A DNA stretch of 64,000 nt from Candidatus Peregrinibacteria bacterium. Lineage in GTDB: Bacteria; Patescibacteriota; Gracilibacteria; UBA1369; LOWO2-01-FULL-3. Under the pieces are notes generated by a model. The model had not been told where the DNA came from. It did no database searches and worked only from the letters and a program-made list of their open reading frames with translations. Positions 1 to 64,000 of the stretch are shown here, one piece after another; within the stretch, counting starts at the first letter, position 1, and the number at the start of each line of letters is the position of its first letter. A program made the translations under genes and the position numbers. The stretch spans positions 62,001 through 126,000 of the forward strand of contig JAPLYN010000003.1 in NCBI GenBank assembly GCA_026395515.1, read 5' to 3'.

Positions 1-35
1 GTAGCCAATAAGTGGATGATTGTTAAGGGAATTTT

Positions 36-51
36 TTGTATAATGGGTTCA
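36..51 (+). promoter_or_regulatory. Leaderless promoter of the PRC-barrel gene
   Basis: A consensus TATAAT at 39-44 lies six bases before the ATG at 51. Initiation 6-8 bases past the -10 box would place the mRNA 5' end at or next to the start codon, so the message is probably leaderless. No good -35 is visible. The TTG at 36 overlaps the -10 box and is unlikely to be a start. Confidence 0.55.
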
Positions 52-578
52 TGGACAGATTTTACACAAAAATTATAGGAATTCCCGTAGTAGAAGATGA
101 CGGTTTAAGGGCTTTAACTACAGTAAAAGACCTAGTCGTAGATCCAGAGAAGGGAAAGGTCTTGGCTTTTGTGGTAGATGCAGGGAAAAATTTGATTATC
201 ATGCCGATGGACATAATTTCATGGCACGATGTCCTACATATCAACCATCGTGACTCAATTATTCATGGTGATGATATTTTTCGAGTACAGACAGTTCAGA
301 AAGAAGGAACGAAGATTTTTGGCAATAGAGTGGAGACAAAAGACGGAAAATATTTAGGCAACGTAGTGGACTATGCCATTGATAATCATTTAATGGTTTT
401 GAAAAAATTATTTGTTTCTAAAGGCTTTTTGGGATTAGTGAGATTCGACAGCAGAGTGATTGCTTCAAAAAATATTATAGAAATTTTGCCTGAAAAAATT
501 ATCGTAAAAGATGATATTGGAACAGTGAAAGAATCTACAAAAGAAAAAATTCCAGTAGGAGAAGCGGCAGCGGCATAA
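51..578 (+). CDS. PRC-barrel domain protein
   Basis: Soluble protein of 175 residues that looks like two PRC-barrel units in tandem. The first (about residues 4-75) reads IIGIPVVEDDG, then VKDLVVDPEKGKVLAFVVD; the second (about 80-150) reads IFGNRVETKDGKYLGNVVDYAID. PRC barrels are small beta folds used in RNA processing (RimM), photosystems and sporulation proteins. No catalytic motif is seen, so a binding or scaffold role is inferred. The tail is Lys/Glu-rich and ends in alanines. The ATG at 51 is preferred over the upstream TTG because a -10 box sits immediately before it. Two terminator hairpins follow, so it is probably monocistronic. The same domain begins the MgtE/CBS protein at 30525. 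Confidence 0.7.
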   Translation: MDRFYTKIIGIPVVEDDGLRALTTVKDLVVDPEKGKVLAFVVDAGKNLIIMPMDIISWHDVLHINHRDSIIHGDDIFRVQTVQKEGTKIFGNRVETKDGKYLGNVVDYAIDNHLMVLKKLFVSKGFLGLVRFDSRVIASKNIIEILPEKIIVKDDIGTVKESTKEKIPVGEAAAA

Positions 579-591
579 AGAGAATGACTGC

Positions 592-614
592 GCCGGAAAG
601 CTCCGGCATTATTT
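592..614 (+). terminator. Intrinsic terminator of the PRC-barrel gene
   Basis: GCCGGA (592-597), a four-base loop and TCCGGC (602-607), followed by the T-rich ATTATTTT. Confidence 0.7.
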
Positions 615-623
615 TGCATAAAT

Positions 624-647
624 AAAAGCCCCCTTGCGGAGGCTTTT
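624..647. terminator. Bidirectional terminator between convergent genes
   Basis: AAAAGCC (624-630) pairs with GGCTTTT (641-647), and an inner CC/GG pair adds to the stem. The flanking A and T tracts give U-runs in both directions, so it can end the PRC-barrel transcript and the pilin transcript. Confidence 0.75.
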
Positions 648-693
648 AAGCGGTCATTTATTAATTGCCAGGCGCGAAGGCCGTGGCTGTGGA

Positions 694-1077
694 TCATCCA
701 CCAGTTCCTGTACCTGCTCCGAGGATTGCGTTTACAGCTACGAAAGATAACATAATGATTACGATACCAATCAAAGCGTACATAATAATTTTCTTTGCTT
801 TACCAACAGCTTCGTCGTTACCAGCAGAACTTACGTAAGTAACACCTCCGTAAATTACCATGATAACAGCTAGAAGTCCGAGGAATCCTAAGAAGTAATC
901 AACGATAGTAAGAATAAGAGCTTTCAAGCTAGTCTGTCCACCTGTTAAGTCGCTTACAGATGAAGGACCTTCAGCTGTAATAGCTGCATGAGCTACGAAT
1001 GAGTACATGCTTAGCATACCTACTGTAATAGCCAACACTACGAGAGCCTGCTTGAGGATTTGAGTTTTTGATTTCAT
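694..1077 (-). CDS. VirB2/TrbC-like pilin with signal peptide
   Basis: Small 127-residue membrane protein. It has an N-terminal signal segment (residues 10-31, ending in VAHAA), a short polar stretch, then two transmembrane helices (about 52-75 and 97-118) separated by a Gly/Lys loop with GGVTYVSSAGNDEAVGKAKK. The sequence ends in Gly/Thr repeats. This is the architecture of VirB2/TrbC pilins and the related Mbov_0395-type proteins common in CPR genomes, where they occur apart from recognisable type IV secretion operons. Here too no conjugation genes are adjacent. The function as a pilus or other envelope subunit is inferred. A second relative lacking the signal peptide is encoded at 56055. 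Confidence 0.7.
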   Translation of the reverse strand: MKSKTQILKQALVVLAITVGMLSMYSFVAHAAITAEGPSSVSDLTGGQTSLKALILTIVDYFLGFLGLLAVIMVIYGGVTYVSSAGNDEAVGKAKKIIMYALIGIVIIMLSFVAVNAILGAGTGTGG

Positions 1078-1151
1078 AGGGGAAATAAGTTATTTTCGAA
1101 ATTTATTATAACAAAAATACTTCTTTTTATGCAAGGAAGTAAATTGATTAT

Positions 1152-2069
1152 TTAAAGTTTCTGCAGGCCATTTGCAGATAAGATTTGCACTTCCTCCTGT
1201 AAGGTAAGCCCAAATTTGAGTTTTACGGCTTGGCGAGCGAAGCGAGCTAATTTGAGAATATCTTGCGATGTTGCTCCGCCTAAATTTACTAAAAAGTTTC
1301 CATGCTTGGTGGAAATTTGTGCTTGGCCAATTGTTTTTCCTTTTAGTCCGGCTTGTTCAATGAGGCGTCCGGCAGGAACTGCTTTGCTTGGATTTTTGAA
1401 AAATGAACCAGTGCTAGCACCAAAAGGTTGTTTGGCGATGCGGGACTGGCGAATTTCAGTCATCATTTTTTTCTGATCTTCTGCAGACATTGTGCGTTTT
1501 TCTAATTTAAAAGTAGCGGAAAGAACAATTTCTTTAGAAGTTTTTACTTTGCTTTGGCGATATTTGAAATTGAAATAATTATTTGGGACTTTGCGAATTC
1601 TGCAATTTTTATCATCTAAAACAGAAGCTTCAGTGAGAATTTCACTAGTCTCTAAGCCATTGCAGCCGGCATTGCCATAAACGGCTCCACCTACTGTTCC
1701 AGGAAGACCAACCCAACTTTCCAAACCGGAAAGATCATTTTTAATAGAAAAATCTAAGATAGAAGCGATAGAAACTCCAGCGTCTGCAGTCAGGAGAATG
1801 GAACCTTTTGGACCTGGTGAAAGTGAAATATTTTTATTATCAATCTTTATAACAAGGCCGCGGAAACCATTATCATCAAAAAGAATATTGCTGCCACCGC
1901 CCATGATGAAATAGGGGATTTTCTTCTTTTTAGCGAATTTAAATAGGGGAATAAGATCAGCCGGATCTTCGAGTTTATAGAAGAAATCGGCAGGACCACC
2001 TATTTGAAAGGTAGAATATTTGGAAAGTTTCTCGTTAGTGGCTATTGCTAGCTCTTTTTTATTAGGCAT
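1152..2069 (-). CDS. murB: UDP-N-acetylenolpyruvoylglucosamine reductase
   Basis: FAD enzyme that reduces UDP-GlcNAc-enolpyruvate to UDP-MurNAc in the cytoplasmic phase of peptidoglycan synthesis. At 305 residues it has the usual length of a type II MurB. The FAD-binding part includes FQIGGPADFF and GGGSNIL near residues 22-65 and GLPGTVGGAVYGNAGCNG near 122-139. The C-terminal substrate domain carries GSFFKNP with the proton-donor serine (about 222), and QEEVQIL near the end supplies the conserved glutamate. With murD, a FemX-like transferase and several hydrolases in the same window, it indicates a real cell wall. It stands alone, between the pilin gene and a tRNA. Confidence 0.95.
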   Translation of the reverse strand: MPNKKELAIATNEKLSKYSTFQIGGPADFFYKLEDPADLIPLFKFAKKKKIPYFIMGGGSNILFDDNGFRGLVIKIDNKNISLSPGPKGSILLTADAGVSIASILDFSIKNDLSGLESWVGLPGTVGGAVYGNAGCNGLETSEILTEASVLDDKNCRIRKVPNNYFNFKYRQSKVKTSKEIVLSATFKLEKRTMSAEDQKKMMTEIRQSRIAKQPFGASTGSFFKNPSKAVPAGRLIEQAGLKGKTIGQAQISTKHGNFLVNLGGATSQDILKLARFARQAVKLKFGLTLQEEVQILSANGLQKL

Positions 2070-2102
2070 AACGCAGAGGATAATAGCATTTTATAGAATT
2101 TA

Positions 2103-2131
2103 TTGACAGATAGATTCTTTTAAAATAGAAT
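2103..2131 (+). promoter_or_regulatory. Promoter of tRNA-Thr
   Basis: TTGACA at 2103-2108, a 17-bp spacer and TAGAAT at 2126-2131. The tRNA begins 16 bases beyond the -10 box. Confidence 0.75.
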
Positions 2132-2147
2132 TCCGCTGCTTTCACGA

Positions 2148-2222
2148 GCCACCTTAGCTCAGTGGTAGAGCTACTGTTTTGTAAACAGTGGGTCGTCGGT
2201 TCAAATCCGACAGGTGGCTCCA
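2148..2222 (+). tRNA. tRNA-Thr (TGT anticodon)
   Basis: The acceptor GCCACCT pairs with AGGTGGC, the anticodon arm is ACTGT-TTTGTAA-ACAGT with anticodon TGT, and the T arm is GTCGG-TTCAAAT-CCGAC. The CCA end is encoded (2220-2222). It reads ACA codons, with wobble to other ACN. Confidence 0.95.
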
Positions 2223-2228
2223 GCTATT

Positions 2229-2253
2229 AAATGGCTTACGTAAGCCATTTTTT
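2229..2253 (+). terminator. Terminator after tRNA-Thr
   Basis: Near-perfect hairpin: AAATGGCTTA and TAAGCCATTT around a central CG, continuing into a T-run. It also lies just past the stop of the convergent dipeptidase gene and could act on both strands. Confidence 0.8.
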
Positions 2254-2266
2254 GATCATAGAACTT

Positions 2267-3847
2267 TCAAGCTGCTTTTTTCACAACCTGTGCGAAAATT
2301 TCGCGTAAAGCTACTAGTTCATCTACTACTGATGGTAAATGTACGCGTTCACGTGGAGTATGAGCGTCAACAATGAGTGGTCCAATAGAAACGGCTGACA
2401 TTGATCCTCGTGCTTTACCTGCAACTATTCCTGATTCAAGACCAGCATGATAAGCCATCCACTTAGCATCCCCGGCAGCTTTTTGAACTGCTTCGGTTAC
2501 GATTGCCACCGCTTCGGAATTAGTAGGATCTTCCAACCATCCTGCTGTTGGCTCTTCTGCTTGTTTTAATGTAGCACCATGAGCAAGATACATAGCCCTG
2601 ATTTCAGCAAGTTTTGCTCTCGTTTCTTCAACTCTTGCGCCACGAGTCATTGAAGCCACCGTAACATCATCTTGGTTTGTAGCTAGTACTCCTAAATTAT
2701 TTGATAGCGTAACAAGTTTGCCAACATTTGGAAGCTCGGCGCTTGAGAATGGTCCTGTTGGAATTTCAGCAATAACTCCCAACAATCTGGATTTAAGATC
2801 ACTGCTTAAAGCACCAACTAATTCCACTGATTCGGTTTGGATTAAAGTGATATCAATTTTTTGAGCATTTTTAGCAAGTAATTCACCAGTCACACTTGGA
2901 TCTTCTACTTCTTTGCCTTTCTTTAATTCCTCAATATATGATCTTATTACTTCTTCAAGAGCGGCAACAGAATCAGTAGGAATGGCGATAGTCGCACTAG
3001 CTTTAGAAGGAACTGAATTTCTTTTTTCACCACCATCAATTTTTAAAATTTTTAAATCTCCGGCAGCTTCTTGTAAACGTGAAAGCAATTCACCCATTGA
3101 TTTGATTGAACTACCTAAACCAAGATGAATTTGTACGCCTGAATGTCCTCCGGGAAATCCTTTTAATTCTAAATCCATTCTTGTATATTCTTCTGGCAAA
3201 GCTTCGCGTTCACCAATGGGGAAAGAAGCTACTGTATCAGCATTTCCCGCGCAACCAATACAAATGTTCACTGAACCTTCTTCAGAATCAAGGTTTAAAA
3301 GAATTCCGGTTTCTGGAATCAAGCGAGGATCTAATTCTTTCGCTCCTGACATTCCTGTTTCTTCGTCTACTGTGACTAAAATTGTAACTGGTCCGTGTTC
3401 CAATGTTGGATCCATCATTGTTGCTACAGCTAAAGCTACTCCCATTCCGTTATCTGCGCCTAAAGTGGTTTCTTGACCAATGGTTTGTACCCACAATCCT
3501 TTTTCATCGCCTTCTTCTCCTTTGTCCACAATCTCGGCATGACGTGGCAAATGTGCGTCAGTAGGAAAAGTTACTTGATCCATATGTCCTTGCATCACTA
3601 CTGGCATTACATTTTCTAGACCGGGAGTTGCTGGGACTTGGAATGCTACGTTTCCGGCTTCATCTTGATCTACCTTCCATCCTTGTTCTGTGGCTACGTC
3701 GATCAAGTGAGCTCTAATAGCTTCTTCCTGCTTAGATGCTCGTGGATGATTTGTGATTCCGCTAAAAACCTGTAGAACGCGGACTAAGTCAGGGTTTTGT
3801 GCAAGTAGTGGGTGGTCGCGGTATTGATCGATATTATTGATTGCCAT
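2267..3847 (-). CDS. pepD: Aminoacyl-histidine dipeptidase, M20C family
   Basis: Cytosolic di-zinc dipeptidase of 526 residues, slightly longer than E. coli PepD (485). M20 metal-site signatures appear in order: MQGHMDQV (near residue 88), TLGADNGMGVA (near 145) and DEETGMSGA with the catalytic acid pair (near 178), then a late H in MAYHAGLESG. A lid/dimerisation insert occupies the middle, including the GGHSGVQIH segment. The role is salvage of amino acids from short peptides, which suits an organism that probably imports nutrients. It is probably monocistronic: an intergenic region of 266 bp separates it from the next gene upstream. Confidence 0.88.
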   Translation of the reverse strand: MAINNIDQYRDHPLLAQNPDLVRVLQVFSGITNHPRASKQEEAIRAHLIDVATEQGWKVDQDEAGNVAFQVPATPGLENVMPVVMQGHMDQVTFPTDAHLPRHAEIVDKGEEGDEKGLWVQTIGQETTLGADNGMGVALAVATMMDPTLEHGPVTILVTVDEETGMSGAKELDPRLIPETGILLNLDSEEGSVNICIGCAGNADTVASFPIGEREALPEEYTRMDLELKGFPGGHSGVQIHLGLGSSIKSMGELLSRLQEAAGDLKILKIDGGEKRNSVPSKASATIAIPTDSVAALEEVIRSYIEELKKGKEVEDPSVTGELLAKNAQKIDITLIQTESVELVGALSSDLKSRLLGVIAEIPTGPFSSAELPNVGKLVTLSNNLGVLATNQDDVTVASMTRGARVEETRAKLAEIRAMYLAHGATLKQAEEPTAGWLEDPTNSEAVAIVTEAVQKAAGDAKWMAYHAGLESGIVAGKARGSMSAVSIGPLIVDAHTPRERVHLPSVVDELVALREIFAQVVKKAA

Positions 3848-4113
3848 GATGGATAATTAAAGATAGGGGATCAACTTACCACAACTTGATTTCGCGTAAA
3901 ACTGAAAATTATGACTATATCTTTCTACCTCCAACTTCTCTCTAATACATCAAAGATCTGAACCGACCTCTTGTTTCAGATCAAGCAGCTCACGTACGTA
4001 AACTTCATCCACGCACCGTCTGCCACCCTCCAATTCCTTCACTATGCGCCTTTTCTCTATACTAAAAGGAAAACGAAAGACCGTGTAACAAGCGTGACGT
4101 GCCTGTCCATTTT
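3848..4113. other. Intergenic region with one hairpin
   Basis: No convincing ORF on either strand. The clear element is an 8-bp inverted repeat, GATCTGAA (3955-3962) with TTCAGATC (3975-3982), around a 12-base loop. On the minus strand it falls between the upstream orphan gene and pepD and could be a weak terminator or part of the pepD leader. No strong promoter was found. Confidence 0.4.
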
Positions 4114-4626
4114 TTATTCTCTGATAAATCTAATAAGAGCAGGGTCTCTTTTTTGGAAGTAGGCGAGGAGTTCTGGGTTATTTCGAGAAATTTCTTCGAG
4201 AGATATTTGTCGAAATCCTAGTGCCGATAGGGCACCGGCGAATTTTTGGTGAGTGGAGGAAATTATTGTTTTATCAGAATAATCTCTGTCTAATACTCCT
4301 TTCACTGCATCTGTAGAAGCGGACAATTGAGATAAAAAATTGCCTGTTTGTCCTGGGAAAAAACTTAGTCCTCCTAAGGCGTAAACTTTTTTGCCTTCTT
4401 GAGAGGTGAGGCCAGTGTCTTTTACGTAAAGAGAAGCTAAGGGAATTTTTTCTGCATCGTCGCAAATGCAATATAGTGCTCCGTCTTTTACTAATTCTTG
4501 AATTTCTTCTGGCTGCAAAACATCCATAAAAGAAACCTCTTTCGCGGCTTCCTTCTGCATAGAATTGACATCCTGAACAAGCTGCTCGTCTTCCAAATCT
4601 CTGGCTTTAATTACGTTGATAGCCAT
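4114..4626 (-). CDS. Uncharacterised 170-residue protein
   Basis: Not recognised with certainty. The length, a central hydrophobic strand pattern (GALYCICDDAEKIPLASLYVKD, then KKVYALGGLSFFPGQTGNF) and a C-terminal part mentioning a lone 'ALGFRQIS' resemble the fold pattern of GNAT acetyltransferases, where a late Leu-Gly-Phe often precedes the last strand. The acetyl-CoA loop is not clear. No signal peptide or membrane segment. It follows the small gene at 4639-4890 by 12 bases and is probably co-transcribed from the promoter near 4913-4941. Confidence 0.55.
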   Translation of the reverse strand: MAINVIKARDLEDEQLVQDVNSMQKEAAKEVSFMDVLQPEEIQELVKDGALYCICDDAEKIPLASLYVKDTGLTSQEGKKVYALGGLSFFPGQTGNFLSQLSASTDAVKGVLDRDYSDKTIISSTHQKFAGALSALGFRQISLEEISRNNPELLAYFQKRDPALIRFIRE

Positions 4627-4638
4627 TTGAAATAAGAA

Positions 4639-4890
4639 TTAAGCGGCGAGGTCTAGATCGATGCCGAGTTCTTTAGCTTTTGCTCGAAGCAATGGCTCGT
4701 ACTGAGGATGATTTCCTTGGCGAATATTATCTAATGTTGCAAGTGCAAATCGTACTGCAGTGCGTGTATCAGATGCTGCAAAATGAGGAAGATGATCATC
4801 AATTGCTACTTTAAGTATATCCTCTTTTCTTGCTTCAACTCGCTGAACAGCTGGTTGAATTTGCGCTAAATAATCTAGGTGTTCGTTCAT
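4639..4890 (-). CDS. Small uncharacterised protein, 83 residues
   Basis: Acidic, helical-looking protein beginning MNEHLDYLAQIQPAVQR. No known motif is recognised. The longer frame reaching 4971 would start upstream of a good promoter (-35 at 4936-4941, -10 at 4913-4918), so the ATG at 4890 is chosen. First gene of a two-gene unit with the 170-residue orphan downstream. Confidence 0.6.
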   Translation of the reverse strand: MNEHLDYLAQIQPAVQRVEARKEDILKVAIDDHLPHFAASDTRTAVRFALATLDNIRQGNHPQYEPLLRAKAKELGIDLDLAA

Positions 4891-4912
4891 ATTTTTGTAA
4901 TTACGGATGAAT

Positions 4913-4941
4913 TTTATACAATAAATATCTATTGAGGTCAA
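4913..4941 (-). promoter_or_regulatory. Promoter of the two-orphan operon
   Basis: On the minus strand TTGACC (4936-4941), a 17-bp spacer and TATAAA (4913-4918). The -10 box ends 23 bases before the ATG at 4890. Confidence 0.65.
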
Positions 4942-5028
4942 TACTTCAGATTGATATTTTGGGGGATTCATCTATTATGACCTCTTATTTTGGCCGAGCT
5001 GTGCCAGAATTTGAGATCTTTGAAAATT

Positions 5029-5039
5029 AATATCCGCTC
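5029..5039 (+). repeat. Left inverted repeat of the GC-rich cassette
   Basis: AATATCCGCTC, matched in reverse complement at 6616-6626. It coincides with the point where base composition changes. Confidence 0.55.
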
Positions 5040-5254
5040 GCGAGAGAGAAACTTGTCTGCTGTGATGATGAAAGTTCTTCTGCCTTAGGGTGTGAAGTGG
5101 CTGTCGTCTCGGTCCGCTTAGGTGGACTCAGTAGGTAGGTCGCTCTCTGCGAGATAACAACAATTTTAATTCGCTGGCTCGGAATGGTTCCGGGTTGGCT
5201 GCAAGTGTGGAAAGTTCAATGCGTCGCTCGAGGAGTGATGCAGGAGGAAAGGAC
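5037..5254 (+). promoter_or_regulatory. Structured 5' leader of the MFS gene
   Basis: The segment CTCGCGAGAGAG near 5037-5048 is complementary, with one bulge, to CTCTCTGCGAG near 5143-5153, so about 100 bases could be closed into one domain. A six-pair hairpin GTCCGC-TTAG-GTGGAC lies inside it. A leader of this kind may be a cis-regulatory RNA, but it matches no riboswitch consensus I recognise. Confidence 0.35.
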
Positions 5255-6514
5255 ATGGAAACTAAGAAATTCGTGAGCAAGCTCTTCGGTACCTCGGCGA
5301 AAATGTACTGGTTCTTCGGAAGCCTGTACTTCGTCGAAGGACTGCTGTCGAGCTTCCTCGGAAGTGTGTTCCTGTGGCGTCTGTCGCAGGCTGGCATCGC
5401 TGGCGCTGATGAGATTGGAAACACCAAGGCCTTCGCCATGGTTCCCTGGCTCATCAAGCCGGTGTTCGCCATCCTGGTGGATAGGACGGCTAGCAAGCTC
5501 AAGTGGGTCGTCGGCGGTTCGCTGCTGATGATCGCGCTGATCCTTGCAATGCCGTTGATCGACGGGAAGATTTTCGCCCTCGTGTCGGCGACCTTCCTGC
5601 TCATCAACCTCTCGATCTCGATGATCGACGTCCCCGCAGATGGACTGGCAGTGCAGATCGTGCCGGAAAAAATGCTGGGATTCGTCAACGGTGTCGAGAA
5701 AGCGGCGCTCTACTTCGGGGTTCTCGTCGGTGGAGCCGGAGCTCTCACCCTGGTCGCACTCAAAGTGGACTGGGTAGATATCTGCGTTCTGCTGGCGGTG
5801 ATCGTACTGATCTTCGCCATGGTTCTACCGTGGATGTTGGGTACAAGGCTCGGCATCCAAGACAACAACACCAACCGTGAGAAAGGAGGGAAGAGTTTCC
5901 AGTGGAAAGAGTTTCTGGGCTTCCTGAAATCGTCACAGATCGTGTGGGCGATGGTGCTCGGCCTGCTGGCAAATTTCGCAGCGGGTTTCACAAGTACCAT
6001 TCCTTATCCGATTCTCATTAAACTCGGCTACACAAATGCTGATTTCGCAACCATGAACTACGGTGATCCCATCGCTATGATAGCGGGGGTAGTTGCCGGA
6101 GGAGTGGTGGCGAGGTATGCATCCAAGGCCCTGAGCATGGGGATCGGGATGATCATGGTGGGGTTGAGTTACAGCGCTCTAGGCGTGTTCTTTTCCTCCC
6201 TTGGCAACCACATGTTCTTCTTCGTGTTGAGCTGGACCTGCTCGTTCGTGGTTGCGTTTGCGGACATCACCATGATGAAACTATTCATGGGTCTGTCTGA
6301 CAAGCGCTTCCCGGCGCTCAGCTTCGCTCTGCTCGTGACGATGTCGAACCTCTGCAACTTCGCAAGTCCGCTGGCAAGTCGCTTGGCGGTCGATGCAGGG
6401 AATCCGCTGAACAACGCCCACGTCTTTGTGATTGGTGGCGGTGTGCAGTTCCTGACTCTCGTTCCACTCGCATTCATCTGGCGGTGGCAGAGAAAGGAGA
6501 AGGAGGCTTCGTGA
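5255..6514 (+). CDS. MFS transporter, AmpG/PAT-like
   Basis: Integral inner-membrane protein of 419 residues with about 12 hydrophobic helices, as expected for the major facilitator superfamily. After helix 2 it reads LVDRTASKLKW, the usual charged loop 2-3 motif, and the N-terminal YFVEGLLSS resembles the PAT/AmpG and folate-biopterin branches. The substrate cannot be deduced. The ATG at 5255 is chosen because GGAGG lies seven bases upstream; the open frame extends 20 codons further up without support. Codon usage is strongly C/G-ending (CTG, ATC, GTG), unlike every neighbour, and the gene lies within inverted repeats, so recent transfer from a GC-rich donor is likely. Confidence 0.75.
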   Translation: METKKFVSKLFGTSAKMYWFFGSLYFVEGLLSSFLGSVFLWRLSQAGIAGADEIGNTKAFAMVPWLIKPVFAILVDRTASKLKWVVGGSLLMIALILAMPLIDGKIFALVSATFLLINLSISMIDVPADGLAVQIVPEKMLGFVNGVEKAALYFGVLVGGAGALTLVALKVDWVDICVLLAVIVLIFAMVLPWMLGTRLGIQDNNTNREKGGKSFQWKEFLGFLKSSQIVWAMVLGLLANFAAGFTSTIPYPILIKLGYTNADFATMNYGDPIAMIAGVVAGGVVARYASKALSMGIGMIMVGLSYSALGVFFSSLGNHMFFFVLSWTCSFVVAFADITMMKLFMGLSDKRFPALSFALLVTMSNLCNFASPLASRLAVDAGNPLNNAHVFVIGGGVQFLTLVPLAFIWRWQRKEKEAS

Positions 6515-6527
6515 AGTCCAGGAAAGT

Positions 6528-6559
6528 GGGGCGGGGTGCGCGAAAGCGTGCCCCGCCCC
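6528..6559 (+). terminator. GC-rich hairpin after the MFS gene
   Basis: GGGGCGGGGTGCGC (6528-6541), GAAA tetraloop, then GCGTGCCCCGCCCC (6546-6559): 14 consecutive pairs including two G-U. No U-tract follows, so it may act as an mRNA 3' stabiliser or a terminator of the donor type. Confidence 0.6.
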
Positions 6560-6615
6560 TGGCGGTCGAGGTTTGCAAAAATCTCCCGTAAAAAATTGTT
6601 TACGTTACTTACAGA

Positions 6616-6626
6616 GAGCGGATATT
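6616..6626 (-). repeat. Right inverted repeat of the GC-rich cassette
   Basis: Reverse complement of AATATCCGCTC found at 5029-5039. It abuts the 3' end of the neighbouring orphan gene. Confidence 0.55.
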
Positions 6627-6627
6627 T

Positions 6628-6855
6628 TTAAATTGCTGCGTCTAGGATTGTTTCAATTCTAGAAACAAGATCTCCAGCACCAGCTGCTTCTAAAGTTTCT
6701 ACTACTGGGCCTAAAGAATTTTCGGAAATAGGAAGTCCTAGCTCTCTTCTTAATTGATGTCTGAAAATATTTACGCCACCTTCGTTTCTTCTATTTCCAT
6801 TTTCAAATTCATTTAATAGTCCTCTAACAGCTTCAACGTTTATTTGTCCCTCCAT
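6628..6855 (-). CDS. Small uncharacterised protein at the 3' end of the ilv operon
   Basis: Protein of 75 residues, mostly helical in pattern (VEAVRGLLNEFENGN, then LGPVVETLEAAGAGDLVSRIETILDAA). No known domain is recognised. It starts 36 bases after ilvN with no terminator visible between, so it is probably the last gene of the ilv transcript. Its stop codon is two bases from the GC-rich cassette, so the natural operon terminator may have been displaced by the insertion. Confidence 0.5.
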   Translation of the reverse strand: MEGQINVEAVRGLLNEFENGNRRNEGGVNIFRHQLRRELGLPISENSLGPVVETLEAAGAGDLVSRIETILDAAI

Positions 6856-6891
6856 ATATTATTTGAATTAATTTTAGGAGGCCGATTCTAA

Positions 6892-7140
6892 CTAATCTTC
6901 AATTTTTTCACAATAGACACTGGTCACTGGAATCAAACTTTCTAATTTTTGCATGACCGTTTTTACGCTTAAACGAGGCGTAGAAATCACCATGTGAATA
7001 TCAGAAAAAACTTCTTTATCATCAATTGGCGCAACGTCGAGAGAACGAATGTTTACTTCGAATTTTCGCAGTCTGGTAGCAATTCTGGCAAGTACACCAA
7101 CTTCATTTTTCACTCTAAGTGTGACCCTGTAATAAGTCAT
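6892..7140 (-). CDS. ilvN: Acetolactate synthase small (ACT) subunit
   Basis: Regulatory subunit of acetohydroxyacid synthase. It is a single ACT domain of 82 residues: YYRVTLRVKNEVGVLARIATRLRKFEVNIRSLDVAP, with the Gly and Asn-rich ligand loop (VGVLARI and VNIRSL). It is short, like E. coli IlvM rather than the 160-residue two-domain IlvN. ACT domains of this family bind valine or another branched-chain amino acid and set feedback sensitivity. The start lies inside the end of ilvB (26-base overlap), so translation is coupled and 1:1 production is expected. Confidence 0.88.
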   Translation of the reverse strand: MTYYRVTLRVKNEVGVLARIATRLRKFEVNIRSLDVAPIDDKEVFSDIHMVISTPRLSVKTVMQKLESLIPVTSVYCEKIED

Positions 7141-8911
7141 CTTGTTTGTATTTATGAGATTTATCTTTTAATAAGTCGGCGTCGCAAAGTGCTTGATCGC
7201 CGAGTGCAGTATTTGGTGGAACCATAGGATAAACGTGTTCTTCCGGATCAACCATAAAAGTAATCAATGTAGGTCCATCAACTTTTCTGGCAGCGTGAAT
7301 TGCCGCTTCAGCTTCCTCGTATGTGCTAGCGCGCCAAGCGGGAATACCAAAGGCTTCTGATAATTTCACGAAGTCAGGATTTTTAAATTCGGAATGAGAA
7401 ATGTTTCCTTTGAATAAAAGATTTTGCCACTGTCTTACCATTCCCAAAACTCCATCTTCCATAATGCACATTTTCACCGGTATTTTGTATTCAGCTAAAG
7501 TAGCTAATTCTTGAACGTTCATCATGAAACCACCATCTCCACTGATAGACCAAACTTCGCGCTCAGGACAGCCAACTTTCGCACCCATAGATGATGGCAC
7601 ACCATAGCCCATAGAGCCAAGACCACCGGAAGAAAGATGAGAATTCGGATGTTTAAAACGATAAAAACGGCTGAGCCACATTTGATTACGACCAACGTCG
7701 CCGGCAACAATGGCTTCACCATTTGTAATTCTAGAAAGCATATCTACAATGCGTGGCTGGCTGAGAAAACCAGGACGCGCTTCTTTGTTGATTGTAAAAT
7801 CTAGGAAACCATATTCTTTTTTCCATTCAGTAATTTGGGACCACCAATTTGTGTAGAGTGTTTTGTGGTTTTCGAGAAGAGAATTGGCGCGAGTGAGAAC
7901 TTCTTTAATATCGCCAGGAAGAGGCAATTCCGTTGGAACAATTTTACCAATTTCAGAAGGATCAATTTCAATATGAACGAAAGTTTTTCCTTTAATAAAA
8001 GTGTCGAGTTTGCCAGTAATTCTATCGTCAAAACGACAACCAATACCGATAATTAAATTTGAATTGTGAATGGCATAATTGGCTACAGCATCACCATGCA
8101 TACCGATCATACCAATCCAATTTTTGTGGCCTTGAGGAAAATTTCCCATGCCGAGAAGAGTGGAAACAACTGGAATATTATGCTTTTCAGCGAAGGCGAC
8201 GAGCTCTTTTTGGGCGCGTGAAATTTCTACTCCATGACCGGCGATAATGACTGGACGAATGCCGTCGCGTTCGAGAATAGCGTCGAATTTTTGAATGTCG
8301 CGGTCAGTGCATTTTTCTGGAATTGGATTGTAGCCAGGAAGATCCATGGTCGGATTTTCATCATATGGCTCTTCTTGAAACCAAACGTCTTTTACGAGAT
8401 CAATATGCACGGGACCCGGACGACCGGTGGAAGCTAAATGAAAAGCTTCTTTCACAATTCGTGGAATTTCTTTGGCTTTATTTACTAAGTACGAATGCTT
8501 AACAATTGGCATGGTCATACCAATTACGTCAGTCTCTTGGAAAGCATCGGTACCGATAAATTCTTCGACAACTTGTCCGGTAATGTAAACCGTTGGAACG
8601 GAATCCATCATGGAATTAGCAATCGACGTCATGAGATTTGTGGCTCCAGGACCAGAAGTTCCGAGTGAAACACCAACCTTGCCAGTAGCACGAGCGTAAC
8701 CATCAGCAGCGAAACCACCACCTTGTTCCTGACGAGGAAGAATGTGACGAATTTTGTGACCGTACTGGTTTAATTTATCGTAAAGAGGGAGCACAACGCC
8801 GCCCGGAATTCCGAACATCGCGTCCATGCCTGCGTCAACGAGAGCTTTGCAGAAAATGTCGGATCCGAGGTGAAGTGCTGAGGCTGATTTTTGGGAATTA
8901 TTTTGGTTCAT
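7115..8911 (-). CDS. ilvB: Acetolactate synthase large subunit
   Basis: Thiamine-diphosphate enzyme that condenses pyruvate with pyruvate or 2-oxobutyrate, the first common step of Val/Leu/Ile synthesis. At 598 residues it has the three AHAS domains: N-terminal pyrimidine-binding part with FGIPGG and the activating glutamate in PRQEQGGGFAADGYARATG (near residue 62), a central FAD-binding domain, and a C-terminal diphosphate/Mg domain with SGDGGFMMNVQELATL (GDG at 458). The usual Asn-Asn that closes the ThDP motif is Glu-Asp here (485-486), before the well conserved LGMVRQWQ. There is no Shine-Dalgarno; an upstream leader ORF overlaps the start. Subunit partner IlvN overlaps the 3' end. Confidence 0.93.
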   Translation of the reverse strand: MNQNNSQKSASALHLGSDIFCKALVDAGMDAMFGIPGGVVLPLYDKLNQYGHKIRHILPRQEQGGGFAADGYARATGKVGVSLGTSGPGATNLMTSIANSMMDSVPTVYITGQVVEEFIGTDAFQETDVIGMTMPIVKHSYLVNKAKEIPRIVKEAFHLASTGRPGPVHIDLVKDVWFQEEPYDENPTMDLPGYNPIPEKCTDRDIQKFDAILERDGIRPVIIAGHGVEISRAQKELVAFAEKHNIPVVSTLLGMGNFPQGHKNWIGMIGMHGDAVANYAIHNSNLIIGIGCRFDDRITGKLDTFIKGKTFVHIEIDPSEIGKIVPTELPLPGDIKEVLTRANSLLENHKTLYTNWWSQITEWKKEYGFLDFTINKEARPGFLSQPRIVDMLSRITNGEAIVAGDVGRNQMWLSRFYRFKHPNSHLSSGGLGSMGYGVPSSMGAKVGCPEREVWSISGDGGFMMNVQELATLAEYKIPVKMCIMEDGVLGMVRQWQNLLFKGNISHSEFKNPDFVKLSEAFGIPAWRASTYEEAEAAIHAARKVDGPTLITFMVDPEEHVYPMVPPNTALGDQALCDADLLKDKSHKYKQDDLLQGHT

Positions 8912-8951
8912 GATGAGTTTTTGTGGGAGGATGAATGAGTATGTTACTCAT
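8898..8951 (-). CDS. Putative leader peptide overlapping ilvB start (17 aa)
   Basis: Short ORF with SD-like GGGGGA five bases before its ATG. The peptide is MSNILIHPPTKTHHEPK and ends 14 bases inside ilvB in another frame. Codons 3-6 (AAC ATA CTC ATT, Asn-Ile-Leu-Ile) recur upstream of ilvD with changes only at third positions. The start region ATGAGT-AACAT-ACTCAT is also a perfect 6-bp hairpin. Since ilvB itself has no Shine-Dalgarno, coupling or ribosome stalling here could set ilvB translation. It may instead be a conserved RNA structure. Confidence 0.45.
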   Translation of the reverse strand: MSNILIHPPTKTHHEPK

Positions 8952-8965
8952 ATGTTCCCCCGTGA

Positions 8966-8992
8966 ATTTGTGTGCCTTTTGTGCACACAGGG
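8966..8992. promoter_or_regulatory. 27-bp palindrome, ilvB-proximal copy
   Basis: Half-sites ATTTGTGTGCCT and GTGCACACAGGG around a 3-bp centre. Same size and core as the copies at 9027-9053 and 11913-11939. Candidate operator or RNA stem. Confidence 0.5.
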
Positions 8993-9026
8993 TGGGGATT
9001 ATGGCTTTGCTATCTAGTTGATTGTG

Positions 9027-9053
9027 ATTTGTGTGTACGTTTGGCGTACAAAT
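9027..9053. promoter_or_regulatory. 27-bp palindrome, ilvB-distal copy
   Basis: Half-sites ATTTGTGTGTAC and TGGCGTACAAAT around GTT. The outer ATTTGT/ACAAAT is perfect and shared with the ilvD copy. Located in the ilvC-ilvB gap. Confidence 0.5.
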
Positions 9054-9095
9054 TTAAGGGAGAAGGAATGAAGGAAAAAGGGAGGCTCCATATTC

Positions 9096-10145
9096 CTATT
9101 TCTGTCTTTCTGGTCTTAGTGATCTTACTGTTTTTCCTGCCTGCCAAATTTCTTGGTTGGCCATGTCTTCTAATTCTTTATTCAATTTTGCTTTGTAATC
9201 AGTATCGCTGTTGGCCTCGAGTACTATACGAGTTTCATTTCCAGTAGCAACGCTATTATATAATTCCTCAAAAACCGGTTCTGTAGCGGCGCGGAATTTA
9301 TGACGCCAGTCGAGGGCGCCGCGTTGTGCAGTGGTAGAACAATTTGCAAACATCCAATCCATACCGTTTTCTCCAATCAGTGGATAAAGGCTTTGCGTAG
9401 CCTCTTCTACGGTTTCATTGAAAGCCTCTGAAGCACTGTGACCTTTCTTGCGAAGCAAATTAAATTGAGCTTCCATGAGTCCGGCAATCGCACCCATAAG
9501 CACGCCACGTTCACCAGTTAAATCGCTGGTAACTTCTTTTTCAAAAGTAGTTGGAAAAAGAAATCCTGAACCAATTGCTATACCGAGAGAAAGTGCACGC
9601 TCTTTAGCTTTACCGGTAGCATCTTGAAAAATTGCGAAGCTGGAATTGAGTCCTTTCTTCTGCAAGAAAAGAGTGCGGAGAGAACGACCGGAACCCTTCG
9701 GAGCAACAAGAAAAACGTCGATATCTGTTGGCGGAATAACTTCTGTCTGATCTTTGAAAACAATTGAAAATCCGTGTGAAAAATAAAGAGCTTTTCCTTT
9801 TGTGAGGTGAGGTTTTATTTTTGGCCAAAGCATTTTTTGACCGGCATCGGAAAGCAAATACATAATAATTGTAGCTTTTGCAGCCGCTTCTTCGAGTTCA
9901 AATAAAGTTTCTCCTTCGATAAATCCATCTTCTTTTGCCTTGTCCCAAGAAGGTGTGCCTTTGCGTTGTCCGATAATAACTTTCACACCATTATCGCGGA
10001 GATTTAGAGCCTGACCAGGTCCTTGCACGCCGTAACCGAGGATAGCAATTACCTCTGTGCTAAGCGTTTCCTGAGCTTTTGCGAGAGGGAACTCCTCACG
10101 CGTTACAACTTCTTCTTCCATGTTACCAAATTTCATTTTTGCCAT
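9096..10145 (-). CDS. ilvC: Ketol-acid reductoisomerase
   Basis: NADPH- and Mg-dependent isomerase/reductase that turns acetolactate or acetohydroxybutyrate into the dihydroxy acid. The 349-residue protein has the Rossmann motif GYGVQGPGQALNLRDNG (near 38), the phosphate loop GQRKGTPSW, the VAPKGSG(R)SLR segment and the Mg-ligand pair DLTGERGVLMGA with ETVEEATQSLYPL. Length and motifs such as EEVVTREEFPL recall Bacteroidetes-type class I KARI, from memory of that family, so transfer from that group is possible. Only 12 bases separate it from ilvD, and a 184-bp regulatory gap follows before ilvB. Confidence 0.94.
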   Translation of the reverse strand: MAKMKFGNMEEEVVTREEFPLAKAQETLSTEVIAILGYGVQGPGQALNLRDNGVKVIIGQRKGTPSWDKAKEDGFIEGETLFELEEAAAKATIIMYLLSDAGQKMLWPKIKPHLTKGKALYFSHGFSIVFKDQTEVIPPTDIDVFLVAPKGSGRSLRTLFLQKKGLNSSFAIFQDATGKAKERALSLGIAIGSGFLFPTTFEKEVTSDLTGERGVLMGAIAGLMEAQFNLLRKKGHSASEAFNETVEEATQSLYPLIGENGMDWMFANCSTTAQRGALDWRHKFRAATEPVFEELYNSVATGNETRIVLEANSDTDYKAKLNKELEDMANQEIWQAGKTVRSLRPERQK

Positions 10146-10157
10146 ATGGTTGTGATG

Positions 10158-11852
10158 TTAATTATTGAATTTGTCAGTGACTGCGCCGTACATTGGCGAG
10201 CTAACTGTTTCTATATATTTCCGAAGAACTCCATTTTTATATTTTGGTTCCGGTTTTTTCCAAGCAGCGCGGCGAGAAGCGAGTTCTGCGTCTGAAATAT
10301 TCACCGCGAGTAATTTCTTTTTTGAATCAATTGTGATGATGTCGCCATTTTTCAGTAATCCAATTGGACCGCCTACATAAGCCTCTGGAGCGACGTGACC
10401 AATTACTAGTCCATGAGTGCCTCCGGAGAATCTTCCATCGGTAATTAAGGCTACAGAATTGCCAAGACCTTTACCCATAAGAGCAGACGTAACGGAAAGC
10501 ATTTCGCGCATTCCTGGGCCACCTTTTGGACCTTCGTTACGAATTACAATTGTATCGCCAGCTTTTACTTTATCGTCTTCAATAGCTTTAAAAGTTTCTT
10601 CTTCGCTTTCAAAAATAATTGCCGGACCAGTATGATCGAAAACTTTGAGACCTTTTACTTTGGCTACAGCTCCTTCTGGAGCGAGATTGCCTTTAAGAAT
10701 TACGATAGGTCCAGTGGCCATAACTGGATCTTTTGTAGTGTGAATTACGTCCTGAGTTTCTGATGGAAGTGAAACGTTTGCGAGATTTTCAGCAACAGTT
10801 TTTCCAGTCACCGTCATGCAATCTCCATGAAGCAATCCAGCGTTGAGAAGAATTTTCATAATAGCAGGAAGACCTCCAGTTTGATGCAAATCTACGGTGA
10901 GATATTTTCCTCCTGGTTTCATATCTGTGAGCTGAGGAGTCTTATCAGAAATGCGACTAAAATCTTCCATCGTGAAATCCACGCCGGCAGTGTAAGCCAT
11001 AGCCACTAAGTGCAAGACTGCATTAGTAGAACCACCAAGTGCGAGAGCCACTGTAGCAGCGTTTTCAAAAGACTTTTTAGTCATGATATCTCTAGGCTTG
11101 AGATCTAGTTTTATAAGTTCAATTAGCTGCTCACCGGCACGTTTGCATTCGGCGATCTTGTCTGTAGAAATTCCTGGAGCAGTGGAGCCGCCAGGTAGAG
11201 ACATTCCGAGAGCTTCAATCGCGGAAGACATAGTATTTGCAGTGTACATTCCACCGCAAGAACCAGGTCCTGGACAAGCATGACATTCCACATCTTTAAA
11301 TTCTTCTTTGGAAATTTTACCTGCTTGATATTGGCCTACAGCCTCGAAAATACTGACGATATCGATGTCTTTTCCTTTGTGTTTTCCTGGCATAATTGTG
11401 CCGCCATAAATAAAAATGGCAGGAGCATTTACGCGGGCAATAGCCATGAGAGAACCCGGCATATTTTTGTCGCAACCACCAATACAAATCATACCGTCGA
11501 AGCGCTGAGCGCCAGCAACAGTCTCGATAGAATCAGCAATAACTTCACGACTAACGAGAGAATATTTCATACCTTCGTGGCCCATGGAAATTCCGTCAGA
11601 AACAGTAATTGTATTAAACATTTCTACGGCAGCACCTGCTTTCTGAGCAGCTTCTTTGGAGTGCTTGGCGAGTTTATCGAGATGCATATTGCATGGAGTA
11701 ATTTCGCTCCAGCATGAGGAAACTCCAACTAGTGGTTTTTCAAAATCTTCATCTGTAAAACCAGTGGCGCGAAGCATGGCACGGCCAGCAGCACGGGCGT
11801 TGCCGTCGGTCATCATCGCACTGCGTTTTTTTAAATTATTGTTGGTATTCAT
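10158..11852 (-). CDS. ilvD: Dihydroxy-acid dehydratase
   Basis: Fe-S enzyme that dehydrates the dihydroxy acid to the branched-chain 2-oxo acid. The 564 residues include the cluster cysteines in GGCDKNMPG (near 127) and [20 protein letters not shown] (near 200) and the C-terminal [19 protein letters not shown] signature. Length matches the family. The start has no Shine-Dalgarno (AAAAAAATCCC precedes it) and overlaps the stop of a short upstream ORF as ATGA, so translational coupling is likely. Part of the ilvE-D-C-B-N transcript. Confidence 0.95.
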
Positions 11853-11911
11853 GGGATTTTTTTAGCTGTGAATTTAATTAGAGAGATGAGGATGTTACAT
11901 GTTCCTCTCAT
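11849..11911 (-). CDS. Putative leader peptide overlapping ilvD start (20 aa)
   Basis: A 20-codon ORF starting [14 protein letters not shown] and ending so that its TGA overlaps the ilvD ATG. Five of seven residues from 7 to 13 are Ile or Leu. Asn-Ile-Leu-Ile is shared with the ilvB leader at codon level, with only third-base changes. No Shine-Dalgarno precedes its own ATG; GAGAGG lies just inside, before an ATG-TAA pair, so the true initiation point is uncertain. It could sense branched-chain aminoacyl-tRNA through ribosome stalling. Confidence 0.45.
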
Positions 11912-11912
11912 A

Positions 11913-11939
11913 ATTTGTGTGCACATTGTGCGTACAAAT
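11913..11939. promoter_or_regulatory. 27-bp palindrome upstream of ilvD
   Basis: Best of three copies: ATTTGTGTGCAC, ATT, GTGCGTACAAAT, with 10 of 12 half-site positions symmetric. On the minus strand a possible -10 (TAAATT) overlaps its outer edge with TTTGTC 17 bases upstream, so a repressor bound here could block an internal promoter. Confidence 0.5.
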
Positions 11940-11977
11940 TTACAAGGATAGATATAAAAGACAAACGCCGTACCAAT

Positions 11978-12904
11978 TTAATAAACCGGCTTACACCATT
12001 TGCTGAATTCTTTCATTTCGTTGTAAGCGGCTTTGCTATAAAGATCGCTAATTTTTTTGCTAATTGGTCCTTGTTTCCCAGAGCCAATAGTACGGTGATC
12101 TACAGAATAAATAGGAGTTACTTTCGCTGCAGTTCCAGATAAAAATGCTTCATCAAAAGTATAAAACATTGAGCGATCGAAATTTTCTTCGCGAACTTCG
12201 ATGTCCAAATATTTACAAATCTCAATCAAACTGCGACGAGTAATTCCATTCAAAATATTGCTGCTAAGTGGAGGTGTCCAAACCACTCCATCTTTAACTC
12301 CAAAAATATTCGCACCACTAGCTTCACAAACCTTACCATCGCGATTTAAGAATATTGGCTCATCATAGCCATTCTTTATCGCATCAGTTTTTGCTAAAGC
12401 GGAACTAGCGTAAGCACCAGTCATCTTTGCTTTCACAGAAAAAACATCATCATCAAAACGTCTCCAGCTAGAAATACAAACATTCAATCCTGCGCCTTCT
12501 TTGAAATATTCCTGCAAAGAAATCATGTAAATTGCCACATCATCATCTTCATTATCAAAACGTGGAGTGAGCTGAGTAGAGCCGGAATATAGGACAGGAC
12601 GAATATAAACATCGCCTTTAACTTTATTTTTCATCAAAAGTTCCATGATAATTTTCTCAAACTTTTTGTAGTCCATTTCCAATTGCATACCAGTAATTTT
12701 TGCTGATTCCTCAAAACGTTTAAAATGATCTTCTAATCTGAAAAGATAGAGATTTTTTTGCTTTTCATTCCAAAAACCGCGGATTCCAGAAAAACAACCA
12801 AGTCCGTATTGAATAGCTTTTGCTTGAATTGGCACTACTGCATCTTCAATCTTGCAAACTTTTTTGCGAATGTAGGCGAAGGGAAATGTTTTGCTTATTG
12901 CCAT
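11978..12904 (-). CDS. ilvE: Branched-chain amino acid aminotransferase
   Basis: PLP class-IV aminotransferase for the last step of Val, Leu and Ile synthesis. The 308-residue length is typical. Landmarks are YGLGCFSGIRGF near residue 33, the PLP lysine in VKAKMTGAYASSALAK (Lys160), and the cofactor-phosphate region EASGANIFGVKDGVVWTPP followed by NGITRRSLIEI, then FLSGTAAKVTPI. It begins 11 bases after the threonine-synthase fusion gene and is co-transcribed with it. A second class-IV enzyme is encoded at 23306. Confidence 0.92.
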   Translation of the reverse strand: MAISKTFPFAYIRKKVCKIEDAVVPIQAKAIQYGLGCFSGIRGFWNEKQKNLYLFRLEDHFKRFEESAKITGMQLEMDYKKFEKIIMELLMKNKVKGDVYIRPVLYSGSTQLTPRFDNEDDDVAIYMISLQEYFKEGAGLNVCISSWRRFDDDVFSVKAKMTGAYASSALAKTDAIKNGYDEPIFLNRDGKVCEASGANIFGVKDGVVWTPPLSSNILNGITRRSLIEICKYLDIEVREENFDRSMFYTFDEAFLSGTAAKVTPIYSVDHRTIGSGKQGPISKKISDLYSKAAYNEMKEFSKWCKPVY

Positions 12905-12915
12905 AAATTTGCGGG

Positions 12916-14769
12916 TTATTTTTTAGGTTTAAAATTTTTCAAATAGAGGAAGTTGTAGCACTTCTCAAAAGCGCTGACAGAAGCCACAATTACGTCCGGA
13001 GAAGTGGCGTGAGCGTGGATTTTGTATCCATCTTTATCCACTGCGGTCATAGTAACTTTTACAGTCGCTTCTACACCACCGGTAAAAATTTCTACGTTGT
13101 AATCGGTAAGACGAATGGAAAGTTTATCGTGATCTTTAATGCTAGATTTTAGAGCGGTGATGATGGCATCTACGGCACCAACTCCGCTAGCCTGCCCAAT
13201 TAATACCTTATCGCCGTAACGAACTTTGATGCTGGCGCTGGCTTGCTTGTACTTTGAAGTTTTGGCTTCAAAATCAATGATTTCGAGATATTTATCTTTG
13301 GAATTATATTCATCGAGTTGCTCCTCAATGATGTTTTGCAAATCTTGTTTAGTAATTTCTTTTCCTTTAGTTTCAAATTCTTTGATACTGCTGACAATAG
13401 TTTTCAAAACGGCAGGATTTGTATCGATACCAAATTCGCTGTGAATAATTTTCTTCAAATCTTTTTCAGCCGGAATCTTAGTCCACAAAATTTTGGTCTT
13501 ATTCTTAATTCCTTCAGATTGAATTTGATATAATTTATATTTTAAATAGTTATCAACTTCTTTGATATCCGGATCAATTGTTGGTGGTTCCGGAATCATT
13601 TTCACGGCTGATTTTGGATCTTTTAATCCATTACCGGTAGCCACACAAACAATGACATCATCTTTTTTGAAGAAACCTTCTTTGCTTAATTTTGCGACGG
13701 CAGCCATTGGTAAAGCACCAGATGGTTCTACGAAAATTGCTTCTTCTTTGGCTACACTTTGTTCCATCATTAAAACGTCTTCGTCACTGACAGACACTGC
13801 AGCACCATGAGAATCTTTCAAGGCTGTGAGAACTTTTGGTCCGTCAAAAGGCATACTTACGGCAACAGCGCTGCAAACAGTATTTGGCTTCTCTATGCGC
13901 ACCATTTGTTTGCTCTTGGAATTAAAAGCTTTCACCACGACATTGCAGCCTTCAGGTTGAACAGCAATAATTTTTGGTAAAGATTCTATAAGTCCGAGTA
14001 ATTTCAATTCCACAAAACCTTTCCAAATCGCGGAAATATTTGTACCAACTCCGACAGGACAGAGGACATAGTCCGGAGCTTTCCAGCCGAGCTGTTCGGC
14101 AATTTCATAAGCCTGAGATTTCTGACCTTCCAAACGGAAAGCGTAATCACCAGCAAGATAGAAACCGTGTCTCTTAGCCATTTCTTCAGCAAGAGCAGCG
14201 CATTCAGAATAACTAGCACGAACCTGAATAATACGAGCACCGTAGGAAAGAGTCTGAGCGAGCTTACCAATAGGTGTGCCTTCTGGAACGAGTACATAAC
14301 AAGGAATCTTCGCTAAAGTGCAGTAAGCGGCAACAGAAGCAGCCATATTACCGGTAGAAGCAAAACAGACGGCCTTCGCTCCCATTTCCAAAGCTTTAGT
14401 AATTTCCACAAGAGTTCCACGGTCTTTAAATACACCTGTTGGATTAGCTCCTTCATTCTTGATGTAGAGATTTTTTAGATTAAATTTTTTGGAAAGATTG
14501 CGACAGTGGTGAAGGGGAGTACCACCTTCATTCAAAGTAACAATTTTTTCCAAATTTAAAATTGGATAAAGTGTCAGATATTTTAAAGCTGAAATAGGAG
14601 AATTTTTGAGCGCGTACAGGTTCAAACGCTGTTTAATAAAGTCGTAATTGTAAACCACATCCAAAGGACCTTTGCATTTCAAACAAACAGTACAGGTCTG
14701 ATGTTCATCAAACTCGGCCTTACAGTCTATGCAGCGAAGTGTGTAGAAATCCTGATTTACGGTGACCAT
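12916..14769 (-). CDS. thrC: Threonine synthase fused to a LeuA-type allosteric domain
   Basis: A 617-residue fusion. Residues 10-35 form a zinc-ribbon-like start (Cys13, 16, 26, 29, 32). Residues 36-395 are a fold-type II PLP enzyme of the threonine synthase kind, with the PLP lysine in NPTGVFKDRGT (Lys115), STGNMAASVAAY (138-149) and a late CVATGNGLK. Residues 430-617 match the C-terminal linker and regulatory domain of 2-isopropylmalate synthase: KGKEITKQDLQNIIEEQL, GVGAVDAIITAL (529-540), DYNVEI, then SPDVIVAS. That domain binds Leu or Ile in LeuA and citramalate synthase. No ilvA is seen, so the enzyme may supply threonine, or possibly 2-oxobutyrate, under end-product control. First gene of the operon. 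Confidence 0.85.
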   Translation of the reverse strand: MVTVNQDFYTLRCIDCKAEFDEHQTCTVCLKCKGPLDVVYNYDFIKQRLNLYALKNSPISALKYLTLYPILNLEKIVTLNEGGTPLHHCRNLSKKFNLKNLYIKNEGANPTGVFKDRGTLVEITKALEMGAKAVCFASTGNMAASVAAYCTLAKIPCYVLVPEGTPIGKLAQTLSYGARIIQVRASYSECAALAEEMAKRHGFYLAGDYAFRLEGQKSQAYEIAEQLGWKAPDYVLCPVGVGTNISAIWKGFVELKLLGLIESLPKIIAVQPEGCNVVVKAFNSKSKQMVRIEKPNTVCSAVAVSMPFDGPKVLTALKDSHGAAVSVSDEDVLMMEQSVAKEEAIFVEPSGALPMAAVAKLSKEGFFKKDDVIVCVATGNGLKDPKSAVKMIPEPPTIDPDIKEVDNYLKYKLYQIQSEGIKNKTKILWTKIPAEKDLKKIIHSEFGIDTNPAVLKTIVSSIKEFETKGKEITKQDLQNIIEEQLDEYNSKDKYLEIIDFEAKTSKYKQASASIKVRYGDKVLIGQASGVGAVDAIITALKSSIKDHDKLSIRLTDYNVEIFTGGVEATVKVTMTAVDKDGYKIHAHATSPDVIVASVSAFEKCYNFLYLKNFKPKK

Positions 14770-14785
14770 ATTAGGGGGTTAAATT

Positions 14786-14813
14786 AAAAAAAATCTCCGG
14801 TGTTACCCAGAGA
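14786..14813 (-). terminator. Attenuator terminator of the ilv operon
   Basis: On the minus strand TCTCTGG (14807-14813), loop GTAACA, CCGGAGA (14794-14800), then eight U (14786-14793). The left arm is shared with the antiterminator, so the two structures exclude each other. It lies 16 bases before the first structural gene. Confidence 0.82.
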
Positions 14814-14841
14814 GATGTTGGCGCGTGGCATTCTCTCCAGG
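14806..14841 (-). promoter_or_regulatory. Antiterminator hairpin of the ilv attenuator
   Basis: CCTGGAGAGA (14832-14841) pairs over ten positions, two of them G-U, with TCTCTCTGGG (14806-14815), taking up the terminator's left arm. The same GGAGAGA can instead pair with TCTCTTC inside leader codons 7-9 (14870-14876). This gives the classical 1:2, 2:3, 3:4 set. Confidence 0.75.
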
Positions 14842-14843
14842 GA

Positions 14844-14894
14844 CTAGAGGATAATAATCACAATAATGAGAAGAGATAACGCGAGCTTTTTCAT
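14844..14894 (-). CDS. ilvL: ilv leader peptide, 16 residues, Ile/Leu/Val-rich
   Basis: Sequence MKKLALSLLIIVIIIL: five Ile, five Leu and one Val, with an uninterrupted run from residue 8 to the stop. It starts about 18 bases after the predicted transcription start and ends just before the antiterminator. When charged tRNA-Ile, tRNA-Leu or tRNA-Val is scarce a ribosome would stall on these codons and mask segment 1, so that segments 2 and 3 pair and transcription continues. Function follows E. coli ilvGMEDA logic; the sequence itself is unrelated to that leader. No Shine-Dalgarno is visible. Confidence 0.8.
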   Translation of the reverse strand: MKKLALSLLIIVIIIL

Positions 14895-14918
14895 AATTGA
14901 AAAATACTTTGTGAGCTG

Positions 14919-14946
14919 ATTATAGCAGGGACAAGATGCTTGTAAA
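14919..14946 (-). promoter_or_regulatory. Promoter of the ilv operon
   Basis: On the minus strand TTTACA (14941-14946), a 16-bp spacer and a perfect TATAAT (14919-14924). Confidence 0.8.
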
Positions 14947-14948
14947 GT

Positions 14949-15380
14949 TTACTTCTTGCGGTTCTTGATCCACTGAATGAAAGTTCCAAAAACGATGAAG
15001 GCTGAACCAAGAATAGTGAGATAAACACCAAAATCGATACGACCATTGATGTTTGGACCGATTAAACTGGAAGCAAAAATAGTTTTAATTTCTTCGATTT
15101 TTTGGCTAATAGAGAAGGTTTGAGCTACACCAATTGCCGCTACAAGAGCGCCTAAAAGTGATGAAAAAAGGAGGGGGATTTTCTTAATTCCTACTGAAAT
15201 TAGAACTACAGCGGCTACTACCAAAGTAATCATTCCATCGCCGTCTATACCTGTAATTATGACATTATCTACTTTTCCCCAAGGCAAGAAGGCTCCAACA
15301 ATAACTAAAAGGGCTCCAAAGGCTGCAGCATAGCGTCCGTACTGCTTTTTCGGTGGGATATGCGTAACTTTGGTTTCCAT
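14949..15380 (-). CDS. Uncharacterised four-helix membrane protein
   Basis: 143 residues with a basic N-terminal tail (PPKKQYGRY) and four hydrophobic helices at about 18-36, 48-66, 68-88 and 115-135. A loop of about 25 residues between helices 3 and 4 contains KIEEIKTIFASS. FLPWG after helix 1 is a pattern often seen in small predicted membrane proteins of unknown role. No family is recognised. It lies immediately upstream of the ilv promoter in the same direction, and the ilv -35 box begins 3 bases past its stop codon. Confidence 0.6.
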   Translation of the reverse strand: METKVTHIPPKKQYGRYAAAFGALLVIVGAFLPWGKVDNVIITGIDGDGMITLVVAAVVLISVGIKKIPLLFSSLLGALVAAIGVAQTFSISQKIEEIKTIFASSLIGPNINGRIDFGVYLTILGSAFIVFGTFIQWIKNRKK

Positions 15381-15428
15381 GGTTTGGGGGATTAATTTAC
15401 TGAATTTAATTCTAGCTTAGTTTTTTTA

Positions 15429-15456
15429 TTGCACAAGACGAGATTTTAGCTATAAT
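15429..15456 (+). promoter_or_regulatory. Promoter of tRNA-Tyr
   Basis: TTGCAC (15429-15434), 16-bp spacer, TATAAT (15451-15456). About 36 bases remain before the mature tRNA. Confidence 0.7.
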
Positions 15457-15492
15457 CCATCTCGCGGTTAAGAATCCGCATGTCTGAGACGT

Positions 15493-15579
15493 GGGTAGGT
15501 ACCAAAGTGGTCAAACGGGGCAGACTGTAAATCTGCTGGCTTTACGCCTTCGAAGGTTCGAAACCTTCCCTGCCCACCA
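15493..15579 (+). tRNA. tRNA-Tyr (GTA anticodon)
   Basis: Class II tRNA with a long variable arm. Acceptor GGGTAGG pairs with CCTGCCC, the anticodon arm GCAGA-CTGTAAA-TCTGC carries GTA at 15527-15529, and the T arm is AAGG-TTCGAAA-CCTT. CCA is encoded. The methyltransferase gene starts 14 bases later and may be co-transcribed. Confidence 0.95.
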
Positions 15580-15593
15580 TTGAATTCATACAA

Positions 15594-16805
15594 ATGCCAA
15601 ATTTAGAGAGAGTTCAAGTACAGAAATATTTGGAAGATGAGAAGGTTTTATTGAAAGCCGCTTTTTCCGGTAATCCAAAAGGTGATGCAAATGTGTGGAT
15701 CAGAGTAACTTTGAGACCGATTATCATAAAAGGTCAAGAGTGTATTCAGTTTTCCTATTATGATGAGAGGAAGTGTACGGTGAAGAATTATCATGGTGGA
15801 GGATATAGGGCAGCCGTGCGTGATCTAATGGCTTTAAATTTTAAGAATATTTTTGTAGATACGGTAAAAGGAAGTGTGCAGATGATGACAAACAAGAGGG
15901 GAGAAGTATCTATTAATGAAAAGGCTGCAGTGAAGACAAAAGATGCAGTGAGTCTCGAACACAATAAAGTAAAAAAATATATTATTCCGGATAATATTCC
16001 GAGCGATTTTCTAGAGGCTGTTGGTATTATGACTAGTGAAGGAAAAGTAAAAGCTGATAAGCAAAATAAATTTAGACAACTCAATGGATTCCTAAAAATT
16101 GTGGATGAAACTTTTGCGAAAGCGAAGAAATCTTTGAAGTTTGATGATAAGGAATTATTGGCTGTAGATTGCGGATGTGGCAATGCCTATCTGACCTTTG
16201 CAGCTTATGATTATTTTAATTACATTGTGAAAAAGCCACTTGGACTAATCGGAATTGATATCAATAAAGAGCTCCTAGAAAATCACAAAGAAGAGATAGA
16301 AAAATTGAATTGGGATAAATTAAAATTTCAAGCCACAAAAATTATCGATTACACTCCACCGAGAAATCCGGACTTAGTAATGTCGTTGCATGCTTGTGAC
16401 ACGGCTACGGATGAAGCTCTATTTAAAGCCATTAGTTGGGGTTCTAAAATGATTTTCGCTTCGCCTTGTTGTCATCACAATATTCAAAAGCAATTAGATT
16501 CAAATAAAGATGTACTAAAAGATTTTGCGCCAATTTTGAGACATGGAGCTTTGAAAGAAAGATTGGGAGATGTGCTGACTGATTCTTTTAGAATTCTTAT
16601 TTTGAGAATAATGGGCTACCAGACTGATGTAATTGAATTCGTAAATTCCGAGAATACTAATAGAAATTTGATTATCAGAGCGGTGAAATATTTGGAAGCA
16701 GGTGATAAGAAGACTGCAGAAGAATATAAAGCGCTAAAGAATGTGTGGAAAGTGGAGCCGTATTTGGAAAAACTTTTAGGAAAAGAATTATCTAAATATC
16801 TTTAA
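15594..16805 (+). CDS. SAM-dependent methyltransferase, METTL25-like fold
   Basis: 403 residues. The N-terminal half (1-170) is an uncharacterised extension with FKNIFVDTVKGSVQMM. The C-terminal half is a Rossmann methyltransferase: LLAVDCGCGNAYLTFAAYDYF (motif I, near 190), GIDINKELLE (near 217), then DLVMSLHACDTATDEAL and FASPCCHHNIQKQL. The HACDTATDEA and SPCCHHN signatures are those of the Methyltransf_32 group that includes METTL25 and RRNAD1. The substrate is unknown; RNA is possible. It follows tRNA-Tyr closely, and its stop codon shares TTAA with that of the convergent ABC permease. Confidence 0.75.
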   Translation: MPNLERVQVQKYLEDEKVLLKAAFSGNPKGDANVWIRVTLRPIIIKGQECIQFSYYDERKCTVKNYHGGGYRAAVRDLMALNFKNIFVDTVKGSVQMMTNKRGEVSINEKAAVKTKDAVSLEHNKVKKYIIPDNIPSDFLEAVGIMTSEGKVKADKQNKFRQLNGFLKIVDETFAKAKKSLKFDDKELLAVDCGCGNAYLTFAAYDYFNYIVKKPLGLIGIDINKELLENHKEEIEKLNWDKLKFQATKIIDYTPPRNPDLVMSLHACDTATDEALFKAISWGSKMIFASPCCHHNIQKQLDSNKDVLKDFAPILRHGALKERLGDVLTDSFRILILRIMGYQTDVIEFVNSENTNRNLIIRAVKYLEAGDKKTAEEYKALKNVWKVEPYLEKLLGKELSKYL

Positions 16806-17566
16806 TTTTTCAATTTCCAACCGGATTTCAAAGCGACGTAGCTGATGATTCCCATTCCAAGAGTGATTGAAACTAATACCGTCATGCTGAGGCTGATGGA
16901 TATTTCTTGAATGCCTGTGAAGCCATAGCGCAGAAGATTAATCATGTGCACGATAGGATCGAACTTAGCAATTGTGCCGATAACTCCCGGCAATGAAGAA
17001 ACTGGATAGAATACACCTCCAAGGAAGGTGAGAGGCATGATAATAAATGTCTGAATGAAGGCTTGATTGTCGAATTCCTTGGCCCAGATTCCCACAAAAA
17101 GTCCAAGAAAGCTGAAGAAAAGTGAAACTAAAAATGCTGAAATAAGAATGAGTGGAATTGAAGTGTAAGGAAAGCTGACGAAGAAAAGTGCGGTAATAAA
17201 AGTTACCAAACCAACGATGAAAGATCTCAAAATAGCTGAGCAAATAAAGGCTGTGAAAATCTCATAAGTTTTGAGTGGAATGCTCATGAGGTCGCCAATA
17301 ACTCCCTGATATTTCATAAGAATAATGGAAGAAGAAGGATTCTGATAAGCGTTATTTACCAAGCCCATAATCACGAGACCAGGCACCATAAATTGGAGGT
17401 AGCTAATACCCTGCATATCTGGAATTACCTTATGCATTGAAAATCCGAAAACTGCAAAATAAAGAAGATTATTAACTACCGGCGCCAAAATAGTTTGCAT
17501 GTAAACTTTGAGAAACCTTTGAGTTTCTCTTTTGAAAAGAGTCCATGTTCCGCGAGGATTAGCCAT
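16802..17566 (-). CDS. ABC-2 type transporter permease
   Basis: Membrane subunit of 254 residues with six hydrophobic segments and the ABC-2 family motif before helix 5, PLTFLGGVFYPVSSLPG. It pairs with the ATPase gene upstream, whose stop codon it overlaps by one base. The likely role is export of a drug, lipid or polysaccharide; the sequence does not specify which. N-terminal FKRETQRFLKVYMQTILAPVV is the amphipathic entry common to this family. Confidence 0.85.
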   Translation of the reverse strand: MANPRGTWTLFKRETQRFLKVYMQTILAPVVNNLLYFAVFGFSMHKVIPDMQGISYLQFMVPGLVIMGLVNNAYQNPSSSIILMKYQGVIGDLMSIPLKTYEIFTAFICSAILRSFIVGLVTFITALFFVSFPYTSIPLILISAFLVSLFFSFLGLFVGIWAKEFDNQAFIQTFIIMPLTFLGGVFYPVSSLPGVIGTIAKFDPIVHMINLLRYGFTGIQEISISLSMTVLVSITLGMGIISYVALKSGWKLKN

Positions 17567-18510
17567 TATGATCGGTATGTTAATTTAAGAAATACATCTT
17601 CTAAACTCTGACTTTGTAGCTCAATATCACTTGGATCTAAATCTTTGAGGGCGGTAAGAACTTTGTTTAATTCTTTTGGTTCGAAGGTAAGAACTAGATC
17701 GTAGTCGCTGATTTTTTTTGCTTTAAATTGTTCAAGGTGTGCAGGAATTTTTCCAATTTTATCTTTGAAATTAAGAGTCATTTCTTTGTAATTGCCGAGA
17801 GATTTTATGAGTTTTTTGGTTTCATCGAGGGCGACAACTGTGCCTTTATTTATGATAGCTGTGCGCTTGCAAAGGCTCTCCGCTTCTTCGAGATAATGAG
17901 TAGTGAGAAGAATGGTAAGACCGGCTTTATTTAGTTCACGCATGTAGACCCAAAGATTGTGACGAAGTTCTACATCTACGCCGGCAGTTGGCTCATCAAG
18001 AATGAGAACTTTTGGCTTGTGGACTAGTGCTTTGGCAATAAGTAGGCGACGTTTCATACCGCCGGAAAGTGCGCGAGTATTGGCATATTTTTTGTCTTCT
18101 AGGTTTAATTTTTCGAGAATCTCATCAATATAATTTTGATTATTTTTAATGCCGTAATAGCCGGAGCAGAAAGTCAGAACTTCATTCACGTTAAAAAAAG
18201 AATCGAAATTCACTTCTTGTGGCACGACGCCAATCATAAATTTTGTATCTTCACGATGAGTATCTATATCGAGACCAAAAATTTTAATAGTACCAGAAGT
18301 TTTTTTAGTAGGACCGGCGATGATGTTTATCAGAGTACTTTTGCCTCCGCCATTTGGGCCGAGGAGAGCAAAAAATTCACCAGAATTAATTTCCAAACTA
18401 AAATCTTTCAAGGCGTGAGTACCCGAATCTAAGGATTCGTGGCGAGCGGAGTGCGAGCCCTTCTTCTCGTAGATCTTATGAACGTTTTTGATGGAAATTG
18501 CTGGTGTCAT
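17566..18510 (-). CDS. ABC transporter ATP-binding protein
   Basis: Peripheral ATPase of 314 residues. Walker A is GPNGGGKST (near residue 51), the signature LSGGMKRRL (near 150), Walker B VLILDEPTAGVD (near 170), and the switch histidine is in TTHYLEEAE. The C-terminal 80 residues form the extra domain found in CcmA/DrrA/NodI-type exporters. It works with the overlapping permease gene, and together they form a complete two-gene exporter. Confidence 0.9.
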   Translation of the reverse strand: MTPAISIKNVHKIYEKKGSHSARHESLDSGTHALKDFSLEINSGEFFALLGPNGGGKSTLINIIAGPTKKTSGTIKIFGLDIDTHREDTKFMIGVVPQEVNFDSFFNVNEVLTFCSGYYGIKNNQNYIDEILEKLNLEDKKYANTRALSGGMKRRLLIAKALVHKPKVLILDEPTAGVDVELRHNLWVYMRELNKAGLTILLTTHYLEEAESLCKRTAIINKGTVVALDETKKLIKSLGNYKEMTLNFKDKIGKIPAHLEQFKAKKISDYDLVLTFEPKELNKVLTALKDLDPSDIELQSQSLEDVFLKLTYRS

Positions 18511-18570
18511 GTGTGAGTGATTCTACACTTGTTTCGAAAATTATCCATCAATCAAAAACTCCAGCTTTCT

Positions 18571-19683
18571 TTAATTTTTCGTCTTCTCCCGCAGCCTTGG
18601 TGAGATAACCTCTTTACATTCGCCGATGATTTGAGCAAGGAATGGAATGTTTTCGGAAATCAATTTATTCACAACATAATCAATATTTTTCACGCCATCT
18701 TCGCGAGCGCCGTCTTCCACTTCGTAAGCGATGTGGTGAAGTCTTTTGCCCATATTGCGGACAAAATCTTCAGTAGGTGAAGGAAGTCCATCGATAGTTT
18801 TTACGTAGAATGGAGTGTTGTTTGCAGTGAAGACTTTGGCTGGAGAATGAAGCTCATAATTAATATTTGGATTGCGACAAATATTGGTAGAAGAATTACT
18901 GTCTTCAATATTGTATGCACCCCAGAAATAGTAATTCGTCATGCAGAGAAATTCGAGAATAGCATCTTCACGCTCATTTGCGAGGACGCGTGTAGCGAGA
19001 TGATCAATACCAAAAACTAGCTTATCCAAGCCATATTTGCGGTGTACTTCATCTACTTTATTGAGCTGAGTAAGCTCGTCAGCAGTGAGAGTAAATGGCT
19101 CGCCTAAACCGAGAGAATCCGGATCTAGAAGATCAGAATTTGTATAAATTACGGCATTGTTTGTGAAGTAAGAAAGGTCTGTAACAATGAAATTTTTATT
19201 TGAAAGAAAAGCGTTTTTTATTTCCGCTGGATCCTGAAAACGAATTTCTTGAGATGAAAGAATCTTGGCAGTTTCACGAGCGTTTTTGGTGTGATAAATT
19301 TCACCAATGTAACGTGCATTAGCTTTTTCTTGAGCGCGAGGATAAAGGCTATCTATAGCGGAAAATCTATCATAGTAATCGACAGCAAGTGGTTCCAAAA
19401 TAATCAAAACTGGAAACTCCGGCTTCGACTGCATAATAAAAACTTTGTGAGTGCTGGAAATGTATCCCTTCCAAAAACGGTAAGGGGTCATGAGATAAAG
19501 CTCCATGAGATATTTGAGAGATTCTCCATTGCTAACTTGAACTACAATTCCGCGAATTCCATTAATTAAATCGTCTATTCCTGAAGCTTCACGGCGATCA
19601 AAAATTTTTGGCAAATAATCTTTGAAAAATTTGGAATTTTCTTTGTCGCCGGTGATTTGGAATTTCTGCATTATTTTAGACAT
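18571..19683 (-). CDS. VOC-superfamily-like protein, unknown substrate
   Basis: About 371 residues. The C-terminal half shows the pattern of a vicinal-oxygen-chelate metal site: FGIDHLATRV with a His, a central strand part, then RLHHIAYEVED with paired His and an acidic residue, as in glyoxalase, dioxygenase and HglS-type enzymes. The N-terminal half contains SNGESLKYLMELYLMTPYRFW and is not recognised. The open frame continues to 19815, but that overlaps the divergent dus gene, so the start near MSKIMQKFQ is preferred. No strong promoter or Shine-Dalgarno settles it. Function uncertain. Confidence 0.6.
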   Translation of the reverse strand: MSKIMQKFQITGDKENSKFFKDYLPKIFDRREASGIDDLINGIRGIVVQVSNGESLKYLMELYLMTPYRFWKGYISSTHKVFIMQSKPEFPVLIILEPLAVDYYDRFSAIDSLYPRAQEKANARYIGEIYHTKNARETAKILSSQEIRFQDPAEIKNAFLSNKNFIVTDLSYFTNNAVIYTNSDLLDPDSLGLGEPFTLTADELTQLNKVDEVHRKYGLDKLVFGIDHLATRVLANEREDAILEFLCMTNYYFWGAYNIEDSNSSTNICRNPNINYELHSPAKVFTANNTPFYVKTIDGLPSPTEDFVRNMGKRLHHIAYEVEDGAREDGVKNIDYVVNKLISENIPFLAQIIGECKEVISPRLREKTKN

Positions 19684-19790
19684 TTTTTCTTGGTAAAAAT
19701 CATAATCTGGACTCCAATGGTATAATAAAGATTTTAGATATGCAAATTTAAGATATTTTGCTAAACTTCCGTGGCTTTTAGCTTTTACAC

Positions 19791-20876
19791 ATGCCAAATT
19801 CCAACTTTTGGACAAAATCAGAAAAACCGATAATTGGGCTCGCTCCGATGGATGGAGTGACCGATGCGTCGTTTCGATACATGATTTGTAAACACAGCAA
19901 ACCTTCAGTGGTAATTACTGAATTTACGAATGTGGAAGGATTGGCGCGCGGAAATGTGAGGGGATTGGCGGCTTTTATTTATGATGAAATTGAGCGTCCA
20001 GTTGTGGCGCAGATTTTTGGTGTGGAACCTGATTCTTACTATAAAGCTGCGGTATTATTATGTTCTCTTGGCTTTGATGGAATAGATATAAATATGGGCT
20101 GTCCGGTGACTAAAGTAGCGGCAAAAGGATCTGGTGCAGCATTAATTAAAACTCCAGAATTAGCAAAAAAATTAGTGATAATGACGAAGAAAGGAGTGAA
20201 GGATTGGGCAGAGGGAATTAGCTTGGAAGAAGCTGGTGTGAACCAAGACATGATAGAGGCAGTGAAAAAAAACAAAGATTGGTTTCCAAAAATAATTTCA
20301 AAAAAATCTGAAAGAAAAATAATTCCTGTGTCTGTGAAAACGCGTATTGGCTATGACAAAATTGTGGCTGAGGAATGGGTAAAACATCTGCTAGAAGTGG
20401 AACCGGCAAATATCACAATGCACGGCCGAACACTCAAACAATTGTATATGGGATTGGCGAATTGGGAGGAAATTGCGAAGGCTTGTAAGGTGGTGAAAGC
20501 GAGTGGACTCAACACTACTTTTCTCGGGAATGGAGATGTAAAATCTATGGATGATGCTAATGAAAAAGTAAAACAATATGGTGTAGATGGAGTATTGGTA
20601 GGACGTGCTGTTTTTGGTAATCCATATTTCTTTGCTGGTAGGGAACCGACTATAAAAGAAGGATTAGAAGCGGCAATCGAGCACACAAAATATTTTGAAA
20701 AATTAAATCACGTTAATTTCCAAAATATTCGCAAACATCTCGGATGGTACGTAAAAGGATTTGAGGGCGCGAAAGAATTACGCATAAACCTTATGCAGTT
20801 GGAGAATGCTCAGGATGTGGAGATGGAAATTAGACCTGTTCTAGATTCATTAAACGACGGACCGAGACTTCAATAG
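19791..20876 (+). CDS. dus: tRNA-dihydrouridine synthase
   Basis: FMN enzyme that reduces uridines in the tRNA D-loop. The 361 residues contain the TIM-barrel signatures in order: IGLAPMDGVTDASFRYM (near residue 15), INMGCPVTKVAAKGSGAAL with the catalytic Cys (near 104), VSVKTRIGYD (near 182), ITMHGRTLKQLYMGLANW (near 206), FLGNGDVKS and GVDGVLVGRAVFGNPYFF (near 260). An unusual insert of about 35 residues (near 135-170, GISLEEAGVNQDMIEAVKKN) lengthens the barrel. Convergent with the following orphan gene. Confidence 0.93.
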   Translation: MPNSNFWTKSEKPIIGLAPMDGVTDASFRYMICKHSKPSVVITEFTNVEGLARGNVRGLAAFIYDEIERPVVAQIFGVEPDSYYKAAVLLCSLGFDGIDINMGCPVTKVAAKGSGAALIKTPELAKKLVIMTKKGVKDWAEGISLEEAGVNQDMIEAVKKNKDWFPKIISKKSERKIIPVSVKTRIGYDKIVAEEWVKHLLEVEPANITMHGRTLKQLYMGLANWEEIAKACKVVKASGLNTTFLGNGDVKSMDDANEKVKQYGVDGVLVGRAVFGNPYFFAGREPTIKEGLEAAIEHTKYFEKLNHVNFQNIRKHLGWYVKGFEGAKELRINLMQLENAQDVEMEIRPVLDSLNDGPRLQ

Positions 20877-20891
20877 AAATTGTGATCTAAA

Positions 20892-21557
20892 TTATTTTTT
20901 TGCTAGTAAACGAGTTACTGCTTCTTTAATAGCTTTTCTATACCATTCAGCATCTAGTCCTGCCAATTTTCCGTCATCAAGATGCATACCAGTAGGATAT
21001 GCGCTCATAGCACTTTCTTTCGTTTGAAAATTGGATAACCATTTCGTACCAGTATGTATTCCTGCACTTTTGTGATCAGCAAGAATTGCTAACATTTCAG
21101 CTGTTTCAATCTTATCTCCCCTTCTAAAAGGATTTTTAAGACTCCCTGAAGCTGTCTTCCCTAAACCCATTCGAACTGCGTAAACAATTTCTTCGGCTCT
21201 TTGCTGACTGAGACCTCTCACGGAATAAACTCCTTGTTCCTCAATTGTTCTTACATCATCTTTAGAATTATGATGACGTCTATTTGTTGGAAGATTAACA
21301 AAAGTAGATTTAGGAATAGTACGGCGATCATTTCCATGAAGACAAGTGCCATCCTCAGGAGAAATTGAAACATCCACTTTTCCTCTAAATGGACTCATGA
21401 GTGTCTCTCCAATACCATCAATTTCTGCAGCTAATACTGCTCCAACTGGAACTCCTTCTAGAGCTTCACAGTGCATATTTGAATTACGTGGACACACATA
21501 TCTTTCCTCTCCTTCATGTACTAAAGATATTCTATCGATCATTTTGCTATTTCGCAT
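20892..21557 (-). CDS. Uncharacterised protein, 221 residues
   Basis: No family is recognised. It is soluble, with cysteines near the N terminus (YVCPRNSNMHCEALEG), a Gly/Val stretch (GVPVGAVLAAEIDGIGE), and a C-terminal helical part. Phrases such as VRGLSQQRAEEIVYAVRMGLGKTASGSLKNPFRRGDKIETAEMLAILADHK suggest a compact nucleic-acid or substrate-binding protein, but this is weak. Met6 is an alternative start. Confidence 0.5.
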   Translation of the reverse strand: MRNSKMIDRISLVHEGEERYVCPRNSNMHCEALEGVPVGAVLAAEIDGIGETLMSPFRGKVDVSISPEDGTCLHGNDRRTIPKSTFVNLPTNRRHHNSKDDVRTIEEQGVYSVRGLSQQRAEEIVYAVRMGLGKTASGSLKNPFRRGDKIETAEMLAILADHKSAGIHTGTKWLSNFQTKESAMSAYPTGMHLDDGKLAGLDAEWYRKAIKEAVTRLLAKK

Positions 21558-21625
21558 AAAGTCAATGGTGGCGATTTTATGGTTTAATAAAACCCATTAT
21601 AGATTATTTAATGATAGGAAAATCT

Positions 21626-22204
21626 CTATTTAGAGAACTTGGAGATGAATTCTCCATTTAGGCTAGAGCTAGCATCTTTGCTAGTGACTTTGCCGCAAAC
21701 ATAGTCTTTGCCAATGTAGGTTAATTCTACTTTGGCTTTGTCATCAAATACTCCACCGGAGAGTTTTTTGGTAGAAATATTTATCCAACTAAGATCATTA
21801 TTTTCGCTTAAATTTCTATAATTCCAAATACCTGGCTTGAGGGCGGATTTATCCTTAGCTTTCAGATCAAAATAGACTGTGACGTCTTTACTAGAATAAT
21901 CATGAGCAAAAGGATTTAGAGGATCGAAACCTTCATAATTCACGAAATAAAGAGTCCCCCAATCTGCGGAGTGATAAGTATACCAAGAGTTCGTGGTAGT
22001 GAATACAACCTCACCGGCTTCGAGAGATTTTGCCTGAAGGGTTGTTTTTTGAGGACATCCTTTTGGAGCTTTTTCTATAATATTTGGATCGACTTTAGCA
22101 GTATCTAGAGTAGACCCTGCCACATCGGAAGAGGCTGGTGCGGATTTACCGCAGCCAGCCAAAACCGTTATCGCTAGAATGAAAATTGCTAGGAATTTTC
22201 TCAT
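21626..22204 (-). CDS. Lipoprotein, paralogue of the next upstream gene
   Basis: 192-residue lipoprotein with signal MRKFLAIFILAITVLAGC and lipobox LAGC, then a Ser/Ala linker. The mature part aligns with the neighbour at 22212: shared elements are GCPQK/ECPNK, TTNSWYTYHS/AANSWYVEQT, the FVNYEGFDP/FTNYTFDP segment and YIGKDYVCGKVT/YFGSDYVCGDVA, with two conserved cysteines likely to form a disulfide. Probably a surface-anchored beta-rich domain of unknown ligand. Last gene of a four-gene unit, 7 bases after its paralogue. Confidence 0.65.
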   Translation of the reverse strand: MRKFLAIFILAITVLAGCGKSAPASSDVAGSTLDTAKVDPNIIEKAPKGCPQKTTLQAKSLEAGEVVFTTTNSWYTYHSADWGTLYFVNYEGFDPLNPFAHDYSSKDVTVYFDLKAKDKSALKPGIWNYRNLSENNDLSWINISTKKLSGGVFDDKAKVELTYIGKDYVCGKVTSKDASSSLNGEFISKFSK

Positions 22205-22211
22205 TTAAATA

Positions 22212-22817
22212 TTATAGAGAACTTGTCCACTTATGATATTTAGCGATGAATTTTCCTGTGATGCTACCATAACCATCGTCGATTGCTACATCTCCGCAAA
22301 CATAGTCGCTTCCGAAGTAAGTAATTTCTACTTTCTTCTTATCTCCGATAAGACCACGGCTTGCTTTCTTGCTTGAGATATTTGTATCGCTCAATTTATG
22401 TGTATCTTTCTTAGCAGCGTCCCAGCTACCATTAGCTACTGCTTTCTTGTCAGTAGTTCCAACAGAAAAGTATGCCATTGCATCTGTGTCTGTGTATGTA
22501 TGACCCCAAGCGCTTTGAGGATCAAATGTGTAGTTTGTGAAGTAGAATGTTCCAGAATCTGGAGTTTGTTCTACATACCAAGAATTTGCAGCAGCTACAT
22601 TTACTGTACCTGTCTCTTCTGATTTAACTACAACTGAGCTCTTGTTTGGACATTCCTTTGGAGCGTCTGCAACTATACCGTCTTCAGCTTTTGGAGCTGG
22701 AGTAGTAGTTGTTGTTGTGCCGTCAGTGGCTGGAGTAGTAGTTGTTGGAGCTGCAGCCTTGTTGCAACCTACCAAAACCAATGCAGTAAGCATTGAAAGT
22801 GCGAGGAACTTTTTCAT
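22212..22817 (-). CDS. Lipoprotein with Thr-rich linker
   Basis: 201 residues. Signal and lipobox MKKFLALSMLTALVLVGC, then a Thr/Ala/Pro-rich linker of about 28 residues that should hold the domain away from the membrane. The globular part (52-201) is a tandem duplicate of the downstream lipoprotein, with the same two Cys. Unknown function; tandem duplication suggests selection for surface variation or dosage. Confidence 0.65.
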   Translation of the reverse strand: MKKFLALSMLTALVLVGCNKAAAPTTTTPATDGTTTTTTPAPKAEDGIVADAPKECPNKSSVVVKSEETGTVNVAAANSWYVEQTPDSGTFYFTNYTFDPQSAWGHTYTDTDAMAYFSVGTTDKKAVANGSWDAAKKDTHKLSDTNISSKKASRGLIGDKKKVEITYFGSDYVCGDVAIDDGYGSITGKFIAKYHKWTSSL

Positions 22818-22840
22818 ATGATGGGGTTAATGATAAAAGG

Positions 22841-23287
22841 TTATTTAAAACTGATTGGAAATTTAACAGAATGTTCGTTTTCAGGCAAGCCGGACGGATT
22901 GTCATTTTTTAGTACTATAAATCCGGTTTTAGTAGTAGATTTTTTGAAATTAATTGTGGCTTTAAATGATACCATTTTTTCTGTCATCCAATTCTCATCA
23001 GTACTTGAGATAGCTGTACCAAGAACTTTCCCATTTGCATCTTCTATTGAGGCAGGAAAGGATCCTTCGAAAAACATTGGTCCTTGAGCTTGCCCTGAAA
23101 TAGCTAGTGGACTAGATATTTCCGAATTTACAGCAGGGCTTTCCAGTTTAAAATATTCCTTGGAAGTGGAGGCCTCTTTTGCTGGAATTGGTGGAACTGG
23201 CGTTGGATCAACATATTTTCGACCAATACCAACGCAGCCAACGAAAATAAATGCGCTAAGAATCAAGAGGGATAGAATCTTTTTCAT
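22841..23287 (-). CDS. Lipoprotein with Gmad2-like Ig domain
   Basis: 148 residues with lipobox FVGC after a short signal. The mature domain reads FKLESPAVNSEISSPLAISGQAQGPMFFEGSFPASIEDANG, the pattern of the Gmad2 immunoglobulin-like domain (bacterial spore germination family), which is also common in CPR surface proteins. Extracellular binding or assembly role inferred. It lies 18 bases after the aminotransferase gene and 23 bases before the paired lipoproteins, so all four are probably one transcript. Confidence 0.7.
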   Translation of the reverse strand: MKKILSLLILSAFIFVGCVGIGRKYVDPTPVPPIPAKEASTSKEYFKLESPAVNSEISSPLAISGQAQGPMFFEGSFPASIEDANGKVLGTAISSTDENWMTEKMVSFKATINFKKSTTKTGFIVLKNDNPSGLPENEHSVKFPISFK

Positions 23288-23305
23288 AATTTATTTATTT
23301 ATATA

Positions 23306-24157
23306 TTAAATATAATCTTTGAGGTGTGATTTCGTATGCTCTTCAGTAAATTCTTTATATGCGGCGATTATTTTTTTTGTTATAGCTCCAGGTTTTCCTG
23401 TACCAATTTTTTTATTATCAACTTTTATCACTGGGATTATTTCGCGTGGACGATTGGTAAGAAAAATTTCGTCGGCCTTGAATAATTCAGCTTTGTAAAA
23501 ATTTTCTATATGCATTTTTAGCTTCATTTCTTTTGCCAATTCTATGACGCGATTACGTGTTACTCCAGCCAACATTCTGTCCTTTGGAGTAAATACTTCT
23601 CCATCTTTTACAATGAAAATATTGGTAGAAGATCCCTCTGTTACATTGCCCAAGTCATCAACTAAAATGCCTTCATATCCCTTCTTTTTCTTGAGCGTAT
23701 GATAAGCCTGAACCATAGGCATGAGATTGGTGGATTTTATTTCTGGCCAAGGGCGTTGAAAATTTAAAGTAAAAGTATATACACCCTCTATAGTAACTTT
23801 TTCGTCTTTTTTATATGGCTCGCAAGTGATAGCGAGAGTTGTATTTTTGCTAGTTAAAAAATCAAAGCCGTGTTCGCCACGAGAAATCGTCACGCGCATA
23901 CGAGCTTGATCGAGTTTATTTATTTTAGAAGTTTTTTTAATCCAGGATTCCAATTCTTTCATCGAACAAGGAAGTTTCAAATGAAGAATTTTTGCAGTTT
24001 TCTGAATTCTAGCCAAATGGCGATCGAGTTCCAAAATCACGCCTTTGTAGGTTCTCATAGTGTCAAAAAAAGCATCACCAAACATAAAGCCGTTATCTAG
24101 AAGAGAAATCTTGGCGTCTTTTTGATCTATAAATTGTCCATTAAGGCAAAAAATCAT
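23306..24157 (-). CDS. Class-IV aminotransferase (DAAT/ADCL/IlvE type)
   Basis: 283-residue PLP enzyme. It has the N-terminal LNGQFI...SLLDNGFMFGDAFFDTMRTYKG pattern, Arg-rich RHLARIQKTAKIL, a lysine in the STNLMPMVQAYHTLKKKKGYEGILVDDLGNVTEGSSTNIFIVKDG region, and the late EIFLTNRPREIIPV. It could be a D-amino acid transaminase (D-Ala/D-Glu for the wall), an aminodeoxychorismate lyase or a second branched-chain transaminase. Absence of folate genes and presence of wall genes favour D-amino acid supply, as an inference only. It heads the lipoprotein operon. Confidence 0.75.
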   Translation of the reverse strand: MIFCLNGQFIDQKDAKISLLDNGFMFGDAFFDTMRTYKGVILELDRHLARIQKTAKILHLKLPCSMKELESWIKKTSKINKLDQARMRVTISRGEHGFDFLTSKNTTLAITCEPYKKDEKVTIEGVYTFTLNFQRPWPEIKSTNLMPMVQAYHTLKKKKGYEGILVDDLGNVTEGSSTNIFIVKDGEVFTPKDRMLAGVTRNRVIELAKEMKLKMHIENFYKAELFKADEIFLTNRPREIIPVIKVDNKKIGTGKPGAITKKIIAAYKEFTEEHTKSHLKDYI

Positions 24158-24171
24158 TGTGCGTTTATTAG

Positions 24172-24208
24172 TTGCCTTTATTCTATTCCTATCTTATAAG
24201 TATAGCAA
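24172..24208. promoter_or_regulatory. Overlapping divergent promoters
   Basis: Plus strand: TTGCCT (24172-24177), 17 bp, TATAAG (24195-24200) toward the M15 peptidase. Minus strand: TTGCTA (24203-24208), 17 bp, TAGAAT (24180-24185) toward the aminotransferase operon. The two overlap almost completely, so they should compete. Confidence 0.65.
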
Positions 24209-24224
24209 TTTAGCTTAAATAATT

Positions 24225-24845
24225 ATGAATACTAATAAAATTTTACAAGCGGATCTGGCAGCATATTCTTTAGATGAAGCTAGAATTGCAGATGTAATTG
24301 TGGATAGTGATATGAGCTATGAAGAAGCCGTTTTACATGGATTGCCAAAAGGATGTCCTGAAGAAATTCTCTCAAAACAAGTAATTTTGGAAGTTTATTA
24401 TTTGAGCTTTGATGGAAAAATTCACAAGGGTCAAATTGTTGTAGATGAAAGAGTCGCCAAAGAAGTTCAGGAAGTTTTCACAGTCGCATTTGAAACCAAA
24501 TTTCAAATTACTTCCGTCATACCAATTTCAAAATTTGGCTGGGATGATGATAAATCTATGGATGTAGATAATACTTCAGCTTTTAATTATAGAACGATTG
24601 CAAATACTTATATTCTATCTCGTCATTCCAGGGGATGGGCGGTGGATATTAATCCGAGACTAAATCCACATTACAGAAAGGATGGAGAAATTGTACCTCA
24701 GGGTGGAATTTATGAAGCTGGTAAAGCGGGAGTTTTGGTGGAAGGTGATCCTATCGTAAAAACCTTTAAAAAATATGGTTGGGGCTGGGGTGGAAATTGG
24801 ATAGGAGAAAAAGACTGGCAACATTTTGAGAAGGAAGAAGTTTAG
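24225..24845 (+). CDS. M15-family peptidoglycan peptidase
   Basis: 206 residues with the zinc ligands of the VanY/endolysin M15 group: SRHSRGWAVDINP (His and Asp, near residues 137-147) and KDWQHFEK (His near 201). Such enzymes cleave D-Ala-D-Ala or L-Ala-D-Glu bonds of the wall. No signal peptide is evident, so it may be released by another route or act as an endolysin-like enzyme. GWGWGGNWIG before the last ligand is typical of the M15_4 type. Confidence 0.8.
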   Translation: MNTNKILQADLAAYSLDEARIADVIVDSDMSYEEAVLHGLPKGCPEEILSKQVILEVYYLSFDGKIHKGQIVVDERVAKEVQEVFTVAFETKFQITSVIPISKFGWDDDKSMDVDNTSAFNYRTIANTYILSRHSRGWAVDINPRLNPHYRKDGEIVPQGGIYEAGKAGVLVEGDPIVKTFKKYGWGWGGNWIGEKDWQHFEKEEV

Positions 24846-24898
24846 TCTCTAGTTCGCGCAACTTTTCCTGAGCGGAGTCATCCGTTAGTATTTTCGTT

Positions 24899-25072
24899 CT
24901 AGGTTTCTTCAATTTTTTCTTTGCTATTTTTATCTTTGTTTCTTGCTAGTTCTTTTGAGATTGTCGATTTATCTCTACCCAATATCCTAGCAATCTCTTT
25001 TTGCCCTATCCTAGAGCTAAATAGCTTCTCTAGCACTATTCTTTCCTTTGAACTAAGCTGCCTGTGTGACAT
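24899..25072 (-). CDS. Orphan HTH protein, IS30-transposase N-terminal type
   Basis: 57 residues, nearly all one HTH_38 domain: LSSKERIVLEKLFSS, then QKEIARILGRDKSTISKELARN, the DNA-recognition pattern of IS30 transposases. The catalytic DDE part is absent; after the stop at 24899 no continuation is seen in any frame. It is either a relic of an IS30 element or a domesticated small regulator. It diverges from the helicase gene with about 150 bp between the two starts. Confidence 0.65.
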   Translation of the reverse strand: MSHRQLSSKERIVLEKLFSSRIGQKEIARILGRDKSTISKELARNKDKNSKEKIEET

Positions 25073-25226
25073 CTTTTTTGGGGTTATATGATTTGATTAG
25101 GCATCACTCATATCCCAAATAGATGTCCTCTTTTAGTTGCGATTTGAATTAGAATTCAGGCACAACCAGTTGACAAAGAACATAAATAGTGTTAACGTCT
25201 ACGATATAGCTTATAAATCCTTAAGT

Positions 25227-27554
25227 ATGGCCCCTTTAGATGAATTAACAACTGGCGAAGACCATACTGGCGGATTAGAAAGTAAACTTTCTAGCGAAGC
25301 TCTAGAAGCTGCTGCTTTTTTAGAAACAATAAGAACTGGAGATCAGTGGTTAAATTTAACTAAGGAACCTTGGAATCCAACAGAGGAAGAGCAGGAACGT
25401 CTCAAATTGACTATAAAGCTACTGATGAATTTTGCGATAAATATTGAAGATGCATCATTAAAAAAATTCCACTTCAACCAGCTAAAAGGAATTCAGGAAT
25501 TCAAAGAGTTTCTGCAAAATGCTGGAGTTGGTAAACTTAGTGGTTATATTCATCAAGCCACAGGAGCAGGAAAAACTGTTCTTTTTGCTTTAATATCAAA
25601 ACTTTTGGGAGTAAAAACCTTGATCCTCGTACCGAAGAAAAATCTTTTGGAACAAACCAAAGGAGAATTTGTAAATATGCTTGGATTTGATGAAAAAGAT
25701 ATAGGTATACTCGGAGGAGGAAAAGAGGAAATAGGTAGGAATACTACTATCTCCACATATCAAAGCCATATGAGACGTATGAAAAGTGATAGAGATTACA
25801 GAAAACAAATGGCTGGAGTGGAATTGGTGATTTGTGATGAAGCACATAAGGGTATAGGCGAAGAAACACAAGAATCTCTCGATGACATGGAAGCACTGGA
25901 ACCGGATGAACGCGCCTCTGAGGTTGAATTTGAAAAAGATATTGATGCCTACATCTCACGACTTGCATTAAGAATTGGTTTTACTGCTACACCAAAACTT
26001 GCAGAAAAAGATGTGGCCAATTTTTTTGGAAGGCTCATTTCTAGAGTAACAATGACAGAAATGGTTAAAGCTGGAATTCTTAAAAAATACAGGATTGTTC
26101 AAGCTGGTGGAGAGATCAATACTGAAAGAAAAAATCTATCGGAAAAAGAAGAATCAGAAATACTAGAGCATGAAGAAATTTACGAAAAACTTTTGGACAA
26201 ATTTGAAGAAACCAGAAAAACTTCTCCTTATCCTCTCAAGCCAGGTGTATTTTGTACAAGTATTAAGGAGTGTGAAAAATTTCTTGAGATAGCGGAATCA
26301 AAAGGTATGAAGGGTATGATTGTAACTTCAAAAATTGGAAAGAATTCTCTGGAAGAAGCAGAGAAGAAAATTCTTTCTGGTGAAATTGATATGATTATCA
26401 CCGTAGATAAACTTACCGAAGGATGGAATTTTCCAGCATTGAATTCTGTCATTTGGGCGAGAGCGTGTGGTTCACCAGCACGTATTATTCAGGCGGCTGG
26501 TAGGGCAGCGCGTTACTTTAAAGGCCAAGACTACGCCTATTTCTTTGAAACAAATTGGACTGTTAGAAGAAAACCAAAAGATAAAAAAGATAAGGATGGA
26601 GAAGACGGGGGAAAAGAAGATGAAGGTAAGGATGAAAATGATTCAAATAAAAACGATGACGACGATAAAGAAGAAGCTTCACTTAGCAAGGGATCTTTAA
26701 CTCTAACCAAAGCATTGTATGAATCAGGTGAAGATACAGATACTATTTGTGAAGGTATAGATGGAAACTCAATCGAATTCACAAAAGAAGTTCTCCTAGA
26801 TGAAAAGGAATGTGGTGTCATTGAAATAAATAATGAGAGTGGTGTTCAAGAGCAAGTAGAGGTTATGGGTGGGGGTATAATTGCTGCAAGTTTATATGGA
26901 AAAGCATATGAATTATTTTATAGAGAAATAGACAAAGCAGGTCTACAACCAATAAAAGGCTATAAAGGTAGGACATCATTACGTACACTTTTAATATACA
27001 GAAAAGCTGAAATTGACGAACTTTTTTCAGAGGAACTAAAAATTATTGAATTGGATAGAAATGCATGTGGAACAATAAACATCTCAAAAGATGGCGGAAC
27101 CACAGAAAGGATGGAAGTTGTAGGAGCAGGAATTAGAGCTTTAAAATTTTATGAAACATCTCGTACCAATTTTATATCTGTACTGAAAGATTCAGGCATT
27201 AAACCAATCAAAGGCTGGAAAGGAAGGGTCGACGGAGAACATACTGTGCCCTTATATATTAAGTCTGATTTAGATAAACTTTTCAAAAAAAATCAAAAGA
27301 CAGTTGAGTTAGATGAAAATGGCTTCGGAACCATAGATGTGAATATTGAAGGTGGAAGTGCAGGAAAAGTAGAGGTGGTGGGGATGGGTAAAAAAGCTGC
27401 AAATAAATATGGCGTACATTACAAAACGTTTCTAGGAAGGATAGACAGGGCTGGAATTCAGCCAGTGCAACAGTGGGAGGGCAAATCTGGACCATCTCAT
27501 ATTGTGCCCTTATATCTTAAATCTGAGCTAGATCCACTTTTCGATAAAATCTAA
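25227..27554 (+). CDS. SF2 DEAH-box helicase with three C-terminal repeats
   Basis: 775 residues from the chosen ATG. Helicase core: ATGAGKT (Walker A, 111-117), ICDEAH (DEAH, 204-207), FTATP, TEGWNFPALNSVIW, and motif VI QAAGRAAR (422-429). A linker of 45 residues (near 448-485) is almost only Lys, Asp, Glu and Gly. Then come three repeats of about 80 residues that look like HTH-type DNA-binding units. Probably a DNA translocase or helicase of restriction/repair type; a defence role is possible but no nuclease is adjacent. The TTG-started frame reaches 25137, but TTGACA at 25170-25175 lies inside it, favouring the later start. Confidence 0.7.
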   Translation: MAPLDELTTGEDHTGGLESKLSSEALEAAAFLETIRTGDQWLNLTKEPWNPTEEEQERLKLTIKLLMNFAINIEDASLKKFHFNQLKGIQEFKEFLQNAGVGKLSGYIHQATGAGKTVLFALISKLLGVKTLILVPKKNLLEQTKGEFVNMLGFDEKDIGILGGGKEEIGRNTTISTYQSHMRRMKSDRDYRKQMAGVELVICDEAHKGIGEETQESLDDMEALEPDERASEVEFEKDIDAYISRLALRIGFTATPKLAEKDVANFFGRLISRVTMTEMVKAGILKKYRIVQAGGEINTERKNLSEKEESEILEHEEIYEKLLDKFEETRKTSPYPLKPGVFCTSIKECEKFLEIAESKGMKGMIVTSKIGKNSLEEAEKKILSGEIDMIITVDKLTEGWNFPALNSVIWARACGSPARIIQAAGRAARYFKGQDYAYFFETNWTVRRKPKDKKDKDGEDGGKEDEGKDENDSNKNDDDDKEEASLSKGSLTLTKALYESGEDTDTICEGIDGNSIEFTKEVLLDEKECGVIEINNESGVQEQVEVMGGGIIAASLYGKAYELFYREIDKAGLQPIKGYKGRTSLRTLLIYRKAEIDELFSEELKIIELDRNACGTINISKDGGTTERMEVVGAGIRALKFYETSRTNFISVLKDSGIKPIKGWKGRVDGEHTVPLYIKSDLDKLFKKNQKTVELDENGFGTIDVNIEGGSAGKVEVVGMGKKAANKYGVHYKTFLGRIDRAGIQPVQQWEGKSGPSHIVPLYLKSELDPLFDKI
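26793..27545 (+). repeat. Three protein-level repeats within the helicase gene
   Basis: Segments 26793-27029, 27042-27284 and 27300-27545 encode copies with the shared pattern: vELDxxxxGTIxIxxxGG, VEVVGxG, A-x4-Y-x5-F-x4-D-x2-GI-x-PIxGW-x-GR, PLYxKSxLDxLF. The most conserved parts are the predicted recognition helix and the final PLY-K-LD-LF wing. DNA identity among copies is low, so the duplication is old. Confidence 0.75.
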
Positions 27555-27558
27555 ATAC

Positions 27559-29103
27559 TTAGTTCATCACGATGCAAGGTTTGATCTTTTTATTTAGCTC
27601 AGTGAGATTGCTGACGTCTTTTTCTGTGATTGAAATAAGATCCGGTTCCCATTCTTTTTTGTCGTAAGTAATAGGATAAATTTCAGGCAACACAGGATTA
27701 AAGGCTTCTTCCAAAGTAATGTTTTTCATGATGTCCATGATGGCTGACCAGCTGTCTTTATTTCCGTAAAGGATAAGATCCAAACCACTTGCGAGTGTTA
27801 ATTCCTTAGTCTCGTTTCCATATTCCATAAAGGCTACAGAAAGTCCGTCATTCATTTCACGAGTCTGAGCACGAGCACAAATTTCAATACTGCGATAATT
27901 ACCAAGATCAGCATTCATCTTGATGTAATTATTTTTCATCAAAGTGAGATAGTTGATTTGGTTAAATCCTCCAAGACATTTGAGACCGTAATAGAAAGAA
28001 AGTGTACAGAAATTAAGTAGAAGTCCTGGTATTAATTCTTTACGAGCCATAGCTTCACCAATTGCTTCAGGATTTAATTCAATCTTATAAGACTCATCTT
28101 TTGAAACTAAATAATTTCCTTTTCTCCAGAGCTGTAAATTCTCGCGAGAACCCGCTGGCAGAGCCCAGAAAAGGTAAGTACCTGTAGAGTCCTTACGTGA
28201 GAATGAGCCAAAAATATCTTCGAAATAATTATTGATGAATGGTTCGTATCTTGGATCAAAAAGCATGTGATTCAAAATCGTATCCTGATGCAAATGATAC
28301 TTAGTGAGCAAATCCACAACGAGAGTTTCTTGTTCGAGGTAAACTAAATTTGGTAACTGAACATTGCTAGCTTCAAAGAATTTATTCCAAAGTTTAAAGT
28401 TTGTTTTTCCAACTTGTTCGCAATAACTCTTACACTCTAGAACTTGTTGATTCTCATAAATTTCTTTAATGAGAGAACAAATTTTCTCATATTGGTCAGG
28501 CATAATCTTTCCAGCATTCACTTCGTCTTTCATCAGAGAATAAACCTTTTTCACGTCATCCATTTTATATGGATTCATAGCATAAATGCTGTGAGGAGTA
28601 GGTTTTGCTGAGAGGAAAGGCAAGCGGTGTAAACCAACTTGGCCATTAATATAATTGTGGAAAAATAATCCGCGAGGGAAGGAAGAATTATTGTAAGCAA
28701 TGTTTGCGCAAGAAAGAACTATTACGTTATTCAAATTTGCTTTATCGTGAGAAACAAGAGAAGCGGCAGTAAGTAGATTTGAATTTACGAAGAATGGGTG
28801 AGTGAGAGGACCAGTATGATCAGCTGTAGAAACAAAATAAAATTCTTTGAGCTGAGCGATAGCTGATTCAGCCACTTCTAGGCCAAAACGTCTAGTAATG
28901 TGAGCTTCCATAACCTCTAAAAGCTCAGCCTGTCTGAAAGGAATCGTAGGTGGAAGATTTACATCCACATATTCGTTGGCGTAATCTAAAAGTTTCTTTT
29001 CACCTCTTTTTATGAGGAGGCTCTGAAGGGTCGGTCTTTTTTCCAAGACTTTGTCTTTCAGGCGTTTAAAGCGATCCGCTAAATTTGCTTGATCGGAATT
29101 CAT
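27559..29103 (-). CDS. Large uncharacterised protein, 514 residues
   Basis: No family recognised. Soluble; begins with charged helices and then FYFVSTADHTGPLTHPFFVNSNLL and NNVIVLSCANIAYNNSSFPRGLFFHNY. His/Asp/Asn residues in those strands look like an active-site neighbourhood, but no known motif matches. Later sections include ALPAGSRENLQLWRKG and LGGFNQINYLTLMKNNYI. It converges with the helicase gene with 4 bases between the stops. Codon use and composition match the neighbours, so it seems resident. Confidence 0.6.
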   Translation of the reverse strand: MNSDQANLADRFKRLKDKVLEKRPTLQSLLIKRGEKKLLDYANEYVDVNLPPTIPFRQAELLEVMEAHITRRFGLEVAESAIAQLKEFYFVSTADHTGPLTHPFFVNSNLLTAASLVSHDKANLNNVIVLSCANIAYNNSSFPRGLFFHNYINGQVGLHRLPFLSAKPTPHSIYAMNPYKMDDVKKVYSLMKDEVNAGKIMPDQYEKICSLIKEIYENQQVLECKSYCEQVGKTNFKLWNKFFEASNVQLPNLVYLEQETLVVDLLTKYHLHQDTILNHMLFDPRYEPFINNYFEDIFGSFSRKDSTGTYLFWALPAGSRENLQLWRKGNYLVSKDESYKIELNPEAIGEAMARKELIPGLLLNFCTLSFYYGLKCLGGFNQINYLTLMKNNYIKMNADLGNYRSIEICARAQTREMNDGLSVAFMEYGNETKELTLASGLDLILYGNKDSWSAIMDIMKNITLEEAFNPVLPEIYPITYDKKEWEPDLISITEKDVSNLTELNKKIKPCIVMN

Positions 29104-29185
29104 AGTTTTGCATAATCTATATCTTCCAGACTAAAAGTCAATATTAACCCATATTTCCTTGTAAGGAGGCCAAAAAACTCGTAGG

Positions 29186-30439
29186 ATGGCAGCCATGAGT
29201 AATCAAATGCCAAAATTGTGGTTAAGAAAGGGACGCGAGACGCCTGTACTTGCGGGACATCCGTGGGTATTTTCTAAAGGAATTGAAATGGGTCCCGTCG
29301 ATGAAGCTGGGAAACCGGCTAGGGTTGTGGGACTTGTAAAAGTATATGGCGGCTCAAAGGAATTTCTTGGAATTGGAATGTACAATCCAAATAATTCCAT
29401 CAGCTTGAGAATGATTTCAATTAATAGAAATGATGAGAAAGATTTCAAAGTTGATAAAGATTTTTTTGTGAAAAAATTTAAGGGTCTAGAAAGTGCTAAG
29501 AAAGAATTTTTACCGGTAGAAACAACGGCTTATAGACTTGTGAATGCCGATGCTGATTGGTTGCCGGGATTGATTATGGATAGATACGAAAATGTTTTTG
29601 TTTTCCAAATACATACGGCAGCGATGGATATGTATCGCGAGGAAATTATTGATGCTTTGAAAAAGGCTTTTAAGCCAGAGGCGATTGTGGAGAGGTCTGA
29701 TATTGATTCTAGAAAAGCAGATGGATTACAAAGCTTGCCAGTGAAAATTCATTATGGAAAAGTTGAGGGAAATGTTGAATTTTTAGAAAATGGTGTGAAG
29801 TTTTTTGCTGATGTTTTGGGTGGACAGAAAACTGGATTTTTCTTAGACCAACGTGATTCCAGAAAAAAAGTGGGAGAGCTATCTCGTGGTAAAAAAGTTT
29901 TAAATTTATTTTCTTATACTGGTGGTTTTGGTTTATATGCAGCATTAAACGGTGCAGAAAAAGTTACAACAATAGATTCTTCAGAACCAGCGTTAGAACT
30001 CGCTCAAGAAAATTTCAGACTAAATGGAATTAAAATTGACGATGAGAAAAATTTCGAAAAATATGATTTTGTTTGCGCTGATGTTTTTGATTTTTTGAGT
30101 TCAATAAATATTGGCGATTACGATTTAATTGTTTGTGATCCTCCGGCATTTGCAAAATCAAATGACAAAATAGATGAAGCTAAAAAGGCTTACACAAGCA
30201 TTAATCGACGTTGCATGGATTTATTAAAATCTGGTGGAATTTTAGTAACATGCTCTTGCTCAGGAAGAATTACACAAGAAGAGTTCAGAGATATTTTAAA
30301 ATTCTCAGCAGGTCGTTCAAAAAAAGATATGAGAGTTTTATCCGCACTTACACAACCTTTTGACCATACGGAAAGAGTTTCTTTCTCCGAAGGCCGATAT
30401 TTAAAGACTTTTGTCTTACAATGCCTTGATCATTTTTAG
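29186..30439 (+). CDS. rlmI: 23S rRNA (cytosine-C5) methyltransferase, RlmI type
   Basis: 417 residues. An N-terminal PUA domain begins LWLRKGRETPVLAGHPWVFSKGIE (residues 11-34), followed by the RlmI-specific middle part with VNADADWLPGLIMDRY. The SAM domain has GFFLDQRDSRKKV, VLNLFSYTGGFGLYAALNGAEKVTTIDSS (near 235-262), YDFVCADVFDFL and DLIVCDPPAFAKS (motif IV, near 312). The C in SCSCSG near 350 is the usual catalytic cysteine region. In E. coli RlmI modifies C1962. Start chosen at the first ATG; Met4 is nearly as good. Confidence 0.88.
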   Translation: MAAMSNQMPKLWLRKGRETPVLAGHPWVFSKGIEMGPVDEAGKPARVVGLVKVYGGSKEFLGIGMYNPNNSISLRMISINRNDEKDFKVDKDFFVKKFKGLESAKKEFLPVETTAYRLVNADADWLPGLIMDRYENVFVFQIHTAAMDMYREEIIDALKKAFKPEAIVERSDIDSRKADGLQSLPVKIHYGKVEGNVEFLENGVKFFADVLGGQKTGFFLDQRDSRKKVGELSRGKKVLNLFSYTGGFGLYAALNGAEKVTTIDSSEPALELAQENFRLNGIKIDDEKNFEKYDFVCADVFDFLSSINIGDYDLIVCDPPAFAKSNDKIDEAKKAYTSINRRCMDLLKSGGILVTCSCSGRITQEEFRDILKFSAGRSKKDMRVLSALTQPFDHTERVSFSEGRYLKTFVLQCLDHF

Positions 30440-30524
30440 ATTTGTACTAAGATCAAATTAATCGTAGTAAATCGGTCACGAGCCCGTTTTAGTAAGCCTC
30501 GTGAATCCGTTTAATTTTTTGAAA

Positions 30525-31736
30525 ATGATCTACCTCAGCCATCTCGTAAAAAGCGCGGTCGACGACAGTTCTGACAAGGAGATCGGCGAGCTTAGAGATA
30601 TTTTAGTAAAACAAGATTCTGATGGATATCCGTTTGCGGATTTAATTTTAGTTAAGGATAAAAAACATAAAAATATAGTAGCAATACCTTTTAAATATGT
30701 GGAGAATTTAAGCAAAGGTGAAGTTACTTTGAATAAAATTTATAGCAAAATTGAAACAGTTGAAGTATCTAAAAATCACATTTATTTGATGAGAGATATT
30801 TTGGACAATCAAATTATTGATGTGAATGGAATCAGAGTAGTGCGCGTAAATGACGTGAAGTTGGCGATGATCGATGGAGAATTATCCGTAGTTGGATTGG
30901 ATATTAGTTTCAAAGGAATTATGCGAAGACTTGGAATTGCTTGGATGGATTATTTCAATGTTTTCAAAGTTAATTTAATAAATTGGAGAGATGCTCAACA
31001 TGTACATGGAACACTTCAATTAAATACTGTTTCGGAAAAATTGAATCGCTTACATCCTGCCGATTTGGCAAACATCGTTGAGAGTTTAAATATCAAACAA
31101 GGTTCAAAATTGTTGAGTAGTATGGATACTAAAAATTCTGCTAAAATTTTGGAAGAGGTTAATCCTATTATGCAGAAAGCTTTAGTTGGAATGTTGGATA
31201 AAGGACAGGCTTTAAAAATTGTGGAAAAGATGTCTATTGATGAATTAGCAGATTTGATTCAATCAATGCCTTATCAAAAAGCAAAACAATTTTTGTCTGA
31301 TTTGCACAGTGATAAATTGGAAAAAATCGAAGAGCTTTTGCTCTATCCGGAAGATACTGCCGGTGGACTTATGACTAATGAATTTATTACTGTTCCACCT
31401 AGCTGGACGAAAGAAGATGCTATTAGGCAAATCAAAGAAGTCTCAAAAAAATATCGTACAATTTCTTATATCTACGTGATTGATAAAAATGGGAAATTCC
31501 TTGGACCAATTTCTATGCGCAGTTTGGTTGTCGCGGATAAAAACGTGAAATTAAAAAAACTTCTAAAACCAGTCAAAGCTCTAGTAACTTTACGTCCTGA
31601 AAATTCACTGCATGAAGTAGTAAATTTGATGACAAAATATGATTTATTCACCGCTACGGTAGTGAATAAGAAGGGACGTTTACTTGGTATAGTAACTCTT
31701 GATGACGTGATGAGATGTCTCGCGCCTGCCGCATAA
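30525..31736 (+). CDS. PRC-barrel / MgtE N-domain / CBS-pair protein
   Basis: About 403 soluble residues with no membrane part. The N terminus (1-150) contains PRC-barrel-like strands (ILVKQDSDGYPFADLILVKD, GIRVVRVNDVKLAMIDGELSVVGLD). Residues 165-290 are the superhelical MgtE_N domain, LNRLHPADLANIVESL through HSDKLEKIEELLLYPEDTAGGLMT, and residues 285-400 two CBS motifs ending GIVTLDDVM. In MgtE these cytosolic domains sense Mg and gate the channel; here the channel domain is missing. The divergent NRAMP gene begins 9 bases later, so a regulator-transporter pair is inferred. The GTG at 30501 is an alternative start. Confidence 0.85.
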   Translation: MIYLSHLVKSAVDDSSDKEIGELRDILVKQDSDGYPFADLILVKDKKHKNIVAIPFKYVENLSKGEVTLNKIYSKIETVEVSKNHIYLMRDILDNQIIDVNGIRVVRVNDVKLAMIDGELSVVGLDISFKGIMRRLGIAWMDYFNVFKVNLINWRDAQHVHGTLQLNTVSEKLNRLHPADLANIVESLNIKQGSKLLSSMDTKNSAKILEEVNPIMQKALVGMLDKGQALKIVEKMSIDELADLIQSMPYQKAKQFLSDLHSDKLEKIEELLLYPEDTAGGLMTNEFITVPPSWTKEDAIRQIKEVSKKYRTISYIYVIDKNGKFLGPISMRSLVVADKNVKLKKLLKPVKALVTLRPENSLHEVVNLMTKYDLFTATVVNKKGRLLGIVTLDDVMRCLAPAA

Positions 31737-31745
31737 AAAATTAAA

Positions 31746-32987
31746 ATGATTTGGAAGAATTTCAAAAAGCGTTTAGTTATATTTTTAGCCATAGTTGGTC
31801 CTGGTTTGATTACGGCTGTGGCAGACAATGATGCTGCCGGCGTTGCGACTTATAGTGTAGCTGCTTCACTATATGGAATGGCTTCTCAATATTTGGTGAT
31901 TCCTACTACTATTTTACTTGGTGTTACCCAAGAAATCGGAGCCAGAATTTCAATCGTTACAGGAAAAGGTTTGGGTTCATTAATAAGAGAAAAATACGGA
32001 GTAAAGATGGCTATTGGAATTTTCTTCCTTTATTTTTTCGTAAATCAAACTGTCGTTTTACAAGATGTAACTGGTTTAAAATCTGCAATTCAGCTTTTTG
32101 GATTACCTTGGGAAATAGTTTTGATTTTGACCTGTCTTTTGCTAGTGGTGATGGTGATAAAATTGAATTTCAAAAAACTTCAGAAAGTTTTTCTATTCAT
32201 GATTTTGTTCTATGTTTCTTACGTAATATCAGCGATTTTGGTGCATCCAGATTGGAAGGAAGCCATTCAAGAAAGTTTCATTTTGCCAAAGAAAGTAAAT
32301 ATTATGGATCCCGGATATTGGTTCTCATTAATAGCTGTATTGGGTACTACCGTAACTCTATGGGGACAATTTTTTATTAGTAGTTTCATCGTTGATAAAG
32401 GTTTAACAAAAGGTGATTTAAAAGCTAATAAAGTGGAGGTGTATGGAGGTGCTTTTCTTACAAACTTCCTTTCTTGGATGATGGCTATAGCCGTGACCTT
32501 CACACTTTTCACTAATCACATTATGGTAACTGATGGTTTTGCAGCTGCCAAAGCTATTGAACCTCTTGCCGGAAATTTCTCTGCTTCACTATTTGCCATC
32601 GGTCTTTTTGCGGCTTCTATCCTTGGATTATTCATTGTTCCTTTGGCCACAGCTTATGTGTTTACGGAGATGTTTGGTTACGAAAGAACTCTCAATGTAG
32701 ATTTTAAAACTGGAAAAGTTTTCTATATTTTCTTCGTTCTACAAATTTTGATTGCTTTGATTATCGCTCTCTTCCCAGGAATAAATTTGTTTAGCCTTAC
32801 TCTTTGGGGAAATTATTTAAATGGTGCGGCGCTGCCAGTAGTTTTCTTTTTCATTATTAGGTTCTCTGAAAATAAAGAAATTATGGGCGAGCATGCTGCA
32901 AAAGGATTTGGAAAATGGGTTGTAAGGTTCGCTCTGTTCGTAATCGTGGGAGCAGTCAGCGTAAGTGTTCTACAAAACTTTATTTAG
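31746..32987 (+). CDS. NRAMP-superfamily metal transporter with altered metal site
   Basis: 413 residues, about 11 transmembrane helices. Helix 1 begins GPGLITAVADNDAAGVATYS: the metal-binding Asp of the canonical DPGN is kept (Asp29), but Pro-Gly-Asn is Ala-Ala-Gly. In helix 6 the canonical MPH is replaced, GTTVTLWGQFF, so the methionine ligand is Thr204. Loss of Asn and Met is the change described for NRAMP-related Mg transporters (and Met loss for plant Al transporters). Together with the MgtE_N/CBS partner encoded just upstream, a role in Mg rather than Mn/Fe uptake is inferred. The stop overlaps that of the convergent GT gene. Confidence 0.85.
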   Translation: MIWKNFKKRLVIFLAIVGPGLITAVADNDAAGVATYSVAASLYGMASQYLVIPTTILLGVTQEIGARISIVTGKGLGSLIREKYGVKMAIGIFFLYFFVNQTVVLQDVTGLKSAIQLFGLPWEIVLILTCLLLVVMVIKLNFKKLQKVFLFMILFYVSYVISAILVHPDWKEAIQESFILPKKVNIMDPGYWFSLIAVLGTTVTLWGQFFISSFIVDKGLTKGDLKANKVEVYGGAFLTNFLSWMMAIAVTFTLFTNHIMVTDGFAAAKAIEPLAGNFSASLFAIGLFAASILGLFIVPLATAYVFTEMFGYERTLNVDFKTGKVFYIFFVLQILIALIIALFPGINLFSLTLWGNYLNGAALPVVFFFIIRFSENKEIMGEHAAKGFGKWVVRFALFVIVGAVSVSVLQNFI

Positions 32988-34111
32988 TCGTTATACCTTC
33001 CGCTCCAAATGTTTAGCTTGATGTAGACTAGGTCTTTAAGAGTGATTAAGGCGTCTTTTATTGGGCGTACGCGGCTTTCGGCAGAATTGAACCAACTTAC
33101 TGGCACTTCAACAATCTTGTAACCTAGCTGGCTCGCAATGACCAATGCTTCCATATCAAAACCAAAACGTTTAACTTTTTGAAATTGGAATATATTTTTA
33201 GCGGCATTGCTGGTGAAAAGCTTGAAGCCACACTGAGTGTCGCGAATCCCATCAATAAGAAAAATTCTAATCAAAATATTGCCAGCTCTTCCCAAAAAGA
33301 TGCGATATTTAGGCTGTTTAATTTTAACAGAATCATCCTTAATGTAGCGTGATCCTATGGCGATTTGGGCATTGTTTTCTATAAGTCTTTTCTGAAGCTT
33401 ATCCAGCTCTTCTATTGGCGTGGAATTGTCAGCATCCGTAAAAAGTATCATTTTACCTTTGCTTTCTATTACACCTTGTTTTACCGCTGCTCCTTTACCG
33501 TAATTCTTACCTAGATCAATTATCCTAATATTTGGAATTTTACCTTGATAGTTCTTTACCAACTCTACAGTTTTATCCTTACTCCCGTCATTAACTACCA
33601 GTATTTCAGCATTAATTTTCTTGTCAGATAAATAATCATTTATTGAAAGGAGTGTATTCTTGATACGATTTTCTTCATTGTATGCAGGAATAATAATTGA
33701 AAGATCGTAAATCGAATTCTCAATTTCCTGGCTATGTTTTTGATTAATATAAAAAGTCCAAAATTTGTTACCCAAAAAATTCCAAGACAAAACGATGAGA
33801 GAAGTAAGAGCTTTGGCAAGGATATACCAGATATGAACAATATTCACAAAAAGATGCATACAGAAAATAGTCAGTCCCAGTCCGACTACTGAAACAATTA
33901 AAAATTTTATAAAAAGTTTGCGGTAATTCTTGGATTTATTCTGGAAAGTCCAAGCCTTATTGAGAATAAAATTATTAATAACTGCGAGAAGAAAGGAAAG
34001 TACTGAAGCGGTAATAACTGGAAGGTGACCGTATTCTACAAACAAATAAAGAGACCCAATATCAATAGTTGTACCAATAATTCCAACGATGGCGTATTTA
34101 ATTAGATTCAT
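32984..34111 (-). CDS. GtrA-domain / family 2 glycosyltransferase fusion
   Basis: 375 residues. Residues 1-120 are a GtrA-like four-helix membrane domain (KYAIVGIIGTTIDIGSLY, ILNKAWTFQN, WNFLGNKFWTF). The rest is a GT2 domain of the dolichyl/undecaprenyl-phosphate sugar synthase type: IIPAYNEENRI, VVNDGSKDKT, YGKGAAVKQG, FTDADNSTPIEE and the QCGFKLF segment. It probably makes a lipid-linked sugar and helps flip it, feeding surface glycan synthesis. The start is Met at 34111: TATAAT (34118-34123) lies six bases before it, within the rimO stop region, suggesting a leaderless mRNA. Confidence 0.85.
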   Translation of the reverse strand: MNLIKYAIVGIIGTTIDIGSLYLFVEYGHLPVITASVLSFLLAVINNFILNKAWTFQNKSKNYRKLFIKFLIVSVVGLGLTIFCMHLFVNIVHIWYILAKALTSLIVLSWNFLGNKFWTFYINQKHSQEIENSIYDLSIIIPAYNEENRIKNTLLSINDYLSDKKINAEILVVNDGSKDKTVELVKNYQGKIPNIRIIDLGKNYGKGAAVKQGVIESKGKMILFTDADNSTPIEELDKLQKRLIENNAQIAIGSRYIKDDSVKIKQPKYRIFLGRAGNILIRIFLIDGIRDTQCGFKLFTSNAAKNIFQFQKVKRFGFDMEALVIASQLGYKIVEVPVSWFNSAESRVRPIKDALITLKDLVYIKLNIWSGRYND

Positions 34112-34126
34112 GCACTCATTATACCA
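34112..34126 (-). promoter_or_regulatory. Leaderless promoter of the GtrA-GT2 gene
   Basis: On the minus strand TGG-TATAAT (extended -10, TATAAT at 34118-34123) is followed by six bases and the ATG. It overlaps the stop codon of rimO. Confidence 0.55.
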
Positions 34127-35450
34127 GCTCTCCGAATAAGTCATATTCGCCGGCGTCGGTGATGTAGACTTGATAGAAGTTGTAGAGCTTTATTTGGCGC
34201 ATGGATTTGATAATGACATCACCATCGATTCCCGGAGAGGAACGCATGGAACGGCCAATATAAGTCTGTTTTTGAGGGTTGTACTTCTCAATAAGAACTT
34301 TGAAAGTTTTGCCAATAAGAGATTTATTTTTCTTGAGAGCAATTTTTTGTTGGACGAGCATGAGCTTTTCTTTGCGCTCGTTTTTAACTTTCTGAGTTAC
34401 TTGATTTGGATAATTATAAGATGGTGCGAGTTTTTCACGAGAAAAAGTGAAAACACCAACATGATCAAATTCAATTTTCTTAATAAAGCTGAGTAAGTTT
34501 TTGAAATTCTTTTCTGTCTCTCCAGGGAAACCAACAATGAAGCCTGAGCGGAAAGTCATTTCCGGCATAATTTTGCGAATAGTTTCCAGTTTTCCAAGAA
34601 TTTTCTCTGGCTCACTAAAGCGCAGCATTCTGCGAAGAACGTCTTTATCTCCATGCTGCAAAGGCATATCTAAATACTTACAAACCTTTTCGCAAGAAGC
34701 CATCGCCTCGAGTAATTTTTCATCTACTTTTTCCGGATAAACGTAGTGAACACGAATCCAAAAATCTCCTTTAAGTGCATTTATTTTTTGCAAAAGTTCG
34801 TAAAGTTTTTTCTCACCATAAATATCAGTGCCGTAATATCCGCAATCCTGGGAAACAAGAATTACTTCTTTAATTCCGAGTTTTATAAGATCCTTAATTT
34901 CCTTAAGAATATCTTCCATAGTACGACTGCGAAATTTGCCTTTAAGATAAGGAATAATGCAGTAAGTACATTTGTGATTACATCCCTCAGCAATTTTCAC
35001 ATAAGCGTAACTGCGGGGAGTAAGAAGACTTTTTCCATTTAATTTCTCGAAGCTAAAAGGCTCCGGAGAAACAGCGTAAACTTTTTCGCCGCGAATTACG
35101 CGATGAAAAATATTATTAATATTGTGATAATTACTACCATTAACAATCGCGGCAATTTGAGGATGCTTTTCAAAAAGATCCTCTTTCATTAAGCTCACCA
35201 AGCAGCCAATAACAATGATTTTCTTGTCACTATATTTTTCAATATTCTCAAAAACTTCATCACGAGCAGCCTTTAAAAATCCACAAGTATTTAGGAATAT
35301 AATGTCGCTGTCAGCTGGACTAGCAACCTGCACATTTTCAAGCTCAGCAAGTACGGCCTCCATATCAGAAAGATTTTTGGAACAACCGAGGGAGACGATG
35401 CCGATATTGATTGGCTGAATGTCTGATTTTTTTGGCTTCATGACGCGCAT
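34119..35450 (-). CDS. rimO: Ribosomal protein S12 methylthiotransferase
   Basis: Radical-SAM enzyme that thiomethylates the conserved aspartate of S12. 443 residues: the N-terminal MTTase domain has cysteines in SLGCSKN, LNTCGF and IGCLV (second Fe-S cluster), the radical-SAM domain starts AEGCNHKCTYCIIPYLKGKFRSRT, and a TRAM domain ends the protein. The RimO form is supported by SLGCSKNL and by the acidic C-terminal strand. It follows the RF-like gene by about 33 bases. Confidence 0.92.
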   Translation of the reverse strand: MRVMKPKKSDIQPINIGIVSLGCSKNLSDMEAVLAELENVQVASPADSDIIFLNTCGFLKAARDEVFENIEKYSDKKIIVIGCLVSLMKEDLFEKHPQIAAIVNGSNYHNINNIFHRVIRGEKVYAVSPEPFSFEKLNGKSLLTPRSYAYVKIAEGCNHKCTYCIIPYLKGKFRSRTMEDILKEIKDLIKLGIKEVILVSQDCGYYGTDIYGEKKLYELLQKINALKGDFWIRVHYVYPEKVDEKLLEAMASCEKVCKYLDMPLQHGDKDVLRRMLRFSEPEKILGKLETIRKIMPEMTFRSGFIVGFPGETEKNFKNLLSFIKKIEFDHVGVFTFSREKLAPSYNYPNQVTQKVKNERKEKLMLVQQKIALKKNKSLIGKTFKVLIEKYNPQKQTYIGRSMRSSPGIDGDVIIKSMRQIKLYNFYQVYITDAGEYDLFGELV

Positions 35451-35483
35451 TTTGCCATGAATTCTGGCTTTTGTAAAAGCTTT

Positions 35484-35888
35484 TTAGAAGTTTTTTATCT
35501 CCCCACGATTTTCTTTAATTTCGCTGCGATGATGTTTCTGTTCGAGAATTTTTTCTTTAGCGCGTTTAGAGCGCTTCTTCTTTTGCTTACGGAGTTTATA
35601 AATTTCTTGCTGGCGCTGAGACTGGCTGCCTTTAATTTTTTCCTCAATTTTTAATATGAGAAGCTTGTAAGCAGAAACACGATTGCTCGATTGTTCTCGA
35701 TGTTTTTGGCATCGCACTTCAATGCCGGTCGGTTGATGACGAAGTAGCACGCAACTGGAAGTTTTGTTTATTTTCTGCCCACCTTTGCCTCCTCCACGAA
35801 TAAAATCTTCAGAAATATCTGCAGGATTTATTTGCAGCTCTAAAGCTTTTTGAAGAAAAAATGGGGGAATCTCAATAGGGAAGTTCAT
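35484..35888 (-). CDS. RF-1 domain ribosome-rescue protein
   Basis: 134 residues carrying only a class I release-factor catalytic domain: DFIRGGGKGGQKINKTSSCVLLRHQPTGIEV has the GGQ that triggers peptidyl-tRNA hydrolysis, and a Lys/Arg/Gln-rich tail (KLRKQKKKRSKRAKEK) should bind rRNA or the mRNA channel. It has no codon-recognition domain, so it resembles ArfB or the RF-like rescue factors, not prfA/prfB. The ATG at 35888 (MNFPIEIPPF) is preferred to the longer frame at 35987, whose extra residues are not RF-like. Confidence 0.8.
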   Translation of the reverse strand: MNFPIEIPPFFLQKALELQINPADISEDFIRGGGKGGQKINKTSSCVLLRHQPTGIEVRCQKHREQSSNRVSAYKLLILKIEEKIKGSQSQRQQEIYKLRKQKKKRSKRAKEKILEQKHHRSEIKENRGEIKNF

Positions 35889-35974
35889 GAAGTCATTATA
35901 ATGCGATTTCAGAAAATTGGGAGGCCTTGCGGGATAGTTATAGTCTTCCGTGGCCTCGTGTAAATTTTGATGGC

Positions 35975-35990
35975 AAATTGACGTCAATTT
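35975..35990. promoter_or_regulatory. Perfect 16-bp palindrome
   Basis: AAATTGACGTCAATTT, exactly self-complementary, about 90 bp upstream of the RF-like gene. It includes a TTGACG that could serve as a -35 box. Candidate operator. Confidence 0.35.
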
Positions 35991-36040
35991 TTATATGAAA
36001 GACTGATTAGATAGAGAGAACGAGAACTAGAAATAATTTT

Positions 36041-36538
36041 TTAAAGATGGTTAAGCAAAGATTTGAGGGCATCTCTGACTTCAGTTCGAGTAAATCCAGG
36101 CATTCTTGCTCTCTTAATTTTCGTTCCTGCAATATAAGACACCTCTGGAGCTTTCATTTTGCGAGGATGAGCCATTCTGAAAACAATCTCAGCTATTCTA
36201 TGCGGAATATCGTGAAAGCTTGGCTTTCTTGTTGTTATAGGTTTTGTCTTTGCAGGTACGATTGTTGGCTCGATTATTGGCTTAGATCTATTTGCTACAT
36301 ATTGAGCTGAAGCCTCTCTTTCATAAGCTTCTGGATAAATAGCGCGGCGTTGTTCAGCAATTATTTCATCAGTAGCCTGCTGTGAAAAAGCTTCAGGGTA
36401 TTTTCCCTTTAGGTCTTTGACTTCTGGAAGACGACGTTCGTCCTTAGCTCTCCAATCTCTTAAACCGGCGTAAGGTTGAGCTAATCCATTTTCTGGATCT
36501 CCTTCTTCTCTATTGCTAAAAACTGTAATTCTACTCAT
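36041..36538 (-). CDS. Uncharacterised basic protein, 165 residues
   Basis: Starts MSRITVFSNREEGDPEN. The middle is Ala/Glu/Arg-rich and looks disordered; the C-terminal 60 residues (FHDIPHRIAEIVFRMAH, then GFTRTEVRDALKSLLNHL) look helical and basic, as a nucleic-acid binding unit might. No family recognised. Isolated between the RF-like gene and the CarS-like gene. Confidence 0.5.
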   Translation of the reverse strand: MSRITVFSNREEGDPENGLAQPYAGLRDWRAKDERRLPEVKDLKGKYPEAFSQQATDEIIAEQRRAIYPEAYEREASAQYVANRSKPIIEPTIVPAKTKPITTRKPSFHDIPHRIAEIVFRMAHPRKMKAPEVSYIAGTKIKRARMPGFTRTEVRDALKSLLNHL

Positions 36539-36568
36539 TTGATAAATGCAAAAGGGGGCGATTATGAC

Positions 36569-37144
36569 TTACCACCATACTTTTTTCAACTTCAAATGAA
36601 AAGCGATAAAATTTGCAGAAATATGAATGAGGGGAGATATTATCAGAATTGTCAAAATTACTGACCACACAGGAATATAAAAAGGCGAAATAAAGATCAA
36701 GGCTCCTACGATGAAATCTAGCTGATCAAATGGAAACCAGGATTGGCCAGGAGAGACGTTTAGCCGGCGTTTAAAGAAGGATTTAATTAAATCGCCAGTA
36801 AGAGCCCCTATTCCGAAGATAAAGGAGTAAAGGAGAAGATTAATGTGCTCATAGTCCAAAAGCGGAGTGATATAGCTGTTTCCACTGGCTGCGGATAAAA
36901 TTGAAGAATTTGAAATCAAGCTTCCTGAAGGAAGAAACCCTGATTTTTGCAGATAAAATTGAAGTAAAAGAGTGACTAAAGCTCCAAAATATCCTGTATA
37001 AAATCCACGCCAAGTTTTATGATCCCCAAAGAGGTTTTTGCTAATTGGTTGCCCAAAAGGAAGCCATTGCAGAAGAACTGGGCAGGCATTGGCGACGTAG
37101 GTAGGAAGGATGAAATATAAAGAGGAGAGTATAATATTTAGCAT
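36569..37144 (-). CDS. carS: CDP-archaeol synthase-like membrane enzyme
   Basis: 191 residues, about five membrane helices. The motifs are those of the CarS/DUF46 family: FGDHKTWRGFYTGYFGA (near residue 38), GALTGDLIKSFFKRRLNVSPGQSWFPFDQLDF (near 113-145). CarS activates unsaturated archaeol phosphate with CTP in archaeal lipid synthesis; related genes occur in bacteria, including CPR, where the natural lipid is unknown. The catalytic Asp/Lys positions seen here are intact, so an active CDP-lipid cytidylyltransferase is likely. Confidence 0.8.
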   Translation of the reverse strand: MLNIILSSLYFILPTYVANACPVLLQWLPFGQPISKNLFGDHKTWRGFYTGYFGALVTLLLQFYLQKSGFLPSGSLISNSSILSAASGNSYITPLLDYEHINLLLYSFIFGIGALTGDLIKSFFKRRLNVSPGQSWFPFDQLDFIVGALIFISPFYIPVWSVILTILIISPLIHISANFIAFHLKLKKVWW

Positions 37145-37204
37145 GTGTTTATTAACTATCAGATGTGCTGTTTTTGCAAGAGACTATAGAAAATTGGCCA
37201 AGAC

Positions 37205-37232
37205 TTGACATTTCTTGTAATTCGTTTAATAT
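37205..37232 (+). promoter_or_regulatory. Promoter of the small lipoprotein gene
   Basis: TTGACA (37205-37210), 16-bp spacer, TAATAT (37227-37232); the start codon follows 26 bases later. Confidence 0.7.
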
Positions 37233-37258
37233 AACTCTCTAGTTGTTAATAATTACTT

Positions 37259-37684
37259 ATGGGTATTAATAAATTCGTGGCTACTACTCTATCAGTATTA
37301 GCAATTGGAGGAGCGGCAGAAGGTTGTAGCACTGAGCCAGTAGTGGAGCAGGGGATTACTCTAACTGATCCTACTTTGGATAAAATGTTGAGGTGTACTA
37401 GAGAGCAATTTCAAGAGACCGCATTTCATAGTGCATTTAACAGCCATCTTTGGGCAGACAAAAATTGTCCTGGTTTTAACGCACAGACAGAAGGATTATT
37501 AAAAATGGATAATCCACTCTCAGAGTTGGTAAAAACTAGAGAAGCAATTTTTAGACAAGCTGGTGTAGCTCCTGATGCAGAGCAATGGATAGCTCCTTTT
37601 ACTAATGATGAATCGTTTAGTATGAGAGTCGATATAAATAGTAGTGCCGTGGATGAAGCTAGAAAACTGAAAAGAGTTAAATAA
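37259..37684 (+). CDS. Small putative lipoprotein
   Basis: 141 residues. The N terminus has a hydrophobic run (FVATTLSVLAIGGAAEGC) that could be a lipoprotein signal with lipobox AEGC, although the charged Glu is atypical. The mature part has two more Cys (LRCTREQ and KNCPGF) that may pair. No family recognised. It has its own promoter and terminator. Confidence 0.6.
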   Translation: MGINKFVATTLSVLAIGGAAEGCSTEPVVEQGITLTDPTLDKMLRCTREQFQETAFHSAFNSHLWADKNCPGFNAQTEGLLKMDNPLSELVKTREAIFRQAGVAPDAEQWIAPFTNDESFSMRVDINSSAVDEARKLKRVK

Positions 37685-37693
37685 ATAAATTAA

Positions 37694-37725
37694 AAAAAGA
37701 TCACTCTGTAATAGGGTGATCTTTT
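37694..37725. terminator. Bidirectional terminator
   Basis: AAAAAGATCACTC (37694-37706), a seven-base loop, and GGGTGATCTTTTT (from 37714). It has U-runs in both directions and serves the lipoprotein gene and the convergent RNase J gene. Confidence 0.85.
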
Positions 37726-37741
37726 TATTTGTGTGTAAAAT

Positions 37742-40090
37742 CTAAGTCTCGATAATCAAAGGTATTATCAAAGGTCTTCTTTCAATCTTTGTGTGAGTAT
37801 ATTTATCTACAGTCTGACGAATGTATTTTTTGATATCTTGACGATTTGCACCAGGATTTTTGTCCATGATACGGCGGTAAGCTTCAGAAGCGAGATCGGA
37901 AATTTCTTTCGTAATCTCATCTGATTCATGCAAGTAAATAAATCCTCTAGAAACAACATCTGGTGTTCTTCCAAGAGCCTTACCTCTTACATAAACGAGC
38001 ACAACAAGTGCTCCATTCTGGGACATAATTTCACGGTCCATTTGAACTTGTGAATCAAAATGTCCTTCTCCAAGACCATCGATCAAAATATATTTAGTTT
38101 CGACAGTTTCTGCAGAAATTTGAACCTTGTTTGGTTCAGCAACAATGACATTACCGTTTTGAGCCATCAAAATCTGATGTTCCTTCATTCCACAATATTT
38201 CTGTGCAACCTTGGACAAGCCAAGACGCATATAATATTCTCCATGAATAGGAATCAAATATTTTGGTTTAATGTAATTAATCATTCTTGCCAACTCTTCC
38301 TGCTTTCCGTGACCAGAAGTATGCACATCCATAATTTGGTTGTGAATAACTTCAGCTCCGAGAAGAGAGAGTTTATTGATAACAGTACTGATCGCTTGTT
38401 CGTTACCGATAATTGGTGAAGAAGAAAGCACGATCATGTCGTCTTTCTGTACCCTCACGTGAGGATGTTCTCCATTAGCGATACGAGTGAGCGCAGAAAC
38501 TGATTCTCCTTGAGAACCGGTAGTAAGAATAAGAGCCTGTTGATCAGGAATTTTCTTATATTTCTTAATATCGTAAATTAAATCTTTAGGGAAACTAAGA
38601 TAGCCAAGACTTGCGGCAATACTCATTGTTTCACTCATGCTGCGTCCGCTGACAAAAACCTTACGGTTGCAGGCAACTGCGGCATCGAGAATTTGTTGAA
38701 TACGTCCTACCTGACTTGAGAAAGAAGCAATAATTACACGAGCTGGAGCTTCTTTAATAATTTTTGTAAGACAAACACCAACGTCTAACTCAGACATAGA
38801 ATGTCCAGGCTTAAGAGCGTTTGTGGATTCACAGAAAAGTGCGAGAACGTTTTGGCTGCCGAGAGCTTCCATCTTGTGAATATCGGCTGGAGCCTGATTT
38901 CTTGCAGGAGTTGCGTCGAATTTGAAATCTCCTGTGTGTACCAATTTACCAACCGGAGTATCAATTACGATACCGACACAGTCTGGAATTGAGTGAGCTA
39001 CACGGAAGAAACTAAGAGCAAATTGTCCGAGTTTTAAGGTTTGATCAGGATTGATAATATTTAATTTTGCTAATTTATCCTGTTTAAATTCGTCGATACG
39101 TTTTTTGATAAGACCTATTGTAAGGTTCGTAGCAAAAATAGGTGGGAAATCCAATTTTGGTAAGATGTATGGGATTCCTCCAATATGATCGAGATGTCCA
39201 TGAGTAACAACTACACCACGAATACGTTTTTTGTTGTCTTCGAGGTAGCTGATATCTGGAATAACGTAATCAATACCGAACATGTCTTCACTTGGAAATT
39301 CCAAGCCCATGTCCACGATAATGATATCATCTTCGTATTCAAAAGCTGTCATATTTTTACCAACTTCATTAAGTCCTCCAAGAGGAATAATTTTCACTTT
39401 GCCCTTTAGTATAGCGGTCTGCTTGTGAGGGGCTTTTGGAAGTTTTGGTGGTTTGCCAGGCTTGTTGTAATCAACTTTGCGACCGCCTTGAGCTGGTCTA
39501 GCAGCTTGTTGAGTAGCAGGTCTTTGGCTAGCTTGCGCTGGGCGAGGACCATTTGGTCTCTGGCCGGCTTGGGCTGGTCTTTGACCGCCTTGTGGGCGCT
39601 GACTCCCATCGCCACTCCGCCTTAGCTCCGGGCGATTGTCACGACGTTGAGTCTGCCCTTGAGACCTTTGTGGGGCTCTTGGTGGCATTCTAGTGTCTGC
39701 ATGTATTGGTGCAAAAGGAGAATCTTCAAAATCTGAAGCACTTTGTTGAGTACTTAGAGGTTGAGGAGGTCTTTGCTGAGATTGTTGGCCACTTTGGCCT
39801 TGGCTGCCACGGTATGGAGTTTGTCCATGTGGTTGTGATCCTTGAGGGGATCTGCCGTTTTGTTGTCCGTTCTGATTCATTCGAGATTGTTGTTTGTTTG
39901 AGCCTTGTACTGAAAAAGAGTTCCTCTGTTGAGGACCCGTAGGCTTTTGATTATTATTTACAGTTTTGTTATGTGTCCCACTATGTGGAACGTGCCCTTT
40001 TTGTGGGGCAGTTTGATTTCTATCTGAGTTGGAAGGTTGTTCATCACTACCGTCAAACGCACGATTCATCCATTCATCTAATTTATCCAT
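37742..40090 (-). CDS. rnj: Ribonuclease J with long disordered N-terminal extension
   Basis: 782 residues. The enzyme part starts near residue 230 (KVKIIPLGGLNEVGKNMTAFEYED) and has the metallo-beta-lactamase motif HGHLDH (297-302), later His/Asp ligands, the beta-CASP domain with GSQGE and SGHG, and the RNase J C-terminal domain. Typical RNase J has about 555 residues; the extra 225 at the N terminus are almost entirely Gln, Pro, Arg, Gly, Ser and Asn, with QRP/QRPAQ-type repeats. Such a tail may bind RNA or drive clustering. It is the main 5'-3' exo/endonuclease for mRNA decay and rRNA maturation. Confidence 0.92.
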   Translation of the reverse strand: MDKLDEWMNRAFDGSDEQPSNSDRNQTAPQKGHVPHSGTHNKTVNNNQKPTGPQQRNSFSVQGSNKQQSRMNQNGQQNGRSPQGSQPHGQTPYRGSQGQSGQQSQQRPPQPLSTQQSASDFEDSPFAPIHADTRMPPRAPQRSQGQTQRRDNRPELRRSGDGSQRPQGGQRPAQAGQRPNGPRPAQASQRPATQQAARPAQGGRKVDYNKPGKPPKLPKAPHKQTAILKGKVKIIPLGGLNEVGKNMTAFEYEDDIIIVDMGLEFPSEDMFGIDYVIPDISYLEDNKKRIRGVVVTHGHLDHIGGIPYILPKLDFPPIFATNLTIGLIKKRIDEFKQDKLAKLNIINPDQTLKLGQFALSFFRVAHSIPDCVGIVIDTPVGKLVHTGDFKFDATPARNQAPADIHKMEALGSQNVLALFCESTNALKPGHSMSELDVGVCLTKIIKEAPARVIIASFSSQVGRIQQILDAAVACNRKVFVSGRSMSETMSIAASLGYLSFPKDLIYDIKKYKKIPDQQALILTTGSQGESVSALTRIANGEHPHVRVQKDDMIVLSSSPIIGNEQAISTVINKLSLLGAEVIHNQIMDVHTSGHGKQEELARMINYIKPKYLIPIHGEYYMRLGLSKVAQKYCGMKEHQILMAQNGNVIVAEPNKVQISAETVETKYILIDGLGEGHFDSQVQMDREIMSQNGALVVLVYVRGKALGRTPDVVSRGFIYLHESDEITKEISDLASEAYRRIMDKNPGANRQDIKKYIRQTVDKYTHTKIERRPLIIPLIIET

Positions 40091-40190
40091 TTTCTTTGTT
40101 AACTAATATATTGTCTTTGACCGCTTACCATAATCATAATAGCACAAGTAGGAGAAAAAAGCTAGGTGGGGGTGCTTTTATGATTATTTA

Positions 40191-40208
40191 TGATATAGTG
40201 GGCCCATA
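40191..40208 (+). promoter_or_regulatory. Leaderless promoter of murD
   Basis: Extended -10 TGA-TATAGT (TATAGT at 40194-40199) followed by eight bases and the ATG at 40208, so transcription should start at or next to the start codon. No Shine-Dalgarno is present. Confidence 0.6.
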
Positions 40209-41587
40209 TGAACAAACGAAGCAAAATAGCTATTTTAGGATATGGAGTGGAGGGAAAAGCGGTGCTGGATTACTTGATACAGCATGGTTTTAATGAGATT
40301 ACGGTATGTGACCAGAATGTGGACATAAAGGATGGATTGCCGCAGGGTGTTTCAGCAACTTTAGGAGTGGATTATCTGGATAAATTGGCAGAATTTGAGG
40401 TGATTTTTAGAAGTCCTGGTATCAAATATCTCGATCCGCGCGTGCAATCTGCAAAGGCGCGAGGAGTGGAGGTGACGAGCGCGACTAATTTCTTTATTGA
40501 TCAGTGTCCATGTCCAATTATTGGCGTCACTGGAACGAAGGGAAAGGGGACGACTTCTACTTTGATTTATGAGATGTTGAAAAAAGATGGGTGGCAAGAT
40601 GGTCTAAATCTGTTTTTGGGAGGAAATATTGGCCAATGTCCTATAGAATTTCTCGATAATTTGGACAAGGATTGCGTGGTAATTTTGGAATTATCTAGTT
40701 TCCAATTACAAGATGCTGAGAAGAGTGTGAAATATGCCGTATTGCTCAATACAACTGCGGATCATTTGGATTATCATGTAGATAGGGAAGAATATATGGA
40801 GGCGAAGGAGAAATTGCTCGTAGGCCAAGGTAAAAAATCCGTGGCAGTTCTCAATAAAGATTACGAATACAGCAAGTATTATAAACCTTTAGTTAAGGGT
40901 GAATTGAAGTGGGTGAGTGTGAAGGATGTGGTGGCGGATGGAGCGTATGTGAATGGTGGAGAAATTTTTTATGCTGAGGATGGTAAAAGTGAAAAAGTGG
41001 CCAATGTAAGCGAAATGGCGCTAATTGGTTCTCATAATTTGGAGAACATTATGCCGGCTATGGTGATTGCGAAAGAATTGGGTGTGTCGACTGAAGATTG
41101 CGCGGCGGTGATTCGTGAATTCAAGAATTTGCCACATCGTTTGCAGTTTGTGCGCGAGGTAGGCGGAGTAACATTTTATAATGACTCATATTCTACGGTT
41201 CCTGAGACTTCAATGGCGGCCGTGGATAGCTTTAATGTGCCGACAGTATTAATTGCTGGAGGATATGATAAAGGTGCCGATTATTATGATTGGGCGGTAA
41301 AAATTCTAACGAAAGAAAGTTTACATACAGTAATTTTGATGGGAGCAACGAGTGATAAAATGGAGAAGGCTTTACTCGAGGCGGAAGAAAAACTGGGAGA
41401 AGATCGCGTCTATCCTACTAAAATTTTGCGCCGAAAAGCTCTAGAAGATGCGGTGATCGATGCCTATGCAGAAAGCGATCAAGGCGGCGTAGTAGTAATG
41501 TCACCAGCTGCAGCGAGCTTCGATATGTTCAACAATTACAAAGAGCGTGGCAATGAATTTATTACGCACGTGAAGAAGTTGAAATAG
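40208..41587 (+). CDS. murD: UDP-N-acetylmuramoylalanine-D-glutamate ligase
   Basis: Cytosolic Mur ligase adding D-Glu to UDP-MurNAc-L-Ala. 459 residues: N-terminal UDP-binding Rossmann domain (GYGVEGKAVLDYL), ATPase P-loop GVTGTKGKGTTSTLI (106-120), the NTTADHLDYH signature near residue 180, and the C-terminal domain with FYNDSYSTVPETSMAAV and IAGGYDKGADY. All three Mur-ligase domains are present. Divergent from rnj; convergent with the SLH gene, 3 bases between stops. Confidence 0.94.
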   Translation: MNKRSKIAILGYGVEGKAVLDYLIQHGFNEITVCDQNVDIKDGLPQGVSATLGVDYLDKLAEFEVIFRSPGIKYLDPRVQSAKARGVEVTSATNFFIDQCPCPIIGVTGTKGKGTTSTLIYEMLKKDGWQDGLNLFLGGNIGQCPIEFLDNLDKDCVVILELSSFQLQDAEKSVKYAVLLNTTADHLDYHVDREEYMEAKEKLLVGQGKKSVAVLNKDYEYSKYYKPLVKGELKWVSVKDVVADGAYVNGGEIFYAEDGKSEKVANVSEMALIGSHNLENIMPAMVIAKELGVSTEDCAAVIREFKNLPHRLQFVREVGGVTFYNDSYSTVPETSMAAVDSFNVPTVLIAGGYDKGADYYDWAVKILTKESLHTVILMGATSDKMEKALLEAEEKLGEDRVYPTKILRRKALEDAVIDAYAESDQGGVVVMSPAAASFDMFNNYKERGNEFITHVKKLK

Positions 41588-41590
41588 AGA

Positions 41591-42307
41591 TTAAGGTGTC
41601 TTTGTTTCTACTTTCAATGTGCTCAAATCGAGTCCCTGCTCGAGAGTTTCATAGCTAGCGACTATTTCAGCGCGATCGCCGAGATATGATTGTAAAGCTT
41701 GAGCTCCTTCGCTGGCTTTCAAAATTCTGGTAACGAGATCGGCCATTTGATCGCGACGAAGGCCAACGGCAAATCCGTTCATACTAAAAGGAATGTAATT
41801 TGCGCGACTCGCCTGATCTACCAAATCGTGATACCAAGGAGTGGAAGTTTCGCTGAAAGAAAGATTAAAAGCTTTGAAAGTCATTTTTAGTGCTTCGACA
41901 AAACTGACCTTTTGGTCCGGTTTGAAATATTTTCCATTCTGATATCCAACAACCCAATTATTGGCTTTAGCATAACAAATATACTTAGTGTACCACTGGC
42001 CAGATTTCACATCGCTGAAACATTTTGCATTAGCATATGAATCGAAAATACCGGTGCCTTGATTGGAAATTTTTGCGGAACCTTCGGCAATAATTTTGAG
42101 AAGTTCGGCGCGATTGAGAATAATATCCGGACCGTAATTTCCATCTGGGTATCCTTTTACAATTCCATTTGAAGAAAGAAATTCGATGGCAGTGGAATAC
42201 ATTTGCTTAGCATCTACATCTGGGAAAGTGGAGGCGTAAGTAGAAAGTCCAGAGACAGCAAAAATTAATATTGAGGTACTAAATATTTTGAAGAAATTTT
42301 TGTTCAT
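41591..42307 (-). CDS. SLH-domain surface protein
   Basis: 238 residues with a signal peptide (residues 1-26, ending TYAS) and about three S-layer homology modules: FPDVDAKQMYSTAIEFLSSNGIVKGYPDGNYGPDIILNRAELLKII, FSDVKSGQWYTKYICYAKANNWVVGYQNGKYFKPDQKVSFVEALKM, and a third degenerate copy. SLH domains bind secondary wall polymers carrying pyruvylated sugars. The protein has little besides anchor modules, so it may be an anchor partner or wall cap. The flippase gene lies directly upstream. Confidence 0.85.
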   Translation of the reverse strand: MNKNFFKIFSTSILIFAVSGLSTYASTFPDVDAKQMYSTAIEFLSSNGIVKGYPDGNYGPDIILNRAELLKIIAEGSAKISNQGTGIFDSYANAKCFSDVKSGQWYTKYICYAKANNWVVGYQNGKYFKPDQKVSFVEALKMTFKAFNLSFSETSTPWYHDLVDQASRANYIPFSMNGFAVGLRRDQMADLVTRILKASEGAQALQSYLGDRAEIVASYETLEQGLDLSTLKVETKTP

Positions 42308-42308
42308 A

Positions 42309-43862
42309 TTATAAATTCTTAGTTGAAGTTAAATCTTCTGGTGCTTCTGCTACCTCGCTCTTGCGAATCAAACTCATCATATCTTTATCAATAACTCTAG
42401 TAACAAATAACATTGCTACATAAATGACTCCACCAAGCGCCGCGAGGACGAAAACGCCCCAGTTCTGCAAATATTTATAAGTGATTGGCTCGAGGTAATA
42501 AACTATCGCGCCCATTATCGCAGCTGAGAAAATAATTTTAAAGACGTTGATAAAATTGAGTGAGAATTCTACATAACGACGAGCCATAATTGCTGCCACA
42601 ACGAGAATGAATAATTCACTAATCACATAAGTAATTCCGGCCCCAATAAAGCCATATCGAGGAATTAAGAAAAAGTTAATTATAAGATTGAGAGTGACAC
42701 AAGCCCCATTAATATAAAGTAGCTTTCCTTGCTTGTTTACGGCAATAAGAATGAAGGCAAAAAGAATATTGATGAATTGAAAAAGCAGAGCAAAAATCAA
42801 AATTTTCAGCGCAATATCTGAACCATAAAAACCTTCGGCAGTGCGACTCAAAAATTCCGGAGTACTGATGATGAAAACAATAGGGTAGGCGAGAATATAA
42901 ATTCCCACTACCATAGGCACTGACATCGCCACGAGAAAATCGAAAGAATAGCGAATGATAGTTTTGTATTTTACGGATGCATCTGGATTGCTGGAGCTGG
43001 TGCCTTCCTTGATGGATTTTGCGAGAACTGGCAGCACAGAATTCATGAAATAAAGTGGAATGATGGTGAACTGTTCTAGTAGCTTACTAGCCACTCCGTA
43101 GATGCCTAATTCCTCCTGTCCACGCATGATGGAAATGAGTACTGAATTCATGCGGAAATAAATTGTGCTGAGAATAAGAGCGATGCCGTAAGGAAGAGAT
43201 TTTGTAATGAGTTCCTTCCAAATTGCGAGATCAAAACGGTGCTTAAGTGGAGTGATTTTTTTGACGTAATAATTGGTAGTAAAATGCATAACTGCTGTAC
43301 CCACCACACCGGCAACCATGAGCATATCGAAGCCCATATCTTTGTCATCTGGAAAGCCGTAAAAAATAATATAAACCATGCACAATACCGTTACAATTTT
43401 TCCTAAAATTGTAGCTATTGAGGCAATGTGCATTTTCATTTTCACCTGGAGAACGCTGGTAATAGTGCCGTTCATCATGGTGTAAAAAACTGTGAGTGAA
43501 GAAATCGCAATACCCATAGGAATACGAGTACCTTGATAAGTTGGCACCACGAAGCCAAGAATCACGGCAAGAATCATTGTGAAAATCACGGAAATTGTGC
43601 GAAGAGATAAAATATTTCCGATGATAAGGGGAATTTTATCTTCATTTTGGGACATCTCTTTTACACCAATCGTGAAGAATCCGAGGTCGGCAGCAATACC
43701 AAAAAATGCGAGAAATTCATAGACGGCGGTATATTCTCCATAACCCTTCACGGCGAGATAGCTAGTGGTCATTTTTACCGTAGTAAGGCCAATAACCGTT
43801 ACTAGAAGTTTTCCAATAATCTGCGCCAAAGTGTTGGAGATAATTTTACGCGCGGTGGACAT
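42309..43862 (-). CDS. Polysaccharide flippase (MOP superfamily, Wzx-like)
   Basis: 517 residues with about 13-14 hydrophobic helices and the entry sequence ISNTLAQIIGKLLVTVIGLTTVKMTTSYLAVKGYGEYTAV, typical of the oligosaccharide flippase family. It should move an undecaprenyl-linked glycan across the membrane, consistent with the nearby GT and SLH genes. The start at 43862 (MSTARKIIS) is chosen because the longer frame runs into the divergent prfB promoter. It ends one base before the SLH gene's start codon and is co-transcribed with it. Confidence 0.85.
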   Translation of the reverse strand: MSTARKIISNTLAQIIGKLLVTVIGLTTVKMTTSYLAVKGYGEYTAVYEFLAFFGIAADLGFFTIGVKEMSQNEDKIPLIIGNILSLRTISVIFTMILAVILGFVVPTYQGTRIPMGIAISSLTVFYTMMNGTITSVLQVKMKMHIASIATILGKIVTVLCMVYIIFYGFPDDKDMGFDMLMVAGVVGTAVMHFTTNYYVKKITPLKHRFDLAIWKELITKSLPYGIALILSTIYFRMNSVLISIMRGQEELGIYGVASKLLEQFTIIPLYFMNSVLPVLAKSIKEGTSSSNPDASVKYKTIIRYSFDFLVAMSVPMVVGIYILAYPIVFIISTPEFLSRTAEGFYGSDIALKILIFALLFQFINILFAFILIAVNKQGKLLYINGACVTLNLIINFFLIPRYGFIGAGITYVISELFILVVAAIMARRYVEFSLNFINVFKIIFSAAIMGAIVYYLEPITYKYLQNWGVFVLAALGGVIYVAMLFVTRVIDKDMMSLIRKSEVAEAPEDLTSTKNL

Positions 43863-43865
43863 GAA

Positions 43866-43892
43866 TTGACGCTTGAAAAAATATGATATACT
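43866..43892 (+). promoter_or_regulatory. Promoter of prfB
   Basis: TTGACG (43866-43871) and extended -10 TGA-TATACT (TATACT at 43887-43892), spacer 15 bp. It begins four bases from the divergent flippase start codon. Confidence 0.6.
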
Positions 43893-43917
43893 CGACGGCG
43901 ATACTTTACATTTTTTT

Positions 43918-45009
43918 ATGCATGAAATAAAGGCGCAGCTCGAGGAGATCAAAAAACTGATAGAAGTTGGTTTAAAAAAAGTTGATTTACCTGCGAAAAA
44001 AAAGGAATTGGCTTCTTTGAATGAAGCGATGCAGGCTCCAGACTTTTGGAATAATAGAGAAAAAGCTCAGGAAATTTCACAAAGAGCCAGCAATGTTAAT
44101 AAATTAATTAATGTGTGGGAAGGAATTACTGGAGAATGTCAGGAACTGATTGAAATGTTCCCAGAAATTTCACCGGAAAAAGATGAAAAAGCGGCAAATG
44201 AATATAAAGAGATGGTGAAAAATTTGGCTGACAGATGGAGAAAACTAGAGATCTCTACTTTCTTGAGCGGCAAATATGACGAGCATAATTCTATCGTTTC
44301 AATTCACTCTGGAACTGGTGGTACTGATGCGGCGGATTTCGCAGAAATGTTACTCAGAATGTATTTGAGATATGCGGAGAGAATGGGTTTCGAAGTGGAA
44401 GTAATGGACAAGTCAGCAGCGGAAGAAGCGGGAATTAAGAGTGCGAGTTTCTTGATTAAAGGACAGTTCGCTTATGGTTATTTGAAGGGAGAAGGTGGAG
44501 TGCATAGACTTGTAAGAATGTCTCCATTTAATTCTGGTGGTACTCGTGAAACTTCTTTTGCTTTGGTGGAAGTTTTGCCGGAAATAAATTATTCAGAAGA
44601 AGTAAATATTGATGCGGAAGATTTGAGAGTAGATGTGTACAGATCTGGTGGAAAGGGTGGACAGAATGTAAATAAAACAGATTCAGCAGTGAGAATTACG
44701 CATATTCCTACCGGACTTGTAGTGGCATCACAAAACGAAAGAAGCCAATTACAAAACAAGGAATGGTGTATGAAGATGCTGCACTCAAAACTTTTGGATT
44801 TGATGGAAAAACAACACGCTGCGGAGATTAAAGACCTCAAAGGAGCGGTGAAAGAAATCGCTTGGGGAAGCCAAATTCGCTCATACGTTTTGCATCCTTA
44901 CAAGATGGTAAAGGATCATAGAACTGATTACGAAGAAAGTAATCCGGATAAAGTTCTCGATGGAGAATTGGACGGATTCATTGAAGCGGAGTTGAAGAAA
45001 GTGGGGTAG
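43918..45009 (+). CDS. prfB: Peptide chain release factor 2
   Basis: 363 residues. The codon-recognition tripeptide is SPF (in RMSPFNSGGTRETSF), the RF2 form that reads UGA and UAA, and the catalytic GGQ is in RSGGKGGQNVNKTDSAVRI. Its presence shows UGA is a stop in this organism. Many prfB genes need a +1 frameshift near codon 26; here the frame is continuous through that region, so autoregulation by frameshift is absent. Start chosen at the ATG beginning MHEIKAQL. Followed 33 bases later by def. Confidence 0.95.
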   Translation: MHEIKAQLEEIKKLIEVGLKKVDLPAKKKELASLNEAMQAPDFWNNREKAQEISQRASNVNKLINVWEGITGECQELIEMFPEISPEKDEKAANEYKEMVKNLADRWRKLEISTFLSGKYDEHNSIVSIHSGTGGTDAADFAEMLLRMYLRYAERMGFEVEVMDKSAAEEAGIKSASFLIKGQFAYGYLKGEGGVHRLVRMSPFNSGGTRETSFALVEVLPEINYSEEVNIDAEDLRVDVYRSGGKGGQNVNKTDSAVRITHIPTGLVVASQNERSQLQNKEWCMKMLHSKLLDLMEKQHAAEIKDLKGAVKEIAWGSQIRSYVLHPYKMVKDHRTDYEESNPDKVLDGELDGFIEAELKKVG

Positions 45010-45042
45010 AATGGTATGTTTTATGCGTTTAATAAGCTATTT

Positions 45043-45531
45043 ATGGCAAAACTAAAAATTGTAACTGGGGAAAATAATCCGATTTTGCGGGCGATGAGTG
45101 TGCCGGTGAAAAAGTTTGATGCGAGTTTGAAAAAGTTTGCGAAGGATTTGAAAGATACGATGCTTAAAGCTGACGGGTTGGGGATTGCCTCACCTCAAGT
45201 TGGCAAAAATATTCGTCTTTTTATCGTGACAATGAATTACAAAACTGATCATCAGGTGATTGTGACGATGGTGAATCCGGAGATTCTTTCTCATGGCAAA
45301 AAAACTGAAGTGAAAGAGGAAGGATGTCTCAGTCTTCCTGGATTATATGGCGAGGTGGAGCGTTTCACTGAGATTACGGTGGCTTTCCATGATCTTAGCG
45401 GCGTGAGACAGGTATTCGATCTCAAGGGCCTCAACGCACGCGTGACTCAGCATGAAAATGATCATATCAATGGCGTACTTTTCATCGACAGAATGAAGGA
45501 GATGGCAGAGAGAGAAAATTTGATTTTGTAG
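45043..45531 (+). CDS. def: Peptide deformylase
   Basis: Metalloenzyme that removes formyl from nascent chains. Its 162 residues carry all three motifs: GLGIASPQVG (motif 1; Ser replaces the usual Ala), EEGCLSLPG (motif 2 with the metal Cys) and QHENDHINGVLF (HExxH motif 3, with Asn where most have Ile). The ATG at 45043 gives the usual start MAKLKIV; the frame upstream is not family-like. Operon partner of prfB. Confidence 0.92.
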   Translation: MAKLKIVTGENNPILRAMSVPVKKFDASLKKFAKDLKDTMLKADGLGIASPQVGKNIRLFIVTMNYKTDHQVIVTMVNPEILSHGKKTEVKEEGCLSLPGLYGEVERFTEITVAFHDLSGVRQVFDLKGLNARVTQHENDHINGVLFIDRMKEMAERENLIL

Positions 45532-45550
45532 GGAGCTGGTAGTTCAAAAT

Positions 45551-45575
45551 AAATCCCCACAGAGTGCAGGGATTT
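45551..45575. terminator. Terminator between def and the charged orphan
   Basis: AAATCCC (45551-45557) pairs with GGGATTT (45569-45575) around an 11-base loop, with T-rich sequence after each arm. Confidence 0.6.
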
Positions 45576-45600
45576 TAAAGATTATGATGTTAAGACATTT

Positions 45601-47589
45601 CTAGTTTAGTTGTCTAGCCCTTCCCCCTTCAGCACGTATTGCAGTAAAATAAGTGTAGCTATCTTTTCCATCCATCTTTTTGCGGGCGAATTTAGTATCA
45701 GAACTCCATTCGACTCCATCATCTCCAGCTTTTCCATATGATGTTTTAGAAGCCACATCAAGAAGCTGAGCATCTGTCATTTTTTCTATAGGCACTTCAA
45801 CTACTTTTCCAACTACTTCGCCAGTCGCTCCCACTACCTTTCCTTCAACTTTTGCACCTGGCTGAGGATCTTTAGCTGGTTCGTCTGCTGCTGGAGGCTC
45901 TTTGCCTGCTGGTGGAACTGGCTCTGTTCCTGTCGCACCTGCTGGTGGATCTTGAGTATCATTAGCGTCATCTTTTGGTTCTGGTTTGTAAAAGGTAATA
46001 CCAGATTTACGTTCTTCACGTTTGCCTGGAGTAGCTCCGAGCTTAATATCCAAATATTCATCATCCGAAATCTCTAAATCCTCATCATTCGTAATCTTTC
46101 CCTTCTCATCACGTTCAGCATACAATCTCTCCTTCATTTCTCTAGCACGCTGAATGTTTAAAGCTAAGTCAAAAATTCCATTATGAGTAAGGAATTCTGC
46201 CTTATGTTCTGATACAAATGCTTCTCTATCCTTAGCATCTTTGCCATTATATTCTTTAATTAGATCAACTTGTTCAGTAGAAAGAGTAACTACATCTCCA
46301 TTGCTATCTTTAATAGTAAGTTTACCATTATCATTAAGTGCTAATAATTTTTCTAAAGCACTTTTTGTATCCTCATGCCACTCTTCATTACGTTTTGAAG
46401 ATTTTTCTTGCCAATCAGTACCATCCGTACCAGCATTGATATTGAAATAAATATCAGCTTTATTTAACTCATCTTTTTTCTCTACTAAGGCTTTGAGAAT
46501 TTTATCTCTCTTGTCATCCTTATTAGCTGGTCTATGCTCTCCACTTTCATAAGTGCTAATAGCGGCCTTGAGAGCTTCTGGAGTAACATCTAATTTCTCA
46601 GTGCTAATGATGTCGCAAGCTTTAGCAATAATTACTTTTTCTTCAAATTTTTCATTGAGAGATACTGCTCCCATATGATTTTCGTCTTTTTCAGAAGTTA
46701 TCCATTTTGCTATTTCAGGAGTTAATTTGGCAATTTCTGACTTCCCGTGTTTACCTTCACCGGCTAGAGTTACCAGCTCGGCATAAGCATTGATTAATGG
46801 CTCATAAGACTCGGCAATGGTATCAGGATCAATATTTGCAATATCACCGTTGGCCTCGTCAATCAAAGCCTTTGATTTTTCGGCATCTGTTTCTGCTTCT
46901 GCCTTAGCTAATTTAGCTTCTATAGCCTTAAATGTACCATCTAATTTCAAACCTTTTCCATCCTTAAATCTAGCAAGTATAGCATCATAAATTTTGGCAG
47001 TATTTTCATCTGCATCCTCTGGTTTTTTAACCATTTCCTTAACTTTTTCGCAAATGGCCTTAGGATCGGCTTCTTCTTTTTTAGTTTTTAGAGATTCCCT
47101 AGCTTTATCGAGAGCCTCCTTCTTTTCTGCATCGGCTTTAAGGGATTCATCGCTAAAAGTTTCAGCAGCGGCTTTATCAAATTTATACAAAGTAGGCTGA
47201 GAAATAGCTTTTGAAACATCGTCATCGTCATCTTTAAATTTCTTCAACTGATTTTCAATTTTAGAAACTTGGGAACCAAGAGCCTTGGCAGCATCTACAG
47301 TTTTCTTGGTATAGGTACCGTCTTCAGCGTCAGAGACTACTTTCAATTGAGTCTTAAGAGTATCAAGTTTATCGCTAACGTCTTCTTTAGTAATTGTTTT
47401 CTTTTCAGCTGCTTCCGTTTTGTCATCATCTTTGTCAGCTGTATCCTTATCCTTATCCTTGTCTTTGTCTTTGCCTTTGTCTTTGTCTGCAGCTGCAGCA
47501 GGAGCTTTATCAGGTTCGCCTTCCTTGAAAAGAAGATTCTTTTCTTTGAATGATTGATTTAGGACGCTAAATAGGTACAGATTTTTCAT
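45601..47589 (-). CDS. Large charged orphan protein, 662 residues
   Basis: No family recognised. After a short non-signal N terminus (MKNLYLFSVLNQSFKEKNLL) comes an Ala/Lys/Asp stretch with KDKDKDKDKD, then about 430 residues of Lys/Glu/Ala-rich helices, likely coiled coil. A Pro/Ala-rich linker (near 555-600) precedes a small C-terminal domain with VVGKVVEVPIEKMTDAQLLDVA and WSSDTKFARKKMDGKDSYTYFTAIRAEGG. No membrane segment. Co-transcribed with the 113-residue gene upstream (26 bases apart). Probably a structural or scaffold protein. Confidence 0.6.
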   Translation of the reverse strand: MKNLYLFSVLNQSFKEKNLLFKEGEPDKAPAAAADKDKGKDKDKDKDKDTADKDDDKTEAAEKKTITKEDVSDKLDTLKTQLKVVSDAEDGTYTKKTVDAAKALGSQVSKIENQLKKFKDDDDDVSKAISQPTLYKFDKAAAETFSDESLKADAEKKEALDKARESLKTKKEEADPKAICEKVKEMVKKPEDADENTAKIYDAILARFKDGKGLKLDGTFKAIEAKLAKAEAETDAEKSKALIDEANGDIANIDPDTIAESYEPLINAYAELVTLAGEGKHGKSEIAKLTPEIAKWITSEKDENHMGAVSLNEKFEEKVIIAKACDIISTEKLDVTPEALKAAISTYESGEHRPANKDDKRDKILKALVEKKDELNKADIYFNINAGTDGTDWQEKSSKRNEEWHEDTKSALEKLLALNDNGKLTIKDSNGDVVTLSTEQVDLIKEYNGKDAKDREAFVSEHKAEFLTHNGIFDLALNIQRAREMKERLYAERDEKGKITNDEDLEISDDEYLDIKLGATPGKREERKSGITFYKPEPKDDANDTQDPPAGATGTEPVPPAGKEPPAADEPAKDPQPGAKVEGKVVGATGEVVGKVVEVPIEKMTDAQLLDVASKTSYGKAGDDGVEWSSDTKFARKKMDGKDSYTYFTAIRAEGGRARQLN

Positions 47590-47615
47590 ACTTTTTTTGT
47601 TTTATGTTTTATTTT

Positions 47616-47957
47616 TTAAATAGAAGTTAAAAGATTATTCATGTCTTCATCGTCTTTTTCACGTTGTTTATTTTCTGGCTCTTGTTTAAGTAATTTGTGA
47701 AATTTTTCTTCCAACTCCACAAGCTCATTGAACATACGAGTAAGAATTTCTAATTGTTCTTCTTTGTTAAGTGGGCTGGCTTCTTTGGAATTTTCGTTAG
47801 CAAAAAACTTACAAAGTTTCTCTTCTTGTGAAGGCGTAGCGGTTTGCATATTTTTCAAATGCTTCTGTTTCTGGAACTCGGAAAGAGCCTGGAATTTGCG
47901 AGAAGCTTTTACCAGGGTGCGAAGTTTTTCGTTTTTAATGACGGAAAGATCGAGCAT
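47616..47957 (-). CDS. Small coiled-coil orphan protein
   Basis: 113 residues starting MLDLSVIKNEKLRTLV; helical, rich in Lys, Glu and Gln, with a likely coiled coil near 78-100 (ILTRMFNELVELEEKFHKLLKQ). No family recognised. The leader between the promoter and ATG is A/C-only (CAAAAACAAAAAACAAAAAC) without a Shine-Dalgarno. The 14 codons upstream of this ATG lie in that leader and are unlikely to be translated. Confidence 0.6.
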   Translation of the reverse strand: MLDLSVIKNEKLRTLVKASRKFQALSEFQKQKHLKNMQTATPSQEEKLCKFFANENSKEASPLNKEEQLEILTRMFNELVELEEKFHKLLKQEPENKQREKDDEDMNNLLTSI

Positions 47958-47987
47958 GTTTTTGTTTTTTGTTTTTGACTTATTAAT

Positions 47988-48016
47988 ACTATACCACAAT
48001 TTTGTGTTTTTTCCAA
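47988..48016 (-). promoter_or_regulatory. Promoter of the charged-orphan operon
   Basis: On the minus strand TTGGAA (48011-48016), 17-bp spacer, TATAGT (47988-47993) preceded by TGG (extended -10). Confidence 0.6.
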
Positions 48017-48022
48017 ATACTT

Positions 48023-49039
48023 TTAGCGCACTTTCTTATAAGTACGGTAAAGATAGTAGAGAGCTTTTTTGAAAATAAATTCTTGAGGTTTTTGATAGGA
48101 AGCTTCTGCTCCACCGAATTTCTTTTTGAATTCGGTGACTCCAGCCCAAGCATGATTTACGGCGTTCTCAGGGGCGATGCCAAAAAAGTCATAAAAGTTA
48201 TAACCTTTGGACTTTGCCTCGAGGACAACGTGCCAGTGAAGCAAATAAGGGGCCATGACGTTGCGATGCTCGTTAGAAGAAGCGCCATAATAGTAAGTAG
48301 CGGTGTTTTTGTAGAAAGTATTGAGACAGCCGGCGATGACCTGACCTTCGAATTCAGCGAGATAGAGTGTCGCGTGTTTACCAAGTGCATCGAGCATATT
48401 CTGATAAAATTTCTGATCGTGGCCGTGGAAACCATCGCGAGAAGTAGTTTCGGAAAGAATCTTATAAAAGTCTGCTACATCTGTAGATTTGCGAATAGTG
48501 ACGCCTTTTTTCTCAGCGAGTTTGATATTATAACGACCCTTTGGTTTCATTTGCTTGAGAATGTCGTCTTCAGAAGGCGTCAGATCGAGGAGGAGAGTGT
48601 GATCTGGTTGAAAACCGTGAATGTTTTGGCGAAAGTGGGGGAAGGCGAGAGGTGACTGACTCTCTACTTGGATCAAAGGATCTACTCTAAAGAAAATGGC
48701 TTTTGCCTTTCTAGCTAGCTCTTTAATTGAGTCCATGAGTACGGACATTTGCGTCTGCGTTGAGCCAAAATCCTCATAATTCAAAAGTGGACCACGCGGA
48801 GCATATAGCCAGCTATATCCACGAGGAAGAGATTGGCGAATAAGCAGGGTGCCGGCGATGATTTGAGCTTTACCGGCGGACTTTTCCTCGATCACAATTA
48901 TCCAATACTTATCATTCCCAGGGACTTTTGATCGAAAGTGTCCCCACTCTGGAGTTTGGTGAATATTGCCTTGAGGATGTTTCTCCACAAAAGCTGACCA
49001 AAGGTGCTCTTCTGACTGATTTAAAATTCTGGCTTCCAT
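48023..49039 (-). CDS. FemAB/FemX-like peptidyltransferase
   Basis: 338 residues made of two GNAT-like halves, the arrangement of Fem ligases that add amino acids from aminoacyl-tRNA to the peptidoglycan stem peptide. Recognisable parts are HQTPEWGHFRSKVPG, LPRGYSWLYAPRGPLLNYED, the MKPKGRYNIKLAEKKGVTI segment and GCLNTFYKNTATYYYGASSNEHRN followed by YDFFGIAP and GVTEFKKKFGG. The long coiled-coil arm of FemA is absent, as in FemX. The ATG at 49039 is preferred to an upstream GTG. Confidence 0.85.
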   Translation of the reverse strand: MEARILNQSEEHLWSAFVEKHPQGNIHQTPEWGHFRSKVPGNDKYWIIVIEEKSAGKAQIIAGTLLIRQSLPRGYSWLYAPRGPLLNYEDFGSTQTQMSVLMDSIKELARKAKAIFFRVDPLIQVESQSPLAFPHFRQNIHGFQPDHTLLLDLTPSEDDILKQMKPKGRYNIKLAEKKGVTIRKSTDVADFYKILSETTSRDGFHGHDQKFYQNMLDALGKHATLYLAEFEGQVIAGCLNTFYKNTATYYYGASSNEHRNVMAPYLLHWHVVLEAKSKGYNFYDFFGIAPENAVNHAWAGVTEFKKKFGGAEASYQKPQEFIFKKALYYLYRTYKKVR

Positions 49040-49079
49040 CAGGGGAATTTTAACAGGAAAGGGGATTAAAGTCACTAAT

Positions 49080-49466
49080 CTACTTGGCCAGTGCGAGCTT
49101 AGAGGCGTTTTTTAAATCTTCATCGAAAGTAGCTATTTCATAATCATTTATTTTAGCAGAGGCTAGGATAAGACAATCTGTAAAAGAGAGCTTTTTGAAT
49201 TGGAAAAAATATTCTGTGGCGAGGCGAGTAATGACGTGGTCGGCAAACGAGATTGAGAGTTGAGTAGTGTTGATTAACTGGATAAAGGAATTGCAATTCT
49301 CTTGGGAGAATTTTGCTCTTAAAACATTCAAACTTTCCGTATAAATGTATTCTGTCAAAATAACATCATCATATTTTAAAGATAAAAATGTATCATTTGC
49401 TTTGCGGTGATTTGAATCTTCTTCCACAAGCAGTGAGACCCAAACTGAAGTATCTACAATAATCAT
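49080..49466 (-). CDS. vapC: PIN-domain toxin (VapC-like)
   Basis: 128 residues with the PIN acidic tetrad: Asp5 in IIVDTSVWVSLL, Glu near 44 (TESLNVLR), Asp near 97 (LSFTDCLILASAK) and Asp in ATFDEDLK. PIN toxins are Mg-dependent RNases, usually against tRNA or rRNA. It overlaps the antitoxin stop by four bases (ATGA), the standard arrangement. The antitoxin is of Phd/YefM type. Confidence 0.85.
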   Translation of the reverse strand: MIIVDTSVWVSLLVEEDSNHRKANDTFLSLKYDDVILTEYIYTESLNVLRAKFSQENCNSFIQLINTTQLSISFADHVITRLATEYFFQFKKLSFTDCLILASAKINDYEIATFDEDLKNASKLALAK

Positions 49467-49771
49467 TTTTTATTTTTTATAATTATTAATTTCTTCCCAC
49501 CCATCTTAAAATTTTTGTAAAGAATTTCATCAATTTTTTGGCTTGTATCTCTGGCGCCAGTTTTTGGCAACCCTTTGATGTATTTATCAAGAAGTTCTTG
49601 GGTGAAAAATAAAGATTCTCTTTTCTTTACTATCTTCTTTTCCCATTCTTCGTAAGGAATAAAAACGCCTTCGGGTTTGCCGTGGTTGGCGATGATGATG
49701 GTCTCCTGAGCGGAAGTTATTTTTTTGTAGTTGCGAAGAAATTCGCGGGTGTTGACAGTGCGCTCGTTCAT
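49463..49771 (-). CDS. Phd/YefM-type antitoxin
   Basis: 102 residues from the ATG at 49771. The N-terminal part, TVNTREFLRNYKKITSAQETIIIANHGKPEGVFIPYEEWEK, is the Phd/YefM DNA-binding fold, and the C-terminal tail should wrap the toxin. The open frame reaches 49834, but a promoter with an operator-like palindrome (49801-49830) lies inside that part, so the later start is correct. The operon is probably repressed by the antitoxin-toxin complex. Confidence 0.8.
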   Translation of the reverse strand: MNERTVNTREFLRNYKKITSAQETIIIANHGKPEGVFIPYEEWEKKIVKKRESLFFTQELLDKYIKGLPKTGARDTSQKIDEILYKNFKMGGKKLIIIKNKK

Positions 49772-49800
49772 AAGAAAGCCTGTTATGTGAGGTTTATTTA

Positions 49801-49830
49801 ACTTTACAGGAATTGTCAGACAAATGTCAA
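49801..49830 (-). promoter_or_regulatory. Toxin-antitoxin promoter with internal palindrome
   Basis: On the minus strand TTGACA (49825-49830), 18-bp spacer, TAAAGT (49801-49806). The spacer contains the palindrome TTGTC-A-GACAA (49813-49823), well placed for autorepression. Confidence 0.6.
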
Positions 49831-50020
49831 ACATTGTGATAGGTGATAAATTTACAGATTCAATCTTTTTATAACAAACAAAGTTAAAATTTTTCTAAAT
49901 TAATTCAAGTTTCAATTGCCATAAATTATTTTTATTTTATCAATATTTTTAAATCTGTTAATTTTTACAGATTGAGGGGTAAGATTTGGCTACAGAGAGC
50001 CTATTTTTGAGCGTGGAAAT
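49831..50020. other. AT-rich intergenic region with repeated ACAGATT
   Basis: No ORF. ACAGATT occurs at 49854-49860 and 49967-49973, and the latter forms an inverted repeat with AATCTGT at 49952-49958. They lie upstream of the toxin-antitoxin promoter and could be extra operator half-sites. Confidence 0.4.
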
Positions 50021-50049
50021 TTGCCAAGTGGAAAAAGCGATGATAAAAT
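50021..50049 (+). promoter_or_regulatory. Promoter of the WG-repeat gene
   Basis: TTGCCA (50021-50026), 17-bp spacer, TAAAAT (50044-50049) preceded by TGA. The leader that follows (50061-50093) is A/C/T only, without G. Confidence 0.65.
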
Positions 50050-50093
50050 GACCAGATTTCAAAAAAATCAAAACAAAAATAAAAATCAAAACC

Positions 50094-50822
50094 ATGTACA
50101 TCCACGAAAACCGTTTAGTATTCCTAGAGCGACCTAAAGATGCGCCAAAGCCAGCTGCAGAAAAAGCTGATAAAAAGTTGGAAGCAAAAAATATGGCCGA
50201 GGTAGTATTAAAGGAAGGTGGAAGAAATGTGGCGGATGGTTTGACTGATACAAAAAATGTAAAAGTAAATCCTGCGGATGTAGCGAAAAAAAATGGTTAT
50301 GACTCAGTAGGGGAATATGAAAAAGGTGTAGCGATTGCAACTAAGAACGATCTTTCTTTTGTCGTGGATGAAAAAGGAGATATTCTTAGCCAAGAATATT
50401 TTGAAGTTGAAGAATATCATGACGGAATTGCTTGGGCTAGTACTGATGATGGATATGTAATGTTAAATTTGAAAGGAAAAGAAGTTGATGGAAAAATTTA
50501 TGCTGATGCTCAGTGGTTCTTCGAAGGAAAAGCTGCAGTAAAAGACGGAAAGAAGTGGCACTTTATTGATACAAAAGGCCAAGATTTGAAATTTGGAGAG
50601 TATGATGAAACTTATCCATTCTTTCAGGGAGTTGCCGGAGTAAGAAATGGTCCATACTGGAAATTCTTGAAAGCAGATGGTTCTAAATTAAACGACAAGA
50701 GCTACAGCAAAGTAGAAGACTTTGATGATGGTTTTGCTCACGCTAAAAGAGGCAGCGTATGGTATACCGTAGACCTCAACGGCAAAGAACAAGTAGCTCC
50801 AAAGGAAACTGCACAAGACTAG
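50094..50822 (+). CDS. WG-repeat protein
   Basis: 242 residues. After a charged N-terminal region, residues 85-235 contain about five WG-type beta repeats: LSFVVDEKGDILSQEYFEVEEYHDGIAWASTDDG, YVMLNLKGKEVDGKIYADAQWFFEGKAAVKDGKK, then KWHFIDTKGQ, YWKFLKADGS and WYTVDLNGKE. WG repeats form beta-propeller-like or solenoid surfaces for protein binding. No signal peptide. Its start MYIHENRLVFLERPKDAP, a hydrophobic stub followed by Lys/Ala-rich sequence, recalls the charged orphan at 45601. Confidence 0.75.
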   Translation: MYIHENRLVFLERPKDAPKPAAEKADKKLEAKNMAEVVLKEGGRNVADGLTDTKNVKVNPADVAKKNGYDSVGEYEKGVAIATKNDLSFVVDEKGDILSQEYFEVEEYHDGIAWASTDDGYVMLNLKGKEVDGKIYADAQWFFEGKAAVKDGKKWHFIDTKGQDLKFGEYDETYPFFQGVAGVRNGPYWKFLKADGSKLNDKSYSKVEDFDDGFAHAKRGSVWYTVDLNGKEQVAPKETAQD

Positions 50823-50837
50823 GGAGCACAGAGGCTT

Positions 50838-52031
50838 CTACTGCATCTTCTGTCTGATGAACGCTGGTATATCCAATTCGTTCTCAGTCTTTTTGATTGG
50901 CATAGCCTCTGCAGCTGTCTGCGCTGGAGTGCTGTGCATTGTAGTACGTGGGCTGAAAGCTGATTTCTGACGAAGAATTGAGCTCTCATTACGGCTATAA
51001 TCAAAACCTGTAGCTACAACAGTGATTTTTACTTCACCTGTGTATGAATCGTTGATAACAGCACCAAAGATGATGTTTGCTTCTGGATCAGCAGCTTCTG
51101 TAATAATACGAGCAGCTTCATCAACCTCAAACATACTCAAGTCGTTACCACCAGTAATATTGAATAGAACACCTTTCGCTCCGTCGATAGAAAGTTCCAA
51201 AAGAGGACTTTCAACAGCAGCTTTCGCAGCTTCGACAGCACGATTTTCACCAGTACCGTAACCAATACCCATAAGGGCTGAACCTGCGTTTTCCATAACA
51301 GCCTTAACATCCGCGAAATCCACATTGATCATACCGTGAATAGTGATAAGGTCAGCGATACCTTGAACACCTTGTCTAAGAACGTCATCCACAACAGCGA
51401 AAGCGTCGTTAAGTGGAGTTTTCTTATCGATAATAGAAAGAATTTTGTCGTTTGGAATTGTAATAAGTGTATCTACTTTGTTCTTCAAATTCTCTAAACC
51501 TTCATCAGCCTGACCTTTGCGACGTTGACCTTCAAAAGAGAAAGGCTTAGTAACAACGGCAACAGTCAAAATTCCCATTTCTTTAGCAACACCAGCAATA
51601 ACCGGAGCACCACCTGTACCAGTACCACCACCAAGACCACATGTAATAAAAATCATGTCGCTACCTTCGATAGCATCACGAATTTCATCAATGCTTTCTT
51701 CTGCAGCCTGACGACCAATATCTGGATTAGATCCTGCGCCAAGACCACGAGTTGTAGCGTGACCAATATTAATTTTTGTACCAGCCTCAGAATGATAAAG
51801 AGCCTGAGCGTCTGTATTGATGCTAATAAATTCAATTCCTTTTAAACCTGACTTGATCATGCGGTTCACAGCATTGCAACCACCACCACCAACTCCGAGC
51901 ACTTTAATATTCGCAACCGGTGTAATTTCCGGCTTAATTTCCATGGTCTTTAATTTTGATGTTGGTTTAGAAGTATCTCTTCCTTTTGAGAAAAGATTCT
52001 TGAGATCCAAATTATCGTCTTGTGTTGTCAT
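50838..52031 (-). CDS. ftsZ: Cell division protein FtsZ
   Basis: Tubulin-like GTPase that forms the division ring. 397 residues: an N-terminal extension of about 37, then [16 protein letters not shown], the GTP signature [10 protein letters not shown] (132-141), the synergy loop [11 protein letters not shown], and a C-terminal peptide ending [15 protein letters not shown], the site that binds FtsA. All the standard parts are present. Transcribed after ftsA, with its own promoter in the 103-bp gap. Confidence 0.96.
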
Positions 52032-52081
52032 GGTCTAGAGGTTAGATAACTACATCTGTTCTTCCCATAGTTGGGAGCTCA

Positions 52082-52111
52082 TTATTACCGCTCGCTTGAC
52101 ATAATGTCAAG
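52082..52111 (-). promoter_or_regulatory. ftsZ promoter with palindrome over the -35
   Basis: On the minus strand TTGACA (52105-52110), 17-bp spacer, TAATAA (52082-52087). CTTGACAT-A-ATGTCAAG (52095-52111) is a perfect palindrome covering the -35 box, a good position for a repressor. Confidence 0.6.
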
Positions 52112-52134
52112 GTGAAAGGTAATTCCGTAAAAGC

Positions 52135-53370
52135 TTACGGAACCAAGTTCTTAAACCATTTTTTCAAGCTAGTCATTCCCTTCTTGAAATTGATATTTTT
52201 CAAGCCAGCGTGATGACGGCTTTCGAAGCGTGAACCCCAAAGCAAAAGTCCAATCGCAGTTGCATAAGCTGGGTCATCAATTTTATCAACAACACCATCG
52301 TAATTTTGTGGGAAACCAATTTGGCAAGGTAGGTTCAAAGTCTCACGAGCCAAATCGATAACTCCGGCCATCTTAGCACCAGCACCAGTAAGAATTACTC
52401 CCGCTGGAAGCATTCCGTCGCGGTGAATTTTTGCCAATTCGTCTTTAACGAGAACAAAAATTTCGCTGTAACGAGCCTGGATAATTTCCACAACTTGTTT
52501 CTTTGAAACCAAATGTGTATCTATTTTGCTTAACAATGAAAGATCAATTGTCTCTCTATCGTTTACGTCTTCTGGAATTACAGAACCGTATTCAATTTTA
52601 ATTTTTTCAGCTGTATCGATAGAAGTTCTCATACCAATCGCAACGTCGTTAGTAACGTTTTCGCCACCAACTGGAATTACAGAAGTGTGAAGAGTAGCGC
52701 CGTCTTCAAAAACAGTTACTGAAGTACCACCGCATCCAATATCTACAACCACAACTCCAAGCTCTTTCTGTCTCTTTGAGAGAACAGCTTCAGCAGAAGC
52801 GAGACAAGCTGGAATGATATCATCCACGTCTACACCAGACTGAAGTACACATTTTTCAATATTTTTAACTACTGGTTCAAACCCAGTAATAATATGAGTT
52901 TCAACTTCAAGACGAATACCAGTCATACCAACTGGATATTTAATGCCTTTTTGTTCATCAACTGTGAAAGTTTTTGGAATAATTCTAAGAATTCTACGAT
53001 TGCTTGGAATTGTTACAGCCTGAGCAGCTTCAAGAACACGATCAACGTCTTCTTCTGAAATTTCATTTTCAGCATGAGCTACGGCAATAACACCACGGCT
53101 ATTGAGAGAATCGATATGATTTCCGCCAACACCAAGGAATACATGGTTAATAGGTTCTCCAGCCATTCTTTCAGCGTCTTCAAGAGAAGAAGAAATGCTG
53201 TTGATGGTTTCTTCGACGTCGATAACTGCACCTTTGCGAAGACCTGTGGAAGGAGCAATACCAACTCCAATAATATTAGGAACTGTAGATGCATCATCCA
53301 TTATTCCCACTACTGTTCTGATTTTTGAACTTCCGATGTCTAGGCTCGCTACTATTCTTGTTTTAGCCAT
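52135..53370 (-). CDS. ftsA: Cell division protein FtsA
   Basis: Actin-like protein that ties FtsZ to the membrane. 411 residues: phosphate 1 SLDIGSSKIRTVVG (near 8), the SHS2 subdomain with NHVFLGVGGNHIDSLNSRGVIAVA, phosphate 2 GVVVVDIGCGGTSVTVF (near 207), and the adenosine motif AGVILTGAGAKMAG (near 335). The C-terminal amphipathic helix MTSLKKWFKNLVP is a plausible membrane anchor. Upstream of ftsZ. Confidence 0.95.
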   Translation of the reverse strand: MAKTRIVASLDIGSSKIRTVVGIMDDASTVPNIIGVGIAPSTGLRKGAVIDVEETINSISSSLEDAERMAGEPINHVFLGVGGNHIDSLNSRGVIAVAHAENEISEEDVDRVLEAAQAVTIPSNRRILRIIPKTFTVDEQKGIKYPVGMTGIRLEVETHIITGFEPVVKNIEKCVLQSGVDVDDIIPACLASAEAVLSKRQKELGVVVVDIGCGGTSVTVFEDGATLHTSVIPVGGENVTNDVAIGMRTSIDTAEKIKIEYGSVIPEDVNDRETIDLSLLSKIDTHLVSKKQVVEIIQARYSEIFVLVKDELAKIHRDGMLPAGVILTGAGAKMAGVIDLARETLNLPCQIGFPQNYDGVVDKIDDPAYATAIGLLLWGSRFESRHHAGLKNINFKKGMTSLKKWFKNLVP

Positions 53371-53660
53371 GTTTTTTGATTAATCTTAAGTCGAAGGGAT
53401 ATTACTAGAAATTTATTTTGCTTACAAATGAAATGTGTCAGTTTTTGGCCAATAAATGCGCTGCGTTCAATTTTTTTATTCGGTCTAGAAGGCTCTGTTA
53501 AGAGCTGTTTACCGATGTCGAAAATAATAAAAATTCACTTCACTTCCGCTTGATAGCTCTCAAATCTTTCGTGTGCTATAAATCGCTCTCAAGGGTGGGT
53601 GTTTAGTTTACGCATGGAAATCCGTTTTGTCAAACTGATGGTAATATAAACTTATCTGTT
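53371..53660 (-). promoter_or_regulatory. ftsA promoter and long leader region
   Basis: On the minus strand TTGACA (53628-53633), 17-bp spacer, TAAACT (53605-53610), giving a leader of about 230 bases before ftsA. The leader contains a GCTCT-TAAC-AGAGC hairpin and near-identical TTGAGAGC direct repeats. No ORF or terminator is visible. A long leader may carry post-transcriptional control of division genes. Confidence 0.5.
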
Positions 53661-54419
53661 TTACTTAATTTCCTCCCATTTTTTTGAAACCCAGTCGGTG
53701 GTAGTTTTTATAGCTGCTTCTACAGAGCTTCCTGCTTTGTGAACTTTCTCAGGGTAGGTTGCTCCCAAGGCAGCTCCAATACCCATAGCCAAACCTGCAA
53801 TACCAGAGGCAATAACCAGACGTCTAGTCCTTACTCTTTCATCGCTTACGCGAGTGGGAGCTGGATCGAGAGCATCTGCTGCCTTTAAAGATTCCGTGGA
53901 TCCAAGAATTGAATCAACGTGATAGTCCTCAAGCTTGCTTGTTTCGCCAAGGCGTAGACTCTTCCTCATTGATTTAATAGCTCTAGCGAGAGCTTCTACT
54001 CTTAGCAATCTTGCTTCTAATAAATTTTTTCTTGGACTATCTGCAAACTGAGAGACAAGAGCATGGAGAGCTTCGAAATGAAGACTAGTAGCCTCTGCCT
54101 CGGTCAAAACACCATTAGCGTAGGCATAGGCGATGGCGACAAGAACATGAACGGGCCTTTCTCCTAACTTTCCAAAATTACAAATAATTTCTGCATTTGG
54201 ATTAGTGTTTAGATCTATCCGTGAGGCTTCTATTCTAGAAAACGGTAGGGTCTTAGGCGCCAACTCTTTCTGGGATTTCTGGTCTGCAGTCGTAACACCA
54301 GTTTCCATTTCTGATACTTTTGAAATACCACCAATAGCTGATAAACGTTCAATAATAGCCCGTTTCTTGGGATTATCTTGTTCAGCTACCTCTAATTCAT
54401 CGTCTTTAGGATCTTCCAT
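53661..54419 (-). CDS. Uncharacterised protein with C-terminal membrane anchor
   Basis: 252 residues. An acidic N-terminal region, a helical core (HVLVAIAYAYANGVLTEAEATSLHFEALHALVSQF), then one transmembrane helix (near 210-228, LVIASGIAGLAMGIGAALGA) and a short tail ending WVSKKWEEIK. No family recognised. It is encoded upstream of ftsA in the same direction, so a link with division is possible by position only. Confidence 0.55.
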   Translation of the reverse strand: MEDPKDDELEVAEQDNPKKRAIIERLSAIGGISKVSEMETGVTTADQKSQKELAPKTLPFSRIEASRIDLNTNPNAEIICNFGKLGERPVHVLVAIAYAYANGVLTEAEATSLHFEALHALVSQFADSPRKNLLEARLLRVEALARAIKSMRKSLRLGETSKLEDYHVDSILGSTESLKAADALDPAPTRVSDERVRTRRLVIASGIAGLAMGIGAALGATYPEKVHKAGSSVEAAIKTTTDWVSKKWEEIK

Positions 54420-54477
54420 AAAAAATTACTCAAGGAGAGACTCTAAACCTTTTGCGCGATTTGTCAATATGGGCGAA

Positions 54478-55398
54478 CTAGAACAGTGACTCCTGTATAT
54501 TATTTTCTTCAGCCTTCTTTTCGCTGGAAAATTTATGAAAAGTATTTAGACGAGCGAGGAGAGATTTGAATTCAAGCCTTTCAAAAATTTCGCGAAGAGT
54601 GGCTTCGTCGTAATCGTGAGTTTTACAAGCTTCAATGTCGAGAGTGATTCCTGGAACGTCGGTAATAATTGTAGCGAGATGTTTACTTTGAAATGCTTCA
54701 TCTTTGTGAGCAGCGAGTTTATCGTGAACGCCACCAGTAATTTCGTCGAGGTTTTTATAAATATTTTCTAGAGTTCCATATTTCTGGAGAAGTGTGCACG
54801 CAGTCTTAGGACCTATTCCTTGCACGCCTTTTATATTGTCTGAATTATCTCCTTGAAGTCCTTTCATATCAGCAATTTGGCTAGGCTGTAAGCCAAATCT
54901 TCCCATTACTTTCGCAATGTCGTAAACAATTGGTTCAGAAAATTTTTGGGTATTGGCGAGTACTTTAATTTTATCGGTAACTAATTGCATGGTGTCCATG
55001 TCACCAGTCACGATGTAAGTATTGATATCCATTTTTTCTGCCTGCTTGGCGAGAGTGCCAAGTACATCGTCCGCTTCATAACCTTCGATTTCATAAATTG
55101 GAATTCTGAAAGCGCGCACTACTTCGCGGATGCGTGGGATTTGAGCGTAGAGTTCGTCCGGCGCTTTTGTGCGAGTAGCTTTGTATTCTTTATATTCAAT
55201 GTGACGGAAAGTCGGAGCCTTCATATCAAAAGAAACAGCAATGTAATCCGGCTGTTCTTTGTTTAAAATATTTAAAAGAATTGAGGAAAAACCATAGACG
55301 GCATTCACCAATTCTCCGTTAGAAGTTTTAAATGGTGGGAGACCATGAAAAGCGCGATGAATAATAGCGTTACCATCGATGATTATTAGCTTAGACAT
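54478..55398 (-). CDS. Stand-alone 5'-3' exonuclease (PolA N-domain type)
   Basis: 306 residues equal to the flap-endonuclease domain of DNA polymerase I without the polymerase. Motifs: LIIIDGNAIIHRAFHGLPPF (metal Asp near 8), SFDMKAPTFRH, IEGYEADDVLGTLA (acid cluster near 113), IVTGDMDTMQLV (near 138) and QGDNSDNIKGVQGIGPKTA (helix-hairpin-helix, near 183). It removes RNA primers and flaps. Whether a separate polymerase gene exists lies outside the window. Confidence 0.9.
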   Translation of the reverse strand: MSKLIIIDGNAIIHRAFHGLPPFKTSNGELVNAVYGFSSILLNILNKEQPDYIAVSFDMKAPTFRHIEYKEYKATRTKAPDELYAQIPRIREVVRAFRIPIYEIEGYEADDVLGTLAKQAEKMDINTYIVTGDMDTMQLVTDKIKVLANTQKFSEPIVYDIAKVMGRFGLQPSQIADMKGLQGDNSDNIKGVQGIGPKTACTLLQKYGTLENIYKNLDEITGGVHDKLAAHKDEAFQSKHLATIITDVPGITLDIEACKTHDYDEATLREIFERLEFKSLLARLNTFHKFSSEKKAEENNIQESLF

Positions 55399-55512
55399 GC
55401 GGTTTTCTGGCTATTTGAATTAAATAACAACTCTTGTTGTCGTCAAGGGTATAGTTCTCGACTTAAGTCAGATTATAAGGTATAATGATTGAATAACAAA
55501 AATAAAAAAAAT

Positions 55513-56052
55513 ATGTACAGTTCCTTAGAAAATTTCGTTAAACAAAAGAAGGAAGCAAAAGGATTTCTTTCAAAAAAGTTGTCATTTAATACACGTAAAC
55601 CTCTTCTAGGAATTATTCTCGATCAAGAATTGTCTCCGGTAATTGAGGACACATTAAAAAAGATTTTGGAAGCTACAGCTCATGTAGACGTGCAGGTAGT
55701 AATACTCGCAGATACTAATCTTGGAGCTTTCTCAGTACCTCACACAGTTGTTTTGCCTTATAGTCGCAATAACAGAAAGGTAGTACTACAAGCTGCTGAT
55801 ATAGCACTTGGATTTCAATTTAGTGATGTAGAAGAAATGCTTCTTAATGGAACGATTCCCGTAAGTCCAAACCGCTCTGAAGTGGAGGACTACAATCCAA
55901 ATCATGAAACTGGAAATGCTTTCATATATAAAACAGGGGACTCATGGTCCATCTTTGCTGCTCTAGTCCGCGCACTAGAAACGTTTAAATTTCCATACGA
56001 TTGGAAAAATATCGTGAGACAAGGGTTGGAGACGGTATTAGTAAAACAATAG
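55513..56052 (+). CDS. Glycogen-synthase-like C-terminal domain protein
   Basis: 179 residues resembling only the second Rossmann lobe of glycogen/starch synthase: KPLLGIILDQELSPVIEDTLKKIL, NRKVVLQAADIALGFQFSDVEEMLLNGTIPVSPN, then GNAFIYKTGDSWSIFAALVRALETFKFPYDWKNIVRQGLE. The Glu-rich active-site segment of the full enzyme is altered and the N-terminal lobe is missing, so catalysis is unlikely; a sugar-nucleotide or regulatory role is possible. The TATAAT at 55481-55486 and an A-rich, G-free leader precede it. The ATG at 55513 is preferred to the upstream frame. Confidence 0.6.
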   Translation: MYSSLENFVKQKKEAKGFLSKKLSFNTRKPLLGIILDQELSPVIEDTLKKILEATAHVDVQVVILADTNLGAFSVPHTVVLPYSRNNRKVVLQAADIALGFQFSDVEEMLLNGTIPVSPNRSEVEDYNPNHETGNAFIYKTGDSWSIFAALVRALETFKFPYDWKNIVRQGLETVLVKQ

Positions 56053-56054
56053 TC

Positions 56055-56456
56055 TTACTGTAGTCCGCCACCGCTACCGCCTGAAGTGGTAATGCTTTTT
56101 ATAGTAGCAATGATATCTCCAAAATTTAGATAATGGATGATGTCCAAGCCCATAGCTTTACCGACAGTTCCTACTATTACTGTAGCTAAAATAGTCACGA
56201 TTAGACCGATAATAGCGTAACGAATAGTGGAAACCGCTGATTTGATCTTATCTTCAGCTCCTCCTGAAAGAATGAAGGAAATACCTCCGATGAATATAAA
56301 AATCACAGAAAGTAGACCAGCTATGATAATTGCATAAGCCAATCCACGATTTAGGATCTCTAGAATTTGATAATTTTGAGCAGCTTCTACAATAGATTTG
56401 CTTCCAACAGCTTGGTTGCTTCCGAGGGTAGAGCTACCGTCTGATATATTTGGCAT
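56055..56456 (-). CDS. VirB2/TrbC-like two-helix membrane protein
   Basis: 133 residues with two transmembrane helices (about 37-60 and 79-100) joined by a Gly/Ser/Lys loop (FILSGGAEDKIKSAVSTIRYA), the same plan as the pilin-like protein at 694, but without a cleavable signal peptide and with a Ser/Gly-rich C terminus. It lies 9 bases after khpA and seems part of the rpsP-khpA transcript. Function unknown. Confidence 0.65.
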   Translation of the reverse strand: MPNISDGSSTLGSNQAVGSKSIVEAAQNYQILEILNRGLAYAIIIAGLLSVIFIFIGGISFILSGGAEDKIKSAVSTIRYAIIGLIVTILATVIVGTVGKAMGLDIIHYLNFGDIIATIKSITTSGGSGGGLQ

Positions 56457-56465
56457 GACTGTATA

Positions 56466-56735
56466 TTAAACTGTTTCTTGTCCTGGTTCAACTATCTTCA
56501 AGTTGACACGTGCGTTATTTTTGGAGCCGATTATTCTCAAAAGTATACGAAGAGCTTTAGCAGTTTGGCCGCTCTTACCGATAATTTTTCCCATGTCGTC
56601 TTTAGAAACTTTGAGAGTAATAAGAACTCCCATCTCGTCCACAACTCTTTCTACTACAACCTCTTCAGGTTTTTCAACTATTTGCTTCACAACGTATTCA
56701 ACAAAATCGCGATCTGCAGTTGTTTGGTCTGTCAT
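56466..56735 (-). CDS. khpA: KH-domain RNA-binding protein KhpA
   Basis: 89 residues with one KH domain: LKVSKDDMGKIIGKSGQTAKALRILLRIIGSK, including the GKIIGKSG loop that contacts RNA. In firmicutes KhpA partners KhpB (Jag) and affects cell length and sRNA use. The position directly after rpsP is the standard one. Confidence 0.92.
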   Translation of the reverse strand: MTDQTTADRDFVEYVVKQIVEKPEEVVVERVVDEMGVLITLKVSKDDMGKIIGKSGQTAKALRILLRIIGSKNNARVNLKIVEPGQETV

Positions 56736-56786
56736 GTCTGTGAAATTAAAAAATTAAAAATTAAAGGGAATTTTTAATAATGTGTA

Positions 56787-57122
56787 TTAAGCGGCTGGAG
56801 CAGCTGGGACAGCCGGAGCGGCTTCAGCTGGAGCTTTTTTATTTCTAGTCTTTTTATTGCGAGGTGCAATAAATTGATCCATGTTTTCAATACCTTGTTT
56901 TTTCAATAAAACAGCGATTGTATCAGATGGCTGAGCACCCATTTTCAACCAATGCTTAACTCTATCGAGTTCAAATTTGACCTCTTTAGGTGTTGAAGCT
57001 GGTCTGTAGTATCCAAGCTCTTCAATAAATTTACCTTTTACTGGAGATGTGTGTTCCTGAAGAACTACACGGAAACTAGGCTGTTTGTTCTTTCCAATAC
57101 GAGTTAGTCTGATCTTTAGCAC
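56787..57122 (-). CDS. rpsP: Ribosomal protein S16
   Basis: 111 residues; the core MLKIRLTRIGKNKQPSFRVVLQEHTSPVKGKFIEELGYYRP is diagnostic. A basic then Ala/Pro-rich tail (KTRNKKAPAEAAPAVPAAPAA) extends the usual 80-90 residue protein. It is followed by khpA 51 bases downstream. Confidence 0.96.
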   Translation of the reverse strand: MLKIRLTRIGKNKQPSFRVVLQEHTSPVKGKFIEELGYYRPASTPKEVKFELDRVKHWLKMGAQPSDTIAVLLKKQGIENMDQFIAPRNKKTRNKKAPAEAAPAVPAAPAA

Positions 57123-57230
57123 GTTGTTTTTCGTTACGAGTAAGCGGGCTTTATTTTAGACAGAAGCATTTTAAAGTCAAGAAAAAATCATTCTTTTGTC
57201 TGCTAACAGAGGAAATTTCGACTAAAATTG

Positions 57231-59528
57231 TTATTTTTTATTTTGTTTTTTCTTCTTTCTGTCTTGATATATCTTCTCGGCAGCTTTCACTCCGACTGTC
57301 ATATCTTCGCTACCTCCGAATCTGGCTTCAGGAAAATATGAATAAGCGGGTTTACCATCTATTTTCGAGTCAAGAACTTCGTAATAAAGCTTGCCGTTGT
57401 ACTTCAACATGGTCATTTTTTTACCGGTACGAATAGATTCCGATTCGGCAAGGTTGGATTTGATTGTTCCTGTGGCCACATCCGGATCCACGCGATAATA
57501 ATTATTTGGTAAACCAAGACGACCCCAATCAAGCACCGGTGGATCACTCTTGCGGCCACGTCCAGAATCGCTGGCGGCAATCATGCTATGAGTGACAACG
57601 TCTTTGTAGCGTAAACCTTTTTGAGATCCAATATAAGCTACAAGATTTTTTAAAGTTTTATATTGAGCATCTGTAAATCCACGTTCTTGGTGGGCCAATT
57701 GAAAACCTATATCTATAGCTTTTTGTGTTGGTGGAGTTGCCGTAATCAAAGCCATTCTTGTTGTAACTTTGCCCTTCTTATTCTTAGAAACAATTTTAAC
57801 GAGTTCTACTTTGGCTTTTTTGTCCAATGGCACATTTACTTTTCCTTCTCTAATTAATGTAGGAAGGCTCATATTGATAACTTCAATTCCAACCGTGTGA
57901 TAGGAAGGCTGTCTTTCTCCTTCCCAAATCGCGCGCTTTGATTGACTCTTACTAGTCATGTTTCCTGCATGACTTACAGCAATATCCATATCGTGAATCA
58001 ATTCAGCGACTCCGTCTCGGCGAAGAACAAAATGAATATTCTGTCCTTCACGTAAAATATCAGCACCACCTTCTGTAGAGTGGATGACGAGAGCCTTGGT
58101 TTTAGATTTTGGCATACGTCCATGATCAGTCTCAACGTATGGGTCGAGATACTCACCACTTCTTTGTTTATAGCGCGGGATAACTATTTGTGGATTTTCT
58201 TTTGGAGCGGCGATAAATTGATTACCAATTTTTTCCATTTTTGCAGCATTTGCTCCGGAATACATCGGTACTAATCCGGGCTTAATCGGAACACTTTCTT
58301 CCTTTACATCTTCATGAGATTTTTTAATGGCTTTTTCTAAATATTCTTTTGATGGCAAAAAAACTTTCGCACCATTTTCTAATTCCTCAGGCTCATCATC
58401 ATCTGTAAAATCGGCAAAATCAGGATTATTCAATTTGATATTGTAGGCTTTTATAATTTCCACAAATAGCCAAATTTTCTTGCTATTTGAAACTGAATTT
58501 TTCTGACAATACTCAATTTTATGAGCGTATCCGCAACGAGTTAAAAGCTTATCTGCAATACTCCACAATTTATAATGATCGTTTGTTAATTCATAAGCCT
58601 CAGGTTGTTTACGGGAAAGACTTTGAATAACTTCACTATAGCGAAGAGTTTGAACGAGATTAGCCGCATCATAATTTCTAGCGCCAATAGTTATAATTCC
58701 TCCTATTAAGGGCTTACTTGTATAAATGTAAGAAGCAAAATTTAGCTTGTAAGTATCATCTTGAAAAACATCTCTTCCTCCCTTTGGAAGTACAAAGTTT
58801 TCTGGAAACTTTTGAGCTAATTGAGAGCTTAAGTTAATTGCAAAATCATTGAAATTTTTGGCGCCTATTGATTGCCAAAGATTCGCAAAATCACCAGCTC
58901 CTAATTTATAAATAAAGGCTGCAGTACGGTCCTTATCTTCTTTGGAAATTTCTAGTTTCTTATTTTTAGGAAAAACATCTTTGCAAATGTGCCAATAAAG
59001 GATTCCAGCAGTAGCATTGTTTTTGGCAACCTGTTCTTGGTATTTTGGGACTGTAGAAAAAACGTCTTTGTCCTGAAGATTAAGACTGAAAATTCTATTA
59101 ACGTCGTCGAGAGCTTGGCCTGAACCGGTTTTTAATTGGAAAAGACCTTTGGCGTTGCTCACAGACACTCCTTGCTGATTTAGGCCACTTTCCTTAATAG
59201 CAATGGCAAGATAGTAATCTGTAGATTCGAGAGTAATTCCGAGTTTCTTGAAAAGATTTTTATAAGCTGGAGTACTCATATTTTTCAAAGCGCTGCTAAT
59301 AGCTTTGCGACCATCAGAAAGTTTTTCTGGAGTAATGCTTTGAATGCGATCAAACTTGCCTTTTTCAGGTTTATTGACGTCTATCATCCAATCATTATTA
59401 TTTTGGGCGGCTTTCAAAGAGGCCTTTGAATCAGTTTTTGCTTTTTCCCTGTATTCGCGATTTTTTCCGCTTTCGGCGGGTTTCACAGAGGGTACTGAAT
59501 GTGGGGATTCTGACCGTGTTTTTGCCAT
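57231..59528 (-). CDS. Lytic-transglycosylase-like / amidase_2 wall hydrolase
   Basis: 765 residues with two catalytic-type regions. Residues 75-290 resemble a goose-type/SLT transglycosylase: IAIKESGLNQQGVSVSNAKGLFQL with the catalytic Glu near 111. Residues 460-690 are a zinc amidase_2/PGRP domain: TKALVIHSTEGGAD (first His), YHTVGIEVINMS, and VVTHSMIAASDSGRGRKSDPP (second His and late ligands). The N terminus is charged, without a clear signal peptide. It would cut both glycan and peptide bonds of the wall, as in division or spore-cortex style remodelling. TATAAT at 59553-59558 lies 25 bases before the start. Confidence 0.75.
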   Translation of the reverse strand: MAKTRSESPHSVPSVKPAESGKNREYREKAKTDSKASLKAAQNNNDWMIDVNKPEKGKFDRIQSITPEKLSDGRKAISSALKNMSTPAYKNLFKKLGITLESTDYYLAIAIKESGLNQQGVSVSNAKGLFQLKTGSGQALDDVNRIFSLNLQDKDVFSTVPKYQEQVAKNNATAGILYWHICKDVFPKNKKLEISKEDKDRTAAFIYKLGAGDFANLWQSIGAKNFNDFAINLSSQLAQKFPENFVLPKGGRDVFQDDTYKLNFASYIYTSKPLIGGIITIGARNYDAANLVQTLRYSEVIQSLSRKQPEAYELTNDHYKLWSIADKLLTRCGYAHKIEYCQKNSVSNSKKIWLFVEIIKAYNIKLNNPDFADFTDDDEPEELENGAKVFLPSKEYLEKAIKKSHEDVKEESVPIKPGLVPMYSGANAAKMEKIGNQFIAAPKENPQIVIPRYKQRSGEYLDPYVETDHGRMPKSKTKALVIHSTEGGADILREGQNIHFVLRRDGVAELIHDMDIAVSHAGNMTSKSQSKRAIWEGERQPSYHTVGIEVINMSLPTLIREGKVNVPLDKKAKVELVKIVSKNKKGKVTTRMALITATPPTQKAIDIGFQLAHQERGFTDAQYKTLKNLVAYIGSQKGLRYKDVVTHSMIAASDSGRGRKSDPPVLDWGRLGLPNNYYRVDPDVATGTIKSNLAESESIRTGKKMTMLKYNGKLYYEVLDSKIDGKPAYSYFPEARFGGSEDMTVGVKAAEKIYQDRKKKKQNKK

Positions 59529-59574
59529 TTTTGGGCTCGATTAAATCCCTTAATTATACCAGAAATAAGGTGAA

Positions 59575-59599
59575 AAAACCACCTGCTAGAGGAGGTTTT
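59575..59599 (-). terminator. Terminator after the DciA-like gene
   Basis: On the minus strand AAAACCTCCT, a five-base loop, AGGTGGTTTT, then more T. The stem overlaps the stop codon of the DUF721 gene. Confidence 0.8.
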
Positions 59600-59918
59600 A
59601 GTACTGGCCGGAGCTATGAAGCTGGGTGTAGAGATTTTTGATAATTTCTTTGCCGGCTTTTCTATTCATCTCGGCAATAATTTTTGGGCGGCGAATGATT
59701 ATTTCCTGAGCCCAAGCTGGATTTAGAACATTAAGAACGAGAGTTTTGTTCTTATAAAAAGCGGGCTGAATGTAGATCTCAGCTTGGGGAATTCCCTTCA
59801 AGAGTTCAGGCATAATTGCGCGGAAATCGTTGCATATTTTGGCTGCTTCCATCTCTTTGGAAATGCCATATTTATTGGCTGCTCTCTTTAAAAAATCTTG
59901 AAAAGGATAAAAGGTCAT
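59598..59918 (-). CDS. DUF721 / DciA-like protein
   Basis: 106 residues: [38 protein letters not shown], then VLNVLNPAWAQEIIIRRPKIIAEMNRKAG. This is the DUF721 pattern, the domain of DciA, which helps load replicative helicase in many bacteria lacking DnaC. The ATG overlaps the stop of the glycosyltransferase gene (ATGA), so coupling is expected. The longer frame to 59963 lies within that gene. Confidence 0.75.
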   Translation of the reverse strand: MTFYPFQDFLKRAANKYGISKEMEAAKICNDFRAIMPELLKGIPQAEIYIQPAFYKNKTLVLNVLNPAWAQEIIIRRPKIIAEMNRKAGKEIIKNLYTQLHSSGQY

Positions 59919-61021
59919 TGGTTGTTGATTATTTGCCAGGTTTTTTCGGCGGTTTTGATCCAAGAAAATTTAGCGGCATGGGCGAGGCCATTTTTGATTA
60001 ACTTTTCTTGAGCGACAGGGTTTTTATATAGAGAAAGGATGGTTTCGGCAATGGAGTCTATGCTGTGAGGATTGAAAAATACGGCATTTTCTTCGCCACA
60101 AACTTCTGGAATGGATGAGGAATTTGCGGCAGCTACTGGAGTTCCACAGCTCATAGCCTCTAGTGGAGGAAGTCCAAATCCTTCATACAAAGAAGGAAAA
60201 ACGAAAATCTTCGCCTGGTTGTAAAGTTTTATTAATTCTTCTTCGGGAACAAGTCCAAGAAATTTCACATCATTTTCTAGACCGAGAAATTTCACAGTCT
60301 GATGAACTTCTGGATAATGAGGATCTGGTTTGCCGGTAATTATTAATTTAGTTTCTTTAAATTCAGGATTTTTATTTTTCAACAGATGAAAAGCGGATAT
60401 AAGTCTAGGCAAATTTTTATGACTGCGCCAAACTCCAGCATAGAGAAGAAAGTCTTCGTGTGCAGCATTTTTATATTCTGGAACAACTTTTAAATCTGGA
60501 CTGATACCATTATAAATTACGGTGATTTTGTTTTCAGGAACGCGGAGAAGTCTGATCAAATCTTTTTTAGTATTTTCGGAAACGGCAATAATTTTCTGAG
60601 CTTTTTTTACGGCGTTTTTTATCGTGAGATTATAGCCGACACGGTGATACCACTTGGTCATTTTTTGACCTGGAAACATTGAAAGTGTGAGGTCGTGAAT
60701 AGTGACAATGAATGGCTTAGAGTAGAGGACGGGAATATTAAAATGAGGGAAGTGAACGAGGTCGAGATTTTCTTTATTTAGTTTTTGAAGAAAAATAAAT
60801 TGCTCGTCTATAGAATAGTGCTTAGCATTCACGAGAACTTTTTTTACGTGGGCTGGGCAGTGAAAATCTTTATATTCAGGTTCATTGAAGAAGAGCACGA
60901 GTTCGTGAGGAGTAGAGAGTTGAGAATTAAGTTTAATAAAATTCTCCACAAGTTCGTGAGTATAGCGACCAATTCCGGTGAATTTCGAGCTAAAAAAGCG
61001 ACAATCAATACCAATTTTCAT
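59915..61021 (-). CDS. Family 4 glycosyltransferase
   Basis: 368 residues, GT-B fold. N-terminal start [24 protein letters not shown], then [18 protein letters not shown], a C-terminal lobe with [73 protein letters not shown], where [10 protein letters not shown] is the nucleotide-sugar site. It probably transfers a hexose or mannose onto a surface glycan. Confidence 0.9.
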
Positions 61022-61057
61022 GGTATAATCTTAAGTTAAAATGGCTAATATCACAAA

Positions 61058-61086
61058 TTTACTTGTTTTTAGGTGGTAAATATATT
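61058..61086 (+). promoter_or_regulatory. Promoter of tRNA-Asp
   Basis: TTTACT (61058-61063), 17-bp spacer, TATATT (61081-61086); the tRNA begins 25 bases later. Confidence 0.5.
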
Positions 61087-61110
61087 ATCGTCCACCTGCA
61101 TTATTTACAT

Positions 61111-61187
61111 GGAGCGGTAGTTCAGCTGGTTAGAACGCCACACTGTCACTGTGGAGGTCGCGGGTTCGAATCCCGTCCGTTCCGCCA
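61111..61187 (+). tRNA. tRNA-Asp (GTC anticodon)
   Basis: Acceptor GGAGCGG pairs with CCGTTCC, anticodon arm CCACA-CTGTCAC-TGTGG with GTC, T arm GCGGG-TTCGAAT-CCCGT. The CCA end is encoded. Confidence 0.95.
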
Positions 61188-61204
61188 TTCAAATAGATGC
61201 AGAG

Positions 61205-61225
61205 CAGCCCAAAAGGCTGTTTTTT
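61205..61225 (+). terminator. Terminator after tRNA-Asp
   Basis: CAGCC, loop CAAAA, GGCTG and six T. Confidence 0.85.
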
Positions 61226-61244
61226 AGTGCCCGAATGCGCGCGA

Positions 61245-61272
61245 TTGACAAAATGTCTAAATCTGATAGACT
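61245..61272 (+). promoter_or_regulatory. Promoter of the CX6C gene pair
   Basis: TTGACA (61245-61250), 16-bp spacer, TAGACT (61267-61272). The sequence TTGACAAAATGTC resembles the palindrome over the ftsZ -35 box. Confidence 0.65.
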
Positions 61273-61293
61273 AACCGTCTAATATTTATTGTT

Positions 61294-61728
61294 ATGGAAG
61301 AATACGTACATATAGAAGATGGTCACATAGGTGGTGATCATGGGAAACCAAATCTAGGAGAAAGGCTAAAATACTCTGCACTTTTAGCAGGTACTCTTTT
61401 TGCGTCTGGATATATAGGGGCTTCAGTTGTTAGAGAAAAAGTCTCAGAAGTGAGAATATCTGGAATTAGAAATGATTTAGAAAAAAAGGCTGCTGGTGAT
61501 TTGGCGGAACAGATTAGAAATAAGGTTAATTTATGCGATAGCAATTTTGATAAATGTGATGGATTAGTTGGAGGTCTTTACGAAGAACCGGTATCGGCAT
61601 TTGAAGAAGATGATGTGGATGCTGTGGATAAAAAGCCTGGAGACATGGATATTTTGACTAATTTTCCAGCACACGTGAAATGTACCGCTACAAGATTGGC
61701 CTGCTTTGAAGCAATCAAAACTAAATAA
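61294..61728 (+). CDS. CX6C membrane-anchored protein A
   Basis: 144 residues: acidic/His-rich start, one transmembrane helix (near 28-46, SALLAGTLFASGYIGASVV), then a presumably extracytoplasmic part with two pairs of cysteines, each spaced Cys-x6-Cys (LCDSNFDKCDG and KCTATRLACFE). The next gene has the same plan. No family recognised; the Cys pattern suggests two disulfides or a metal site. Co-transcribed with its paralogue (4 bases apart). Confidence 0.65.
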   Translation: MEEYVHIEDGHIGGDHGKPNLGERLKYSALLAGTLFASGYIGASVVREKVSEVRISGIRNDLEKKAAGDLAEQIRNKVNLCDSNFDKCDGLVGGLYEEPVSAFEEDDVDAVDKKPGDMDILTNFPAHVKCTATRLACFEAIKTK

Positions 61729-61732
61729 ATTT

Positions 61733-62149
61733 ATGAATTCACCAGAGGGAAGAAAAAGAGAAAGCGATCCAGGAATTTTTCGTGATTGGAAAATGAAACT
61801 TGGTGGAGCGGCTATTTTGGCTTCCTTGGCTGTGCTGGAGGCTGGAATTCAGGTAGTGAATCGCGATTATACTAAAACTGTAGAGGGACGTAATAATGCT
61901 ACAGGGCGTTTGGCTTTAGAAGAGTCTGAAGGTTTAATTACCGGAGTGAAAGATAAAGTAGCGGTATGCGTAGAAGGTGTGCGTCAGTGTAAAAAGAGAG
62001 CTAGGACGGCGGAAGAATCTTCCAATCCATTAAGTGAATTCGCGGAAAAAGTAAGCAAAAAAGTTGTTTATCCTGTTGCAGCTCTAACTTGTGAGCAAAG
62101 AAATTTAGATTGTTTAAATAAAATTGATAATGGCGGAATCTCCCAATAG
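61733..62149 (+). CDS. CX6C membrane-anchored protein B
   Basis: 138 residues starting MNSPEGRKRESDPG, one transmembrane helix (near 25-43), then VCVEGVRQCKKR and TCEQRNLDCLNK, again two Cys-x6-Cys pairs at matching positions to protein A. Sequence identity outside this pattern is low, so the duplication is old. The ATG at 61733 is chosen; an in-frame upstream ATG overlaps the previous gene. Confidence 0.65.
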   Translation: MNSPEGRKRESDPGIFRDWKMKLGGAAILASLAVLEAGIQVVNRDYTKTVEGRNNATGRLALEESEGLITGVKDKVAVCVEGVRQCKKRARTAEESSNPLSEFAEKVSKKVVYPVAALTCEQRNLDCLNKIDNGGISQ

Positions 62150-62162
62150 AGAGCTGATCTCA

Positions 62163-62191
62163 TTGGCAATATCGAGGTTTTACGCTATTTT
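62163..62191 (+). promoter_or_regulatory. Promoter of the DAHP synthase gene
   Basis: TTGGCA (62163-62168), 17-bp spacer, TATTTT (62186-62191). A short CCCG/CGGG hairpin lies between it and the start. No leader peptide was found here. Confidence 0.5.
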
Positions 62192-62219
62192 AAGCTGGCC
62201 CGCCTAAGCCGGGTGAAAT

Positions 62220-63263
62220 ATGAATTCAAAAATAAACAATTTACGTGTCTCCTCTTTTGGAGAGATTGATTCGCCAGCGAAAGTTTTGAAGCAGGCGAAG
62301 ATTACTAAGCGCGCCTCAGAAACGGTGCTAAAAGCGCGTGAAGATATTCAAAATATTTTGGATGGAAAAGATTCCAGAAAAATTATCGTAGTTGGGCCGT
62401 GTTCAATTCATGATGCGAAAGCGGCGCTAGAATATGCGGAAAAACTCAATGCTCTATGTAAAAAAGTGGAAGATAAATTTGTAATTGTGATGAGAGCTTA
62501 TCTCGAAAAACCAAGAACAACTATTGGTTGGAAAGGTTTTATTTATGATCCTTATTTGGATGATTCTTTTAGTTTGAAAGAAGGTGTTATTTTGGCGAGA
62601 AAATTGTTAATACAAATTAATGACATGGGATTGCCGACTGCCACTGAAGTTTTGGGACCAATTGTTATTCAATATCATTCTGATTTGATCTGTTGGAGTG
62701 CGATTGGTGCGAGAACAGCCGAATCACAAACTCACAGAGAATTGGCAAGTGGTTTATCAATGCCGGTGGGTTTCAAAAATGGAACTGAAGGAAATATCGA
62801 TGTGTCAGTGAATGCAATTTTGTCTGCTGAAGCTCCACATAATTTTCTGGGAATGGATGATGAAGGAAAAGTTTCCGTGGTTGGCACGACTGGAAATCCA
62901 TACGGACATGTAATTTTGAGAGGAGGAGTGAGTGGTCCAAATTATTCTTCAAAAGATGTGGCGCTTGCAGTAAATTTTTGCAAAAAAGCTGGAGTAAAAC
63001 CAAGAATTATTATCGATTGCAGTCATGCAAACAGTGAAAAGGATCACAGAAATCAGGCAAAAGTTTGGGATGATGCAATGGGACAAATTAAAAATGGGAA
63101 TGAAAATATTGTGGGCTTAATGCTGGAAAGCCATTTGTTTGAAGGTAGTCAAAAAATTGGCGGAGGATGGGGAGAAATGAAATACGGAGTGTCTGTAACT
63201 GACAGCTGTATAGGCTGGGAAGAAACTAAAAAACTCATACTAGAAGCGGCTAAAAATCTCTAA
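62220..63263 (+). CDS. aroG: 3-deoxy-7-phosphoheptulonate (DAHP) synthase, class I
   Basis: First enzyme of the shikimate pathway, joining PEP and erythrose-4-phosphate. 347 residues, AroG/F/H type: VVGPCSIHDAKAALEYA (near 58), RAYLEKPRTTIGWKGFIYDP (near 92), GARTAESQTHRELASGLSMPVGFKNGTEG (near 165-193), HVILRGG, and IIDCSHANSEKDHRNQ (near 262) with the metal ligands. Length fits the family. Other aromatic genes are not in the window. Confidence 0.95.
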   Translation: MNSKINNLRVSSFGEIDSPAKVLKQAKITKRASETVLKAREDIQNILDGKDSRKIIVVGPCSIHDAKAALEYAEKLNALCKKVEDKFVIVMRAYLEKPRTTIGWKGFIYDPYLDDSFSLKEGVILARKLLIQINDMGLPTATEVLGPIVIQYHSDLICWSAIGARTAESQTHRELASGLSMPVGFKNGTEGNIDVSVNAILSAEAPHNFLGMDDEGKVSVVGTTGNPYGHVILRGGVSGPNYSSKDVALAVNFCKKAGVKPRIIIDCSHANSEKDHRNQAKVWDDAMGQIKNGNENIVGLMLESHLFEGSQKIGGGWGEMKYGVSVTDSCIGWEETKKLILEAAKNL

Positions 63264-63284
63264 TTAGAGCGTAATAGTCTATAT

Positions 63285-63313
63285 TTGACTAATGGCCTGT
63301 TTTGTTGTATAAT
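63285..63313 (+). promoter_or_regulatory. Promoter of the secreted Ser/Thr-rich gene
   Basis: TTGACT (63285-63290), 17-bp spacer, perfect TATAAT (63308-63313), giving an A-rich leader of about 85 bases. Confidence 0.75.
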
Positions 63314-63406
63314 ATTGTCGTGATTAGATTAAAACAAAAAAATATAAAGATCTAAAAACAGGGGAATTCGAAAGAATTTTCTATTTTATTATTTAAACAA
63401 AAACAA

Positions 63407-64000
63407 ATGAAGAAAAACAAAAGTAAGCTCAGTACTCACAAAAAAATTCTTGGTGGAGTGCTGGCCACAGTTTTGTCGTTTACGGTAATTGCTTCTAGTA
63501 ATGTCAGTGATTTGAATCAAAAAATTACCGTTGATAGTACGGATAGTTCTATGACCGATTCAACAAGTAGAGAAAGAAGCGGAGATACTACTTCTACCGA
63601 TACGACGAGAACAGACTCTACCCTAAGAGGTGGGGGAATGGATTTAAGTACAAGGACTGAAATGTCGAGAAAAAATACTATTAATGGCTCAGGTCTCGAT
63701 TCATCGAGAAGAGACACTTCCGTGAATGAAGAGGCTATAAAATTACGCAGAGCTCTAGAGTTGAGAAAAGAACAGGAAATGAAAGTAAGATTTAAAACTA
63801 CGGATCAAAATTCGACTAATGAACAAGATGAGGATTTTGAAGATCCTAATATCAGTGATGAGCAAGATGTAGACTCTACAGACACCATTCTTCCTGAGGG
63901 GGATAGTACCAATCTTTCAGATCCTTCAATGTCTGACCCAACAATAACTACTCCTGAAGACCAGACTACAATTGATCAATTAAAGCTTCGTGAGAGAGAG
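63407..64000 (+). CDS. Secreted Ser/Thr/Asp-rich protein (3' truncated by window)
   Basis: At least 198 residues, open to the window end. Signal-like start MKKNKSKLSTHKKILGGVL followed by a hydrophobic stretch. The rest so far is low-complexity and rich in Ser, Thr, Asp and Arg (DSTDSSMTDSTSRERS, DTTRTDSTLRGGG), with a short charged helix near 110-130 (RRALELRKEQEMK). Such linkers are usual in cell-surface proteins and may be glycosylated. Any folded domain would lie beyond the window. Confidence 0.65.
   Translation, partial: MKKNKSKLSTHKKILGGVLATVLSFTVIASSNVSDLNQKITVDSTDSSMTDSTSRERSGDTTSTDTTRTDSTLRGGGMDLSTRTEMSRKNTINGSGLDSSRRDTSVNEEAIKLRRALELRKEQEMKVRFKTTDQNSTNEQDEDFEDPNISDEQDVDSTDTILPEGDSTNLSDPSMSDPTITTPEDQTTIDQLKLRERE

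Follow-up and report, generated by a model that had tools for sequence, protein, structure and literature searches.

The window analysed here is a 64,000-nt stretch from a genome of the Peregrinibacteria/Peribacteria, within the CPR (Patescibacteria), whose source assembly spans 1.30 Mb in 6 contigs and is 99.9% complete. Taxonomy and the nearest named genomes, all Candidatus Peribacteria and Peregrinibacteria MAGs, confirmed the CPR origin that a sequence-only reading of the window had considered probable. On the minus strand lies an operon for branched-chain amino acid (BCAA) biosynthesis. Its first gene (12916-14769) encodes a 617-aa protein that combines a PALP domain (PF00291) with a LeuA allosteric domain (PF08502) and is called threonine synthase by NCBIfam. 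It is followed by ilvE (branched-chain aminotransferase, 11978-12904) and ilvD (dihydroxy-acid dehydratase, 10158-11852), both above the NCBIfam cut-off, and by ilvC (ketol-acid reductoisomerase, 9096-10145; TIGR00465) and ilvB (acetolactate synthase large subunit, 7115-8911; TIGR00118), likewise above cut-off.

Upstream of the operon, on the same strand, a -35 box TTTACA (14941-14946) and a -10 box TATAAT (14919-14924) are separated by a 16-nt spacer, and most relatives' leaders are preceded by a similar TTTACA/TTGAC-type box with 15-17 nt spacing. From the promoter position, the RNA is predicted to start at about 14912. A short open reading frame of 16 codons plus TAG, MKKLALSLLIIVIIIL, runs from its ATG at 14894 to the stop at 14844 and contains the run LLIIVIII, in which Ile/Val/Leu codons 8-13 act as the control codons in our folding model. 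The earlier description of a 16-codon leader behind this promoter was correct. A comparably Ile/Leu/Val-rich leader in the right place arose in only 4 of 3000 dinucleotide shuffles, and leaders of like composition were found in 11 other lineages.

Three helices can form downstream, and they are mutually exclusive. Segment 1 (UCUCUUC, 14876-14870) falls within codons 7-9 of the leader and pairs over 7 bp with GGAGAGA (14838-14832); this part lies within segment 2, CCUGGAGAGA (14841-14832), which in turn pairs over 10 bp with segment 3, UCUCUCUGGG (14815-14806), to form the antiterminator. Segment 3 contains the terminator 5' arm, UCUCUGG (14813-14807), which alternatively pairs with segment 4, CCGGAGA (14800-14794), in a 7-bp terminator helix with one G-U pair, followed by a U8 tract (14786-14793) that marks the predicted premature RNA 3' end. 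All seven bases of the terminator 5' arm are engaged by the antiterminator, and the terminator lies 17 nt upstream of gene 1. Sequence and fold upheld the 10-bp antiterminator and the 7-bp terminator with eight U, and the positions first given for promoter, leader, pairings and U tract were correct to the base. The 1:2 helix was also placed correctly as a 7-bp pairing, but it is longer than had been claimed, with five further outer pairs in the MFE fold.

Taken alone, the window locus is only suggestive, because its statistics are modest: the MFE z-score is only -1.75, the antiterminator outperforms shuffles at p = 0.017-0.036, and the duplex test of the 1:2 helix gives p = 0.098. It is the comparative data that make the case convincing. 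The antiterminator test compared the duplex energy between the leader-stop region and the terminator 5' arm against dinucleotide shuffles; the stretch searched for duplexes at first excluded antiterminators that overlap the stop codon of the leader and was widened post hoc by 18 nt into the ORF, which brought back the trp cases. With this test, p was at most 0.05 in 11 of 12 BCAA cases (Fisher 2.2e-13), and the antiterminator also outperformed shuffles in both leu cases and all five trp cases. Among other intergenic terminators used as a control, 9 of 59 passed, and at least four of these nine proved to be a thr, two trp and an ilv terminator. The 1:2 pairing was weaker over the 12 BCAA leaders, yet present overall (Fisher 1.3e-4); both Fisher values assume independent lineages, which holds only partly for the closest family. 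Across 78 intergenic terminators, leaders meeting an Ile/Leu/Val, WW or HHH criterion nearly all preceded cognate genes, and the distance from leader stop to terminator was 22-44 nt (median 28; 25 cases).

We then modelled a ribosome footprint at various positions on the leader and folded the RNA 3' of it. In this model, a ribosome at the control codons and one at the stop codon select opposite structures. Without a ribosome, the terminator forms with a probability of 0.98; when one of codons 8-13 occupies the A site the antiterminator prevails (0.65-0.88), and from codon 14 to the stop the terminator does so again (0.89-0.98), as it does with the ribosome at codons 5-7. Folding with and without the leader ORF masked, as first advised, gave the terminator in the unmasked RNA and the antiterminator with codons 8-13 occupied. 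Relatives' leaders switched at equivalent positions in the same model, and for some of them (G011, G018, G041 and G054) the 1:2 protector helix of default termination was absent from the predictions.

In the mechanism that we propose, RNA polymerase would start just upstream and a ribosome would begin on the leader ORF. When charged tRNA-Ile, and also tRNA-Val and tRNA-Leu, is plentiful, the ribosome would reach the TAG and cover segment 2 with its footprint, leaving segments 3 and 4 to form the terminator, so that transcription would stop at the U8 tract. When these charged tRNAs are scarce, the ribosome would stall within the Leu-Leu-Ile-Ile-Val-Ile run of codons 8-13 and melt segment 1, whereupon the freed segment 2 would pair with segment 3, no terminator would form and the operon would be transcribed. 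Without translation, 1:2 pairing would lead to termination by default. We infer that such stalling takes place in vivo, with isoleucine as the main signal.

No clear Shine-Dalgarno sequence is visible in the window leader or in any relative's leader, and for this reason translation of the leader ORF is taken as an assumption. In the leaders of G011, G013, G010, G106, G052 and G041, the AUG lies no more than about 2 nt from the predicted RNA start, suggesting, on the promoter consensus alone, leaderless initiation of the leader peptides. The leader starts concerned lie in loci L004, L005, L006, L054, L065 and L115.

Among genomes of the order that carry ilvB, 16 were testable; in 11 of these an attenuator heads the BCAA operon and all elements are kept despite diverged sequence and different head genes, and none is visible in the other five (G001, G034, G037, G040 and G065). 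The initial proposal had named as refuting it relatives that retain the operon but lose the leader codons or the alternative pairing; for the most part the relatives came out in its favour. G012, in which a contig end cuts the locus, lies outside these 16. In G001, a 569-aa gene (L050:4675-6384) directly precedes the head gene, where the attenuator would be. Orthologous operons of the same family carry the diverged peptides MKRLILIISVLIIIL, MHKFATIISIVVIIIF, MNKSFSIISFVIIDL, MKYFAQAIIAIIIIL, MKNVSIIGIIINTRY and MHMQRVIVIGLIIIPLNQER and nevertheless keep the layout of leader, antiterminator and terminator. Beyond this closest family the sequences are unrelated, the same three parts recur, and the element follows whichever gene heads the operon: it precedes ilvE in G052 (MIFPRSELVLVEIIILFS) and G041 (MKTSPKYIIGIIIIPR) and ilvB in G044 (MEKNLHLIVSLVLI), three genomes with unrelated helix sequences, and in two genomes from other families of the phylum it precedes ilvB (G106, MKKQLALVLSLIINTPTGV) and the fusion gene (G185, VNFIRNSIIISVIIIAA). 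A covariance model built from six close leaders (R1) matched only those six in 89 genomes; because a homology search cannot follow a sequence that drifts so quickly, leaders and terminators were scanned gene by gene. Alignment of related leaders with MAFFT/RNAalifold, as had been advised, recovered the terminator and nothing else, since helices that replace one another fail to align once their sequences drift.

Elements of the same kind precede operons for other amino acids. In the same genome, an attenuator with an LLLL leader, MKNRIITNDVQNLGLLLLGRLILR, lies before the leuC-led leucine operon (L129, contig C6, minus strand, terminator at 1746); it is kept in G002 and G003 and occurs as a variant in G011. 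A thr attenuator with the leader MNAAKIIITTTTTTTIM, whose seven Thr codons give TTTTTTT, lies at L158:2599-2720 (contig C2; also L160) and has a switch-capable terminator, and its counterpart in G002 reads MNKFALIITTTTTTTIM. The aspartokinase-homoserine dehydrogenase ORF that follows this leader is without about 200 N-terminal residues found in G001, G003 and G011. A thr leader of G034 turned up independently among the terminators chosen as controls, and showed no switch in the footprint folding model. Relatives' trp leaders carry WW or WWW (G035, G065, G047, G010, G027 and G025; loci L134, L135, L136, L140, L141 and L026) and end 22-28 nt upstream of a terminator that itself lies about 20 nt upstream of trpE or trpB. 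The trp operon at L026 has a TrpR-family gene in addition to its attenuator, as in E. coli, and some operons, including the trp operon of the window's own genome, have a TrpR-family repressor gene instead of an attenuator. Leaders with HHH before hisS-hisG in G050 and G074 (L117 and L118) are candidates only, their antiterminators not being significant (p 0.24-0.29). Several other apparent leaders before hisS/hisG were rejected, as they encode the C-terminal portion of TrpR-family (HisR-like) repressors.

These leaders bear on what else the short ORF might be. It could encode a small hydrophobic membrane peptide with a function of its own, whose transcript the terminator merely ends; MKKLALSLLIIVIIIL does resemble a membrane-spanning peptide, but nothing in the peptide is conserved beyond its Ile/Val/Leu content, the equivalent leaders of leu, thr and trp operons have Leu, Thr and Trp runs instead, and the conserved antiterminator pairing would have no role, which makes this reading very improbable. 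We give as little credence to a switch governed by another sensor (a T-box, a riboswitch or an RNA-binding protein) with an incidental leader ORF. Terminator/antiterminator pairs are common to all such switches, and within the order some operons for his and trp have a TrpR-family repressor gene as a neighbour; against this, Rfam, including its T-box and His, Leu, Thr, Trp and other leader families, gave no match above the gathering cut-off in the window and 15 related loci, the leader takes most of the roughly 130 nt between the -10 box and the U tract and leaves no space for an aptamer, and the cognate codon runs follow the operon. Hardly worth entertaining is the idea that the terminator simply ends transcription of the 143-aa gene upstream (15380-14949) and that the ORF is there by chance: that gene is co-directional and its stop lies 2 nt before the promoter, yet a consensus promoter stands between it and the terminator, a chance leader is as rare as the shuffles showed, and the element is conserved in G018, G050 and G054 although the upstream gene differs.

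We therefore hold with high confidence that the element is a ribosome-mediated transcription attenuator of an isoleucine/valine(/leucine) biosynthetic operon. The original interpretation and anatomy of an attenuator upstream of an ilv operon are supported, except that the head gene had been misnamed: it is a PALP + LeuA_dimer fusion and not a classical ilv gene. Besides this fusion, which scores as threonine synthase, the genome's only PALP genes are TrpB and a canonical E. coli-type ThrC, both identified by reading their sequences; with a separate ThrC and otherwise only TrpB, there is no IlvA among the genome's PALP proteins. RidA is a deaminase that clears threonine-dehydratase intermediates, and a RidA gene adjoins the fusion gene in relatives. 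The fusion probably serves as the threonine deaminase that the isoleucine pathway would otherwise lack, and may represent an unrecognised feedback-regulated form of that enzyme; it would supply 2-oxobutanoate for isoleucine, in agreement with the isoleucine-weighted leader.

The enterobacterial ilvGMEDA and ilvBN operons are governed by leader attenuators, and attenuators of this type were reportedly described by Vitreschak et al. 2004, a study to which PMC1262725 refers. The present element shares with them a leader rich in Ile/Val/Leu codons, the alternative helices 1:2, 2:3 and 3:4 and a terminator before the ilv operon, whereas its leader is shorter (16 codons), its head gene is another one, it has no Rfam match and no Shine-Dalgarno sequence is visible. 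The attenuators thrL and trpL of E. coli follow the same logic as the thr leader MNAAKIIITTTTTTTIM and the relatives' WW trp leaders; their sequences are otherwise not comparable, and no Rfam leader family matches. Actinobacterial ilvB leaders (PMC1262725), such as that of Corynebacterium ilvBNC (PMC10272879, PMC11857589), similarly place a short Ile/Val/Leu ORF and a terminator before ilvB. In Actinobacteria, however, ORF and candidate terminator overlap, and for Streptomyces it is contested whether the codons matter (PMC1262725); in the present element about 30 nt separate the end of the ORF from the terminator, and the antiterminator is strong. Leader-peptide attenuation, which the sequence-only reading had placed in Proteobacteria, is indeed documented there but also in Actinobacteria (PMC1262725) and for a his leader of Firmicutes (PMC2965389). 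A full-text literature search, which covered few subscription journals and so does not prove priority, found no attenuation or leader peptide described in Patescibacteria, CPR or Peregrinibacteria, in line with what had first been supposed; the report of the first complete Peribacteria genomes describes them as making few amino acids and does not mention attenuation (PMC4736985).

In summary, the mechanism is familiar and the major lineage is new to it, and the window very likely holds a real, classic ribosome-mediated attenuator in a CPR lineage for which we found none described. The published reach that we found, comprising Proteobacteria, Actinobacteria and a few Firmicutes, would now extend to a reduced-genome CPR lineage and to several amino-acid pathways. 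Whether ribosome-stalling attenuation, often through a leaderless-initiating ribosome, is a general means of amino-acid sensing (Ile, Leu, Thr, Trp and perhaps His) in biosynthesis-competent CPR seems to us evenly balanced; if so, the mechanism would be far commoner than the literature suggests, and either ancient or repeatedly invented. Since the sequences are unrelated between families, these leaders offer a good case for how attenuators are kept or reinvented. Inducible expression in Patescibacteria still needs development, according to a 2024 review (PMC11665869), and the elements would provide natural parts for it. For the organisms themselves, they imply tight transcription-translation coupling in a CPR lineage and would add amino-acid-responsive regulators where few are known.
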